Source: Polaromonas sp. 39-63-25
GTDB taxonomy: Bacteria; Pseudomonadota; Gammaproteobacteria; Burkholderiales; Burkholderiaceae_C
Direction: 5' to 3'
DNA: 46,032 bases
Assembly (NCBI RefSeq): GCF_002278925.1
Contig: NZ_NCJH01000025.1
Coordinates: 1 to 46,032 of the forward strand
The position numbers and the translations under genes are program-made. Below, one piece after another: positions 1 through 46,032 of the stretch. The notes under the pieces are model-generated. The model saw nothing but the letters and a program-made list of their open reading frames with translations. It searched no databases and was not told where the DNA came from. The stretch's first letter is position 1; every line of letters starts with the position of its first letter.

Positions 1-61
1 GTTGCAAGTCTTCGTCGCGGACGGAGTAAGGCAGATTGCCGACGTAAAGTTTGTTGCCCAT
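1..61 (-). CDS. RRM-domain RNA-binding protein, N-terminal fragment
   Basis: Only the first 20 codons lie in the window; the gene runs off the left edge. The reading (MGNKLYVGNLPYSVRDEDLQ) is the classic start of a bacterial single-RRM protein: the RNP2-like strand LYVGNLPYS is the first beta strand of the fold. Such proteins are small cytoplasmic RNA binders, often cold-inducible. The ATG is fixed by a good ribosome site, AGAGGAG, about 8 bases upstream. Length, RNP1 motif and C-terminal tail cannot be seen. I am sure of the family and unsure of the role. Confidence 0.85.
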   Translation of the reverse strand, partial: MGNKLYVGNLPYSVRDEDLQ

Positions 62-161
62 GAAGGGACTCCTCTAAAACACAATAACAAAAGCGATGGA
101 GTCCCGAAAGCACAACAATCTTCAAACGTACAGCTGTAGCGCGCGAAACTGACCGATCACC

Positions 162-193
162 TGAAGGGTGTGGATGTGAATCCACACCCTTCA
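162..193. repeat. Perfect 14-bp inverted repeat (hairpin)
   Basis: TGAAGGGTGTGGAT (162-175), loop GTGA, then its exact complement (180-193). It lies about 100 bases upstream of the RRM gene start and between that gene and the anti-sigma gene, both of which read leftward. No T-run follows on either strand, so it is not a textbook intrinsic terminator. It could end the sigma/anti-sigma transcript with help, act in the long leader of the RRM gene, or be a protein-binding site. Confidence 0.6.
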
Positions 194-556
194 TGTTATG
201 CGGCCCGACCCGGGGAAGACAAGCAAATATTGCCATCGCCAGGCCGCGCGGACCCGCATGAACACTGGGCTGGCGGCCGGTTTGGCCCCGGAGCGCAGGA
301 GCTGGCGCGCCGGGCGGCGGTGCGGTGCGCCGAAAACAGACCCTCAGAAGAGGAAAGAGCGTTGATTTTCATGGGACAAACAAAAAGTTTGTACCCACTT
401 GCATTTTTCTGGAGACGCGGTCGGGGTGTGTCACCGTGGCAGAGTGCAAAAAACGAATTTTTACGCTGCTCACACAAATGGCCAGCTCTTTTGTGAGAGT
501 CCGCGTTCGTCGGAACACCGGTGGGCCAAGCGGAGTGGCAGCGCGGCGCGCTGGAA
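194..556. other. Non-coding stretch, no gene seen
   Basis: About 360 bases between the 162-193 hairpin and the anti-sigma stop. Short frames are open on both strands but show no conserved-looking product, start site or codon bias. A second imperfect hairpin is present: GGGACAAAC (373-381), loop AAAAA, GTTTGTACCC (387-396), with one bulged base. It may hold the RRM gene promoter and leader; I cannot place a promoter with confidence. Confidence 0.5.
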
Positions 557-799
557 TCAGTCAGGCTTGAGGTTTTGCGTGTCCGGGCTGGTTGCCTCAC
601 CCGCATAGTTGCGCCAGCGACCCATCGCCAGTCGCATGGTGATCAGCTGGTTTTCAAATTGCGGGCAGGCCTTGCAGGCCAGCAGGTGCAGGCGCAAGGC
701 AACGGTATCGGACAGGCGCAAGGCGCGGTCCTCTCGGGCCACCAGCAATGCCGCGGCTTGCTTGCAGGTGCGCATCAGGGGAAGGGACTGGATTTTCAT
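557..799 (-). CDS. Zinc-finger-type anti-sigma factor (80 aa)
   Basis: A small soluble protein directly downstream of the ECF sigma gene (9-base gap), as expected for its anti-sigma partner. It carries the ZAS-like pattern His38-x3-Cys42-x2-Cys45, plus Cys12, and has no membrane segment, so it would be a cytoplasmic zinc-dependent anti-sigma factor rather than a membrane-anchored one. Loss of zinc, or oxidation or metal attack at the cysteines, would release the sigma factor. Role is inferred from motif and position. No clear Shine-Dalgarno site is visible, so translation may be coupled to the sigma gene. Confidence 0.75.
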   Translation of the reverse strand: MKIQSLPLMRTCKQAAALLVAREDRALRLSDTVALRLHLLACKACPQFENQLITMRLAMGRWRNYAGEATSPDTQNLKPD

Positions 800-808
800 G
801 ACGGCCGT

Positions 809-1375
809 TCAGTGGGCTTGTTGGCCAAACCAGTGAATGGCCAGGCATTCGCGCAGACGCAGGCGGGCACGGTGAAGCTGGACATACAGATTGGTCGGCG
901 TGAGCGAGAGTTCCTTACAGACTTCTTCGCAGGACAGCTCCAGCCATTCGCGCATCAGGAACAAACGCCCCAGGGCCGGGGGCAAGCGCTCGACGCAGGC
1001 ATCGAGGACCTTGAAAAACTGGCTTTGCGCCAGGGTTTGCTGTGGATCGCCCCAGTCACCGGGCGGGCTGGCGAAGTGGCCGTCGGCCTGGAAGGCGAGC
1101 TTGTCCAGTTCGTCGGCTTCGTCGTCGGCCCCATGGTCGGGAAGCGAGACCTCCCGGGCGTGGCTGCGGATCAGGTCGATGACCTTGTGCTTGAGAATTC
1201 CGACCAGCCAGGTTTTGAGTTGCGACCGGTTGCCGAATGATTGCGGCTTGGACAGTGCCGCCAGCAGGGTTTCCGAGACGGCGTCTTCCGCCCAGGCATC
1301 GTTGCGCAGCTGCAGCCTCGCAAAACGCATGAGGTAGACCCGGTGTTCAACCAGTTGCTCTTCAAAGGTGGCCAT
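809..1375 (-). CDS. ECF-family RNA polymerase sigma factor
   Basis: 188 aa from the ATG at 1375; a GTG at 1396 would add seven residues, and neither start has a strong ribosome site. The N-terminal half has the region-2 helix pattern (YLMRFARLQL, then AEDAVSETLLAAL and the TWLVGILKHKVIDLIR stretch), and the C-terminal half has region 4 (LPPALGRLFLMREWLELSCEEVCKEL, ending in the DNA-reading helix TNLYVQLHRARLRLRECL). It is divergent from the tlpA-bufABC-doxX genes, and two copies of a spaced promoter motif precede those genes, so it probably drives them. This layout matches ECF sigma factors linked to DUF2282/DUF692 operons that respond to copper or thiol stress. Confidence 0.9.
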   Translation of the reverse strand: MATFEEQLVEHRVYLMRFARLQLRNDAWAEDAVSETLLAALSKPQSFGNRSQLKTWLVGILKHKVIDLIRSHAREVSLPDHGADDEADELDKLAFQADGHFASPPGDWGDPQQTLAQSQFFKVLDACVERLPPALGRLFLMREWLELSCEEVCKELSLTPTNLYVQLHRARLRLRECLAIHWFGQQAH

Positions 1376-1435
1376 GGGTGGCAAGTCTAGCCGCACCGCA
1401 GCGCGGGTGTGCAGAAAAATAATGTGGGCAGGCGC

Positions 1436-1463
1436 GTAAGGATTCCGGCTGCGCGGCGACCAA
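1436..1463 (+). promoter_or_regulatory. Candidate ECF-dependent promoter of tlpA
   Basis: GTAAG at 1436-1440 and GACCAA at 1458-1463, separated by 17 bases that include CCGGC (1445-1449). The same two boxes with the same 17-base spacing and the same CCGGC block recur at 2155-2182 before bufA. GTAA-type -35 and CGAC/AGAC-type -10 elements are typical of ECF sigma factors. It ends 54 bases before the tlpA start. Use by the neighbouring sigma factor is inference. Confidence 0.6.
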
Positions 1464-1517
1464 ATGATTTGAAGTCATTTGCATCGCCTGTAGCTGCAAC
1501 CCACCAAGGACACCACC

Positions 1518-2120
1518 ATGGACACCGCTCATCGCGCATCACCCCCCGCTGGCCCTCACAGCGTTTCCCGTTCCGGCCGGACGTGTTCTGGTCTTGCCGT
1601 GGCCGCCCTCATCGCGCTGTGGATGGCTGCACCCTCGCAGGCGCAAACACCGCCGTCCTCCATGAAGGCGGAAAGTGTTGCTGCCGCGCGAGTGGCCGCA
1701 GCAGCGCCGCACATTGAAGGCAAAACGGTGGAGGGCAAACCCTTCAGGCTGTCTTCGCTCAAGGGCAAGGTGGTGCTGGTGTTGTACTGGTCCACCGGCT
1801 GCGCGGTGTGTCGCGACAAGATGCCCGAGCTGCGGACCAACTACGAAGGCTGGGCCGGCAAACCCTTCGAGCTGGTGGCCGTCAGCACCGACGCACGCAT
1901 GCAGGACGTGCTGGACTATGAAGCCATCATCTCGCGCACGGTGTCGACCCGGCAGCGGTTTGTCCAGCTCTGGGCCGGCGACAGCAGCTACCGCGACAAC
2001 CTGGGCCAACACGCGCAGCTGCCCGCGGGCTACCTGGTCGACAAGTCCGGAAAAATTGTCGAGCGTTACCTGGGACGGATTCCGCCGGAAGCCTGGGACC
2101 GCATTGCCGACCTGCTGTAG
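1518..2120 (+). CDS. TlpA-like thioredoxin-fold protein, exported
   Basis: 200 aa. A hydrophobic stretch at about residues 24-42 ending in PSQAQ looks like a signal peptide or membrane anchor. The thioredoxin fold follows from about residue 62, with active-site motif W-S-T-G-C95-A-V-C98. The cis-Pro region (QLPAGYLVDKSGKIVERYLG) lies near the C-terminus. It would act as a periplasmic disulfide reductase or cysteine-protecting protein. It sits between the ECF sigma pair and bufA, each side carrying the same promoter motif, which suggests it services cysteines of the BufA precursor or other periplasmic thiols under the same stress. The partner is inferred. Confidence 0.85.
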   Translation: MDTAHRASPPAGPHSVSRSGRTCSGLAVAALIALWMAAPSQAQTPPSSMKAESVAAARVAAAAPHIEGKTVEGKPFRLSSLKGKVVLVLYWSTGCAVCRDKMPELRTNYEGWAGKPFELVAVSTDARMQDVLDYEAIISRTVSTRQRFVQLWAGDSSYRDNLGQHAQLPAGYLVDKSGKIVERYLGRIPPEAWDRIADLL

Positions 2121-2154
2121 CCGCCAGCATTTTTTTCACGGTGAGAAAAAGCCT

Positions 2155-2182
2155 GTAAGAAAGCCGGCAGTCGCCAGACCAA
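2155..2182 (+). promoter_or_regulatory. Candidate ECF-dependent promoter of bufA
   Basis: GTAAG at 2155-2159 and GACCAA at 2177-2182 with a 17-base spacer containing CCGGC (2164-2168). It matches the element before tlpA box for box. Having its own promoter would allow bufA to be expressed more strongly than tlpA. Confidence 0.6.
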
Positions 2183-2187
2183 GCTTT

Positions 2188-2227
2188 AACCAGACAGAGA
2201 AACAACACGGGTCTGGTTGGGATTTTT
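2188..2227 (+). terminator. Leader hairpin before bufA, possible attenuator
   Basis: AACCAGAC (2188-2195) pairs with GTCTGGTT (2211-2218) across a 15-base loop, followed by GGGATTTTT. The upstream CCAGACC (2174-2180), inside the promoter motif, is a second copy that could also pair with GGTCTGG (2210-2216). It could end tlpA transcripts, attenuate bufA, or simply structure the 5' leader. The T-run is short, so termination is uncertain. Confidence 0.4.
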
Positions 2228-2256
2228 AACCTGTTCGAATCAACTGGAGATTTCAA

Positions 2257-2562
2257 ATGAACCAACGCGCCCTGATTGCTGCAGCTGCAGCTTCCCTGCT
2301 GTCCACCATGCTGATGGCCACACCCGCTGTCGCCCAGGAAAAAGAAAAATGTTACGGCATCGCCAAGGCGGGCCAGAACGATTGCGCCAACCTGGCCGGT
2401 ACCCATTCCTGCGCCGGTCAGTCCAAGCTCAGTGACGATGCCGGTGAATGGAAATACGTGGCCAAAGGCACTTGCGCCGGCATGAAAGGCATGACGGTCG
2501 ACCAGGCGAAGATGAAAGGCAAGGCCATGATGGACAAGCCGATGATGGACAAGAAGAGCTGA
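2257..2562 (+). CDS. bufA: Bufferin-type precursor peptide (DUF2282)
   Basis: 101 aa. The signal peptide is residues 1-26 or so (ending TPAVA-Q). The mature part has four cysteines, C32, C43, C52 and C73, in the DUF2282 arrangement ([22 protein letters not shown]). DUF2282 proteins with a DUF692 neighbour are the bufferins, secreted copper-binding peptides whose cysteines are modified by the MNIO enzyme. The tail after C73 is unusual: seven methionines and many lysines in 28 residues (MKGM, MKGKAMM, PMM), which suggests an extra soft-metal site. The start is set by CTGGAGA seven bases upstream of the ATG. First gene of the bufABC-doxX operon, with its own promoter motif. Confidence 0.88.
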
Positions 2563-2596
2563 TGGCTTGTTGACTGTTCCCATCCGGGCGAAGCAG

Positions 2597-2612
2597 CCTG
2601 TCCCTGGACAGG
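2597..2612 (+). repeat. Hairpin between bufA and bufB
   Basis: CCTGTCC-CT-GGACAGG, a perfect 7-bp inverted repeat in the 65-base gap between precursor and enzyme genes. No T-run follows. Such a structure could stabilise the bufA 3' end or reduce read-through, giving more peptide than enzyme, which fits the poor ribosome site and GTG start of bufB. Confidence 0.5.
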
Positions 2613-2627
2613 CGTCGCCTTCTGGCT

Positions 2628-3515
2628 GTGACTGATTCCACTTTTTTCACCACGGGCATAGGTTGGCGGCATCCGCACTATGCCTGCCTGCTCGAGGCAC
2701 CACCGGAGCTGGACTTCCTGGAAGTCCATTCCGAAAACTTTTTTGCACGCGGCGGCGCGGCGCTCGCTGTCCTGCATGAGGCCCGCCAGCGCTACCCGAT
2801 CAGCCTGCATGGCGTCGGGCTGGCACTGGGCTCCGCAGTTGGGATTGATCCCTGGCACCTGGAACAGCTCGCTGCGCTGGTCGAGCGCATCGAGCCGGTT
2901 CGCGTCTCGGACCATGCCTCGTTTGCGCGCGGACCGTGGGGGGGCGCCACCGTGCATGCGGCAGATCTGCTGCCGCTTGCCTTTCACCGGCAGTCGCTGG
3001 ATGTGTTGTGCGCCAATGTGCAGCAGGTGCAGGACCGGCTGAAGCGCCGCCTGCTGGTCGAAAACCTGTCCGCCTATGTGCACTTCAACACCTCCGACAT
3101 GAGTGAACCCGATTTTCTTTCGGCACTCGCCAGCCGCAGCGGCTGCGGGCTGCTGGTCGACGTCAACAATATTTATGTGAACGCATGCAACGAGCGGCTG
3201 GCGGGCAACACGGACGACCCGGTGCGCGCCTGCATGGCGTGGCTGGACCAGCTACCGCCGCACGCGGTGGCGGAGCTGCACCTCGCGGGCCACAAGGACT
3301 GTGGTGACATCGTCATCGATGACCACGGCAGCCGCGTGTGCGACGAGGTCTGGCAGCTTTACCGGCATGCGCTGGCGCGTTTTGGCAAGGCGCCGGGCGG
3401 CCTGGCCACCCTCGTGGAGTGGGATACCGACATTCCACCGCTGCAGGTCTTGCTCGACGAAGCGTCCAGCGCCCGCGCGCTGCAAGCCCTGGCGGGCAGC
3501 GCGGTGGCAGCATGA
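2628..3515 (+). CDS. bufB: MNIO-family (DUF692) peptide-modifying enzyme
   Basis: 295 aa TIM-barrel enzyme of the multinuclear non-heme iron oxidative (MNIO) family. The expected metal-ligand stretches are all present: LEVHSENFF (about 31-39), [11 protein letters not shown] with H61, [12 protein letters not shown] (about 91-101), [13 protein letters not shown] with E145, [11 protein letters not shown] with D178 and N180, ELHLAGH with H218 and H222, and VEWDTD (about 263-268). Family members use mixed-valence iron and oxygen to convert cysteines of a partner peptide into heterocycles. The substrate here should be BufA. GTG start with a weak ribosome site; the 3' end overlaps bufC by ATGA. Confidence 0.92.
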
Positions 3516-4339
3516 GGCCCGACAGCTTCCAGCAGGAGCAGCAGGCCCTGCTGCAGCTGGTGCTGGGCGCGACCGATGGCGCCGGCCTGGCACGCTGGCT
3601 GTCTGCCGGGGATGCCGCCCAGGCGCGGCGCTCGCAACGCGGCCTGCAAGCCTACCGCGCGAACGGCCAGGCGCTGGCGGAACGTGCACTGGCCGCCGCC
3701 TACCCGGTGCTGGTGCAATTGGTCGGCGAGGAAAATTTTGTCGCGCTGGCGCGCCACTTCTGGGCCATCCATCCGCCCCTTTACGGCGACATGGCTTGCT
3801 GGGGGGACCTGCTTGGCGGCTTCATCGGGGCGTCCGCCCAGCTGGCTGATGAGCCCTACCTCGCCGATGTCGCGCATCTGGAGTGGCGCATGCACCTGGC
3901 CGGCAGCGCGGCCGATGTGCCGCCCGATTCGGCGTCGTTTGCATGGCTGGCCACGGAGGATCCGGCAGGGATCACGCTCACCCTGGGCGCGGGCGTGGCC
4001 TTGCTGGCGAGCCCTTATCCGGTGGCCAGCATCGTTACTGCCCACCTCACGGGCAGTCCCAGCCTGCAACAGGCCGGACAAAGGCTGGCGGAGGGCTGTG
4101 CTGAACACGTGCTGGTCTGGCGCCAGGGCTTGCGGCCCCGCGTGCGCGTGAGCACGGGGACTGAACACCGGCTGCTCGAGGCGCTGATGGCCGGCCGGCC
4201 CCTGCTCGACGCCCTGGAGGCGTCGGAGGATGCTCCGGATGCCGTGCCCTTCGATTTCAATGCCTGGCTGGGCGAGGCGGTGCAGACCGGCCTGGTCATG
4301 GGCGTGCATTCATTGCCAACCACCGAAGGAAACACATGA
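3512..4339 (+). CDS. bufC: DUF2063 partner protein of the MNIO enzyme
   Basis: 275 aa, starting at the ATGA overlap with bufB. The N-terminal half (to about residue 95) fits the DUF2063 putative DNA-binding domain: [39 protein letters not shown], followed by [15 protein letters not shown]. The C-terminal half is a less conserved alpha/beta region. In MNIO systems this protein partners the enzyme and probably presents the precursor peptide, so a DNA-binding name would be misleading. Its end overlaps the doxX start by ATGA, so the two are translationally coupled. Confidence 0.85.
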
Positions 4340-4797
4340 TGATGACAAGTAATGGTCGTACGGCCTGGCTGGCGCGCGGCCTGAACGCGTGGGGCGGGCT
4401 GACCCGGACCCTCAATACACTGCAGCCGGCGGCGGCCTTGCTGGCGCGCCTGTACATTGCGCAGGTCTTTTTTCTGTCCGGCCTGACCAAGCTGCGCGAC
4501 TGGGACACCACCGTGGCCCTGTTCACCGACGAGTACCACGTGCCCCTGTTGCCCCCTGCGGCGGCGGCCCTCATGGGGACGGCCGGTGAACTGGTGCTGC
4601 CCGTGCTGCTGGTGCTGGGCCTGTTCGTGGTCAATGCCGTCGCGGTGATCTCGCTCAGCGAGATCGCGCCGGCCGCCCTGCAGCAGCATGTGTTCTGGGG
4701 CACGCTGCTGGCGGGGCTGGCCATTTACGGTGCGGGGCCGTGGTCGCTGGACCGCTGGCTGGCGCCGGCCCTGCAGCGGGTTCGCCGAACTTCATAA
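4336..4797 (+). CDS. DoxX-family inner-membrane protein
   Basis: 153 aa with four likely membrane segments, roughly at residues 36-53, 74-92, 96-112 and 116-133. The signature ARLYIAQVFFLSGLTKLRDWDTTVALF is typical of DoxX. Ribosome site GAAGGA lies before an ATG that overlaps the bufC stop. A DoxX protein is the usual last member of bufferin operons, where it probably links the system to membrane redox or quinone chemistry; that job is not proven. The TAA stop codon overlaps the first bases of a dispersed repeat. Confidence 0.85.
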   Translation: MMMTSNGRTAWLARGLNAWGGLTRTLNTLQPAAALLARLYIAQVFFLSGLTKLRDWDTTVALFTDEYHVPLLPPAAAALMGTAGELVLPVLLVLGLFVVNAVAVISLSEIAPAALQQHVFWGTLLAGLAIYGAGPWSLDRWLAPALQRVRRTS

Positions 4798-4854
4798 GCC
4801 AAATCGGCCATCAGCCCAATAGGGGTGCGCGCAGAATGCTATAAATTCAGGAGC
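4796..4854 (+). repeat. Dispersed repeat, family A, copy 1
   Basis: Begins AAGCCAAATCGGCC at the doxX stop codon, has a CAGCCC block, a GCGC block, and ends GCTATAAATTCAGGAGC (4838-4854). The last 17 bases recur exactly, inverted, at 15686-15702. It lies between convergent genes (doxX and the ammonium channel). I recognise the layout as a short interspersed element common in Comamonadaceae genomes. Confidence 0.75.
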
Positions 4855-4882
4855 AAACGGCGGCGGGTCACCATCGTGGCCA

Positions 4883-6085
4883 TCACCAGTTGACCTCGCG
4901 GTCGGGGGTGGCGCCGATGCGGTGTATCGACAGGTCGGCGCCTTCGTACTCTTCTTCCTGGCTCAGGCGCAGCCCCATGGTGGCCTTGATCAGGCCGTAG
5001 ACCGCGAAGCCCGCCAGCAGCGCCCAGCCCACGCCCATGACCGTACCGATCAGCTGCGCGCCGAGATGCACGCCGCCCAAGCCGCCCAGAGCCTTGCTGC
5101 CGAAGATGCCGGCGGCGATGCCGCCCCAGGCGCCGCACAGGCCGTGCAGCGGCCAGACGCCCAGGACATCGTCGATCTTCCAGCGGTTCTGCGTCAGCGT
5201 GAACATCAGCACGAACACCGCGCCGGCGACACCGCCGGTGACCAGCGCGCCCAGCGGGTGCATCAGGTCCGAGCCCGCACACACGGCCACCAGCCCGGCC
5301 AGCGGGCCGTTGTGCACAAAACCCGGGTCGTTCTTGCCGAGCGCCAGCGCGACCAGCGTGCCGCCGACCATGGCCATCAGCGAGTTGACGGCCACCAGAC
5401 CGGAAATCTTGTCTATGGTCTGCGCACTCATGACGTTGAAGCCGAACCAGCCCACCGTCAAAATCCACGCGCCCAGCGCGAGGAAGGGAATGCTTGATGG
5501 CGGATGCGCCGAGATGCCGCCGTCCTTGCGGTAACGGTTGCTGCGCGCGCCCAGCAGAATCACCGCCGGCAAGGCCAGCCAGCCGCCGACCGCATGAACC
5601 ACGATGGAGCCGGCAAAGTCATGGAACTCGGAGCCGGTCAGGGCCTTGATCCAGGCCTGCACGCCGAAATGCTGGTTCCAGACAATGCCCTCGAAAAAAG
5701 GATAGACAAAACCGACGATCACGGCGGTGGCCAGCAGCTGGGGGTAAAAACGCGCCCGCTCCGCAATGCCGCCGGAGATGATGGCCGGGATGGCCGCGGC
5801 AAAGGTCAGCAAAAAGAAGAACTTGACGAGTTCGTAGCCGTTTTTGGCGGCCAGCACGTCCGCGCCCACGAAAAAGCTCGTGCCGTAGGCCACGCCGTAA
5901 CCGACGACGAAGTACACGACGGTGGACACCGAGAAGTCCACCAGGATCTTGACCAGCGCATTGACCTGGTTTTTCTTGCGGACCGTGCCGAGCTCCAGAA
6001 AAGCAAAACCGGCATGCATGGCCAAAACCATGATGCCGCCCAGCAGGATGAACAAGGCATCCGAGCCCTGTTTTAGTGCGTCCAT
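4883..6085 (-). CDS. amtB: Ammonium channel, Amt/AmtB family
   Basis: 400 aa starting at the ATG at 6085, which has AGAGGGG just upstream; an upstream extension in frame lacks a ribosome site. It is a membrane protein with about eleven helices. The twin pore histidines are H164 (DFAGSIVVHAVGGW) and H314 (VWPLHGLCGAWGG). The Phe gate and GIAERARF signature are present. The C-terminal tail (EEEYEGADLSIHRIGATPD) is the part that contacts the PII protein. Unlike E. coli AmtB there is no long signal peptide. No glnK lies in the window. A near-perfect sigma54 promoter stands upstream, so it should be induced by nitrogen limitation. Confidence 0.95.
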   Translation of the reverse strand: MDALKQGSDALFILLGGIMVLAMHAGFAFLELGTVRKKNQVNALVKILVDFSVSTVVYFVVGYGVAYGTSFFVGADVLAAKNGYELVKFFFLLTFAAAIPAIISGGIAERARFYPQLLATAVIVGFVYPFFEGIVWNQHFGVQAWIKALTGSEFHDFAGSIVVHAVGGWLALPAVILLGARSNRYRKDGGISAHPPSSIPFLALGAWILTVGWFGFNVMSAQTIDKISGLVAVNSLMAMVGGTLVALALGKNDPGFVHNGPLAGLVAVCAGSDLMHPLGALVTGGVAGAVFVLMFTLTQNRWKIDDVLGVWPLHGLCGAWGGIAAGIFGSKALGGLGGVHLGAQLIGTVMGVGWALLAGFAVYGLIKATMGLRLSQEEEYEGADLSIHRIGATPDREVNW

Positions 6086-6156
6086 AAGCCCCTCTTTGAA
6101 TGTTTGAGCAGTTTTAGTGCGAAAGCAGGTTGAAAAAAGCAATAGCACCAAAATCA

Positions 6157-6172
6157 AGCAAAAACTGCGCCA
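6157..6172 (-). promoter_or_regulatory. Sigma54 promoter of amtB
   Basis: Read on the minus strand: TGGCGCAGTTTTTGCT, matching TGGCACRNNNNTTGCW with GG at -24 and GC at -12 correctly spaced and only A-to-G at one position changed. It would start transcription near 6146, giving a leader of about 60 bases. A palindrome GGTGCGCACC (6177-6186) lies just upstream and could bind a regulator, though it is not a standard NtrC site. Confidence 0.75.
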
Positions 6173-6230
6173 GAGCGGTGCGCACCAAGTTGGACGGCTC
6201 CGCCGCTCCATGGACGACCGGGACGCCCGC

Positions 6231-6236
6231 TACAAT
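6231..6236 (+). promoter_or_regulatory. -10 element (TACAAT) of the manganese riboswitch transcript
   Basis: TACAAT sits about 8 bases before the 5' strand of the riboswitch P1 helix, so transcription would begin right at the aptamer. No good -35 box is visible at the usual distance. Confidence 0.5.
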
Positions 6237-6244
6237 GGCGGCTT

Positions 6245-6375
6245 GTCATTGGGGAGTAGCCTCCTTCCCTCCTGCCGTTACGGCGGGGGCGAGAGGGGTT
6301 TGCGTCAACAGACTTGTCCGTCCTGCCACAGGGACGACATGGCGCAAACGGTTCAGACTTGGCGAGACCTTTGAC
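6245..6375 (+). promoter_or_regulatory. yybP-ykoY (manganese) riboswitch aptamer
   Basis: Both conserved ends of the motif are present: GGGGAGTAGCC (6251-6261) and GCGAGACCTTTGAC (6362-6375). P1 forms from GTCATTGG (6245-6252) with CCTTTGAC (6368-6375), two T-T mismatches inside. The helices between include CGTCCTGCCACAGGGACG. It lies directly before a TMEM165-type manganese exporter gene. The 3' strand of P1 is also the 5' strand of the following terminator, so binding of Mn2+ should favour read-through (an ON switch). Confidence 0.85.
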
Positions 6376-6424
6376 TGCACAGCCTCCGTTCAGGCCGGGG
6401 ATGTCGTGCAGTCATGGGTTTTTT
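6372..6424 (+). terminator. Riboswitch-controlled intrinsic terminator
   Basis: TGACTGCAC (6372-6380) pairs with GTGCAGTCA (6406-6414), followed by TGGGTTTTTT. TGAC at 6372-6375 is shared with riboswitch P1, making the two structures mutually exclusive. Confidence 0.75.
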
Positions 6425-6440
6425 CCGGCCGGAGTCATTC

Positions 6441-7007
6441 ATGGAAGCTTTTCTTATTTCCACCGGCATCGTCGCCCTCGCCGAAATGGGCGACAAGACA
6501 CAACTTCTCGCCCTCGTCCTCGCTGCCCGTTTTCGCAAACCCTGGCCCATCGTGGCGGGCATCTTCGTCGCCACCGTCGCCAACCATGCCATGGCCGGAG
6601 CCCTGGGCGCCTGGTTGACCACCCTGATCAGCCCGCAAACCATGCGCTGGATCCTCGGCGTGTCCTTCCTCGCCATGGCGGGCTGGATGCTGATTCCGGA
6701 CAAGCTCGACGACGACGCGGCCGACGGGCGCCTGCCGCGCTTCGGCGTGTTCGGCACCACCGCCATGCTGTTTTTCCTGGCCGAGATGGGCGACAAGACG
6801 CAGATTGCGACCGTGATGCTGGCCGCCCGTTATGACGCCTGGTTCGGCGTGGTCGCCGGCACCACCCTGGGCATGATGCTGGCCAACGCCCCCGTGGTCT
6901 GGCTGGGCGCCCGTGTTACGCAGCTGGTGCCGCTGCGTGTGGTGCACGTCGTGTCGGCGCTCATTTTTGCCGGCCTGGGGCTGGCGGCCTTGCTGATCAA
7001 GGCTTGA
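6441..7007 (+). CDS. TMEM165/GDT1 (UPF0016) family manganese exporter
   Basis: 188 aa, six predicted membrane helices in two repeats. Each repeat carries the family signature E-x-G-D-K-T: EMGDKTQLLAL near residue 13 and EMGDKTQIATV near residue 117, the acidic residues lining the cation path. Bacterial relatives such as MneA and MntX export Mn2+. The ATG at 6441 is chosen because it precedes the first conserved repeat and has GGAG upstream; an ATG at 6414 lies inside the terminator stem. Regulation by the manganese riboswitch just upstream supports the substrate. Confidence 0.9.
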   Translation: MEAFLISTGIVALAEMGDKTQLLALVLAARFRKPWPIVAGIFVATVANHAMAGALGAWLTTLISPQTMRWILGVSFLAMAGWMLIPDKLDDDAADGRLPRFGVFGTTAMLFFLAEMGDKTQIATVMLAARYDAWFGVVAGTTLGMMLANAPVVWLGARVTQLVPLRVVHVVSALIFAGLGLAALLIKA

Positions 7008-7033
7008 TCCATCGGTGTCTCCTGCAAGCAGGG

Positions 7034-7129
7034 GCCGCGGATCTGGCTCTGCCAGTCCGCAGGCGCAGCGGCCCCCTCGGGGGGCAGCGCATTACACGCA
7101 GCCGAAGGCGCAGTGAAAAGCGTGGGGGT
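7034..7129 (-). repeat. Dispersed repeat, family B, copy 1
   Basis: Read on the minus strand it runs CCCCCACGCT, CACTGCG, GCGCTGCCCCCCGAGGGGGC (a strong hairpin), GCGCCTGCGG, and ends TCCGCGGC. The same string of blocks in the same order forms the 22764-22846 element. It fills most of the gap between the manganese exporter and metX, and its edge touches the metX -10 box. Confidence 0.7.
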
Positions 7130-7134
7130 ATACT
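7129..7134 (+). promoter_or_regulatory. -10 element (TATACT) of the metX leader
   Basis: TATACT is placed so that transcription would start at about 7140, the first base of the SAM-II P1 helix. No clear -35 element is seen; the region upstream is repeat B. Confidence 0.55.
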
Positions 7135-7139
7135 TGTTT

Positions 7140-7189
7140 AGCGCCGATTTGCTCAGCTTGCGGGCGCTTAAAAAGTACCGCTAAAGACG
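7140..7189 (+). promoter_or_regulatory. SAM-II riboswitch
   Basis: P1 is AGCGCC (7140-7145) with GGCGCT (7163-7168). The loop starts with the conserved GATTTG. GCGG (7160-7163) can pair with CCGC (7178-7181) to make the pseudoknot, and the conserved TTAAAAA and CGCTAAA segments follow. This compact H-type pseudoknot before a methionine-biosynthesis gene fits SAM-II. The CGCTAAA (7179-7185) is also complementary to TTTAGCG (7214-7220) in the downstream terminator loop, giving an antiterminator when SAM is absent. Confidence 0.75.
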
Positions 7190-7199
7190 AACATCCATG

Positions 7200-7237
7200 A
7201 ACCCGGACTCGCTTTTAGCGATGCCGGGTTTTCTTTT
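7200..7237 (+). terminator. SAM-controlled intrinsic terminator before metX
   Basis: AACCCGG (7200-7206) pairs with CCGGGTT (7224-7230), with a small inner stem CGC-TTTTA-GCG, followed by a T-rich tract TTTTCTTTT. It ends 30 bases before the metX frame. Confidence 0.8.
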
Positions 7238-7267
7238 GTTCACTGTTTTCTGTTCGGGCTTTCTGTT

Positions 7268-8419
7268 TTGTTAGTCGCCACACCACAGTCCATGCATTTC
7301 GCCGACGTTTTGCCTTTGCAAAGCGGCGCGTCCATCCGTGCCTACGACCTGAGTTACGAGACCTACGGCACGCTCAACGCCGACCGGTCCAACGCCGTGC
7401 TGATCTGCCATGCGCTGAACGCCTCGCACCATGTGGCCGGCGTCTACCTCGATGCGCAGGGTGCGGTGCTGCCGAAGTCCGAAGGCTGGTGGGACACCAT
7501 GATCGGGCCCGGCAAACCGGTGGACACCAATGTGTTTTTTGTCATTGGCGTGAACAACCTGGGCTCCTGCTTCGGGTCGACCGGGCCCATGCAGCGCAAC
7601 CCCGACAGCGGCGAGATCTACGGCGCCGACTTTCCGGTGGTCACGGTGCAGGACTGGGTGCAGGCGCAGGCGCGCCTGCTCGACGCGCTGGGCATCACCA
7701 CCCTGGCCGCGGTGATGGGTGGCAGCCTGGGCGGCATGCAGGCGCTGAGCTGGACACTGCAGTACCCCGAGCGCGTGCGCCATGCGGTGGTGGTGGCCAG
7801 CGCGCCCAACCTGACCGCCGAAAACATTGCCTTCAACGAAGTGGCGCGACGCGCCATCGTGACCGACCCGGACTTTCATGGCGGGCACTACGGGCGCCAT
7901 GGCGTGTTGCCGCAGCGCGGCCTGCGCATCGCCCGCATGATCGGGCACATCACTTACCTCAGTGATGACGTGATGAACGAAAAATTCGGAAGACAGCTGC
8001 GTGAAGTGGCTCTGGGTCATGCCAGCGGCTACAAATTCTCCACCCAGGATGTCGAGTTCCAGATCGAAAGTTACCTGCGTTACCAGGGCGACAAGTTCAG
8101 CGAATACTTCGACGCCAACACCTATCTGCTGATCACGCGGGCGCTCGATTATTTCGATCCGGCCGCAGAGCACGGCGGCAAACTCACACCGGCGCTGGCG
8201 CCAGCGCGGGCCAAATTCCTGCTCGTGAGTTTCAAGACCGACTGGCGGTTTTCGCCCGCGCGCAGCCGCGAAATCGTCAAGGCCCTGCTCGACAACCAGC
8301 GCGACGTGAGTTATGCCGAGATCGATGCGCCACACGGCCATGATGCCTTTTTGCTCGACGACCCCCGCTATCTGGGCGTGGTCCGCTCCTATTTCGAGAG
8401 CAAGGTGGCGCCATGCTGA
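7268..8419 (+). CDS. metX: Homoserine O-acyltransferase (MetX)
   Basis: First step of methionine synthesis from homoserine: transfer of an acyl group to its hydroxyl. Alpha/beta-hydrolase fold, about 383 aa. Seen motifs: [12 protein letters not shown] (about 96-107), the nucleophile elbow GGSLGG with S153, an Asp in [10 protein letters not shown], and the catalytic His in [12 protein letters not shown] near the C-terminus. Many betaproteobacterial MetX proteins use succinyl-CoA rather than acetyl-CoA, so the acyl donor is open. The start is uncertain: TTG at 7268 keeps the usual N-terminus, ATG at 7292 is the first ATG, and neither has a ribosome site. Controlled by the SAM-II switch; overlaps metW. 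Confidence 0.93.
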
Positions 8420-9012
8420 AGTCGACGCCCCAGCTGTCCGCCGACCAGCGCCTGATAGCCCGCCTCGTGCCCCCGGGTTCACGCGTGCTGGACCTCGGTT
8501 GCGGCGACGGCGCCCTGCTCGACCACCTGATCCGCGAACGCGGCTGCACCGGTTATGGCGTGGAGATAGACGACGCCAACATCCAGGCCTGCGTGGCGCG
8601 TGGCGTCAACGTGATCCAGCTCAACCTCGACGAAGGCCTGGCCATGTTCGGCGACGCGAGTTTTGACGTGGTGCTGCAGATCGACACCCTGCAGCACCTG
8701 CGCAATGCCGAGGTCATGCTGCGCGAGACGGCGCGCGTGGGCCGCACCGGCATCGTCGCCTTTCCCAATTTCGGCCACTGGCCGAACCGCCTGGCGGTGC
8801 TGCGCGGCCGCATGCCGGTCACCAGGGTGTTGCCCTACCAGTGGTACGACACACCGAACATCCGGGTCGGCACCCTGCGCGATTTTGCGGCGCTGGCGCT
8901 GAAAAACCGGCTCCACATTCTGGACGCCTTTGGCCTGCAGGATGGCCGGGAAGTCCGCTTCTGGCCGAACGCCCGCGCCAGCCGCGCGGTGTTCAAGTTC
9001 CAGCACGGCTGA
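8413..9012 (+). CDS. metW: MetW methyltransferase-like protein
   Basis: 199 aa, class I SAM-binding fold: [15 protein letters not shown] (motif I, about 26-40), a GVEID strand, and [13 protein letters not shown] (motif IV region). MetW is the usual partner encoded right after metX in Proteobacteria and is needed for full MetX activity in several species; its own reaction is not settled. The ATG overlaps the last codons of metX by seven bases, so the two are cotranslated under the same SAM-II switch. Confidence 0.92.
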
Positions 9013-9028
9013 AAATCCGGGTCCGCTC

Positions 9029-10408
9029 ATGACCGCTGACGCCGACGCCCGGATTGCATCGCCTGCCGGCGTCCCGTTTGCCGAAGCCTTCCGGTTCTGG
9101 CTCAAGCTCGGTTTCATCAGTTTCGGCGGGCCGGCCGGGCAGATTGCCATCATGCACCGCGAGCTGGTCGAGCAGAAACGCTGGATCTCGGAGAAGCGTT
9201 TTCTGCACGCACTCAACTACTGCATGCTGCTGCCGGGGCCGGAGGCGCAGCAGCTGGCTACCTACATCGGCTGGCTGATGCACCGGACCTGGGGCGGCGT
9301 GGTGGCGGGTGCGCTGTTCGTGCTGCCGTCGCTGTTTATCCTGATCGCGCTGAGCTGGATTTACGTGGCGTTTGGCGACGTGCCGCTGGTCGCCGGGATG
9401 TTTGACGGCATCAAGCCGGCCGTGGCGGCGATTGTGCTGCAGGCGGTGCACCGCATCGGCAGCAAGTCATTGAGAAATCCGGCCAAAGCCCCCGTTCCTT
9501 GGGCGGTAGCTGCTATCAGTTTCGTAGCGATTGCGTTTTTGCATGTGCCTTTCCCCTGGGTGGTGCTGGGCGCCGCGCTGACCGGCTGGCTGTGCGCGCG
9601 TTTTGCGCCCGGGCAGTTTGCTGTCGGTGGTGGACATGGCGGCACGGTGCTGGTCCATGTGCCTGCGCTGATCGACGACCACACGCCGACGCCCGGCCAC
9701 GCGCGCTTCAGCATGGGGCGGCTGGCCCGGGTGCTGACGGTGGGCGCCGCGCTCTGGCTGTTGCCCATGGGGGCACTGGTCGCCTGGCAGGGCTGGCACG
9801 GCGCCTTGACGCAGATGAGCTGGTTTTTTACCAAGGCGGCGCTGCTGACCTTTGGCGGTGCCTATGCGGTGCTGCCCTATGTCTACCAGGGCGCGGTCGA
9901 GCAGTTCGGCTGGCTCAGCGGGCCGCAGATGATCGATGGGCTGGCGCTGGGCGAAACCACGCCGGGCCCGCTGATCATGGTGGTGGCTTTTGTGGCTTTT
10001 GTCGGTGGCTGGACCAAGGAGGTGCTGGGGCCGGACGCATTGTTCCAGGGCGCGGCGCTGGCGGCGCTGCTGGTCACCTGGTTCACCTTTTTGCCATCGT
10101 TCATTTTTATCCTGGCGGGCGGACCGCTGGTGGAGTCCACCCACGGCAAGCTCCATTTCACCGCGCCGCTGGCGGCCATCACGGCCGCCGTGGTCGGCGT
10201 GATTGCCAGTCTTGCTCTGTTTTTTATAGCGCATGTCGCTTTCCCGACGGGCGCGACGGGCGGTTTTCCTTCCAATGTGGCATGGCCGGCGCTGGCCATC
10301 ATGGCCGCGGCCAGCGTGGCGCTGCTGCGCTACAAGGTGGGTGTGATTCCGGTCATCGCCGCCAGCGCGGTGGCCGGCTTGCTGCTGCGCCTGGGCGGCC
10401 TGGCCTGA
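9029..10408 (+). CDS. chrA: ChrA-type chromate transporter, two-domain form
   Basis: 459 aa, two homologous CHR domains. The first starts FRFWLKLGFISFGGPAGQIAIMH and holds LNYCMLLPGPEAQQLATYIG; the second begins FFTKAALLTFGGAYAVLPY and holds GLALGETTPGPLIMVVAFV. Family members export chromate, often competing with sulfate. ATG at 9029 has only a weak ribosome site 16 bases after metW, so it may be cotranscribed. The segment after the first domain (about residues 149-167, NPAKAPVPWAVAAISFVAIA) is encoded by a copy of dispersed repeat A. A sulfate-permease-family gene follows. Confidence 0.93.
   Translation: MTADADARIASPAGVPFAEAFRFWLKLGFISFGGPAGQIAIMHRELVEQKRWISEKRFLHALNYCMLLPGPEAQQLATYIGWLMHRTWGGVVAGALFVLPSLFILIALSWIYVAFGDVPLVAGMFDGIKPAVAAIVLQAVHRIGSKSLRNPAKAPVPWAVAAISFVAIAFLHVPFPWVVLGAALTGWLCARFAPGQFAVGGGHGGTVLVHVPALIDDHTPTPGHARFSMGRLARVLTVGAALWLLPMGALVAWQGWHGALTQMSWFFTKAALLTFGGAYAVLPYVYQGAVEQFGWLSGPQMIDGLALGETTPGPLIMVVAFVAFVGGWTKEVLGPDALFQGAALAALLVTWFTFLPSFIFILAGGPLVESTHGKLHFTAPLAAITAAVVGVIASLALFFIAHVAFPTGATGGFPSNVAWPALAIMAAASVALLRYKVGVIPVIAASAVAGLLLRLGGLA
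9475..9528 (+). repeat. Dispersed repeat, family A, copy inside chrA
   Basis: AAATCCGGCC, AAAGCCC, TTCCTTGGGCGGTAGC and GCTATCAGTTTCGTAGC occur in the order and spacing of family A (AAATCGGCC, CAGCCC, GGGCGC, AGC, GCTAT-n-ATAGC). It is in frame and encodes a hydrophobic stretch that starts the next membrane helix of ChrA. Confidence 0.6.
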
Positions 10409-10434
10409 GGGCGGCGTGCCACACGCGCCGCGTT

Positions 10435-12282
10435 ATGCTCCAGCCCATGCAAGGCCCTCCGGAAAACACACACACAGCCCCGGCGCTGAAGCTGTTTGAG
10501 CGGCTGTTCGGCCACTGGGTGCACCAGGTGACGCCGGCGAGCCTGCGCGCCGACCTGATGGCGGGCCTGCTGGGCGCGGTGCTGGTGTTGCCGCAGGGCA
10601 TTGCCTTTGCCACGCTGGCCGGCCTGCCGCCCGAATACGGCCTGTACACCGCCATCATCCCCTGCATCATTGCCGCGCTGTTCGGCTCGAGCTGGCATGT
10701 GATGTCGGGTCCGACCAATGCCAATTCGCTGGCGCTGTTTGCCATGCTTTCGCCGCTGGCGCTGGCCTTCAGCCCGGGCTACATCCAGATGGCGCTGGCG
10801 GTCACGGTGATGGTGGGCGTCATGCAATGGCTGATTGGTGCGCTGCGGCTGGGTTCCCTGGCCAACTTCATCTCGCCTGCGGCGCTGTTCGGTTTCACCT
10901 CGGGGGCGGCGGTGTTGATCGCGGTGTACGCCCTGCCTGATCTGCTGGGCCTGCCGGCGGCGACCGACCATGGGGCGGCCGCGGTGCTGCTGCATGTGGC
11001 CACGATGGTCCGGTCGGTGCAGCCGGCGGCGCTCGCCGTGGCCGGCGTGACGGTGGCCGTGGCCCTGCTGGTGCGGCGGCTGCGCCCCAGCTGGCCGTCC
11101 ATGCTGGCCGGGCTGGTGGCGGCGACGGCCCTGGCCTGGGTCTGGACGACGTATGTCAGCGCAACGCCGCTGCCGCTGCGCACAGTCGGGCAGATCACCA
11201 CGCCGTGGCCGAAATTTGCCATCCCCAGCGTGAGCTGGTCGGCGCTGTCCGAGCTGCTGGGGCTGGCGTTTGCGCTGACCATCGTGGCGCTGGGTCAGTC
11301 GATCTCGATCGCCAAGGCGGTGGCCGCGCGCTCCGGCCAGCGCATCGACGCCAACCGCGAGTTCCGCGGCCAGGGCCTGTCCAACATCATCGGCGGCTTC
11401 TTTTCGTCTTACGTGTCCTGCGGTTCGCTGAACCGGTCCATGCCGAATCTGGAGGCCGGCGCGCGCACGCCGCTGGCGGCGGTGTTCTCGGCCCTGCTGC
11501 TGCTGGGCCTGGTCGCCGTCAGTGCGGCGCTGCTGGCGCAGATCCCGATGGCGGCGCTCGCGGCGCTGCTGGTGCTGGTGGCCGTCTCGCTGCTGGACGT
11601 CGGGCGCTGGCGGCAGTTGTTCCGCCTGAGCCGAACCGAATTCGGCGTGGCGCTGGCCACGCTGGTGGCGACCGTCAGCATCCGGCTGGAGATCGCGATC
11701 CTGCTGGGCACGCTGTTGTCGCTGATGTCCTTTCTGTACCGCACGTCCAAACCCGCCATGCGCACCATGGGCTTCGACAGCCGGGCGCCGGACCGGCAGT
11801 TTGTGGTGCTGGCCGACAGCGCAACGCCACTGCCGGAATGCCCGCAGCTCAAGCTGCTGCGCATGGAGGGCGAGGTGTATTTCGGCGCGACCCAGCATGT
11901 GGCCGACACCCTGCACGCCTTGCGTCATGCGCGCCATCCGCAAAAACACCTGCTGGTGATGGGCAAAAGCATGAACTTCATCGACCTGGCCGGTGCCCAG
12001 CTGTGGGAAGCGGAACTCAACGCACGCCGGGCGATGGGGGGCGATTTGTACTTTCACCGCCCGCGACCCGAAGTCATCCAGATGTGGCAGACCACCGGGT
12101 TCACGCGGCTGCTCGGACCCGAGCACCAGTTCCCCGACAAGCGCAGCGCGATCGCCACGATTTTCACGCGCCTGGACCCGGCCATCTGCCGGTCATGCAC
12201 GGCGCGTATTTTCGAGGAGTGCCGCAGCGTGCCCGGGCCGGATCCCGTGGGCGACGCAGCGCGCCCTATGCCGGTGGCGTGA
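10435..12282 (+). CDS. SulP-family anion transporter with STAS domain
   Basis: 615 aa from the ATG at 10435 (ATG 10447 also possible; no strong ribosome site). N-terminal membrane region of about 400 residues with the SulP signature (LRADLMAGLLGAVLVLPQGIAFATLAGLPPEYGLYTAIIP) and a conserved GPTNANSLALFAM segment, followed by a C-terminal cytoplasmic STAS domain (FVVLADSATPLPECPQLKLLRMEGEVYFGAT ... MNFIDLAGAQLWEAEL). Likely a sulfate or bicarbonate importer. Odd feature: after STAS a short tail carries three cysteines (AICRSCTARIFEECRSV), which could bind a metal or act as a redox switch. The end overlaps the convergent DUF72 gene by 17 bases. Confidence 0.92.
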   Translation: MLQPMQGPPENTHTAPALKLFERLFGHWVHQVTPASLRADLMAGLLGAVLVLPQGIAFATLAGLPPEYGLYTAIIPCIIAALFGSSWHVMSGPTNANSLALFAMLSPLALAFSPGYIQMALAVTVMVGVMQWLIGALRLGSLANFISPAALFGFTSGAAVLIAVYALPDLLGLPAATDHGAAAVLLHVATMVRSVQPAALAVAGVTVAVALLVRRLRPSWPSMLAGLVAATALAWVWTTYVSATPLPLRTVGQITTPWPKFAIPSVSWSALSELLGLAFALTIVALGQSISIAKAVAARSGQRIDANREFRGQGLSNIIGGFFSSYVSCGSLNRSMPNLEAGARTPLAAVFSALLLLGLVAVSAALLAQIPMAALAALLVLVAVSLLDVGRWRQLFRLSRTEFGVALATLVATVSIRLEIAILLGTLLSLMSFLYRTSKPAMRTMGFDSRAPDRQFVVLADSATPLPECPQLKLLRMEGEVYFGATQHVADTLHALRHARHPQKHLLVMGKSMNFIDLAGAQLWEAELNARRAMGGDLYFHRPRPEVIQMWQTTGFTRLLGPEHQFPDKRSAIATIFTRLDPAICRSCTARIFEECRSVPGPDPVGDAARPMPVA

Positions 12283-13093
12283 AGCCCAGGCGCTGCAGCA
12301 GACCGGTGGCGGCCGCCGGCGCCTTCTCCTTGGCGCCGCTGATGAAAAACACAAACACGTCTTTGGGCGCGCCCTTGTCTTTTGCGGCCTCCACCCGCGG
12401 CAGGTCCGACGGCTCGCCGCCTTGCGCCCAAGCCTGGGCCGCCGCTGTCCAGGCGTCAAGGGCGTTGGGTGCATAACCGTTCTTGAGCCTGGCATCACTG
12501 CGCATCAGCCGGGCATACACGAAATCAGACGTCAGGTCCGCAAAGGACGGAAAGTCGGGCGAATCGGTGAACACCGTCGCGCAGTGGTGCTTGCGCGCCA
12601 GTGCCAGGTAGTCCGGCGTCATGAAGCTGGGGTGGCGCACATCGAGCACGTGGCGCAGCTGGCGGCCATCGACGGTCTTCGGTAGCAGCGCCAAAAAAGC
12701 CCCGAAATCCTCCGCATCAAACACCTTGGTTGGCATGAACTGCCAGACGATGGGGCCGAGCTTGTCACCGAGTTCGCTGATGCCGCTGCCGACAAACCGT
12801 TCGATGGAATCACCGGCTTCGGCCAGAACCCGGCGATTCGTGGTGAAGCGGCTGGCCTTGAGCGAGAACACAAAGCCGTCCGGCGTTTCATCGCGCCATT
12901 TGGCAAAGGTCGGCGGCTTGAAGGTGCTGTAGTAGGTGCCGTTGACCTCGATGGCGGTCAGCTGCCGGCTGGCGTAACCCAGCTCCTGGCTCTGCGGCAG
13001 TCTGGCCGGGTAGAAGTTGTCGCGCCAGGGCGCGTAGGTCCAGCCGCCAATGCCGACGCGAATGGCGGGAAGAGGATTTCCGGATGTTTTCAA
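12266..13093 (-). CDS. DUF72 (YecE-like) protein
   Basis: 275 aa TIM-barrel-like protein of unknown biochemical role. Family marks: RVGIGGWTYAPWRDNFYP at the N-terminus, AIEVNGTYYSTFKPPTFAKWRDETPDGFVFSLKASRF (about 48-84), a WQFMPT strand and HVLDVRHPSF. It starts with TTG at 13093, supported by GGGAG eight bases upstream and by the family N-terminus; there is no nearby ATG. It converges on and overlaps the SulP gene. I cannot assign a substrate. Confidence 0.9.
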   Translation of the reverse strand: MKTSGNPLPAIRVGIGGWTYAPWRDNFYPARLPQSQELGYASRQLTAIEVNGTYYSTFKPPTFAKWRDETPDGFVFSLKASRFTTNRRVLAEAGDSIERFVGSGISELGDKLGPIVWQFMPTKVFDAEDFGAFLALLPKTVDGRQLRHVLDVRHPSFMTPDYLALARKHHCATVFTDSPDFPSFADLTSDFVYARLMRSDARLKNGYAPNALDAWTAAAQAWAQGGEPSDLPRVEAAKDKGAPKDVFVFFISGAKEKAPAAATGLLQRLGFTPPA

Positions 13094-13258
13094 GGCAGAT
13101 ACTCCCGCAAACAGGGGATGACGTTTTCGCGATGGTCCCGGACAATGCCCTGATGTGCGGCGTTCCCCGAAGGACAGTCTGGCACGATGTGCGCAGCACG
13201 GTTACAGTGACAGTTCAGCCGGACCGTCCCGCTGAACCCCATTTCCCGGAGTGTATTC

Positions 13259-14731
13259 ATGAACGCCCCCCTGCATCGAGAAATTCCCGCCAGCGTGCTT
13301 GACGCCGCCCAGGCCCTGTCCCAGGTCAGCGCCCAGTGGGACGGCGACATCGTCAAGCAGATCACCGACTACATCACCATTCCCGCCAAGTCGCCGTCCT
13401 TTGATGCCGACTGGGCCGGCCACGGCCACATCGAAACCGTGCTGCGCAATGCCGCCGCCTGGGTGGAAGCGCAAAAGGTCCAGGGACTGACGCTCGAGAT
13501 CGTCCGGCTGGAAGGCCGCACGCCGGTGCTGTTTTTCGAGGTGCCGGCGACTAAAGCGGGTGCCACGGAAACCGTCTTGATGTATGGTCACCTCGACAAG
13601 CAGCCCGAGTTCACCGGCTGGCGCAACGACCTGGGCCCCTGGACGCCCAAGTACGAAGACGGCAAGCTGTTCGGCCGCGGCGGCGCCGACGACGGTTATG
13701 CGGTGTACGCCAGCATCGCCGCGATCCAGGCCTTGAAGGCGCAGAACGTGCCGCACCCGCGCATCGTCGGTCTCGTGGAAACCTGCGAGGAAAGCGGCTC
13801 CTACGACCTGCTGCCTTATGTCGATGCCTTGCGCACGCGGCTCGGTGACGTGGGCCTGGTGATCTGCCTGGACTCGGGTGCCGGCAACTACGACCAGCTC
13901 TGGCTGACCACCTCGCTGCGCGGCATGGCCAGCGGCGTGCTCAAGGTCGAGATCCTCACCGAAGGTGTGCATTCGGGCGATGCCAGCGGCCTGGTGCCCT
14001 CGAGCTTTCGCATCATGCGCCAGGTGCTGGACCGGCTTGAGGACAGCAAGACGGGGCGCCTGCTGCCGCAAAGTTTTCACTGCGAGATCCCGGCCGAGCG
14101 CCTGCAGCAGGCCAAGGCCACCGCGCAAATCCTCGGCGACCAGATCTACAAGCGTTTCCCGTGGGCGCATTACGACTGCGGCGGCGCCACCACGTTTGCG
14201 CTGCCGACCACCACCGACCCGGTCGAGGCCCTGCTCAACCGCACCTGGAAGCCGACGCTGAGCGTGACCGGTGCCGACGGTTTTCCCGAAATGGGCAACG
14301 CCGGCAATGTGCTGCGGCCTTACACCGCCTTCAAGCTGTCGCTGCGCCTGCCGCCGCTGGTGGATGCCGCCAGCGCAGTGCAGGAGCTCAAGACCCTGCT
14401 CGAAGACAACGCGCCCTACCAGGCCAAAGTCACTTTTGAAAGTGCCGGCGGCGCCACCGGCTGGAATGCGCCTACCACCTCACCCTGGTTCGAGCAGGCG
14501 CTCAACGAAGCCTCACAGACTTTTTATGGGGCGCCTTGCGGCACCATCGGCCAGGGCGGCACGATTCCGCTGATGAACATGCTGAGCCAGGGTTTTCCGA
14601 AGGCACAGATGATGGTCTGCGGCGTGTTGGGTCCGAAGAGCAATGCACATGGCCCCAACGAATTCCTGCATGTGCCGTATGCCAAGAAAATCACCGCAGC
14701 CGTCGCGTCCGTCATCGCGCGCATGCCTTGA
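13259..14731 (+). CDS. M20-family metallopeptidase (dipeptidase-like)
   Basis: 490 aa, zinc exopeptidase fold with a dimerisation domain in the middle. Metal-binding stretches: VLMYGHLDKQPE (His-x-Asp, about 109-119), GRGGADDGYAVYA (bridging Asp, about 139-151), ETCEESGSYDL (catalytic Glu and ligand Glu), LDSGAGNYDQ, and a His near the C-terminus in SNAHGPNEFLHV. This looks like the cytosolic dipeptidase/carnosinase branch; it cleaves short peptides, exact substrate unknown. ATG preceded by CGGAGTG. Its stop is 11 bases before the hydrolase gene, so the two are probably one transcript. Confidence 0.92.
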   Translation: MNAPLHREIPASVLDAAQALSQVSAQWDGDIVKQITDYITIPAKSPSFDADWAGHGHIETVLRNAAAWVEAQKVQGLTLEIVRLEGRTPVLFFEVPATKAGATETVLMYGHLDKQPEFTGWRNDLGPWTPKYEDGKLFGRGGADDGYAVYASIAAIQALKAQNVPHPRIVGLVETCEESGSYDLLPYVDALRTRLGDVGLVICLDSGAGNYDQLWLTTSLRGMASGVLKVEILTEGVHSGDASGLVPSSFRIMRQVLDRLEDSKTGRLLPQSFHCEIPAERLQQAKATAQILGDQIYKRFPWAHYDCGGATTFALPTTTDPVEALLNRTWKPTLSVTGADGFPEMGNAGNVLRPYTAFKLSLRLPPLVDAASAVQELKTLLEDNAPYQAKVTFESAGGATGWNAPTTSPWFEQALNEASQTFYGAPCGTIGQGGTIPLMNMLSQGFPKAQMMVCGVLGPKSNAHGPNEFLHVPYAKKITAAVASVIARMP

Positions 14732-14742
14732 ACCGGCAAGTC

Positions 14743-15645
14743 ATGGATCATCCCCTGCTGGCGCCGTTCACGGCCCGCGACGGCGAAAACCTGGCGATCT
14801 ACGAGTGGCCGATGGAGGCCTGGCAGGCCGACAACGCCCTGCCGCCGCGCGCGGTGGTGCTGCTGGTGCATGGCCTGGGCGAACACGCGAGCCGCTATGA
14901 CCATGTGGCGCAGCACCTGCTCGACTGGGGTTTTGCGGTGCGCGCCTACGATCAGCGCGGTCACGGTGAATCGGGCGGCGAGCGCGGCGGCCTGTCCAGC
15001 GAGACCCTGCTGCTCGAGGACCTGGCCGAGGTGGTCGATGACACCCGCCAGCGGTCGCTGCGCCTGCCGCGCGCGGACGGTGCGGCGCCGGCGGACGCTC
15101 CCCTGCCGCTGATCCTGCTGGGCCACAGCCTGGGCGGTCTGGTGGCGGGCCGTTTTGTGTCGCTCGGGCTGCGGCCGGTCGATGGCCTGGTGATGTCCTC
15201 GCCGGCGCTGGATCCCGGGCTCAATGCGATCCAGAAACTTTTGCTGGCCACCCTGCCGGCGATTGCACCCAATCTGCGCGTCAACAACGGCCTCAAGCCC
15301 GAGTTCATTTCGCATGACCCGCAGGTGGTCAGCAAGTACCTGGCCGATCCGCTGGTGCATGCCAAGATTTCCGCGCGGCTGGCCAAGTTCATCGCGACCG
15401 CCGGGCCGGCAACGGTGGCCGCCGCATCCACCTGGCGCACGCCGACGCTGCTGATGTATGCCGGTGCCGACAGGCTGGTCAACCCGGCCGGCAGCCGTGC
15501 TTTTGCCGAGGCTGCCGCGAGCAACGGCGGCGCCAAGGTCGTGACCACGCGCTGTTTTGACGAGCTGTACCACGAGATCTTCAACGAGCTGGACGCGGCG
15601 CCGGTGTTTGCCAGCCTGAAGGCCTGGCTGGACGCCCGGTTTTAA
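14743..15645 (+). CDS. Alpha/beta hydrolase, monoacylglycerol-lipase type
   Basis: 300 aa. Serine hydrolase with the LVHGLGEHASRYD oxyanion segment (about 42-54), RAYDQRGHGESGGERGG, the nucleophile elbow GHSLGG (about 126-131), an Asp in LMYAGADRLVNPAGS and the catalytic His in ELYHEIFNE. This matches the Serine aminopeptidase S33/lysophospholipase group that cleaves monoacylglycerols or lysophospholipids. A TTG at 14728 overlapping the M20 stop is a possible earlier start. Its TAA stop overlaps the first bases of dispersed repeat A copy 2. Confidence 0.9.
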   Translation: MDHPLLAPFTARDGENLAIYEWPMEAWQADNALPPRAVVLLVHGLGEHASRYDHVAQHLLDWGFAVRAYDQRGHGESGGERGGLSSETLLLEDLAEVVDDTRQRSLRLPRADGAAPADAPLPLILLGHSLGGLVAGRFVSLGLRPVDGLVMSSPALDPGLNAIQKLLLATLPAIAPNLRVNNGLKPEFISHDPQVVSKYLADPLVHAKISARLAKFIATAGPATVAAASTWRTPTLLMYAGADRLVNPAGSRAFAEAAASNGGAKVVTTRCFDELYHEIFNELDAAPVFASLKAWLDARF

Positions 15646-15702
15646 GCCAAATAAGCCTGCAGCCCTCGCCCTTCCTGCGCAGACAGCTCCTGAATTTATA
15701 GC
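15644..15702 (+). repeat. Dispersed repeat, family A, copy 2
   Basis: Begins AAGCCAAAT at the hydrolase stop codon, has GCC-TG-CAGCCC and CTGCGCAGA blocks, and ends GCTCCTGAATTTATAGC (15686-15702), the exact inverse complement of the end of copy 1. Like copy 1 it lies between two convergent genes. Confidence 0.75.
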
Positions 15703-15705
15703 GAA

Positions 15706-16875
15706 TCAGGCGCTGCGCAAGGCCCGATTCCGGAGTGCGAGCCAGGCCAGCGCAAACCCCGTCAGGCCCAGCGGCAGCAGCGAGCCCAGGTTCAGCAGCG
15801 TCCAGCCCTGCGTGGTGACCAGCACGCCGGAGGCCAGTGAGGACAGCGCCAGCACCGCGAACACGCAGAAATTGAGCGCGCCCTGCGCCTTGTCTTTTTC
15901 TTCCGGCCGGTAGGCGGTCAGGGCCAGCGTGGTGCTGCCGGTGAACAGGAAGTTCCACCCCACCCCGAGCAAAAACAGCGCGATGAGGAACTGGTGGAGA
16001 TCGACCCCCGACAGTGCCACCAGCACACAGGCCACATTGAGCGCCAGGCCCACCGCCATGATGGGCAGCGTGCCGAAGCGCTTGATCAGGTGGCCGGTGA
16101 AAAAACCGGGCGCGAACATGCCGATCACATGCCACTCGAGCACCAGCGCAGCGTCGGAAAACGGCAAGCCGCAGACCTGCATGGCGATCGGCGTAGCTGC
16201 CATCAGGAGGTTCATCACCCCGAAGCCCAGCGCGCCGGCCGCGGCCGCGACGATGAACACCGGCTGGCGCATGATCTCGCCCAGGGGCCGACCGCCGCTG
16301 GCGGCTTGCTGGGGCGGCGTTGGCGGGAAGTGGATGAATGCCAGCAAGGCCATGGCCAGCAGGGCCACGCCGGCCAGCGCCAGGTAAGCCCCGGCAAAAG
16401 GAACTTCGGTCAGGCTGCGTGTGCCCGCTGCGAGATTGGGACCGGCGATGGCCCCGATCAGGCCGCCGGCCATCACCAGCGAGACGGCCTTTTCGCGGAA
16501 GGCCGGCAACGCCAGCTCGGCGGCGGCAAAACGGTAGAGCTGCGCATTGGCGTTGTAATAACCGGCCACCACGGTGGCGGTCACCAGCAGCCAGAAGTTC
16601 CGGCTGTAGGCCGCATAACAGCACAGCAGCGCCGACAGGACCGCCACCCCTAGCCCGAACTGGAACGAGGCCTTGCGGCCGAAACGCTTCTGCGTGCGCG
16701 CGACGATGCCGGTTGACAGTGCCCCGCCCACCACATAACCCATCACCGGCAGAGTAGCCATCCAGCCCAGCGGTGCCAGTGCCAGCCCGACCAGGCCGTT
16801 GATGGCGATGAAGGTGACGTTGTTGGTGAGAAACAGGCCCTGGCAGACAGCCAGCAGCCAGAGATTGCGGTTCAT
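15706..16875 (-). CDS. MFS transporter
   Basis: 389 aa, about twelve membrane segments. Family marks include the loop 2-3 positively charged stretch ARTQKRFGRKASF (about 59-71) and a central break near residues 195-215 (PPTPPQQAASGGRPLGE). Substrate unknown; the type resembles small drug or sugar/organic efflux MFS proteins. Starts at ATG 16875 with GGAAAA upstream, three bases after the rsmE stop, so it shares the rsmE transcript. Its 3' end abuts repeat A copy 2. Confidence 0.88.
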   Translation of the reverse strand: MNRNLWLLAVCQGLFLTNNVTFIAINGLVGLALAPLGWMATLPVMGYVVGGALSTGIVARTQKRFGRKASFQFGLGVAVLSALLCCYAAYSRNFWLLVTATVVAGYYNANAQLYRFAAAELALPAFREKAVSLVMAGGLIGAIAGPNLAAGTRSLTEVPFAGAYLALAGVALLAMALLAFIHFPPTPPQQAASGGRPLGEIMRQPVFIVAAAAGALGFGVMNLLMAATPIAMQVCGLPFSDAALVLEWHVIGMFAPGFFTGHLIKRFGTLPIMAVGLALNVACVLVALSGVDLHQFLIALFLLGVGWNFLFTGSTTLALTAYRPEEKDKAQGALNFCVFAVLALSSLASGVLVTTQGWTLLNLGSLLPLGLTGFALAWLALRNRALRSA

Positions 16876-16878
16876 CGT

Positions 16879-17616
16879 TCAGTTTTCCAGTGTAAGCAAC
16901 GCCAGGCAGGCCAGCGGCGCGGTTTCGGCGCGCAGAACGCGCGGGCCCAGGGTCACCGGCAGAAAGCCGCGGGCCAGCGCGGTGTCTTCTTCGGCCGTGC
17001 TCAGGCCGCCTTCGGGGCCGCTGAGCAGGGTCACGGGGGTCGTGCTGTCATACGCAGCCAGCGCTTGCGCCAGGGGCTGCGTGCCGGCGCGCAGCGACAG
17101 CAGCAGCCGCGGTTCGGCCGACGCGACGGGCGGCAGGGCGGCCAGCCAGTCGCTCAGTGTGTCGACCGCATGCACAGGCGGCAGGCGGTTGCGCCCGCAC
17201 TGTTCGCAGGCGGCGATGGCGACGCCCTGCCAGTGCGCGACCTTCTTGTCGGCGCGTTCACCCTTGAGGCGCAGCACCGAACGTTCGGCCATCAGCGGCG
17301 TGATGCTGGCTGCGCCCAGTTCGCTGGCTTTTTCGACCAGCCAGTCCATGCGTTCATTGGCCGGCATGCCCACGGCCAGGTGCACGGCGCGGCGGGTTTC
17401 ACGCTCCACGTCGCTGTGGGTGTCGACCTTCACCTGCACGTCGCTGCGGCCCATGCGTTCAATCGTCGCCTGGAACTCGCCGCCCTGGCTGTTGAACAGC
17501 GTGATCACGTCGCCGGGCTGCAGGCGCAGTACCTGCACGTGGCGCGCGGCGCGCTCGGGCAGGGCCAGCGCATCGCCGCTGGCCAGCGGCAGGTCGGCAT
17601 AGAAGCGGGCTGTCAC
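16879..17616 (-). CDS. rsmE: 16S rRNA m3U1498 methyltransferase
   Basis: 245 aa SPOUT-class methyltransferase. The N-terminal PUA-like domain begins RFYADLPL and includes HVQVLRLQPGDVITLFNSQGGEF; the C-terminal catalytic domain carries the knot motifs LLSGPEGGLSTAEE (about 196-209) and LGPRVLRAETAPLACLALL at the end. It uses SAM to methylate U1498 of 16S rRNA in the assembled small subunit. Length is normal for the family. Followed at three bases by the MFS gene. Confidence 0.95.
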   Translation of the reverse strand: MTARFYADLPLASGDALALPERAARHVQVLRLQPGDVITLFNSQGGEFQATIERMGRSDVQVKVDTHSDVERETRRAVHLAVGMPANERMDWLVEKASELGAASITPLMAERSVLRLKGERADKKVAHWQGVAIAACEQCGRNRLPPVHAVDTLSDWLAALPPVASAEPRLLLSLRAGTQPLAQALAAYDSTTPVTLLSGPEGGLSTAEEDTALARGFLPVTLGPRVLRAETAPLACLALLTLEN

Positions 17617-17640
17617 GGCCGGTCCTCGGGTGCTTGCATG

Positions 17641-17694
17641 TTGCTATGAAATATGTAGCTGTCCGTGCTTGGTCCCAAAGGGACCGGGCCGGAT
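17641..17694 (-). repeat. Dispersed repeat, family A, copy 3
   Basis: Minus-strand reading gives AATCCGGCCCGG, GGGACCAAGCACGGACAGC and a GCTAC-n-ATAGC end, the block order of family A (diverged). It occupies the gap between amgK and rsmE, both leftward. Confidence 0.6.
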
Positions 17695-17713
17695 TCGACG
17701 TTGGAGAGAAGGC

Positions 17714-18787
17714 TCAAAACGTGTAGCCCACCCGGGTCTCGTTGCCTTCGATCTCGTCGAGCAGCACCATCAGCGGTCCGAGTGCGCGGTAACGCGCACA
17801 GGTCGAACGTGCGTAGGTGATGAAACGCGGCGTGTCGGCCAGGTACTTAGGCTTGCCGTCGCGCAGGGTCAGGCGCGCAAAAATGCCAAGAATCTTGAGG
17901 TGGCGTTGCAGCCCCATCCATTCCACCGCGCGGTAAAACTCCCCGAAATCATCCCCCACCGGAAGGCCGGCCTTGCGCGCCTGCTCCCAGTAACGCACGG
18001 TGATCTCGAGCACGAAGTCTTCCGGCCAGCTGATGAAGGCGTCGCGCATCAGGCTGGCGATGTCGTAGGTGATGGGCCCGTAAACCGCGTCCTGAAAGTC
18101 GAGCACGCCTAACCGTGGCTCACCGCTTTCCGGAACCATCAGGTTGCGTGGCATGAAGTCGCGGTGCACAAACACCCGTGCGCCCCCCAGCGAATTCAGG
18201 TTGCTGTCCTTGATCTGCGCAAACAGGCCGTCGAGCTTGCCGCGCAGGGTACTGTCGATGGTGATGCCGCGGTGTTTTTCCATATACCAGTCGGGAAACA
18301 ACGCCAGCTCACGCGACAGCAGGGCTTCGTCGTAGGGCGGCAGGACATCGGGCTTCGAGGCCAGCTGCCAGCGGACCAGCGCATCAACCGCCTCCCGGTA
18401 AAGGCCGTAGGCGCGCTGGGCCTTGCCAGCCTCGGGTTGCTGCTCGATCACCTCGAGCATGGTCCGGGCGCCCAGGTCGCTCAGCAGCATGAAGCCCTGG
18501 GCCTGGTCCCAGGCCAGCACGCGCGGCGCGTTCAGCCCGGCGCCCGCCATCAGCCCGGCGACCTTGACAAAAGGCGCGCAGTCCTCCTGCGCGGGTGGGG
18601 CGTCCATGATGATGCAACTGCCGCCGTCGGCGGTACGCACCCGGAAATAGCGGCGGAAACTGGCGTCGGCCGATGCTGGTTGCACCGTTTCTGGCAGCAG
18701 GCCGTGGGTAGAGGCATGGGCCTGCAGCCAGGCGGAAAAAGCACCGGCGCGGGTGGCATCAGGCCAGACAATGGGGGATTCGGTCAT
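17714..18787 (-). CDS. amgK: Sugar kinase AmgK (aminoglycoside phosphotransferase fold)
   Basis: 357 aa. Kinase-like fold with SADASFRRYFRVRT (P-loop-like start, about 39-52), the catalytic loop VFVHRDFMPRNLMVP (Asp as base) and the metal-binding GVLDFQDAVYGPITYD. AmgK phosphorylates the anomeric position of N-acetylmuramate or N-acetylglucosamine in cell-wall recycling, normally with the nucleotidyltransferase MurU; murU is not next to it here. Position divergent from lptD is the usual one in Beta- and Gammaproteobacteria and supports the call over a true aminoglycoside kinase. Confidence 0.88.
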   Translation of the reverse strand: MTESPIVWPDATRAGAFSAWLQAHASTHGLLPETVQPASADASFRRYFRVRTADGGSCIIMDAPPAQEDCAPFVKVAGLMAGAGLNAPRVLAWDQAQGFMLLSDLGARTMLEVIEQQPEAGKAQRAYGLYREAVDALVRWQLASKPDVLPPYDEALLSRELALFPDWYMEKHRGITIDSTLRGKLDGLFAQIKDSNLNSLGGARVFVHRDFMPRNLMVPESGEPRLGVLDFQDAVYGPITYDIASLMRDAFISWPEDFVLEITVRYWEQARKAGLPVGDDFGEFYRAVEWMGLQRHLKILGIFARLTLRDGKPKYLADTPRFITYARSTCARYRALGPLMVLLDEIEGNETRVGYTF

Positions 18788-18848
18788 GCGGTCTTTCGGC
18801 CTGCCTTAAATGGATACATCAAAAGATGGGGAAAGGGTCGGGTGGGCA

Positions 18849-18857
18849 TAGGATAAT
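18849..18857 (+). promoter_or_regulatory. Candidate -10 region of lptD
   Basis: TAGGATAAT lies 40 bases before the lptD start in the 109-base divergent gap with amgK. TAGGAT or GATAAT could serve as the -10; a matching -35 is not clear. Confidence 0.35.
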
Positions 18858-18896
18858 CGGGCCAGCTTTCACAAACGGGTTTATCTCATACTTCCG

Positions 18897-21371
18897 ATGC
18901 ATCGCGCATCCCGCTCGCGTTTTATTCATTCTCCGGTCGCTCATGCCGTTCTCAGCCTGGTGTCCTGCACCGTGCTGGGCTTGGGGCATGGCGGGCCGGC
19001 CTATGCCCAAAGCCCGGCGGCAGCCCCGGGGCAGGCGCAGGAACTGCCGGGTGTTCAAACCAGCGATGGTGCGCCGGTGCTGCTCAGGAGCACTTCCATG
19101 CTGGCCGAGCAGCCGCCGGGCGGTCCGGGCATCGAACTGCCGACCTTTGTTTTTGGCAACCGCGTGTCGGGCCGTCCGGATCTCGAAACCGTGGTTGACG
19201 GGGAGGCCGAGCTACGCCGCGGCGGCTCGGCGATACGCGCCGACCGGATCGAGTACGACCAGCCGACCGATGTTGTCAAGGCCCGGGGCAATGTGCGCGT
19301 CAACAGCTCGGGCAACCTGTACAACGGGCCGGAGCTGGAAATCAAGCTCGACACCTTCGAGGGTTTTTTCCTGACGCCGGACTATCGGTTCTTGCAGAAC
19401 GACGGTTATGGCGCAGCCGACCGCATCGATTTTCTGGACGACAAGCGTCTGGTGGCGCACAACGCCACCTTCACCACCTGCCAGCGCGGCGAGGGTCCGA
19501 GCTGGATGCCGGCGTGGATCGTCAATGCCACCACACTCAAGCTCGACAGGGAAGCGGATGTCGGCGAGGCTTCGGGCGGTGTCCTGCGCTTCATGAATGT
19601 GCCGATTCTGGCGGCACCTACCTTCAGCTTTCCGCTCAGCGACAAGCGCAAGTCGGGCGTGTTGCCGCCGACGCTTGCGATCGACAGTCTCAGTGGCACG
19701 GCCGTGACCGTGCCCTATTATTTCGATATTGCGCCTAATCGAGATGCCACCTTCTCGCCGACCTTGATGAGCAAGCGCGGGGTGGATCTGGCCGGCGAGT
19801 TTCGTTATCTGGAGCCCGGCTACAAGGGTGAATTGCGCGCGAGCCTGATGCCCAATGACCAGTTGCGCAACAGCAACCGCTGGTCCTACAACTACTTGCA
19901 TAGTGGTGGGTTCAACACGGGCATACCGGCAATCGGCGGTGTAGGCATCAACCTCAATTTGAACCGGGTCAGCGACGACAATTACTGGCGCGATTTTTCG
20001 GGGTTTGGCAGTGCGGGCGCGAGTACCTTGTTGACCCAGCGACTGCTGCCCAGCGACGCCAGCCTGACCTGGGGGCGTGGCTTTTTTTCGACTTCCCTGC
20101 GCACCCTGACCTACCAGACCCTGCAGGACGTAAATTCGCCCATCGTGCCACCTTATGACCGCAGGCCGCAGCTCACTGCGGCCTACACCCGTGCCAATGT
20201 GCCTGTGGGAGGATTGGGCGGCCTCGACTATTCAATCAGCACGGACTACACGCGGTTTGAGTCGGATCGGCGATTGACCGGGCAGCCCAACGCCAGCCGT
20301 GCGTTTGCACTCGCGCAGGTGAGCCGACCCTGGATCCGGCCTGGAGGTTACATCACGCCCAAGCTGATGCTCAATACCACCACCTACCAGTTTGACGGTG
20401 CGTTGGTTAATGGAGCACGCTCGGCTTCGCGCACGGTACCAACCTTCAGCCTGGACAGCGGGCTGACCTTCGAGCGCGAGGCCGGTTATTTCGGACGCGC
20501 CTATACACAAACGCTGGAGCCGCGCGCGTTTTATGTGAACACGCCCTACCGTGATCAGAGTTCTCTGCCCAACTATGACTCGGGAGCGAACGATTTCAAT
20601 TTCGCGACTGTGTTCACCGAGAACGCATTTGTCGGCAATGATCGCATTTCAGACGCCAACCTGCTGACGCTGGGTCTGACCTCGCGCCTGCTGGATCCTG
20701 ACACCGGTGCCGAGGCCTTGCGTTTGGGCGTGGCCCAGCGCCTGCGCTTCAAGGACCAGCAGGTCACCTTGCCTGGGGGGGTACCGGTGACGGACCGTTT
20801 CAGCGACCTGCTGTTCGGTGGCTCGGTGAACTTGACGAAGGCCTGGTCACTGGACAGCACGGTCCAGTACAACCCGAAAACCAATATTTCCCAGCGTTCG
20901 ACGGTGGGTGCCCGCTACAACCCGGGCAACTACCGCGTCATCAGCGCTGCCTACCGTCGCCAGCGCAATGTCAGCGAACAGTTTGATGTGGGTTGGCAAT
21001 GGCCGATCAATGATTTGTGGGGTGACAAGGGCAAGGATCTGGGCGCCGGTCGTGGTCAGGGCGCCGGGCGCTGGTACAGTGTCGGTCGCCTGAACTACAG
21101 TGTGCCCGACAAGAAATTTGTGGACATGGTGCTGGGCATTGAATACGACGGCTGTTGCTGGATCGGCCGCGTTGTGTTGGAGCGTACCCAACTGGGGCAG
21201 GTTCTGGCAGGAAGCTCATCCAACAACACGCGCATCCTGTTCCAATTGGAGTTCGTCGGTTTCTCGCGCATTGGTTCCAATCCCCTGAAAACCCTCAAAG
21301 CCAACATCCCGCGTTACCAGTACCTGCGTGAGCAGAGCACGACACCCAGCCGCTTTACCAACTATGACTAA
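18897..21371 (+). CDS. lptD: LPS-assembly protein LptD
   Basis: 824 aa outer-membrane beta barrel that, with LptE, inserts lipopolysaccharide into the outer leaflet. Signal peptide about residues 1-37 (ending PAYA-Q). The N-terminal OstA/LptA-like jellyroll (about 85-230) starts ELRRGGSAIRADRIEYDQPTDVVKARGNVRV. The barrel fills the rest and ends with aromatic-rich strands. Mature cysteines are only C195 and the adjacent pair C753-C754; the E. coli protein has two N-terminal cysteines, so here only one inter-domain disulfide pattern is possible. The stop overlaps the surA start by eight bases. Confidence 0.97.
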   Translation: MHRASRSRFIHSPVAHAVLSLVSCTVLGLGHGGPAYAQSPAAAPGQAQELPGVQTSDGAPVLLRSTSMLAEQPPGGPGIELPTFVFGNRVSGRPDLETVVDGEAELRRGGSAIRADRIEYDQPTDVVKARGNVRVNSSGNLYNGPELEIKLDTFEGFFLTPDYRFLQNDGYGAADRIDFLDDKRLVAHNATFTTCQRGEGPSWMPAWIVNATTLKLDREADVGEASGGVLRFMNVPILAAPTFSFPLSDKRKSGVLPPTLAIDSLSGTAVTVPYYFDIAPNRDATFSPTLMSKRGVDLAGEFRYLEPGYKGELRASLMPNDQLRNSNRWSYNYLHSGGFNTGIPAIGGVGINLNLNRVSDDNYWRDFSGFGSAGASTLLTQRLLPSDASLTWGRGFFSTSLRTLTYQTLQDVNSPIVPPYDRRPQLTAAYTRANVPVGGLGGLDYSISTDYTRFESDRRLTGQPNASRAFALAQVSRPWIRPGGYITPKLMLNTTTYQFDGALVNGARSASRTVPTFSLDSGLTFEREAGYFGRAYTQTLEPRAFYVNTPYRDQSSLPNYDSGANDFNFATVFTENAFVGNDRISDANLLTLGLTSRLLDPDTGAEALRLGVAQRLRFKDQQVTLPGGVPVTDRFSDLLFGGSVNLTKAWSLDSTVQYNPKTNISQRSTVGARYNPGNYRVISAAYRRQRNVSEQFDVGWQWPINDLWGDKGKDLGAGRGQGAGRWYSVGRLNYSVPDKKFVDMVLGIEYDGCCWIGRVVLERTQLGQVLAGSSSNNTRILFQLEFVGFSRIGSNPLKTLKANIPRYQYLREQSTTPSRFTNYD

Positions 21372-22758
21372 ATCCAGTTTCCCCCCCCGTCCTGGCTTTC
21401 GCTGCGTCGCCGCGCTGGCGCTGGTGCTGGGCTTGCCCGCCCTTTCCGCGCAGGCCCAGGTCTTGAGGCCGCCTGGCCAGTTGCGGGTGCCAAGTCTGGG
21501 CACCCTGGGTAAGGTGGCGGGTGTGCAACGGCAGGCCGACTACATCGTGGCCGTGGTCAACTCCGAGCCGATTACCAACAACGAGGTGCGCGCGCGCATG
21601 CTGCGCACCGAGCAGCAAATGGCGCAGCAAGGCACGGCGTTGCCGCCCAAAAACGAGCTGGCACGGCTGCTGCTCGAACGCATCATCGTGGAGCGTGCAC
21701 AACTGCAGCTGGCCAGGGAACTGGGGGTGCAGGTCAGCGAGGCCATGGTGGATGAGGCGGTGCTCAATGTCGCCCGGCAAAACCAGTTGTCCGTTGACGA
21801 GTTGCGCCAGCGCGTGACTGCCCAGGGGTTGGTCTTTTCCCAGTTCCGCACCGATCTTCGCAATGAAATCCTGCTGACCCGGATCCGGGAGCGTGAACTC
21901 GAGTCCCAGGCGAAGGTCAGCGACCAGGAGGTGGAGCAGTTCATCCGCGAGCAGGAAGCCGGGGGCGACCCCGCCTCGCAGGAGCTCAACCTCGCGCAGA
22001 TCCTGGTGGTCGTTCCCGAAAACGCCACTCCGGCCCAGGTGGCCAGCCTCCAGGCCAGGGCACAACTGGCGGCAGAACGCGCGCGCAGCGGGACGGACTT
22101 CACCGCGCTGGTGGGCGAGTTTTCCAATGCGCCGGGGCGAAGCGCCGACGGCCAGATGGGCTTGCGCCCTGCCGACCGCTACCCGGAGCTTTTTATCGAC
22201 ACCACGAAAAATGTACCGATCGGCGGAATTGCCGGTCCGGTGCGCAGCGGTGCCGGTTTTCACGTGCTCAAGGTGCTGGAGCGAAAACGCGCCGGCATGC
22301 CGGGTGCCACGGTGGTGGAAACCCGCGCTCGTCATATCCTGCTGCGCCCCACGGCCCAGCTTGGCGAGGCGGCCGCCCTCGCGCGGCTGGCCGATTTCCA
22401 GAAGCGCATTGCTGCCGGACAGGCCGATTTTGCCGCGCTGGCCCGCGAGAACAGCCAGGACGCCTCTGCCAAGGGCGGCGGTGATCTCGGCTGGGCCGGC
22501 CCCGGCCAGTTTGTGCCCGAGTTCGAGGAGCGCATGAACAGCCTGGCGCCCGGCCAGGTCGGGGACCCCGTCGTGTCGCGTTTCGGCGTTCACCTGATCC
22601 AGGTGCTGGAGCGGCGCAACACCAAGCTATCCCCGCGCGAGCAGCGTGAAATTGTGCGTGCTTCGCTGCGCGAGAAAAAGTTTGAAGAGGCCTACAGCGC
22701 CTGGGCGCAGGAAGTGCGCGGCCGCGCCTATGTCGAATACCGGGATCCGCCTCAGTAA
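21364..22758 (+). CDS. surA: Periplasmic chaperone/peptidyl-prolyl isomerase SurA
   Basis: 464 aa. Signal peptide to about residue 33 (SAQAQ). N-terminal chaperone region (YIVAVVNSEPITNNEVRARM onward), then two parvulin domains: the first from ELNLAQILVVVPEN (about 214), the second from RARHILLRP (about 321) with the conserved GGGDLGWAGPGQFVPEF. It escorts outer-membrane proteins, LptD being a main client, which fits the overlapping lptD-surA arrangement. The ATG at 21364 lies within the last codons of lptD. Confidence 0.96.
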   Translation: MTKSSFPPRPGFRCVAALALVLGLPALSAQAQVLRPPGQLRVPSLGTLGKVAGVQRQADYIVAVVNSEPITNNEVRARMLRTEQQMAQQGTALPPKNELARLLLERIIVERAQLQLARELGVQVSEAMVDEAVLNVARQNQLSVDELRQRVTAQGLVFSQFRTDLRNEILLTRIRERELESQAKVSDQEVEQFIREQEAGGDPASQELNLAQILVVVPENATPAQVASLQARAQLAAERARSGTDFTALVGEFSNAPGRSADGQMGLRPADRYPELFIDTTKNVPIGGIAGPVRSGAGFHVLKVLERKRAGMPGATVVETRARHILLRPTAQLGEAAALARLADFQKRIAAGQADFAALARENSQDASAKGGGDLGWAGPGQFVPEFEERMNSLAPGQVGDPVVSRFGVHLIQVLERRNTKLSPREQREIVRASLREKKFEEAYSAWAQEVRGRAYVEYRDPPQ

Positions 22759-22763
22759 TGGCG

Positions 22764-22846
22764 CCCCCACGCTCGCTCACTGCGTGTAGCTCGCTGCCCC
22801 CCGGGGGGGCGCCCCGCCTGCGGCCCGGCAAAGCCGGTTCCGCGGC
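22764..22846 (+). repeat. Dispersed repeat, family B, copy 2
   Basis: CCCCCACGCT, CACTGCGTGTAG, CGCTGCCCCCCGGGGGGGC (hairpin), CGCCTGCGG, GGCAAAGCCGG, TCCGCGGC. Matches the inverted element at 7034-7129. It fills the gap between surA and rsmA and would fold strongly in the shared transcript. Confidence 0.7.
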
Positions 22847-22903
22847 TTGGACTGGCATTTCGGGGTCCGTCTCACGCGGAGATCGCGTGCGTGGTCTGGC
22901 GCA

Positions 22904-23686
22904 GTGAAACATATCCCGCGCAAGCGTTTCGGCCAGCATTTCCTGACTGATCGCAGCATCATTGACGCCATCGTGGACGCGATTGCACCCGCGGGGGGTC
23001 AGGCGATGGTTGAAATTGGGCCCGGCTTGGCGGCCCTGACCCAGCCTCTGGCAGAGCGCCTGGGCAAGCTGACGGTCATTGAACTGGACAGGGACCTGGC
23101 GCAGCAACTGCGGGCTCATCCGCAGCTCCGGGTGGTCCAGGCCGATGTTCTCAAGGTTGATTTTGTCCAGCTCGCTTCCGAAAGCGCAGGGCCTTCCGGA
23201 AAAATCCGTGTGGTCGGCAATTTGCCTTACAACATTTCCACGCCCATCCTGTTCCACCTGCTCGACGCGGTGGAGGTCATTGAAGACCAGCATTTCATGC
23301 TGCAAAAAGAAGTGATCGACCGCATGGTGGCCCGCCCCGCGACCAGCGACTATGGCCGGCTCAGCGTGATGCTGCAGTGGCGTTATGCCATGGAGAACGT
23401 GCTGTTTGTGCCACCGCAGAGTTTTGATCCGCCGCCGCGCGTGGACAGCGCGGTGGTTCGCATGGTCCCCCGGGCTGCGCCGGAGAAGGTGGATGTCAAG
23501 CTGCTGAGCGAGGTCGTGCGTGTGGCTTTCAGCCAGCGCCGCAAGCTGCTGCGCCACTCCCTGGGCCAATGGCTGGAGCAGCGGCCCCACAGCCCGCCGT
23601 TCGATGTGCAGCGCCGCGCCGAGGAAGTGCCGGTGGCTGAATATGTGGCGCTGGCCCAGGCGCTGGAAAACGGGGCGGTTGCCTGA
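22904..23686 (+). CDS. rsmA: 16S rRNA dimethyladenosine transferase
   Basis: 260 aa (also called KsgA). Starts at GTG 22904: [14 protein letters not shown] is the expected N-terminus. SAM-binding motif [16 protein letters not shown] (about 36-51), ELDRDLA, and the catalytic NLPYNIS. It dimethylates A1518 and A1519 in helix 45 of 16S rRNA. In many Proteobacteria it follows surA directly or after pdxA; pdxA is absent here. The transcript ends at the terminator at 23806-23835. Confidence 0.96.
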
Positions 23687-23704
23687 GTCCTGGCCGGACC
23701 GTCA

Positions 23705-23765
23705 TTTTGCTATTTAATTGATAGCTAATGGCACTCATCCATTGAGCGCTCGCAGCCGTTTTGCA
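23705..23765 (-). repeat. Dispersed repeat, family A, copy 4
   Basis: Minus-strand reading: AAAACGGCTGCGAGCGCTCAA, then AGCTATCAATTAAATAGCAAA. The end is a perfect palindromic stem GCTAT (23709-23713)/ATAGC (23721-23725). It lies between rsmA and the two-way terminator. Confidence 0.7.
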
Positions 23766-23805
23766 GTCAATCCGGTGGCGACCGACCAGACGGCGGTTCG
23801 GCATG

Positions 23806-23835
23806 AAAAAAGCCCGTTGAACAACGGGCTTTTTT
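23806..23835. terminator. Strong bidirectional intrinsic terminator
   Basis: AAAAAAGCCCGTT (23806-23818), loop GAAC, AACGGGCTTTTTT (23823-23835): a perfect 13-bp stem with T-runs on both strands. It serves rsmA on the plus strand and the ribonuclease-barstar transcript on the minus strand. Confidence 0.92.
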
Positions 23836-23853
23836 GCAGCATGTTTGGAAGTA

Positions 23854-24042
23854 TCAGGCTGCGGCCAACCAGTAACCCGCGTTGAACGGGCTGCTCATGC
23901 GCAACGCCAGCGGCGACACGTCGAGCAGTTTGTCGGTCGGCATCGGCTCTTCGCCGTCTGCGCTGTTTGCTTGCTGGGCCTCATTCGCCCGATCCCCTTG
24001 GCCAATGTCTGGGGAGCGGGCTACAGAAAAGAATAGAAACAT
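23854..24042 (-). CDS. Possible small ORF downstream of barstar (62 aa)
   Basis: The ATG at 24042 lies inside the last codons of the barstar gene in another frame, and the stop is 19 bases before the terminator, so it would be the last cistron of the ribonuclease-barstar transcript. The sequence is MFLFFSVARS followed by an acidic/polar stretch and the ending SSPFNAGYWLAAA. An internal ATG at 23943 (MPTDKLLDVSP) with GAAGAG upstream is an alternative start giving 29 aa. I recognise no family. It may be real or chance. Confidence 0.35.
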   Translation of the reverse strand: MFLFFSVARSPDIGQGDRANEAQQANSADGEEPMPTDKLLDVSPLALRMSSPFNAGYWLAAA

Positions 24043-24422
24043 CTGAACGGGATTTTTCGATCCGCCCAGTAGTCCGCCGCATCCCTGAAGATATCCAGCA
24101 GCTGTTCGCGCGCTTCCTTGTCAAATTTTGCATTGGCAGGGATCTGCTCCAGCAGGACAATGAAGCCGGGCTGCGGTCCAGACTTGTGAACCAGGTCCGT
24201 CATGCAGTCGTACAGCGCATCAAAGTTTTTGCCAAAATGCGCCGGGAATGTGTACTGTGCCGCGATCATGTCCAGCACGTCCTGCTTGCTCTGGGCGTTG
24301 CCCAGGTTGGCGTAGAGGAAGTGGTGGCCAAGCTGGGTGGCAGCATCCTGCAAGTCCTGCACGCGGAAGGCGCGTATGGATTGCACGATATTGGGTCTAA
24401 CAGTACGAAGTGGTGTTTCCAT
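24021..24422 (-). CDS. Barstar-family ribonuclease inhibitor
   Basis: 133 aa, cytoplasmic. The barstar pattern is clear: VLDMIAAQYTFPAHFGKNFDALYDCMTDL (about 49-77), with the acidic/aromatic helix that plugs the ribonuclease active site, then GFIVLLEQIP and REQLLDIFRDAADYWADRKIPF. It should bind and neutralise the barnase-type ribonuclease encoded just upstream (54-base gap). Inhibitor inside, enzyme exported is the normal logic. Ends 20 bases into the small downstream ORF. Confidence 0.88.
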   Translation of the reverse strand: METPLRTVRPNIVQSIRAFRVQDLQDAATQLGHHFLYANLGNAQSKQDVLDMIAAQYTFPAHFGKNFDALYDCMTDLVHKSGPQPGFIVLLEQIPANAKFDKEAREQLLDIFRDAADYWADRKIPFRCFYSFL

Positions 24423-24476
24423 CTCCGCGTCTCTTTCTTAAGTCAATAATTCAAAGTTGACGATCACTGTTGAACC

Positions 24477-24884
24477 TTATTGAGCGATTCTGCGAAAACT
24501 CGCGTAGTGATCATCGGTGTAATAACAAGCATCGGGCGCGGTGGGTACTAAACCACCACAAACGATGCGCCGGGCGCCCCGACTGCGCTCACCTGGGGTT
24601 CTGACGGTGTATTCGCGGTAGTAACCGCGATTTTTGGCGGGAAGTATTCTTTCCCGATTGCCAAACACCGAACCGTCCTTGTCGTACCTGTACGGGCCCC
24701 CCTGATAAATCAAGCGGACCATGTGGCGCCCCTGCTCCGGCAGGGCCGCGACTGAAATCGTGCTGACTTCGGCCTGGGGGACTGGCCCTTTGGCTTCTAC
24801 GCCGGACGGGCTGAACCCCGTGCTCAAAGCAGCCAGAACGACTGCTGCGACTAGCCGCCACCCGGCTCCATTTTTTCGCAACAT
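24477..24884 (-). CDS. Exported barnase-type guanyl-specific ribonuclease
   Basis: 135 aa from the ATG at 24884. Hydrophobic signal segment at about residues 9-27 (WRLVAAVVLAALSTGFSPSG). The mature part carries the microbial ribonuclease core: VFGNRERILP, YYREYTVRTPG with the catalytic Glu, SRGARRIVCGG with the catalytic Arg, and CYYTDDHYASF with the catalytic His. Two cysteines (in VCGG and DACYY) could form a disulfide once exported. It would cut RNA after guanine outside the cytoplasm, as a nutrient-scavenging enzyme or a toxin against neighbours; barstar protects the producer. Confidence 0.87.
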   Translation of the reverse strand: MLRKNGAGWRLVAAVVLAALSTGFSPSGVEAKGPVPQAEVSTISVAALPEQGRHMVRLIYQGGPYRYDKDGSVFGNRERILPAKNRGYYREYTVRTPGERSRGARRIVCGGLVPTAPDACYYTDDHYASFRRIAQ

Positions 24885-25073
24885 GGAAAAATCCGTTTTA
24901 CTTGAACCAGAGCCAACCGCCAATTGTTTAGCAGTTGCCGGGTTAACCCTTAAATTTCAAGAGGTAGAGTTTGACGCATCCCGCAGAAAAACGCAAGGGC
25001 CTGCCCAAAATTCAGGCAGTCTATCGCCACGTTGGGTGCGGTTATAAGTTAGTGCTAGCTGTCTAAAAAAAGC

Positions 25074-27386
25074 TTATCGGGATGCGTTGGCGTCTGCCAC
25101 GGTCAAGGCTGTCATGTTGACAATCCGGCGCACCGTGGTGCTGGCGGTCAGGATGTGCATGGGTTTGGCGGCACCGAGCAGGACCGGGCCGATGGCGATG
25201 TTGCCGCCTGCTGCCGTCTTGAGCAGGTTGTACGCAATGTTGGCTGCATCGATGTTGGGCAGAACCAGCAAATTGGCTTCACCGGACAGGGTGCTGTTGG
25301 GCATGACCGCCGCCCGCGCCGCAGCGTCCAGTGCCACATCACCGTGCATTTCGCCGTCGACTTCCAGCCACGGGGCTTCGTCTCGCAGCAATTGCAGCGT
25401 GTGGCGCATTTTCAGTGCGCTGGGTAGATTGGACGAGCCAAAATTCGAGTGCGACAGCAGCGCGGCCTTGGGCTTGATGCCAAAGCGCATCATTTCCTCT
25501 GCAGCCAGTGTCGTGATCTCGGCCAGCTGCTCGGCCGTGGGGTCGTAGTTCACATGGGTGTCGACCAGAAACACCTGGCGGTCCGGCAGCATCAGGCCGT
25601 TCATGCAGGCGTAGGTACAGACGCCCGGGCGCTTGCCGATCACTTGGTCCAGGTAGTTCAGGTGGTGGGCGGTGGTGCCCCAGGTGCCGCAGATCAGGCC
25701 GTCGACATCGCCTTTGTGCAGCAGCATGCCCGCAATCAGCGTCAGGCGGCGGCGCATCTCGATCTTGGCCATCTGCACGGTCACGCCCTGGCGCTCCATG
25801 ATGCGATGGTAGGTTTGCCAGAAGTCGCGGTAGCGGTGATCCTGCTCGACGTTGACCACGTCGTAATCGAGCTCCTCCCTCAGCCGCAGGCCGAATTTTT
25901 CGATGCGCTGGGCAATGATGGCGGGCCGGCCTATCAGTGTCGGCCGGGCCAAACCTTCGTCCACGACGATCTGGCAAGCCCGCAGCACGCGTTCTTCCTC
26001 GCCCTCGGCATAGGCCACGCGTTTTTTGACGGCTTTTTTGGCAGCCGCAAAAATCGGCTTCATGGTCGTGCCCGAGGCGTAGACAAAACTCTGGAGCTTC
26101 TCCCGATAGGCGTCCATGTCGGTGATGGGGCGCAGCGCCACACCGCTATCGGCCGCCGCCTGCGCCACGGCCGGCGCGATTTTCATCATCAGGCGCGGGT
26201 CAAACGGCTTGGGAATCAGGTATTCCGGTCCGAACGCCAGCTGCTCGCCGGTGTAGGCCGCTGCCACCACCTCGCTCTGCTCGGCCTGTGCCAGCTCGGC
26301 AATGGCATGCACCGCGGCAATTTCCATCTCGACCGTGATGGTGGAGGCGCCGGCGTCCAGCGCGCCGCGGAAGATGTAGGGGAAACACAGGACATTGTTG
26401 ACCTGGTTCGGGTAGTCGGTGCGGCCGGTGGCCATGATGGCGTCATCACGCACTGACTTGACGTCTTCGGGTGTGATTTCGGGGTTGGGGTTGGCCAGCG
26501 CAAAAATGATGGGCCGGGCGGCCATCTTGCTGACCATGTCCTTCTTGAGCACGCCGCCTGCCGACAGGCCCAGGAAAATGTCCGCGCCTTCAATGATCTC
26601 GCCCAGGGTCCGCGCCGAGGTCTTCTGCGCAAACTGGATCTTGTCTTCGTCCATCAGCTCGGTGCGTCCTTCGTAGACCACCCCGGCCAGATCCGTCACG
26701 AAAATGTTGCTGCGCGGAATGCCCAGCTTGAGCAGCAGTCCCAGGCAGGCCAGCGCCGCGGCACCTGCGCCCGAGGTCACCAGCTTGACCTGCGTTGGGA
26801 GCTTGCCGACCACCTTCAGGGCGTTCAGGATCGCGGCGCCGACCGTGATGGCTGTGCCATGCTGGTCATCATGAAACACCGGGATCTTCATGCGCTTGCG
26901 CAGCTCGCGCTCGATGTAAAAACAGTCCGGCGCCTTGATGTCCTCAAGGTTGATGGCGCCGAAGGTGGGCTCCAGCGAGGCAATGATGTCGACCAGCTTC
27001 GCCGGGTCTTTTTCGTCAATCTCGATGTCGAAGACGTCAATGCCCGCAAACTTCTTGAACAGCACGCCCTTGCCCTCCATGACCGGTTTGGAGGCCAGCG
27101 GGCCGATATCGCCCAGGCCCAGCACGGCCGTGCCATTGGTCACCACCGCCACCAGGTTGCCGCGGCTGGTGTATTTGAACGCCGCATTCGGGTCTTTGAC
27201 GATTTCTTCGCAGGGGGCCGCGACGCCGGGCGAGTAGGCCAGTGCCAGATCGCGCTGGTTGACCAGCTGCTTGGTGGCCGCGATCGCGATCTTGCCCGGG
27301 GTCGGAAACTCGTGGTACTCCAGCGCGGCGCGGCGCAGCTCGTCGCGCTTTTCCTGGCTGTCGGGGGTGGCTGGCACTGCGGGCAT
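25074..27386 (-). CDS. maeB: NADP-dependent malic enzyme with phosphotransacetylase-like domain
   Basis: 770 aa, the long MaeB form. Residues 1-430 are the malic enzyme: [35 protein letters not shown] (substrate/metal binding, about 165-184), and [13 protein letters not shown] for NADP. Residues from about 445 ([19 protein letters not shown]) form a C-terminal domain like phosphotransacetylase, usually regulatory and binding acetyl-CoA. It converts malate to pyruvate, CO2 and NADPH. The catalytic domain is complete. On the minus strand a -10-like CTACAAT lies upstream near 27445-27451. Confidence 0.96.
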
Positions 27387-27747
27387 GAAGTTGTCTCCTG
27401 AGCGGCGGCCCTAGCCGGGCCGTCAATTTTTTGTAAGGTCTGCGATTGTAGGTCGTCCAAGGGGAAAACCCTAGTACGTGGATCTACGCAAACCAGTGGA
27501 GTGGTTTTGACTTTTTAACAAAGATCAGAGAGCAGTTAACCGGTGTAGGGTGTAGGGATGCATAGTTACTGTCGGCTAGGGTGCTGCTATGTCGCAAATA
27601 ATCCGAAGTTACTGCCAAATACCCACTCACCTGTAAAGCCTAGCCTTGTCACCCCCCTATTTGTCGCAGCGTTTCGCGGAGGGCCCCCCGGATTCGGCCA
27701 CCATGTCGCTCACTTATTGATCGTAGCCGTCGTATCGGTCACCAACC
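27387..27747. other. Non-coding gap at the left edge of the catabolic region
   Basis: 361 bases between maeB and the TRAP permease. Lower in GC to the eye than its surroundings. It holds the probable maeB promoter and a small tandem GGTGTAGGGTGTAGGG (27541-27556). No coding sequence, transposon end or attachment site could be supported. Confidence 0.5.
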
Positions 27748-29025
27748 TCAATAGAACCAGCGCGCCGGTACCATGACCAGCTGCGGGAAGGCGATCATCA
27801 GGAACATGATGGCGAACTGCGCAACCATGAACGGAATCACGCCCCGGGTCACTTCGCCCATGCTGATCTTGCCGACACCAGCCACGGCGTTGAGCACGGT
27901 TCCCACCGGCGGCGTGATCAGGCCAATGGCATTATTGATAATGAAAAGCACGCCGAAATACACCGGGTCGATGCCGGCGGCCTTGACCACCGGCATCAGC
28001 ACAGGGGTGAGCAGCAGGATGGTTGGCGTCATGTCCAGCGCCGTCCCGACCAGCATGGTCAGCACCATGATGGCGACCATCAGCAGCTTGGGGCTGTCCA
28101 GCAGCGGCTGCAGCAGTTCCACGACCTGGGCGGGCAGGTTGGCCACCGTGATCAGCCAGGCCGAGACCATGGCGGCGGCCACGAGGAACATCACCACGGA
28201 GCAGGTCTTGGCGGCGGACACAAACAGCGGCACCAGCTTCTTCAGATTCAGTTCGCGGTAAATGACGGTCGAGACAAACAGCGAGTAAACGGCGGCCACC
28301 ACGGCGGCTTCGGTGGGCGTGAAAACGCCAAATTTCAGGCCGAACACGATGATGAATGGCAGCACCAACGCCCAAGTCGCCAGACGCAGTGCCTCCAGCA
28401 CTTCTCCGAGGGTCTTGCGAGGCGGCGGGGCGATGGTTTCATTGCGCACCAGCCACCACCAGGTGACGACCAACGAGACGGCCAGCCAGATACCCGGGAA
28501 AATTCCAGCCATGAACAGCTTGGAGATCGACACGTTGGCGGCTACGCCGAAGATCACGAAACCGATGCTTGGCGGAATGATCGGGGCGATGATGCCGGCA
28601 GAGGCGATCAGGCCCGCCGAGCGGGCCTTGTCATGGCCGGCCGCCACCATCATGGGCAGCAACAGGGCGGTCAGGGCGGCAGCGTCGGCTACTGCCGAGC
28701 CCGACAGCGCGGCCATGATGACGGCGGCAACGATGGTCACGTAACCAAGTCCGCCCTTGACGTGGCCGACCACGGCCATCGCAAAGTTCACAATGCGGCG
28801 CGAGAGGCCGCCAGCGTTCATGATCTCGCCGGCCAGCATGAAGAAAGGCACGGCCAGCAACGGAAAGCTGTCGGCGCCGTTGATCACGTTCTGCGCCAGG
28901 ATCTGCGCATCGAACATGTCGAGGTGCCACATCAGCGCGGCACCGCAGAGCAGCAGGGAGAAGGCGATGGGGACGCCAAGCGCCATAGCGCCTAGCATGG
29001 AGCCTAGGAAAATAAGGATGGTCAT
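27748..29025 (-). CDS. dctM: TRAP transporter large permease (DctM)
   Basis: 425 aa, about twelve membrane helices. TRAP DctM hallmarks: VPFFMLAGEIMNAGGLSRRIV (about 79-99), GSAVADAAALTALLLPMM, GLIASAGIIAPIIPPSIGFVIFGV, DMTPTILLLTPVLMPVVKAAGIDP and NAIGLITPPVGTVLN. It is the sodium-driven channel subunit that takes up organic acids delivered by a DctP-type binding protein. ATG at 29025 with little ribosome site, 17 bases after dctQ. The binding-protein gene is not adjacent but lies about 2.2 kb upstream in the same direction. Confidence 0.95.
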   Translation of the reverse strand: MTILIFLGSMLGAMALGVPIAFSLLLCGAALMWHLDMFDAQILAQNVINGADSFPLLAVPFFMLAGEIMNAGGLSRRIVNFAMAVVGHVKGGLGYVTIVAAVIMAALSGSAVADAAALTALLLPMMVAAGHDKARSAGLIASAGIIAPIIPPSIGFVIFGVAANVSISKLFMAGIFPGIWLAVSLVVTWWWLVRNETIAPPPRKTLGEVLEALRLATWALVLPFIIVFGLKFGVFTPTEAAVVAAVYSLFVSTVIYRELNLKKLVPLFVSAAKTCSVVMFLVAAAMVSAWLITVANLPAQVVELLQPLLDSPKLLMVAIMVLTMLVGTALDMTPTILLLTPVLMPVVKAAGIDPVYFGVLFIINNAIGLITPPVGTVLNAVAGVGKISMGEVTRGVIPFMVAQFAIMFLMIAFPQLVMVPARWFY

Positions 29026-29042
29026 GGGGGGCCTGTTCTCGT

Positions 29043-29582
29043 CTATTTATGGGCTTCGGCGGTGCCAGCGTGAGAGGCTTCTTCAGATTCCTGAATCAAC
29101 ACCAAGTGCGCGTCGTCAATCTGACCGGTCAATAGACGCCACAGGTCACCCAGAAGAATCGGTGCGGCGAGTACGGAGAACACCATGCCCGAGGTGTAGA
29201 ACCAGGCCATGGAGACCTCCATCACGGCACTGGTCGTTTCCCAGTTGATGACCGACTGGTCGTACGCACCCTTGAATAACAGCCAGCAGACAAACAACAT
29301 CAGCACCAGCGACAGCCCCATGCAGATTTTCTTGCCCTGGGGACCCAGCCTGCCCACCAGCATGTCGGTGCCGAGGTGGCCGTTTCCCCGCAAGGCCACG
29401 ACCGCGCCCAGGAAGGTCAGCCAGACAAACAGCCAGCGTGACAACTCTTCCGAGACCATGAAGCCCGAGTTGAAGGCGTAGCGCATGAACACGTTGCCAA
29501 ACACCAGCACCACCATCACGGCCAGCAAGGCGGCGATAAGGTAGCCGATGAACTGGCAGTAACGGTCAATCAACTTTTCCAT
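29043..29582 (-). CDS. dctQ: TRAP transporter small permease (DctQ)
   Basis: 179 aa, four membrane helices: about 9-32, 48-66, 88-108 and 128-148. The DctQ signature GNVFMRYAFNSGFMVSEELSRWLFVWLTFLGAVVAL spans helices 1-2. It pairs with DctM in the inner membrane. ATG at 29582 has GGAGA eight bases upstream. A candidate operator, TTGAACGAACATCAA, lies upstream at 29669-29683. Confidence 0.94.
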   Translation of the reverse strand: MEKLIDRYCQFIGYLIAALLAVMVVLVFGNVFMRYAFNSGFMVSEELSRWLFVWLTFLGAVVALRGNGHLGTDMLVGRLGPQGKKICMGLSLVLMLFVCWLLFKGAYDQSVINWETTSAVMEVSMAWFYTSGMVFSVLAAPILLGDLWRLLTGQIDDAHLVLIQESEEASHAGTAEAHK

Positions 29583-29668
29583 AGATTCTCCTGATACCAG
29601 GCACTACTGTTTGCCGGCGTGACTAGAACGATTGCTACGATCAACGCCTGCGAAGTTCTTTGAGGCAT

Positions 29669-29683
29669 TTGAACGAACATCAA
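29669..29683. promoter_or_regulatory. Operator-like site upstream of dctQM
   Basis: TTGAACGAACATCAA resembles TTGAACGACATTCAA at 39218-39232 beside the IclR gene. It lies 86 bases before dctQ, between the YciI-like gene and dctQ. A shared regulator is inference. Confidence 0.4.
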
Positions 29684-29738
29684 ATTTGAGCCAAGATTTG
29701 TCAATCGTTTCGTGGACAGTCTATCTCCCCGTTTTCAT

Positions 29739-30023
29739 TCAACGATTGTCTCGTAGCTTCGAAAAGTGTCTAATTTCCACTTGCCTCCACACACCGGCTT
29801 TTGTAAATGGATCGTTCTTAAAGAACGCCAAAACCTGCTCTTTATTCATCGCATCGATCAACAGGCAGCTCCCGTTGATGGTCTGGTTGTCGTCTTCCAG
29901 CAGTGGGCCGGATACAAGAATCTTGAAGGGAGCAGAAGATAAATTCGCTTTGTGCTCTTCGAAATGCTGTGCCCGAATGCTTTCGCTATTGGGCACATCA
30001 AGACAGTAAATTACAAAATGCAT
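29739..30023 (-). CDS. YciI-like (YCII) domain protein
   Basis: 94 aa. HFVIYCLDVPNSESIRAQHFEEHKANLSS at the start with a conserved His, then a KILVSGPLLEDD strand and PFTKAGVWRQVEIRHF, matching the YCII ferredoxin-like fold. Such proteins occur in catabolic clusters, sometimes as small hydrolases or dehalogenase-like enzymes; the exact reaction is not known. ATG with AAGAGA upstream. It lies between the SDR and the TRAP permeases in one direction. Confidence 0.85.
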   Translation of the reverse strand: MHFVIYCLDVPNSESIRAQHFEEHKANLSSAPFKILVSGPLLEDDNQTINGSCLLIDAMNKEQVLAFFKNDPFTKAGVWRQVEIRHFSKLRDNR

Positions 30024-30148
30024 AAATTGATCTCTTGTTTAGCGTGCGGCCGACAAACGTTCAGCCTTCCATTCCAGATCGAGCAGGCAACCCGATCTTC
30101 CAAAACCAGCCATGCCCGTGAAGCCCCATGGGTCATGCATGGCACACA

Positions 30149-30940
30149 TCAGGGCATTAGTTGCCCACCGTTAACCTCCAGAGTCTGCCCCGTGACGTAG
30201 CCAGACATAAGATCGGAAGCAAGGTAAAGGAACGCACCAACACATTCCTCCGGCGTTCCCAGCCGACCCATGGGAATGGAGGCTTTGAATGCTTCTAGCA
30301 TCGCCGGCGTGGAAAACTGGTCTTGTAGCGGCGTAAGGATCACGCCGGGCGCGACGGCATTGACGCGGATGTGGTCCGCCACGAGCTCGCGCGCGAGCGC
30401 GCGCGTGACTGTGCTGATGAAACCCTTGGAGCCCGCGTATAGCAACGAACCTGGACCGCCTCCATTACGCGCCGCCGCAGATGTGACGTTGATGATAGTA
30501 CCGCCGCCATGCTGGCGCATCGAAGTCACCACCTCGCGGGCGAACGCCACCACGGACCGCGCATTGACGTGCATTACTTCATCGAAGAACTCGTCCGACT
30601 GCTCGGCAAGCTGTACGCGCTTGACGAGGCTACCTGCGTTGTTGACCAGCACGTCGATTCGGCCAAATTTCTGCAAGACCTGCGCCACGCTCCGGCGAAT
30701 GGCAGCTCCGTCGCGGACATCTGCCGAGACGAGCATGGCTTCGCCGCCGGACGCACGGATCGCCGCACCCACTTCGGCTGCGGGGCCTTCCGACCGGTTG
30801 TAGTGCACAGCGACCTTCATTCCCTGCGCGCCGAATGCGCGGGCGACAGCGGCACCAATGCCCAGGCTCGCACCCGTGACAAGCGCAACTTTGCCGCGCA
30901 GGTCGGGAACCTTCAGTTCATTCAGAGTGTATTCATTCAT
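30149..30940 (-). CDS. Short-chain dehydrogenase/reductase
   Basis: 263 aa from ATG 30940, which has AAGGAA at the right distance. Rossmann motif TGASLGIGAAVARA (about 22-35), NNAG (about 100-103), the catalytic Ser in INVTSAAARNGG and the YxxxK as YAGSKGF. C-terminal EVNGGQLMP is typical. NAD(P)-dependent oxidation of an alcohol or reduction of a ketone; substrate unknown. It follows a decayed TRAP permease and precedes the YciI-like gene, so it belongs to the catabolic array. Confidence 0.93.
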   Translation of the reverse strand: MNEYTLNELKVPDLRGKVALVTGASLGIGAAVARAFGAQGMKVAVHYNRSEGPAAEVGAAIRASGGEAMLVSADVRDGAAIRRSVAQVLQKFGRIDVLVNNAGSLVKRVQLAEQSDEFFDEVMHVNARSVVAFAREVVTSMRQHGGGTIINVTSAAARNGGGPGSLLYAGSKGFISTVTRALARELVADHIRVNAVAPGVILTPLQDQFSTPAMLEAFKASIPMGRLGTPEECVGAFLYLASDLMSGYVTGQTLEVNGGQLMP

Positions 30941-30966
30941 CTTGTTTCCTTCTTTCGGTGCTTGTG

Positions 30967-31210
30967 TCAACCGTGCCGCCATCTCGCTGGCACAGTGGCC
31001 AGCGGCGGGAAGAACGCCAGCCGACCTGTGACACCATGAAGGGCGACGCGTCTTTGGCGGCCACATCCATGCTGACCGGCCGACACCGGCCGCCGTGTTC
31101 AGCACGGCACGGGGTCAGGGTCAGGATGGTCGGAGTCATGTCCATTGCGGCGCCTGCGATCATCTTTAACACCATGATGTCCAGCTTCAGCAGTGTGGGC
31201 TGTCCAGGCG
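30967..31210 (-). pseudogene. Remnant of a second TRAP large permease (DctM)
   Basis: Between dctP and the SDR, pieces of a DctM C-terminal half are readable in order but in different frames: LLKLDIMVLKMIAGAAMDM and TPTILTLTP, then VLNTAAGVG, then SMDVAAKDASPFMVSQV, then FFPPLATVPARW before a stop. They match IMVLTMLVGTALDMTPTIL, VLNAVAGVG, ISMGEVTRGVIPFMVAQF and AFPQLVMVPARW of the intact DctM at 27748-29025, but diverge enough to be a different paralog. Roughly 45 residues between the first two pieces are missing. Frameshifts and deletion make it non-functional; it was probably the original permease of the adjacent binding protein. Confidence 0.8.
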
Positions 31211-31259
31211 CGGCCTTGGTCGCGACGCCACGTCCGCTAAATAGTTGGACAGAAGACGA

Positions 31260-32267
31260 TCAGTGGATCGCGGCTCGGACCTTCTCGATCTCTGTACGAT
31301 ATGTCTTCACAACAGCAGGATCGTATGACGCGGCGAACTTATTGGCGACTGGCTGGGTCAGTTCACGCATCTTGGCGAGCGTGGCCGGTGGGACGTCGTT
31401 GATTTGCATACCCTTCGCCTCCAACTCCTTGCGAGCTGTGGCCGAAGCCGCGCGACTCAAACTGCGCTGGTAGGCGCCGGCCTCGGCCGCAGCTTCCTCG
31501 ATGATCTTCTTCTCCGCCGAGGACAGTTTGTCCCAGGTCTTCTTGCTGATGACCACCGGGTTGGCCGTATAGACGTGGTTGGTCACGCTGAGGTACTTTT
31601 GCACCTCGTTGAACTTGCTGGTCAACACCACAGAGAAAGGATTCTCCTGTGCATCCATGGCCTTCGACTCCAACGCACCGTAGAGCTCCGGGAACGCCAT
31701 CGGGACCGGATTAGCCCCGAGAGCGGTGAAGCTTTCGAGGAACAGGGGATTCGGGATCACGCGCAGCTTCAGCCCCTTCAGGTCTTCCACGTTGACGATT
31801 GGCTTGCGGTTGTTGGTGAAATTTCGGAAGCCCGTCTCCCAGAAGCCAAGTCCAACCATGCCCTTGTCCCCCAGCTTGGACATAAGCGTCTGGCCGAAGG
31901 GGCCGGCCACCAACGCATCCACCTGTTCTGCCTTGGTGAAGGAGAAAGGGATGTCCAGCAGGGTGAATTCCTTGATGACTGCCCCCATCACGGTAGCCGA
32001 GGGCAGCGTAATGTCCTGCACGCCGCCCTGCACGGCGCTCAGCTGCTGGGCCTCGCCACCGACGGTGCCGCCGCCGAGCTCCTGGACTTTTATTTTCCCG
32101 CCACTCTTGGCTGCCACGATTTCGGCGAATTTCTGAATACCGAGAGAGATCGGGTGTCCCGGTTGCACCACATGGCCAAAGCGGATCGTGCGCTCCTGGA
32201 TCTGCGCCGAGGCGCCGCCGCAGGTCACGGCCACAGCCGCCAAAAAAACTAAGTTGCGAATTTTCAT
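31260..32267 (-). CDS. dctP: TRAP transporter substrate-binding protein (DctP)
   Basis: 335 aa. Signal peptide about residues 1-21 (GGASA-Q). Family motifs: IRFGHVVQPGHPISLGIQKFAEIVAAKSGGKIKV, GFWETGFRNFTNN, and DLKGLKLRVIPNPL whose Arg normally holds the carboxylate of the ligand, then FPELYGALESKAMDAQENP. A periplasmic binder of an organic acid. ATG with TAGGAGA upstream. The intact dctQM pair lies downstream past a relic dctM and two genes; whether they work together is unclear. Confidence 0.94.
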   Translation of the reverse strand: MKIRNLVFLAAVAVTCGGASAQIQERTIRFGHVVQPGHPISLGIQKFAEIVAAKSGGKIKVQELGGGTVGGEAQQLSAVQGGVQDITLPSATVMGAVIKEFTLLDIPFSFTKAEQVDALVAGPFGQTLMSKLGDKGMVGLGFWETGFRNFTNNRKPIVNVEDLKGLKLRVIPNPLFLESFTALGANPVPMAFPELYGALESKAMDAQENPFSVVLTSKFNEVQKYLSVTNHVYTANPVVISKKTWDKLSSAEKKIIEEAAAEAGAYQRSLSRAASATARKELEAKGMQINDVPPATLAKMRELTQPVANKFAASYDPAVVKTYRTEIEKVRAAIH

Positions 32268-32327
32268 GGTTTGTCTCCTAGGTGGTTAAAAACGTCTCTC
32301 ACGGGGTGGTCAAAGTGAATGAGTGGA

Positions 32328-33359
32328 TCAGGGACGCAGGATGATTTTGCTGCCCTCGCGGCGCTCGACCATTTCTAATGCGCGCTCGAAGTCACGGAAC
32401 TCGATCTGATGGGTGACGAGTTTGAGAACGTCGCTCGCCACCATGGGCAAGACGTTCATCATCAAGGACCAGGTGGTTTCGTTGTAGCCTCTCGAGCCGA
32501 TCAGAGCGAGCTCTTTGAGCACGACTGGCGTACTCTTGAAGGTGCTGGGTCCGTGACAGAGGCCTATGAGTCCGACACTGCCCCCGCGCCGGGTCATCGT
32601 GACGGCTTGCTCCAGCGTACTTGCCACACCACTGGTCTCGTAGACGATGTCTGCACCATCAGCTTGGAGCGTGCGCAAGACAGCGATTGGATCCTGCGCG
32701 TCGATGTTTACAGGAACAGCGCCGATCTCGTGAACCATGCGCAACCGGCTCACATCAGCAGCAACGCCTGTGACCATTACCTCGCGCGCACCTGCGGCGA
32801 GCGCGAGCGTCGCGCACAGGATTCCAATGGGCCCGGAGCCTATGACGGCAACCACATCACCGGATCGAACCGGCACGCGCTCCAGTACAGCGTGAGTGGC
32901 GACCGAAAGCGGTTCCAGAAGTGGTGCAACCGCACTGTCAATTCCGTCGGGCAATGGATGCACGTTCCACTCTGGAACGCTGACATATTCAGTCCAGCCA
33001 CCGTTGATCCGTCCGCCCATGAGGCGTCGGTCGTCGCAGAGCGTGGGCCGGCCCATACCGCAGTAGCGGCAATGGCCGCAAGCAATTTGCGGGTTCACGG
33101 CTACCACCGTCCCCGGCTTGACACGCGGACTGTCCGACTCGACGACGGTACCGGCGAACTCGTGCCCGACGATCAGCGGAAAGCTCGGCGCGTACTGTCC
33201 GACGACAGCTTCGTGCCACTTCCAGATAGCGACGTCCGTGCCGCAGATGCCACCGGCGGTTATGCGGATCAATACTTCGCCCGGCCGGCGCACGGGGGGG
33301 GCCACGTCGATGAGCGCCATAGCACCCCGTTCAGGTTTGAGCTTTGCGATTGCCTTCAT
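32328..33359 (-). CDS. Zinc-dependent medium-chain alcohol dehydrogenase
   Basis: 343 aa. Catalytic zinc ligands GGICGTD (Cys39) and GHEFAG (His-Glu, about 65-66); structural zinc from four cysteines in ACGHCRYCGMGRPTLC (about 93-108); NAD-binding GSGPIG (about 174-179). ICGTDVAIWKWHE resembles threonine 3-dehydrogenase and sorbitol dehydrogenase relatives, so the substrate may be a secondary alcohol or polyol. Its ATG overlaps the stop of the flavoprotein gene by ATGA. Confidence 0.93.
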   Translation of the reverse strand: MKAIAKLKPERGAMALIDVAPPVRRPGEVLIRITAGGICGTDVAIWKWHEAVVGQYAPSFPLIVGHEFAGTVVESDSPRVKPGTVVAVNPQIACGHCRYCGMGRPTLCDDRRLMGGRINGGWTEYVSVPEWNVHPLPDGIDSAVAPLLEPLSVATHAVLERVPVRSGDVVAVIGSGPIGILCATLALAAGAREVMVTGVAADVSRLRMVHEIGAVPVNIDAQDPIAVLRTLQADGADIVYETSGVASTLEQAVTMTRRGGSVGLIGLCHGPSTFKSTPVVLKELALIGSRGYNETTWSLMMNVLPMVASDVLKLVTHQIEFRDFERALEMVERREGSKIILRP

Positions 33360-35077
33360 GGTGTTTCTGCCTCTGTGGAAAAAGAATTGCCAATTGCGGC
33401 CTGCACCGCGGCATACGCGAAAACTATGGCCGGCCCAAGGTTGATACCCGGACCGGGGTAGGCGTCTCCCATCACCGACTGCATGTCGTTGCCCGCGGCG
33501 TACAGCCCCTCGATAACTTCGTCGCCACGCAAGACCCGCGCATCTGCGTCAGTAACCAGGCCGACGCTCGCAGCGATGTCGCCAGGTTGCAGTCGCAGGG
33601 CATAAAAAGGCGCCTGTTCGATGGGGCCAAGCGTCGGGTTGGGCTGCACAGCAGCATCACCAAGGTGTCGCTGGTAGACAGTGGTGCCGCGTTGGAACTC
33701 GCTGTCCACCCCATCCCGTGCAAAGCCGTTCATGCGGGCAACGGTGTCCTTCAGCACAGAGGGCTCCATGCCAAGTCGCTGCGCCAAAGCCTCTATGGTC
33801 GGGGCTTCCACCAGATAGCCGTCCCGAAGAAATGGCGCAAGACCGCGACCGCCCGGGCGTACCATGCCCAGGCCGTACTTCACGAGCGCCCGACGGTCTG
33901 CGATCAGGTAGGCGACCGCATTGCGTCTGCCATAGGGTCCTGACTTGAGCATGCGCTCACCGAACTGATGGTAGGAAATGCTTTCGTTGAGAAACCGATG
34001 GCCGCCTGCGTTCACGACCACCGTGCCCGGCTTCGCTCGATCGAGCACGAAATGGGGGAAAACCGCGATACTGTGATCGGATCGTCGACGCACAGATACC
34101 GGAGCCCAGAAGGCTGCGCTGTTCTTCGGTTCGCTCAGCCGCGCGCCCAGGGCAAGCACCTGTCCCAGCAAATCACCGGGTGAACTGTCAGCCCGCGGGG
34201 AATGCGTCACTTCAGGCGGAATGAGTTGCGCGCGGTAGACCGGATGGTCATTGAACCCACCACCAGCCAGCACCACGCCCTTTCGAGCGGTGAGCGCAAT
34301 GGACTGGCCGTCCCGTGATACCGTTAGCCCGGTAATTCGGCCGTTGCGCACAACCAGGTTTTCAGTTTGGGTTTGTGTCCAGATAGGCACACCGCGAGTG
34401 CGCAGCGACAGAAGCAGCCTGCCGACCAACGCGTTACCCAGCACCAAGCGTGCGCCGCGCGGATAGCGCATGCGGTCGCCGGCGTAGCGCAGCAGCAGCC
34501 TCACCGAGTGCGCGAACGAGGCGCGCGAACGCGTCATGTTCAGGAGATGATTGATATCGATTCGATCAACCATCATCCCGCCCAGCACCGTGAACTCTGG
34601 AATCGGAGGTCGCACCAATCCCAGCGCACTTCCGAGTTGCCGTCCATCGAAGGGCAGGCATTCGAGCACTCGACCCCAGGTGGTGGAGTCGGGGAGTTCG
34701 GACATGTAGTCTGGGTGGTGAGGAAAGGCGCGCATAGGCAAGTCACCGTGCTCCTCAAGGCACTTGACGGCCTGTGGCCCAAGACCCAGGAAACGTTGAC
34801 GCAAGGCAGCGGGCGTCCGGCCCTCGGTAGCGAGTTCGAGGTAACGCGCGGCCTTGGCTGGGCTATCGCCCGAGCCGGCGCCCAGGTGCGTGTTGGGTAT
34901 CCACATGGCCCCGGCAGCCAGGGCACTGGTTCCCCCAACCCACTGCGTGCGTTCAACCACCAGCACTTTCAGCCCCTCGATCGCTGCGAACAGCGCGGCG
35001 GACATGCCGGCGCAACCGGCACCCACGACGATGAGGTCGAATTCGGTGTCGGTGCCAGATATGGTTTCCGTTTTCAA
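33356..35077 (-). CDS. FAD-dependent oxidoreductase, ketosteroid dehydrogenase-like
   Basis: 573 aa from a TTG at 35077. That start is favoured because AGGAGG (35087-35092) stands nine bases upstream; an in-frame ATG at 35101 has its codons running through this ribosome site. FAD motif VVGAGCAGMSAALFAA near the N-terminus, then ERTQWVGGTSALAAGAMWIPN, and the C-terminal GDAYPGPGINLGPAIVFAY typical of 3-ketosteroid delta-1-dehydrogenases and fumarate-reductase flavoproteins. It probably desaturates next to a keto group of a ring compound. Steroid use is not implied. Confidence 0.88.
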   Translation of the reverse strand: MKTETISGTDTEFDLIVVGAGCAGMSAALFAAIEGLKVLVVERTQWVGGTSALAAGAMWIPNTHLGAGSGDSPAKAARYLELATEGRTPAALRQRFLGLGPQAVKCLEEHGDLPMRAFPHHPDYMSELPDSTTWGRVLECLPFDGRQLGSALGLVRPPIPEFTVLGGMMVDRIDINHLLNMTRSRASFAHSVRLLLRYAGDRMRYPRGARLVLGNALVGRLLLSLRTRGVPIWTQTQTENLVVRNGRITGLTVSRDGQSIALTARKGVVLAGGGFNDHPVYRAQLIPPEVTHSPRADSSPGDLLGQVLALGARLSEPKNSAAFWAPVSVRRRSDHSIAVFPHFVLDRAKPGTVVVNAGGHRFLNESISYHQFGERMLKSGPYGRRNAVAYLIADRRALVKYGLGMVRPGGRGLAPFLRDGYLVEAPTIEALAQRLGMEPSVLKDTVARMNGFARDGVDSEFQRGTTVYQRHLGDAAVQPNPTLGPIEQAPFYALRLQPGDIAASVGLVTDADARVLRGDEVIEGLYAAGNDMQSVMGDAYPGPGINLGPAIVFAYAAVQAAIGNSFSTEAETP

Positions 35078-35090
35078 CTCAATGCCCCTC

Positions 35091-36689
35091 CTATTTCGCA
35101 TCGGCCAGGAGCATCGCGGCGCCCTTTTCCGCCACCATCAGCGTCGGTGCATTGGAGTTGCCCGATGTGCACGTCGGCAGGATAGACGCATCGATCACGC
35201 GAAGGCTCTGCACTCCCCGCACCCTCAATTGAGGGTCGACCACGGCATCAGTGCCTCCCATGCGGCAGGTGCCTACCAAGTGATAGCCGGACACCCCTTT
35301 CGCTCGCGCATATGCCAGCCACTGTTCGTCGTTCTGCGCCTCAACGCCTGGCAAGGTCTCCTGTACACCCCATTTTTTCAGTGCTGGCATTGAAAAAATG
35401 TGGCGAGCGAGCTTCAGCCCGGCGATCAATGCCTCGCGATCGGCCGGCGTACTCAAGTAATTCGGTGCGATGGCCGGCGCCTCCGCTGCGTCGGACGAAC
35501 GTGCCTGTACCGTGCCCACACTTTCGGGATAGGACTGGTACACATTGATGGTCATGCCACCCTCGCGCTCAAGCTGGTAGGTGCCTGGTTCGAAGCTCGC
35601 CGGCGCGAAACTAAGTTGCAGGTCCGGGAAAGTGCGCTGGTCGCTGCTTCGCGCGAACGCAGCACAAGTGCTGGCGCCAAGCGTGAGCAGACCGGCGCCG
35701 GAGAAGGCGTAAGACAGCAGTTCCGCCCCTAGTGCCAGACCGCGGGTGCGTTCGTTCAGGGTCCCGATGCCGCGAACCCGTTGCGTTAGGCGCACAGAAT
35801 AATGGTCGCGTAGGTTCTTGCCGACGGCAGGACGATCGGCCACCACCGGAATATTGAGCGACTGCAACAGTGCCGCAGGCCCGATACCCGACAGTTGCAG
35901 CAGGTGCGGTGAGCGGATGGCGCCGCAGGAAACGATCACTTCCCGGCGGGCCATGACACGCACGCGGCCCGACGGCCCGAGGAGCTCCGCACCAACGGCG
36001 CGAGTTCCTTCGAAGATGACCCGCTGGGCCAGCGAGGTGGTCAATACATCAAGATTGCGGCGACTGCGTGCATTGCGCAGGTAGGTCTGCGCCGGTCCGC
36101 TACGGAACCTTCCCATCCGGTTCTGATGAAAAGCTGCAGCGCCTTCCCGTTGCGGACCATTGAGGTGCGGGTGCACGGCGAGCCCAGCCTGTGCACACGC
36201 TTCAAGGAAGGCTGTGCTTAGCGGATGCTTCTCAAGAAAACTGGACACCGGGAGGGGATGGTTCGGCGCAGAGCCATCAACGTTCTCGATCTGCTCGTAG
36301 TAGCGAATCGCTTCCTCGAAGGACCAGCCGCTGCAGCCCTGCGCGACCCAGTGCTCATGCTCGGTTGGCGCCGTGCGCACATAGAGCATGCCGTTCATGC
36401 TGCCGGTGCCGCCCAGCATTTTTCCCTGCGGGTAGTCAATCACGCGTCCGCCATTGAACGAATCCGCCTCTGAACGATAACGCCAGCTCACAGCGGGGTT
36501 GTTGATCAGTCGCAGAAAACCGGCAGGCACATGAATGAATGGGTTGCGATCCGGCGGCCCGGCTTCGACCAGCAGGACCTGGTGTCTGCCATCTGCGCTC
36601 AGCCTGTTGGCGAGCACACATCCCGCGCTGCCGGCCCCTAGCACGAGGAAATCTACCTCGCGGTCCCATTGCTGTTTATGATCTGACAT
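35091..36689 (-). CDS. GMC-family flavin oxidoreductase
   Basis: 532 aa from ATG 36689. FAD motif FLVLGAGSAGCVLANRLS (about 14-31), VEAGPPD, the GMC signature GGTGSMNGMLYVRT (about 85-98), and SCGAIRSPHLLQLSGIGP. C-terminal catalytic His in GYHLVGTCRMG and NAPTLMVAEKGA. Choline-dehydrogenase-like; it oxidises an alcohol to an aldehyde or acid. It overlaps the end of the TIM-barrel gene by 14 bases, and its stop codon lies within the ribosome site of the next gene, so translation is coupled on both sides. Confidence 0.94.
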   Translation of the reverse strand: MSDHKQQWDREVDFLVLGAGSAGCVLANRLSADGRHQVLLVEAGPPDRNPFIHVPAGFLRLINNPAVSWRYRSEADSFNGGRVIDYPQGKMLGGTGSMNGMLYVRTAPTEHEHWVAQGCSGWSFEEAIRYYEQIENVDGSAPNHPLPVSSFLEKHPLSTAFLEACAQAGLAVHPHLNGPQREGAAAFHQNRMGRFRSGPAQTYLRNARSRRNLDVLTTSLAQRVIFEGTRAVGAELLGPSGRVRVMARREVIVSCGAIRSPHLLQLSGIGPAALLQSLNIPVVADRPAVGKNLRDHYSVRLTQRVRGIGTLNERTRGLALGAELLSYAFSGAGLLTLGASTCAAFARSSDQRTFPDLQLSFAPASFEPGTYQLEREGGMTINVYQSYPESVGTVQARSSDAAEAPAIAPNYLSTPADREALIAGLKLARHIFSMPALKKWGVQETLPGVEAQNDEQWLAYARAKGVSGYHLVGTCRMGGTDAVVDPQLRVRGVQSLRVIDASILPTCTSGNSNAPTLMVAEKGAAMLLADAK

Positions 36690-37491
36690 CAGCTTGTTCC
36701 ATAATTTCGAGCGTGGCCTTCCGGAGCATGCGCGCACGCGCCACAGGGGGCAGCAAGCCCGGTAGGCCGTGGAGCGGCGTCTCAATGGAGACCACCGAGT
36801 CGGCGGGAATTGCACGCAGCATCCCTACCAGGTCCAACCCACCCCGTCCGGGTGGAAGCCTTGCCTGGCGGGCCTGAAACAACAGTTCTGTCTCGGTGGA
36901 GGGGCGCTGCGCGGGGGCATCGCATATCTGGAAGTACGCCCAATGGGCAGGCGGGATGGCGGCCAAGTCGGCGGCGCTGCCGCCGGAGCGATCCAAATGG
37001 ATCGCATCAACAATGACTCCGCCGGATCCCGCCATCTCGACCACGCGCTGGGCGGATTGCAGCGTGTTGATTCCGCGCCAGGGCATGAACTCGAGTGCCA
37101 TGCGCAGGCCATATCGGTTTCCCAGATCGCTCAGATCGCGGAAACGTTCAGCCATCGCCATCTCGTTTGAATCGTCGCCCGCAACTAGTATGTGGCGTGC
37201 GCCAAGCTCCGCTGCTGCTGCGATCAGCGGCTCGAAAGTAGCTGCGTGGGTGATGGCCGTGAGGCGCACGAGTTCCACGTCGTGCACGACGACGCCTCGA
37301 TCAAGCATGCGTGCCAGAGTCTCCCGCATCATGGGTGTTCCGCCGATCATGGGATGTTGTTTTTCCCCGGTGGAGGCAGGTGCAAGCCGCATGCTGACCA
37401 TCGTGAAGCCTGCGTCCGCGGCGGCGTCTACCAGTTCCGGCGGTGTTAACTCGATGAGCGTGAGATGAGCGAGGCAGAGTCGATGTGACAT
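36676..37491 (-). CDS. Sugar-phosphate isomerase/epimerase-like TIM-barrel protein
   Basis: 271 aa, AP-endonuclease-2/xylose-isomerase-like barrel. Seen pieces: DAGFTMVSMRLAP, VVVHDVELVRL, GARHILVAGDD, LGNRYGLRMALEFMPW with the metal-ligand Glu, GVIVDAIHLDRSGG with Asp and His ligands, and YFQICDAP. Expected to bind a divalent metal and isomerise, epimerise or hydrolyse a small oxidised metabolite. Substrate unknown. ATG at 37491, three bases after the stop of the candidate small ORF. Confidence 0.85.
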   Translation of the reverse strand: MSHRLCLAHLTLIELTPPELVDAAADAGFTMVSMRLAPASTGEKQHPMIGGTPMMRETLARMLDRGVVVHDVELVRLTAITHAATFEPLIAAAAELGARHILVAGDDSNEMAMAERFRDLSDLGNRYGLRMALEFMPWRGINTLQSAQRVVEMAGSGGVIVDAIHLDRSGGSAADLAAIPPAHWAYFQICDAPAQRPSTETELLFQARQARLPPGRGGLDLVGMLRAIPADSVVSIETPLHGLPGLLPPVARARMLRKATLEIMEQADVRS

Positions 37492-37494
37492 GGC

Positions 37495-37650
37495 TTATCC
37501 GATTCGCACGATCGCCTGGACTATGGCCATGCGCAGCGATCTGGCTTCAAGGGCTGGGAACAGTCCATGCATCTGCGTCGATGCGCTGTCGGCAGCCAAT
37601 CGCATCGGCGGCATATATGTGTCGACTAATCTGGTGACGAGAACTTTCAT
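37495..37650 (-). CDS. Possible small ORF in the catabolic array (51 aa)
   Basis: This frame fills the gap between two genes exactly: its ATG overlaps the upstream EthD stop as ATGA, and its TAA ends three bases before the ATG of the next gene. The peptide starts MKVLVTRLVDTYMPPMRLA and ends MAIVQAIVRIG. No family recognised. Against it: several codons rare here (AGA, TTA, ATA, CGA, GGA). It might be a true small protein or a translational bridge. Confidence 0.45.
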   Translation of the reverse strand: MKVLVTRLVDTYMPPMRLAADSASTQMHGLFPALEARSLRMAIVQAIVRIG

Positions 37651-38402
37651 GCGCCCTCGTAGACAAGGTGCTCGCGCGCGGCGAACAGGTGGCTACCGTG
37701 GCCTGGCGCCAGGGCATGGCATTGGTCGAAGCCCTTGATGAAAGCCTCGCTGGCGCACAGCGCCGACATGGCATCGACATCGTCGAAGAACAGCTCGTCG
37801 ACGACTGCGGGAGCATCTTGCAACACTTCACCGTCGAGCATGCGCGTCGCCGCGCCTTGCATAACCCAGTGCTGTCGAAAGGCTCGCATTCCACTTTGAC
37901 TGGCACCATCGAGGAGCGCCTTGGTCCGGCGATTCCACGCCACATTGAATTCAACGGGATCCGTGCCAGGGGCGCGACCGACGAGTGCCATCGCCTTCAA
38001 TGGCGATTCGCACTGTCCGACGTTCCCGACTCCTGAGGTCTCGCAGTACAGGACGACGCAACCGGCGACATCAAGGAACAAGTGCTCGTCAGGACGCACG
38101 TACTTCGCATAAAGCGGGTCGTTCTGGAATCCCTGTCGAACGAGTTGTGCAGACTGGGGAATCATCTGCGCCGCGCCGTCGAAGCGCTGGTCATCAAGTC
38201 CCGCGAGATCCAGGAATTCGTTCTGCACGTAGCGCTTGTTGTATGCCTTGTGTCGCGCTTTATTGACCAGCACGTCTACATGCACAGTGCGCCAGTGACC
38301 GACAAACGCCGCCCGGGTTGTGCCAGCGCGCCGCTTGAGCAATGAAAACTTGGCCAACGGCCTGGCCAATCCATCCATGCCGGAAGTGGTGCCACCGATC
38401 AC
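37647..38402 (-). CDS. EthD-domain protein
   Basis: 251 aa with two ferredoxin-like alpha/beta halves. AKFSLLKRRAGTTRAAFVGHWRTVHVDVL near the start (about 17-45) is the EthD pattern with its conserved His residues (GHW, HV); a second half begins KAMALVGRAPGTDPVEFNVAWNRR. EthD proteins are small accessory or cyclase-like enzymes in pathways that open or oxidise organic compounds. GTG at 38402 overlaps the upstream stop as GTGA; ATG at 38378 is an alternative start close to the domain. Confidence 0.8.
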   Translation of the reverse strand: MIGGTTSGMDGLARPLAKFSLLKRRAGTTRAAFVGHWRTVHVDVLVNKARHKAYNKRYVQNEFLDLAGLDDQRFDGAAQMIPQSAQLVRQGFQNDPLYAKYVRPDEHLFLDVAGCVVLYCETSGVGNVGQCESPLKAMALVGRAPGTDPVEFNVAWNRRTKALLDGASQSGMRAFRQHWVMQGAATRMLDGEVLQDAPAVVDELFFDDVDAMSALCASEAFIKGFDQCHALAPGHGSHLFAAREHLVYEGA

Positions 38403-39079
38403 GCGACCTCCTCGGGGGTTGCCGAGAAGGAGACGGTGTAGAGGCCACTGAATGCATCGGGCTGTGCGCCGAGTTGCGCTAGCGACCCCGCGCAGAGCTC
38501 GGCGTCAGCGAGCGTCCCAAGCACCTGCAAGTCGTAACCGATCACCAGGAACACCCAGTCAGCCACCTGATCGCCACCGCGAATCTTTTGCTCGGTTGTC
38601 TGTGGAATCTGTGGCGCCTCATGTCGCAACAGGTGGCCGCCAACGCATCCAGGTTGATCCATGAAGCGAGCAATGAGGGTTTTCAGTGATGCCCGCAATT
38701 TTTCATCAGCCCCCGGCGCGGGAGAGAGCCTGATCGCCAGGGCATGTCGGGCGACGTTGCCACCGGCTGATTCGAGTACTCGGCACTGGCTGCGCACCAT
38801 GTTGCGGTGGTGCGGCATCATCTTGGTAGACCACGGCGTAGGCGAGTTCAGGCGTGCGAGATACTGAGGGGACGAGAGCGCCTCGAATGCCTCAAGTTCA
38901 TACATCTGAAATACACCCTCGCCGCCGTCGGCGCTGCTCCAGCGCGTCGCACGTCTGAAACCAGGGATACCCAGGCGCTCACGAAAATGTTCGTGCGAGT
39001 GCCAGTCCTGAAACTCGCTGTTCACTTGGGGCGCCATGTCCCACCACATCGCGAGCGCTGCTTTTCCGAGCAAAGACAT
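38399..39079 (-). CDS. EthD-like dimeric alpha/beta barrel protein, first gene of the array
   Basis: 226 aa from ATG 39079, chosen for the strong GGGAGA site upstream. LAMWWDMAPQVNSEFQDWHSHEHFRERLGIPGFRRATRW (about 9-47) is a DABB-type segment with the usual WHSHEH histidines; a second, weaker half follows from about residue 113. It resembles the downstream EthD protein in length and two-half layout, so they may form a pair. Role unknown. First gene of the leftward operon, with the IclR-side operators just upstream. Confidence 0.75.
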   Translation of the reverse strand: MSLLGKAALAMWWDMAPQVNSEFQDWHSHEHFRERLGIPGFRRATRWSSADGGEGVFQMYELEAFEALSSPQYLARLNSPTPWSTKMMPHHRNMVRSQCRVLESAGGNVARHALAIRLSPAPGADEKLRASLKTLIARFMDQPGCVGGHLLRHEAPQIPQTTEQKIRGGDQVADWVFLVIGYDLQVLGTLADAELCAGSLAQLGAQPDAFSGLYTVSFSATPEEVA

Positions 39080-39217
39080 TTGATCTCCCTCAGAGTCCGG
39101 TTGACCCGTGCGTAATAGCCATCGCGACAAATCTTGCGTTTTTCTTCGTTTTCATTTCGTTGTGGCCTCCAGCCAGTTCAATGCGTTGGAATAATTGCTG
39201 CGAATAATACACAAAAC

Positions 39218-39264
39218 TTGAACGACATTCAACTTAACGATATCATTCAACTTTTGAACGTTCA
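39218..39264. promoter_or_regulatory. Cluster of inverted repeats, likely IclR operators
   Basis: TTGAA-n5-TTCAA (39218-39232), TTCAA-CTT-TTGAA (39246-39258) and the perfect palindrome TGAACGTTCA (39255-39264) lie in the divergent gap between the catabolic array and the IclR gene, 23 bases from the IclR start. IclR proteins bind such short palindromes. A relative of the first site occurs before dctQM. Confidence 0.65.
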
Positions 39265-39286
39265 CCCTGATGATTTGGAGATACAA

Positions 39287-40129
39287 ATGAGCGGCGCGTT
39301 AGAAAAATCCTTGGCCATCCTGGAATACCTGACCGACTATCCGGACGGTGCGGCGCTCGTGCAGATTTCGACGGAGCTGAACCAACTGCGCAGCGGCTGC
39401 CACCGGACCCTGCACGAGTTGATCAAATACGGCTACGTGCGACAGTTGCCGCAGCGAGGAGACTACGCGCTCACCACGAAGATGGCCTCCATGGGGCTGA
39501 GCTTCCTGAGTAAGTCCGGTGTGGTGGACATTGCGCAACCCGTCATCAACCGCCTCGCACAGGCGACCGAAGAACTCGTTCGCCTGGCGATCGTGGACGG
39601 CGAACGACTGACGCTGGTGGCGAAGGCACAGGGCGCGAAATCCGGCTTGCTGTACGACCCCGACATGGGCCTCGACTTGCGCCTGTCGTGCAGCGCCGCT
39701 GGCCAGGCCTGGCTGATGACTCTGTCCGAAGATCTCGCCATCGAGTACGTCACTCACCAGGGCATCGGAGATCCGAAGCACTACGGTCCTAACGCGCCCA
39801 CCAGTTTCAAGGCACTCCTGAAGATGTTGAACGATCACCGCAAGCGCGGCTTTAGCATCATCCAGGACACCTATGCTCCGGGCATGAACTCCATGGCGGT
39901 TCCGGTGCGCAAGGGCGACGAATCGACGACGGGCGTGATCGTGATTGCTGGCCCGTCGTCCCGTTTGACCGTCAAGCGTATGGTCCAATTCGGTCCCATG
40001 TTGCTCCATGCCGCCGAGGAGCTTGCGCTGTCTGGTAGCGCGTCCCCTCTGCTGAGATCCGCCAACGTGGGTACCTGGGGCAATGTAGTCGAGGCGCCGG
40101 CCCGCAGCAGGGTCAGGAGCTTGCGATGA
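39287..40129 (+). CDS. IclR-family transcriptional regulator
   Basis: 280 aa from ATG 39287 with GGAG upstream. N-terminal winged helix-turn-helix (about 4-65): SLAILEYLTDYPDGAALVQISTELN then GCHRTLHELIKYGYVRQLPQRGDYALT. The C-terminal effector domain (about 80-250) includes LVRLAIVDGERLTLVAKAQG and AVPVRKGDESTTGVIVIAGPSSR. It is divergent from the catabolic array and overlaps the SMP-30 gene by ATGA, so it should sense a pathway intermediate and control both directions, and its own expression. Confidence 0.93.
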   Translation: MSGALEKSLAILEYLTDYPDGAALVQISTELNQLRSGCHRTLHELIKYGYVRQLPQRGDYALTTKMASMGLSFLSKSGVVDIAQPVINRLAQATEELVRLAIVDGERLTLVAKAQGAKSGLLYDPDMGLDLRLSCSAAGQAWLMTLSEDLAIEYVTHQGIGDPKHYGPNAPTSFKALLKMLNDHRKRGFSIIQDTYAPGMNSMAVPVRKGDESTTGVIVIAGPSSRLTVKRMVQFGPMLLHAAEELALSGSASPLLRSANVGTWGNVVEAPARSRVRSLR

Positions 40130-41040
40130 GCCGGCCGTTTCCCGCATTTGAGACGGCATTTCGCTGCGTCGTTCCAGGTCAGGACGTGCTCGGAGAGACA
40201 CCGCTGTGGTGCAGTGAGACACAGTCGCTGCTTTGGCTCGACATCGATGGTGGACGGCTTCAACGCTTCCGCCCAGCGACGGGGCGGCACGATGTATTTA
40301 CGTTCGATGCCCGGTATGCGGGCTCGCTCGCGCTTGCGAGCGTGCCAGGCCGTGTTCTGATCGGTCTGGACCTCGGACTCTTCGTGTTCGACCTTGGCAC
40401 TGGCGAGCGGCAATTGCTCTGCCAGGTGGAGTCCCCCGAGCGGGACAATCGCTTGAACGACGGCCGTTGCGACGCCCGGGGGAGGTTCTGGGTCGGCACC
40501 ATGGATAACCAACTTTCGCGCCCCAACGGCGCCTTCTACCGCGTCGATCCCTCCGGGGCAGTGCATCACCTGTTTGGCGATGTGATTGTTTCGAACACGG
40601 TGGCGTTTTCGCCCGCCCAAGACGTGCTCTATTTCTCAGACACTCGGCGATTCGTGACTTGGCAGTTCGCAATGGATATTTCAACGGGTACGCTTTCAGA
40701 TCGGCAAGTGTTTGTCGACCATTCGGCGACACGGTTTCGGCCCGACGGTGCCTGTGTCGACGCGCAGGGCTTCATGTGGAACGCCATCTTCGGTTCCGGC
40801 CGCGTTGTCCGCTATACCCCCGCGGGCAACGTGGACCGCGTAATCGAATTACCGGTCACGAATCCAACCTGTGTCTGCCTGGGCGGTCCGGATCTGAAGA
40901 CGCTGTATATCACCACCGCCCTGAAGTTTCTGGACCGCAGCCAACTGCGCCGTGAGCCGCTCGCCGGTTCAGTGCTGGCCATAGAAGTCGACGTGCCGGG
41001 TGTCCCGGAGCATCGTTTCGGAGCTGCATCACCCGCCTAG
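40126..41040 (+). CDS. SMP-30/gluconolactonase family lactonase
   Basis: 304 aa six-bladed propeller. Metal-site segments: VLGETPLWCSETQSLLWLDI (Glu ligand, about 21-40), ESPERDNRLNDGRCDARGRFWVGTM (Asn and Asp, about 106-130), VSNTVAFSPAQDVLYFSDT and RPDGACVDAQGFMWNA (Asp ligand). It should open a lactone ring with a divalent metal. Cotranslated with the IclR gene through an ATGA overlap. In a cluster rich in oxidases, a lactone made from a cyclic ketone or sugar is a fair guess for the substrate. Confidence 0.92.
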   Translation: MSRPFPAFETAFRCVVPGQDVLGETPLWCSETQSLLWLDIDGGRLQRFRPATGRHDVFTFDARYAGSLALASVPGRVLIGLDLGLFVFDLGTGERQLLCQVESPERDNRLNDGRCDARGRFWVGTMDNQLSRPNGAFYRVDPSGAVHHLFGDVIVSNTVAFSPAQDVLYFSDTRRFVTWQFAMDISTGTLSDRQVFVDHSATRFRPDGACVDAQGFMWNAIFGSGRVVRYTPAGNVDRVIELPVTNPTCVCLGGPDLKTLYITTALKFLDRSQLRREPLAGSVLAIEVDVPGVPEHRFGAASPA

Positions 41041-41054
41041 CACGCTCCTGCGCT

Positions 41055-41408
41055 TCATGTCTTGCCAAGCGGCGGTCTGCCAAATAAGCTGGATGCATTG
41101 CTGATCGGCCCCAGTTCGGCAGCAGCAGCAATAAGCTCTGGCGTGAGGGGATATCCTTCCAGATTCATCATCGCCACAAGTGCGGCACGGTCAATATCAA
41201 GTTGGCGTATTGCTTCTCGCTCTGTGATGTTCCCCCAGGAGTACATGTCCAGTATGGTCAGTCGCGCATAGTCCTTACTTCCCAACTCTTGGCCAATAGG
41301 GATCGCATCCAACCATTCGCGATCCTCGGCGGACTGCCAAATGAAACTGGGATGAAAACGACCATGGAAAAGCTTCATGGCGCGACGTTTGTTTTTCCTT
41401 AAGCTCAC
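41055..41408 (-). CDS. Uncharacterised small protein (117 aa)
   Basis: Starts at GTG 41408 with AGAGGA just upstream; ATG 41378 (MKLFHGRFH) is a later choice. No family recognised. It has an N-terminal FHGRFHPSFIWQSAEDREWLDAIPIG segment and a helical part, ITEREAIRQLDIDRAALVAMMNLEGYPLTPELIAAAAELG, that could be a helix-turn-helix-like fold as in small antitoxins. No toxin gene is next to it. It converges on the SMP-30 gene, 14 bases apart. Codon pattern suggests a real gene. Confidence 0.6.
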   Translation of the reverse strand: MSLRKNKRRAMKLFHGRFHPSFIWQSAEDREWLDAIPIGQELGSKDYARLTILDMYSWGNITEREAIRQLDIDRAALVAMMNLEGYPLTPELIAAAAELGPISNASSLFGRPPLGKT

Positions 41409-41823
41409 AGTGTCCTCTTTGCTGCAGATTAAAGCGTATCAAGCGCAGCCTGCGCAATAGCTAAAAAATCGAATCCAGCTGGCCCCATTTGGGCTCGCTA
41501 ACTCTCGATTGAAGAGAGCGATACTCGGTCGCCACAACAGACGGCCATTAAATCTGGTGCGTGGGTAGGGAAATGACATGAAATGTGGCGTGCGCCGATA
41601 AATGGAGCTCGCAGTTATTGTCTAGAACCTTGATTTAAATAGAACCTTTGAGACAATTACCTTGGACCCCTACACTGAAGTTGCTGGCCGTTATCCGCTG
41701 TATGTTGGAAAATCGCCGGAGTAAGCTGCTTTTGCGGTAATAACCACCATGGTCCCCGCAGCGGCTCTGGTCACGCGGTTCCATGCAGGCCAGACCCGCG
41801 CCGATAGAGCAGGCGGCGCCGGT
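41409..41823. other. Non-coding gap, AT-richer
   Basis: 415 bases between the uncharacterised gene and the DUF2061 gene. A 46-codon minus-strand frame starts near 41578 (MSFPYPRTRFNGRLLWRPS) and ends 30 bases before the 41055-41408 gene; it could be a small upstream ORF but has no family. No terminator, insertion-sequence end or tRNA could be made out. It may mark the right border of the accessory region. Confidence 0.4.
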
Positions 41824-42066
41824 TCAGGCGCCGGTGCCCATCGCAGCCGGTGTTGCGGCGGCCCGGCCGCCCCAGTGTTGCCAGGCCTTTTCGTGGAAGA
41901 AAAAGGCAATGGCCTGAATCGCGGGCTCGAGCAGGCTCAGCGTGAGGGACAGCAGCGGATTGCCGGTCACGGCATACGCCACGCCTGCTGCCACCGTGAC
42001 GTGAACCACGTAGTAGCTGACTGTTTTTTTCAGCGTGGGCAAATTGGCACGTACAAGCTTGGCCAT
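41824..42066 (-). CDS. DUF2061 membrane protein
   Basis: 80 aa. LKKTVSYYVVHVTVAAGVAYAVTGNPLLSLTLSLLEPAIQAIAFFFHEKAWQ is the DUF2061 core: two membrane helices (about 16-35 and 41-56) followed by the conserved FFHEKAW. Inner membrane, function unknown. The ATG has AAGGAG eight bases upstream. It stands alone and diverges from the two-partner secretion genes. Confidence 0.87.
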   Translation of the reverse strand: MAKLVRANLPTLKKTVSYYVVHVTVAAGVAYAVTGNPLLSLTLSLLEPAIQAIAFFFHEKAWQHWGGRAAATPAAMGTGA

Positions 42067-42318
42067 GTTCAGACTCCTTGGGCTCCGGTGGAGGAAGTGT
42101 CAGTTTTCAGTTCGGATTGATCGATAGTTGAAACATATTGAGGCTCTGTTTATTGTGTGGATTGACTATTTAGCTGGCCAATTGAGGTTGGCTACCGCAT
42201 GGATAGAAGTTATCGCCAGCCTGGCCTTTCGTTTTCCGGCTACGTTGTTTTCCGCGCCTGGATTTGTGAAAACCTCCCAGTTTTGTTTGGTGGTTGCGAC
42301 ATCTGTAAGTCGTTTCCA

Positions 42319-42368
42319 TCAACAGCCCCCCGCGACTGTTGACGAAAGGCTCAATAAGTGCTTAATAC
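42319..42368 (+). promoter_or_regulatory. Candidate promoter and operator of the two-partner secretion genes
   Basis: TTGACG (42339-42344), an 18-base gap and TAATAC (42363-42368) form a fair sigma70 promoter about 45 bases before the tpsB start. The inverted repeat TCAACAG (42319-42325)/CTGTTGA (42336-42342) overlaps the -35 box, with an outer TTTC/GAAA extension, and could be a repressor site. Confidence 0.45.
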
Positions 42369-42411
42369 AATTTGTTGCTTTACGTAAATATTTTTAACAA
42401 TCAAATTTTCC

Positions 42412-44148
42412 TTGAAGCGTCACTACCTGCGGCCTTCATTTTTGCTGGTTTCCTGCCTGGTGCTTTTGGCGCCGGGTGGCTCGTCTGTTTTCGCCCAGAC
42501 AGTCCGCCGGCCGGACGCCGGTACCCTGCAGGAGCCGCAACGCCAGATTCCCCTGCTGCCCAAGCCGGGCGCGCCGCCGATCAGCCTGCCTGCCGGAAAA
42601 CCGGTCCCGCCGGTTCAGGCCGCGGTGTCCATCACGCCGGCCGGGTTCCACTTCGAGGGCAACAGCCTCTTTGACCAGGAAACCCTGGCGGCCCTGCTGG
42701 CGGATCGCGTCAACCGGTCCACCGACCTGGCAGGACTGACCGAAGCCGCAGCCCTCGTCAGCCGGTATTACCGGGCGCAGGGTTACCTTCTGACGGAAGC
42801 CTATCTGCCCGAGCAGGCCTTCCAGGCGGTCGGCGGGACGGTCACCATTGCCGTGATCGAGGCGCGCATCGGCAGGGTCCATGTGGAGTTCGAGGGCGAC
42901 AACGGGTCGGCGTCCTACGCCCGGCGCGTGGTGGGCGCCAATCTGCAACCCGGGGCGTTGATCAGCGAATACCTGCTGGACAAGCCCGTGCTGCTTCTGC
43001 GTGACCTGGCCGGCGTGGAAGCCAGCGCCACGGTCGAGCCGGGCCAGCGGCCCGGGCAGGCCGACGTGACCGTGACGATTCGGGCGCAGGGTTCGCAGGT
43101 GGATGGCTGGGTGGCCGTGGACAACTTCGGCGCACGCGCGGCCGGGCCCCTGCATGTGTCGGCCAACCTCAATGTCAGCAACCTGCTGGGGCGCGGCGAT
43201 GTATTCAGCGCGCGCGTCCAGACCAGCAACGCCACACGCAGCAATTTGTACCGCCTGGCGTACGCGGTTCCTGTCGATGCCGCCGGAACCCGGCTCGCGG
43301 TCAGTGCCGCCCGGACCGACTACGCCCTGGGCGAACAATTTGCAGCGCTGGGGGCCACCGGCAAAGCGGACATCCTGGGCGTTTCCCTGACCCGGCCGCT
43401 GATCCGTTCGCGTGACAACAACCTGTATGGTCTGCTCAGCCTGGAACACAAAAAATTCAGCGACCAGATCGCCACTCCGGCCAACGACAGTGAGCGCCGC
43501 ATCGCATCAGCGCGTATCGGCTTGCTGGGCAATTTCTCCGATCTCCTGGTCGGGGCCGGCGGTTTCAACAGTTACGCCCTGACCGGGACGCTGGGGCGCA
43601 CCCGGCTGGATGTGATCAGCCTCGGTTTCGACCAGGGCCCCGGCGGCCTGCGGACGGCAGGCGGCTTCGGCAAGCTCAATCTCGAATTCCAGCGTACCCA
43701 GCTGTTCGGCAGCGTGTCCAGTGTGCTGCTGGGCTTTCAGACCCAGCTGGCCTCCCGAAACTTGGCTTCCGCCGAAAAAATGGCGCTGGGCGGCCCCAAC
43801 GGGGTGAGGGGCTACCCGGTGGGCGAGGGCATCGGGGATACCGGGCTGTTGCTCAATCTCGAATACCGCTATCAGTTGCCTGCGCCCGCCACGCTGGCCG
43901 GTGAGCCGGTGAGCCTGGCGGCCTTTTATGACTACGGAACAGTCCGGTTCAATCAGGATGATTCTGCAGTACCCGGCGTCACCAACCGGATCGCCCTGGG
44001 CTCCGTGGGCATAGGCGCGCTGGCCGGGCGAATCAACAATTTCCTGATCACTACCTACCTGGCCTGGCGCACCACGCGGCCCACGCCATCCACGGGTGAC
44101 CCGGACCGTTCGCCGCGCGCCTGGGTGTCCGCCCAGAAGTGGTTCTGA
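42412..44148 (+). CDS. TpsB outer-membrane transporter (ShlB/FhaC/HecB family)
   Basis: 578 aa from a TTG at 42412; no better start is seen and the ribosome site is poor. Signal peptide about 1-29 (SSVFA-Q). Proline-rich linker, two POTRA domains (first from ITPAGFHFEGNSLFDQETLAALL at about 75; second from IGRVHVEFEGDNG), then a 16-strand barrel. The TpsB signature GGPNGVRGYPVGEG (about 461-474) with its VRGY tetrad is intact, and the chain ends in Phe. It exports the TpsA protein encoded 21 bases downstream. Confidence 0.93.
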   Translation: MKRHYLRPSFLLVSCLVLLAPGGSSVFAQTVRRPDAGTLQEPQRQIPLLPKPGAPPISLPAGKPVPPVQAAVSITPAGFHFEGNSLFDQETLAALLADRVNRSTDLAGLTEAAALVSRYYRAQGYLLTEAYLPEQAFQAVGGTVTIAVIEARIGRVHVEFEGDNGSASYARRVVGANLQPGALISEYLLDKPVLLLRDLAGVEASATVEPGQRPGQADVTVTIRAQGSQVDGWVAVDNFGARAAGPLHVSANLNVSNLLGRGDVFSARVQTSNATRSNLYRLAYAVPVDAAGTRLAVSAARTDYALGEQFAALGATGKADILGVSLTRPLIRSRDNNLYGLLSLEHKKFSDQIATPANDSERRIASARIGLLGNFSDLLVGAGGFNSYALTGTLGRTRLDVISLGFDQGPGGLRTAGGFGKLNLEFQRTQLFGSVSSVLLGFQTQLASRNLASAEKMALGGPNGVRGYPVGEGIGDTGLLLNLEYRYQLPAPATLAGEPVSLAAFYDYGTVRFNQDDSAVPGVTNRIALGSVGIGALAGRINNFLITTYLAWRTTRPTPSTGDPDRSPRAWVSAQKWF

Positions 44149-44169
44149 CTGCGGCCCAAGCGAACAGCC

Positions 44170-46032
44170 ATGACCCATCCATCCGCAAAACACGGCGCCT
44201 ACCGCCCCTGGGCGGTTCGCACGGTGGTGGTTCGCCTGTCACGCAAGCTCACCGCCACGTATCGCCTGCGCAGTGGCCGTGTGTTGTCGCGCCTGCTGGC
44301 AGCCATGCTGGCGGGCTTTTCAACGCTGGCGACGGCCTTGCCTGAGGGCGCCAGCCTCGTGGCCGGCCAGGCAAACATCAGCACACCCAACGTCAACGCC
44401 ATGGTGGTGACCCAGGGCAGCGACAAGGCCATCCTGAACTGGCAAAGCTTCAATATAGGCACGGGGCAGTCCATGCAGTTTGTGCAGCCTGGTGCGGCCT
44501 CGGTCGCGCTGAACCGGGTGGTGGGAGCGGCTCCGTCCTCCATTTATGGCTCGCTCAGCGCCAATGGCCAGGTGTTTCTGATCAACCCCGCCGGTGTCAT
44601 GTTTGCGCCCGGTGCGCAAGTCCATGTGGGCGGCCTGGTCGCGTCCACCCTGGCCCTGAGCAACGAGGACTTCATGGCCGGCCGCTACACCTTCAGCGGC
44701 AGTGGCAATGCAGGTGCCGTGACCAACGGCGGAAACATCCGGGCCGCGCACGGCGGCTACGTGCTGCTGGCTGCTCCCAACGTAAGCAACACCGGGTCCA
44801 TCAACGCCGCCGCCGGCTCGGTGGGGTTGGTGGCGGGCGCGCGTGTTTCGGTGGACACCTCAGGTGCGGGCCTGGTGAGCTTTTCGGTCGATGCCGCAGC
44901 AGCCAACGCCGTCGCCGCCAACAGCGGCGTGATCACGGCGCAGGGCGGGCAGGTCGCCGTGCTGGCCAGTGCCCTGGGCGATGTGATGGCCACCGTCATC
45001 AACCAGACCGGCGTGATACGCGCCACCTCCGCTACCGAGCGCAACGGCCTGATTGTGCTGAGCGGCGGAAAAACCGGCGTCGTGGCTGTGAACGGTGAGC
45101 TCAATGCCTCAGGTGCGGACGGCGGGCAAACCGGTGGCATGGTCCAGGTGCTGGGCGACAAGGTGGTTCTGGCCGCAGGCGCACGAATCGATACATCGGG
45201 GCAGGCCGGCGGCGGCACTGTGTTGATTGGCGGTAACTACCAGGGCAAGGGTGCCGAGCAAAACGCCTCCCTGACCCTGGTTGCGCGCGATGCGGTGATC
45301 GATGCGAGTGCCACAGGCTCAGGTGATGGCGGAAAGGTGGTCGTCTGGTCGGATGCTGCCACTGGTTTTTATGGCGCGATCAAGGCAACCGGTGGGTTCG
45401 ACTCCGGCCATGGCGGCTTTGCCGAAGTGTCCGGCAAACAGACGCTGGCGTTCGACGGTTCCGCCAACTTCGGGGCTGCCCGCGGTGAGGCGGGCACCTT
45501 GCTGCTGGATCCGCTGAACATTGTTGTCAGCAACGCGGGACCGGCGACCTATGCCGATGTCAGCACTTTTGCGGCACAGTCCGGCACGACGCAAACCGTA
45601 TCCGTGGCAACCCTCAACGCGGTTGCAGGGAACATCACGCTTCAGGCAAGCAACGACATCACGCTCAGCAATGCATTGGCCGTCACGGGAAGCCGCAGTG
45701 TCAGTCTTGAAGCCAACAACAACATCAACGTCAACGCGGCGCTCAGTGTCACCGGCGCGGGCGCCATCAACCTCAAGGCCGATGCCGACAACAGCGGCGC
45801 CGGCACGTTGGCACTGGGCGCCGCACTGACGTCCCAGGCCGGCGGCATCAGCCTGTCGGGCACCAGTGTGACCAGCACGGCGGCAGGCAGCATCACCACG
45901 ACAGGTGCCGCCAACGGCAACGGCGGCGCGGTCAGCATCACGGGCACGGGTGCGGTCAATCTGTCAGGCGCGATCACGGCCACGGGCGGGACGGCGAGTG
46001 CGGGAAATGTCGGGCGTGCAGGTGGCGCGGTG
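44170..46032 (+). CDS. TpsA exoprotein (filamentous hemagglutinin-like), 5' part
   Basis: Open from ATG 44170 to the right edge, 621 codons, no stop. An extended N-terminal region with a signal peptide ends near ATALPEG (about residue 60). The TPS secretion domain follows: GQANISTPNVNAMVVTQGS, ILNWQSFNIGTGQSMQFVQP and the hallmark FLINPAGVMFAPGAQVHVGG. Later come beta-helix repeats, then AGTLLLDPLNIVVSNAG at about 443-459, typical of large haemagglutinin-like proteins, then Ser/Thr/Gly/Ala-rich imperfect repeats. Probably a surface adhesin or haem/haemagglutinin-type exoprotein; the functional C-terminus is outside the window. Confidence 0.92.
   Translation, partial: MTHPSAKHGAYRPWAVRTVVVRLSRKLTATYRLRSGRVLSRLLAAMLAGFSTLATALPEGASLVAGQANISTPNVNAMVVTQGSDKAILNWQSFNIGTGQSMQFVQPGAASVALNRVVGAAPSSIYGSLSANGQVFLINPAGVMFAPGAQVHVGGLVASTLALSNEDFMAGRYTFSGSGNAGAVTNGGNIRAAHGGYVLLAAPNVSNTGSINAAAGSVGLVAGARVSVDTSGAGLVSFSVDAAAANAVAANSGVITAQGGQVAVLASALGDVMATVINQTGVIRATSATERNGLIVLSGGKTGVVAVNGELNASGADGGQTGGMVQVLGDKVVLAAGARIDTSGQAGGGTVLIGGNYQGKGAEQNASLTLVARDAVIDASATGSGDGGKVVVWSDAATGFYGAIKATGGFDSGHGGFAEVSGKQTLAFDGSANFGAARGEAGTLLLDPLNIVVSNAGPATYADVSTFAAQSGTTQTVSVATLNAVAGNITLQASNDITLSNALAVTGSRSVSLEANNNINVNAALSVTGAGAINLKADADNSGAGTLALGAALTSQAGGISLSGTSVTSTAAGSITTTGAANGNGGAVSITGTGAVNLSGAITATGGTASAGNVGRAGGAV

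Follow-up and report, generated by a model that had tools for sequence, protein, structure and literature searches.

A putative TlpA-type thiol reductase as a probable component of a Buf1-type bufferin cluster in a Polaromonas-like genome

Introduction

Does a periplasmic thiol reductase belong to the equipment of a bufferin, or does it merely share a sigma factor with its neighbours? The question is raised by positions 557-4797 of the window, i.e. of the whole stretch of 46,032 nucleotides analysed here, which stems from the Polaromonas-like genome of a soil and water bacterium. The region holds a Buf1-type bufferin (captophorin) cluster of seven genes, each located where a sequence-only reading of the same DNA had placed it. 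Leaving tlpA aside, the locus is a further example of the already known Buf1 kind; the new element is the TlpA gene, and this is a real addition. We favour, with a probability of roughly 0.6, a Buf1 bufferin system that has a TlpA-type periplasmic thiol reductase as a conserved, co-regulated component; that TlpA is part of bufferin function or maturation, as had been suggested before, is possible. Among the matches listed, no paper joining DUF2282 and TlpA was found, and TlpA, thioredoxin and redoxin are absent from the main text of PMC12452194.

A Buf1-type cluster with its own sigma and anti-sigma factors

The precursor gene bufA (2257-2562, + strand) encodes a DUF2282 protein with four Cys residues, a Met-rich C-terminal tail and, judged by eye only, a signal peptide; together with its PF10048 score (80.8 bits, cut-off 22.4) this agrees with the secreted four-cysteine precursor claimed earlier, and exactly four Cys residues are found in all 44 BufA proteins adjoining tlpA. 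That BufA stays below the cut-off of the BufA2 family model NF050166 (26.5 of 60 bits) is expected, since it is of the Buf1 type. The gene bufB (2628-3515, +, GTG start) encodes the MNIO (DUF692) bufferin maturase, in line with the sequence-only reading: both PF05114 (310.8 bits, cut-off 25) and NF050167, 'MNIO family bufferin maturase' (316.1 bits, cut-off 310), are matched, and the conserved His/Asp/Glu/Asn stretches, particular residues of which we take to be metal ligands, align with 3BWW. Likewise correctly recognised were the DUF2063 (PME-type 1) partner encoded by bufC (3512-4339, +; PF09836 52.7 bits, cut-off 27.2) and the hvfX-like membrane protein encoded by doxX (4336-4797, +; PF07681 49 bits, cut-off 23.6), which remain below the cut-offs of the HvfC equivalog model (25.8 of 142 bits) and the HvfX equivalog NF050144 (41.1 of 80 bits), respectively. 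Coupling by ATGA overlaps, asserted for the cluster at large, holds for bufB/bufC (at 3512) and bufC/doxX (at 4336), but not for bufA/bufB and tlpA/bufA, which are separated by 65 and 136 nt.

Divergent to tlpA and the buf genes lies the regulatory pair. The ECF sigma factor (809-1396, - strand) belongs to the TIGR02943/PRK12520 family (222.8 bits, cut-off 162.2, and 305.9 bits, cut-off 255, respectively). The anti-sigma factor (557-799, -), a soluble ZAS-type protein of 80 amino acids, matches NF052368 antisigmaE (59.1 bits, cut-off 50) and falls just below the cut-off of Pfam zf-HC2 (PF13490; 20.6 bits, cut-off 22.2). It has no transmembrane segment recognisable by eye, and its residues C12 and H38-x3-C42-x2-C45 are spaced like those printed for MseR (C4/H30/C34/C37) and RsrA (C11/H37/C41/C44) (PMC2893595). 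By these residues it would be of the RsrA/MseR type, with zinc binding and redox release of sigma both putative; a redox trigger is not a given, because in meningococci, which possess the same anti-sigma type, sigma-E expression was reported to be unchanged by oxidative stimuli (PMC2893595). The claim of a bufferin-type system equipped with its own ECF/ZAS pair is supported.

The same set of a DUF2282 precursor (in gig the small periplasmic GigP), MNIO, DUF2063 and DoxX proteins is described for CC3254-3257 of Caulobacter and gigPABT of Cupriavidus, whose bufferin clusters are metal-induced and, as here, have a linked ECF sigma factor (PMC12452194, PMC10304878, PMC3511200); for C. metallidurans, proof of gig initiation by RpoQ is reported as not obtained (PMC10304878). 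Compared with these clusters, the present one has tlpA in addition, preceded by a promoter motif of its own, and its soluble ZAS protein differs from the membrane-type anti-sigma factor described for Caulobacter (six TM segments, PMC3511200) as well as from Cupriavidus RsqA, which is predicted to be membrane-bound (PMC10304878). Neisseria (sigma-E/MseR) and Haemophilus (RpoE2/HrsE) are reported to combine a DoxX-containing captophorin-type operon with a ZAS-type anti-sigma factor and a periplasmic methionine-sulfoxide reductase (PMC2893595, PMC7907618), whereas their precursors belong to the EGKCG type (PMC13097082) and not to DUF2282.

The TlpA-like protein

The gene tlpA (1518-2120, +) matches the TlpA/AhpC-TSA family PF00578 (53.3 bits, cut-off 26), and its product has, as judged by eye, a cleavable Sec signal peptide, and also a TlpA/ResA fold and the active site WSTGC-AV-C, the CxxC codons (CAVC) being located at 1800-1811 (+) from the translation and the orthologue alignment. 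Both CxxC Cys residues and the cis-Pro are kept in all 37 aligned orthologues, which were hand-chosen from 57 loci; at L036 tlpA looks frameshifted, as does bufB at L021, and the L036 TlpA as read has no CxxC. An AlphaFold2 model (pLDDT 87.7) finds its best Foldseek matches among ResA/TlpA-type folds, and sequence and model together point to a putative periplasmic thiol reductase of the TlpA/ResA type. As the protein misses the NCBIfam models for TlpA (NF047696, 53.5 of 230 bits), ResA (NF002854, 52.4 of 170 bits) and DsbE (TIGR00385, 24.8 of 123.15 bits), it appears to form a subfamily of its own. Peroxiredoxins carry the motif P-x3-(S/T)-x2-C; its Pro is missing in TlpA and both CxxC Cys are invariant (by eye), so this assignment was rejected. 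An electron supply of TlpA through a Cys relay in DoxX is ruled out, given that the DoxX of this cluster is devoid of Cys; DsbD_TM proteins are present.

With ResA/TlpA types as the nearest solved folds, TlpA might instead serve copper-site or cytochrome c assembly in a ScoI/CoxB- or CcmG-like manner and be induced as copper excess disturbs these processes. A precedent exists in the TlpA of Bradyrhizobium, described as a periplasmic reductase of the same fold for ScoI and COX II (PMC6696091), although that protein is membrane-anchored while ours has the predicted cleavable signal peptide. We regard such an assembly role as unlikely: among the genes scored at its loci, the linkage of tlpA is to bufferin genes, and the genome contains six further TlpA-like matches in addition to the cluster gene, which could serve this purpose.

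Linkage and inheritance of tlpA with the bufferin genes

This linkage is close, bearing in mind that the loci counted are related by descent and hence non-independent. BufB adjoins tlpA in 26 of the 27 named loci (the remaining contig stops 298 nt past tlpA), and BufA and ECF are each adjacent in 25. Across 200 genomes of the family, 22 of 39 TlpA-like matches lie at most 3 kb from a DUF2282 gene, DUF2282 positions having been taken only for genomes with a TlpA match; ranked by score, this applies to 21 of the 25 best matches versus one of the other 14. DUF2282 itself occurs in 117 of these 200 genomes, with TlpA within 3 kb in only 22. The order of the genes may vary, tlpA being downstream of doxX at L056, and on one contig (L024, identical to L041) tlpA, bufBC and doxX are kept together with no local bufA. 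The latter arrangement prompted the idea that TlpA itself is the MNIO substrate, which was discarded: apart from the CxxC pair it has no invariant Cys, and under G333, the same contig, a separate bufA is found at another place.

Distances of TlpA correlate with those of BufA, BufB, BufC and ECF (r 0.63-0.77, reached in none of 500 permutations), similar to the values among the core genes themselves (0.60-0.86); L041, L036, L021 and rows too short or with a stop were excluded from these matrices. To judge from the sequences, TlpA is co-inherited with the cluster. It was probably inserted, since in TlpA-less sister clusters only one ECF-type site is seen (by eye) upstream of bufA, and it could be a mere positional passenger that one lineage acquired in the space from the divergent sigma promoter to bufA; that, within a 300-genome sample of the order, strong TlpA matches are confined to the window's family fits this view. 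However, records of four genera (Polaromonas, Ramlibacter, Hydrogenophaga and Curvibacter) have kept tlpA, its catalytic residues do not vary, a promoter motif of its own precedes it and its distances correlate with those of the cluster genes, which makes a passenger very improbable. On the other side, a homologous ECF/ZAS pair is present in nine of 19 fetched TlpA-less clusters, a hand-picked and not a random sample, so a bufferin system can manage without TlpA.

Promoter motifs and the extent of the regulon

ECF-type promoter motifs precede both tlpA (GTAAGGA-N15-GACCAA, 1436-1463, +) and bufA (GTAAGAA-N15-GACCAA, 2155-2182, +) and recur across tlpA loci and tlpA-bufA intergenic regions, respectively. 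Their conserved consensus, GTAAGRA-N15-GACYAA (-35 GTAAGRA, -10 GACYAA), differs from the Caulobacter sigma-F promoter printed as GTAACC-N16-CGAA (PMC3511200); for Neisseria, a -35 of GTMAGBWTT and a -10 of CGTCTAAH are given (PMC2893595, PMC7907618). The strict motif stands upstream of tlpA in 26 of 39 loci with an ECF match in the fetched DNA versus one of 18 without, and in 34 of 44 tlpA-bufA intergenic regions versus none in each of 100 shuffled sets; it is absent from 13 of these 39 ECF-adjacent tlpA regions and 10 of the 44 bufA regions. In 761,196 both-strand bases of the tlpA loci, the same loci from which the motif was derived, there are 98 strict matches and none to the reversed form. 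By our own reading 61 of them precede bufA or tlpA and one the second bufA of L021, the remainder lying inside ecf (34, one at L036 included) or inside tlpA (two). The ecf-internal match of the window (891-918, -) was not taken as a promoter of the anti-sigma gene, as it overlaps the sigma region 4 codons; a motif inside ecf is also present in 6 of the 20 regions fetched for the comparison with TlpA-less clusters, and its recurrence could stem from constraint on the codons or from a genuine promoter within ecf. A match in C19 was set aside for being too close to the ORF start.

Orthologue linkage and the motifs before both genes bear out the earlier placement of tlpA inside the regulon. Owing to its own motif and a terminator-like stem with a T-run at its end (2113-2129, +), tlpA looks, from the sequence, like a transcription unit of its own outside the buf operon; the stem is weak on its own, with five such stems in the region versus 2.5 +/- 1.6 in shuffles. 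The bufA leader contains a conserved hairpin (2187-2219, +; arms 2187-2195 and 2211-2219, stem picked by eye, a choice that gives it an advantage over slid versions), for which 267 of 342 cells are paired versus 19-41% when the arms are slid, two-sided changes included, while the leader of the window itself folds no better than its shuffles (z -0.56). A CAAC repeat 3' of the hairpin was seen in 21 of 42 leaders (mean 0.06 in 50 shuffled sets).

Beyond the cluster, the motif has six matches in the window's own genome (reversed control: none), one of which precedes msrPQ. It stands before msrP in eight of 21 TlpA genomes, this one and seven others, versus two of 17 genomes without DUF2282 (one-sided Fisher p 0.07), msrP being present in 21 of the 24 and 17 of the 20 genomes taken. 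Going by these motifs, the sigma factor seems to control a small regulon in which the bufferin is joined by the periplasmic thiol reductase and, in part of the genomes, by a methionine-sulfoxide reductase. By analogy, it would extend the Caulobacter sigma-F regulon, where two bufferin-type gene sets and YedY (MsrP family) are under one ECF factor and TlpA, present here, is absent from the printed table (PMC3511200), as well as those of Neisseria and Haemophilus (captophorin operon plus MsrAB).

A regulon of this composition accommodates another explanation, to which we assign slightly less than even odds: TlpA could perform general envelope thiol repair under metal or oxidant stress, sharing the sigma factor (and, in some genomes, MsrPQ as a fellow member) but having no contact with BufA. 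Such a role is suggested by the motif before msrP, by the RsrA/MseR-type anti-sigma factor and by the existence of same-sigma-type clusters without TlpA. Published regulons point the same way; H. influenzae RpoE2 is described as governing a gene set with DoxX and DUF2063, together with msrAB and mtsZ, in the HOCl response, and Neisseria sigma-E as governing msrAB, whose product PilB starts with a TlpA-fold domain fused to MsrAB, where our cluster and genome have a free-standing TlpA and MsrPQ. Yet TlpA orthologues of at least about 50% identity are mostly found within the bufferin cluster, as are 21 of the 25 best matches by score, and one genome holds tlpA with bufBC-doxX while bufA is elsewhere, which co-regulation alone need not bring about.

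Possible role of TlpA

If TlpA is a component of the bufferin system, as we favour, events might unfold as follows. A thiophilic metal (Cu, perhaps Au or Cd) or a thiol oxidant would disturb the Cys/Zn site of the soluble RsrA/MseR-type anti-sigma factor, and the freed sigma factor would drive tlpA, bufABC-doxX and, in this genome, msrPQ, as their matching motifs suggest. BufBC would convert the two central Cys residues of BufA into thiooxazoles, and the peptide, exported by Sec, would bind copper in the periplasm. There TlpA, recharged by a DsbD-type protein, may reduce disulfides made by copper or oxidants, most probably including those of BufA. Its targets would be the two outer Cys residues or thiooxazole thiols that have been oxidised, by which copper binding would be kept or restored, and the co-regulated MsrPQ could repair methionines, perhaps also in the Met-rich tail of BufA. 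As BufBC presumably do their work in the cytoplasm and Sec export follows, a periplasmic reductase would come into play after maturation, a point that weakens the earlier suggestion.

A thiol reductase gene built into the cluster suggests that the peptide or neighbouring proteins need a reduced state, and TlpA may plausibly act on BufA directly. The reduction of the copper chaperone ScoI by TlpA is a precedent (PMC6696091), and thiooxazole peptides are reported to have alkylatable thiols and to aggregate, possibly through disulfides according to the authors (PMC13097082). Reducing the outer Cys pair might, on the other hand, do harm, because in the Buf1 product it is reported to form a disulfide (PMC12452194). 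The direct role is further weakened by the sister clusters that have a homologous sigma/anti-sigma pair and no TlpA, and by the motif before msrP, with which a general thiol and methionine repair of the envelope fits equally. More tentative still, and in our opinion rather doubtful, is a rechargeable copper buffer, with TlpA as a dedicated bufferin reductase that uses DsbD electrons to bring oxidised thiooxazole thiols, or the outer Cys pair, of BufA back into copper-binding form, MsrPQ restoring the tail methionines and the folded bufA leader RNA as a second layer of control; if true, the exported peptide would cycle rather than be used once.

Significance

The bufferin family is large and has been named only recently; at issue is the upkeep of an exported, thiol-rich copper peptide in the oxidising periplasm. 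That several genera keep a reductase gene next to those for the peptide, and that this gene has a sigma motif to itself, makes this question directly testable. The motif furthermore ties the bufferins of this genome to periplasmic methionine-sulfoxide repair; Caulobacter, Neisseria and Haemophilus show the same connection, which supports the view of captophorins as part of an envelope regulon for metal and oxidant repair.

Make-up of the bufferin cluster

The seven genes lie at 557-4797, where the sequence-only reading had placed them: a small anti-sigma gene (557-799) and an ECF sigma factor gene (ecf, 809-1396) on the minus strand and, divergent from this pair on the plus strand, genes for a TlpA-like protein (tlpA, 1518-2120), the DUF2282 precursor (bufA, 2257-2562), the MNIO (bufB), a DUF2063 protein (bufC) and DoxX. 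ATGA overlaps, described earlier as coupling the genes, do join bufB to bufC and bufC to doxX, but no other pair. The MNIO exceeds the cut-off of the NCBIfam 'bufferin maturase' model (316.1 against 310), and its stretches of conserved His, Asp, Glu and Asn residues align with 3BWW. In the anti-sigma, C12 and H38-x3-C42-x2-C45 are spaced as published for RsrA and MseR (PMC2893595), and DoxX contains no cysteine. The window makes up an entire contig (C15) of a 4.83 Mb genome. The closest named relatives of the cluster are Polaromonas records (L010, L011; protein identity 85-99%), which points to Polaromonas or a near neighbour as the source. Beyond the cluster, an Mn2+ riboswitch (RF00080, 6239-6439, plus strand; 77.1 bits, cut-off 45) leads into an open reading frame (6414-7007) that by eye resembles a small UPF0016-type exporter.

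The bufferin cluster itself is ordinary; its novelty as a variant lies chiefly in the free-standing TlpA and also in the soluble ZAS anti-sigma that accompanies Buf1. One survey speaks of extra conserved genes in 'extremely low proportions' (PMC12452194), and the literature searched, including the main text of that survey, yielded no paper in which TlpA is linked with a DUF2282 cluster.

A probable regulon of two transcription units

That TlpA sits inside the regulon, as had been suggested, is upheld by a sigma motif before both genes, recurring across loci: GTAAGGA-N15-GACCAA upstream of tlpA (1436-1463) and GTAAGAA-N15-GACCAA upstream of bufA (2155-2182). A strict form (GTAA[GT][AG]A-N12..17-GACNA) precedes bufA in 34/44 and tlpA in 25/39 loci, with no match in 100 shuffled sets; loci missed include close variants (for example, GTAAGGT in L010). 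With a longer upstream stretch, it was found in 26 of the 39 tlpA loci whose fetched DNA contains an ECF match versus one of the 18 without such a match, six of these 18 being distant paralogues, L061-L066 (one-sided Fisher p 1e-5). Among 761,196 both-strand bases of these loci it matches 98 times, the reversed form never: 61 matches stand before bufA or tlpA and one before the second bufA of a tandem pair (L021), while 34 fall within ecf, on its coding strand, and two within tlpA (a third overlapping tlpA is the promoter at the gene start in L030). The two matches classed as 'other' are the tandem-bufA site and an ecf site in L036. With a motif before each and a terminator-like stem (2113-2129) at the end of tlpA, it seems that tlpA is transcribed separately from bufABC-doxX but within one regulon. 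The motif resembles those printed for the related Neisseria sigma-E (-35 GTMAGBWTT, -10 CGTCTAAH) and Caulobacter sigma-F (GTAACC-N16-CGAA; PMC3511200).

The copy within ecf (891-918, minus strand) lies upstream of the anti-sigma gene. Because such copies coincide with conserved codons, they may not act as promoters; constraint on the codons of sigma region 4 may explain them, as may an internal promoter driving the anti-sigma gene.

None of 19 fetched DUF2282 clusters serving as a TlpA-less comparison set has a TlpA match. A homologous ECF/anti-sigma pair adjoins nine of them, the other ten having a distant ECF match or none. In eight of the nine, a single GTGTAAGKA...CGAC site was seen by eye before bufA (the ninth has a misplaced start), and none carries the strict form there. 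The simplest history would be that tlpA was inserted between an old divergent promoter and bufA, and that bufA acquired a second promoter.

The bufA leader carries a hairpin, conserved among L010-L060, directly 3' of the -10 element; its stem in the window is TAACCAGAC / GTCTGGTTG (2187-2195 / 2211-2219). When 40 distinct leaders are aligned by sequence only, 267/342 cells pair, versus 19-41% with one arm slid, and two-sided changes occur at two neighbouring pairs (A-U, C-G, U-A; G-C, C-G). The median folding z is -2.5 (27/40 below -1.5); that of the window's own leader, over a slightly different stretch, is only -0.56. No Rfam family matches the hairpin at gathering score. Its role may be to regulate the mRNA or, if this is short and strongly expressed, to stabilise it. 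Further downstream, a second CAAC/TAAC repeat (21/42 leaders; mean of shuffles 0.06) offers the 3' arm an alternative partner.

Linkage and inheritance of tlpA

A search with the TlpA protein yielded 27 loci in named genomes, in which the window's proteins as queries identified BufB beside TlpA in 26, BufA and ECF in 25 each, and anti-sigma and DoxX in 24 each. The gaps in L030 (BufA, BufB, DoxX), L012 (anti-sigma) and L018 (DoxX) lie at contig ends; the remaining ones are L024 (BufA, ECF, anti-sigma), L027 (ECF, anti-sigma) and L029, without a match to the window's DoxX. The 200 genomes scanned from the GTDB family contain 39 TlpA-like matches at 1e-20, spread over 35 genomes; 22 of these matches have a DUF2282 gene within 3 kb (21 of the 25 best, one of the 14 weakest). 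DUF2282 occurs in 117 of the 200 and TlpA lies within 3 kb of it in 22, thus marking a minority. In a sample of 300 genomes from the order, of which nine belong to the family, only three have matches below 1e-30, all from the family, outside which the best reaches 1.8e-19.

Distance matrices of TlpA correlate with those of BufA, BufB, BufC and ECF (r 0.63-0.77; reached in 0/500 permutations), as do those of the core genes among themselves (0.60-0.86). This shows joint inheritance, not interaction, because shared descent alone yields such correlation. Judged by its linkage, TlpA counts as a fixed component of the cluster.

Rearranged loci also exist: tlpA lies downstream of doxX in L056, and in L024/L041 (one contig) it is kept with bufB, bufC and doxX, bufA and the sigma gene being absent; bufA of that genome is on another contig, with no other cluster gene in the fetched 9 kb. 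In L051, bufA follows tlpA and the next match is the ammonium transporter, no bufB being adjacent and MNIO genes lying elsewhere in the genome. Apparent frameshifts affect tlpA of Polaromonas eurypsychrophila (L036, 6001-6452) and bufB of Polaromonas sp. P2-4 (L021, 6572-8161); the second of the two tandem bufA genes in L021 has its own sigma motif (6917-6944).

The TlpA protein

Neither the two CxxC cysteines nor the cis-Pro vary among the 37 aligned sequences (of 57 loci), which share a characteristic GRIPxEAWDxIADLL towards the C-terminus. The AlphaFold2 model (pLDDT 87.7, pTM 0.80) best matches ResA-type thiol-disulfide oxidoreductases (4NMU, 3KCM, 2F9S, 1ST9; E 1.9e-11 to 2.6e-10). Further matches include TlpA itself (1JFU) and its complex with ScoI (4TXO). 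The window's protein stays below the cut-offs of the NCBIfam TlpA, ResA and DsbE models and therefore forms its own subfamily. Likely electron sources are the DsbD_TM proteins, for which the genome has three matches (open frames of 610, 610 and 749 codons). Two near-equal matches at the same offset on two contigs (2023-2667 of both C39 and C42) represent either a recent duplication or an assembly duplicate.

Other candidate regulon members

Genome-wide, the narrower GTAAGRA-N13..17-GACYAA matches six times (reversed control: none), including the tlpA, bufA and ecf sites. Another match (L074, 3996-4023, minus strand) starts off an msrPQ pair (2251-3963, minus strand), standing 32 nt ahead of msrP; MsrP scores 478.5 bits against a cut-off of 207 and MsrQ 185.1 against 130. 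A strict site precedes msrP in 8 of 21 TlpA-bearing genomes having msrP, the window's own included, and in 2 of 17 without DUF2282 (one-sided p 0.07): frequent for so rare a motif, yet without a clean association with TlpA. A further match (L075, 2500-2527, plus strand) stands 103 nt ahead of a gene pair encoding an MTA phosphorylase and then an ArsS radical SAM protein, which may thus belong to the regulon with a role related to arsenic or sulfur. The sixth, at the start of an FG-GAP reading frame, is probably due to chance.

Proposed working

Gene content, linkage, promoter motifs and catalytic residues can be read directly; the working proposed here goes further. Copper or thiol oxidants would free the sigma factor from its zinc-type anti-sigma; in meningococci, sigma-E expression was unaltered by oxidants (PMC2893595). 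In Caulobacter, sigma-F controls two sets of bufferin-type genes together with YedY (PMC3511200); in Haemophilus, RpoE2 controls a DoxX/DUF2063 set, msrAB and mtsZ (PMC7907618). BufBC would then modify BufA ahead of export. In Buf1, the central cysteines become thiooxazoles, while a disulfide links the outer pair (PMC12452194); thiooxazole peptides bear alkylatable thiols and aggregate (PMC13097082). In the periplasm, TlpA would hold thiols reduced, those of BufA and perhaps of other proteins too. A precedent is the reduction of ScoI by TlpA (PMC6696091); the DsbD N-terminal domain reduces the TlpA-fold domain of PilB (PMC6210582).

The window's BufA has seven Met in the 28 residues past its last Cys. 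A link between this tail and MsrPQ is only an idea, because at least four Met follow the last Cys in 24/44 relatives, and ten BufA not adjoining tlpA have 1-4. That TlpA is a dedicated bufferin reductase seems doubtful to us. We rather favour, with a probability of roughly 0.6, a co-regulated TlpA reductase that would act in the periplasm, with BufA among its substrates or beneficiaries.
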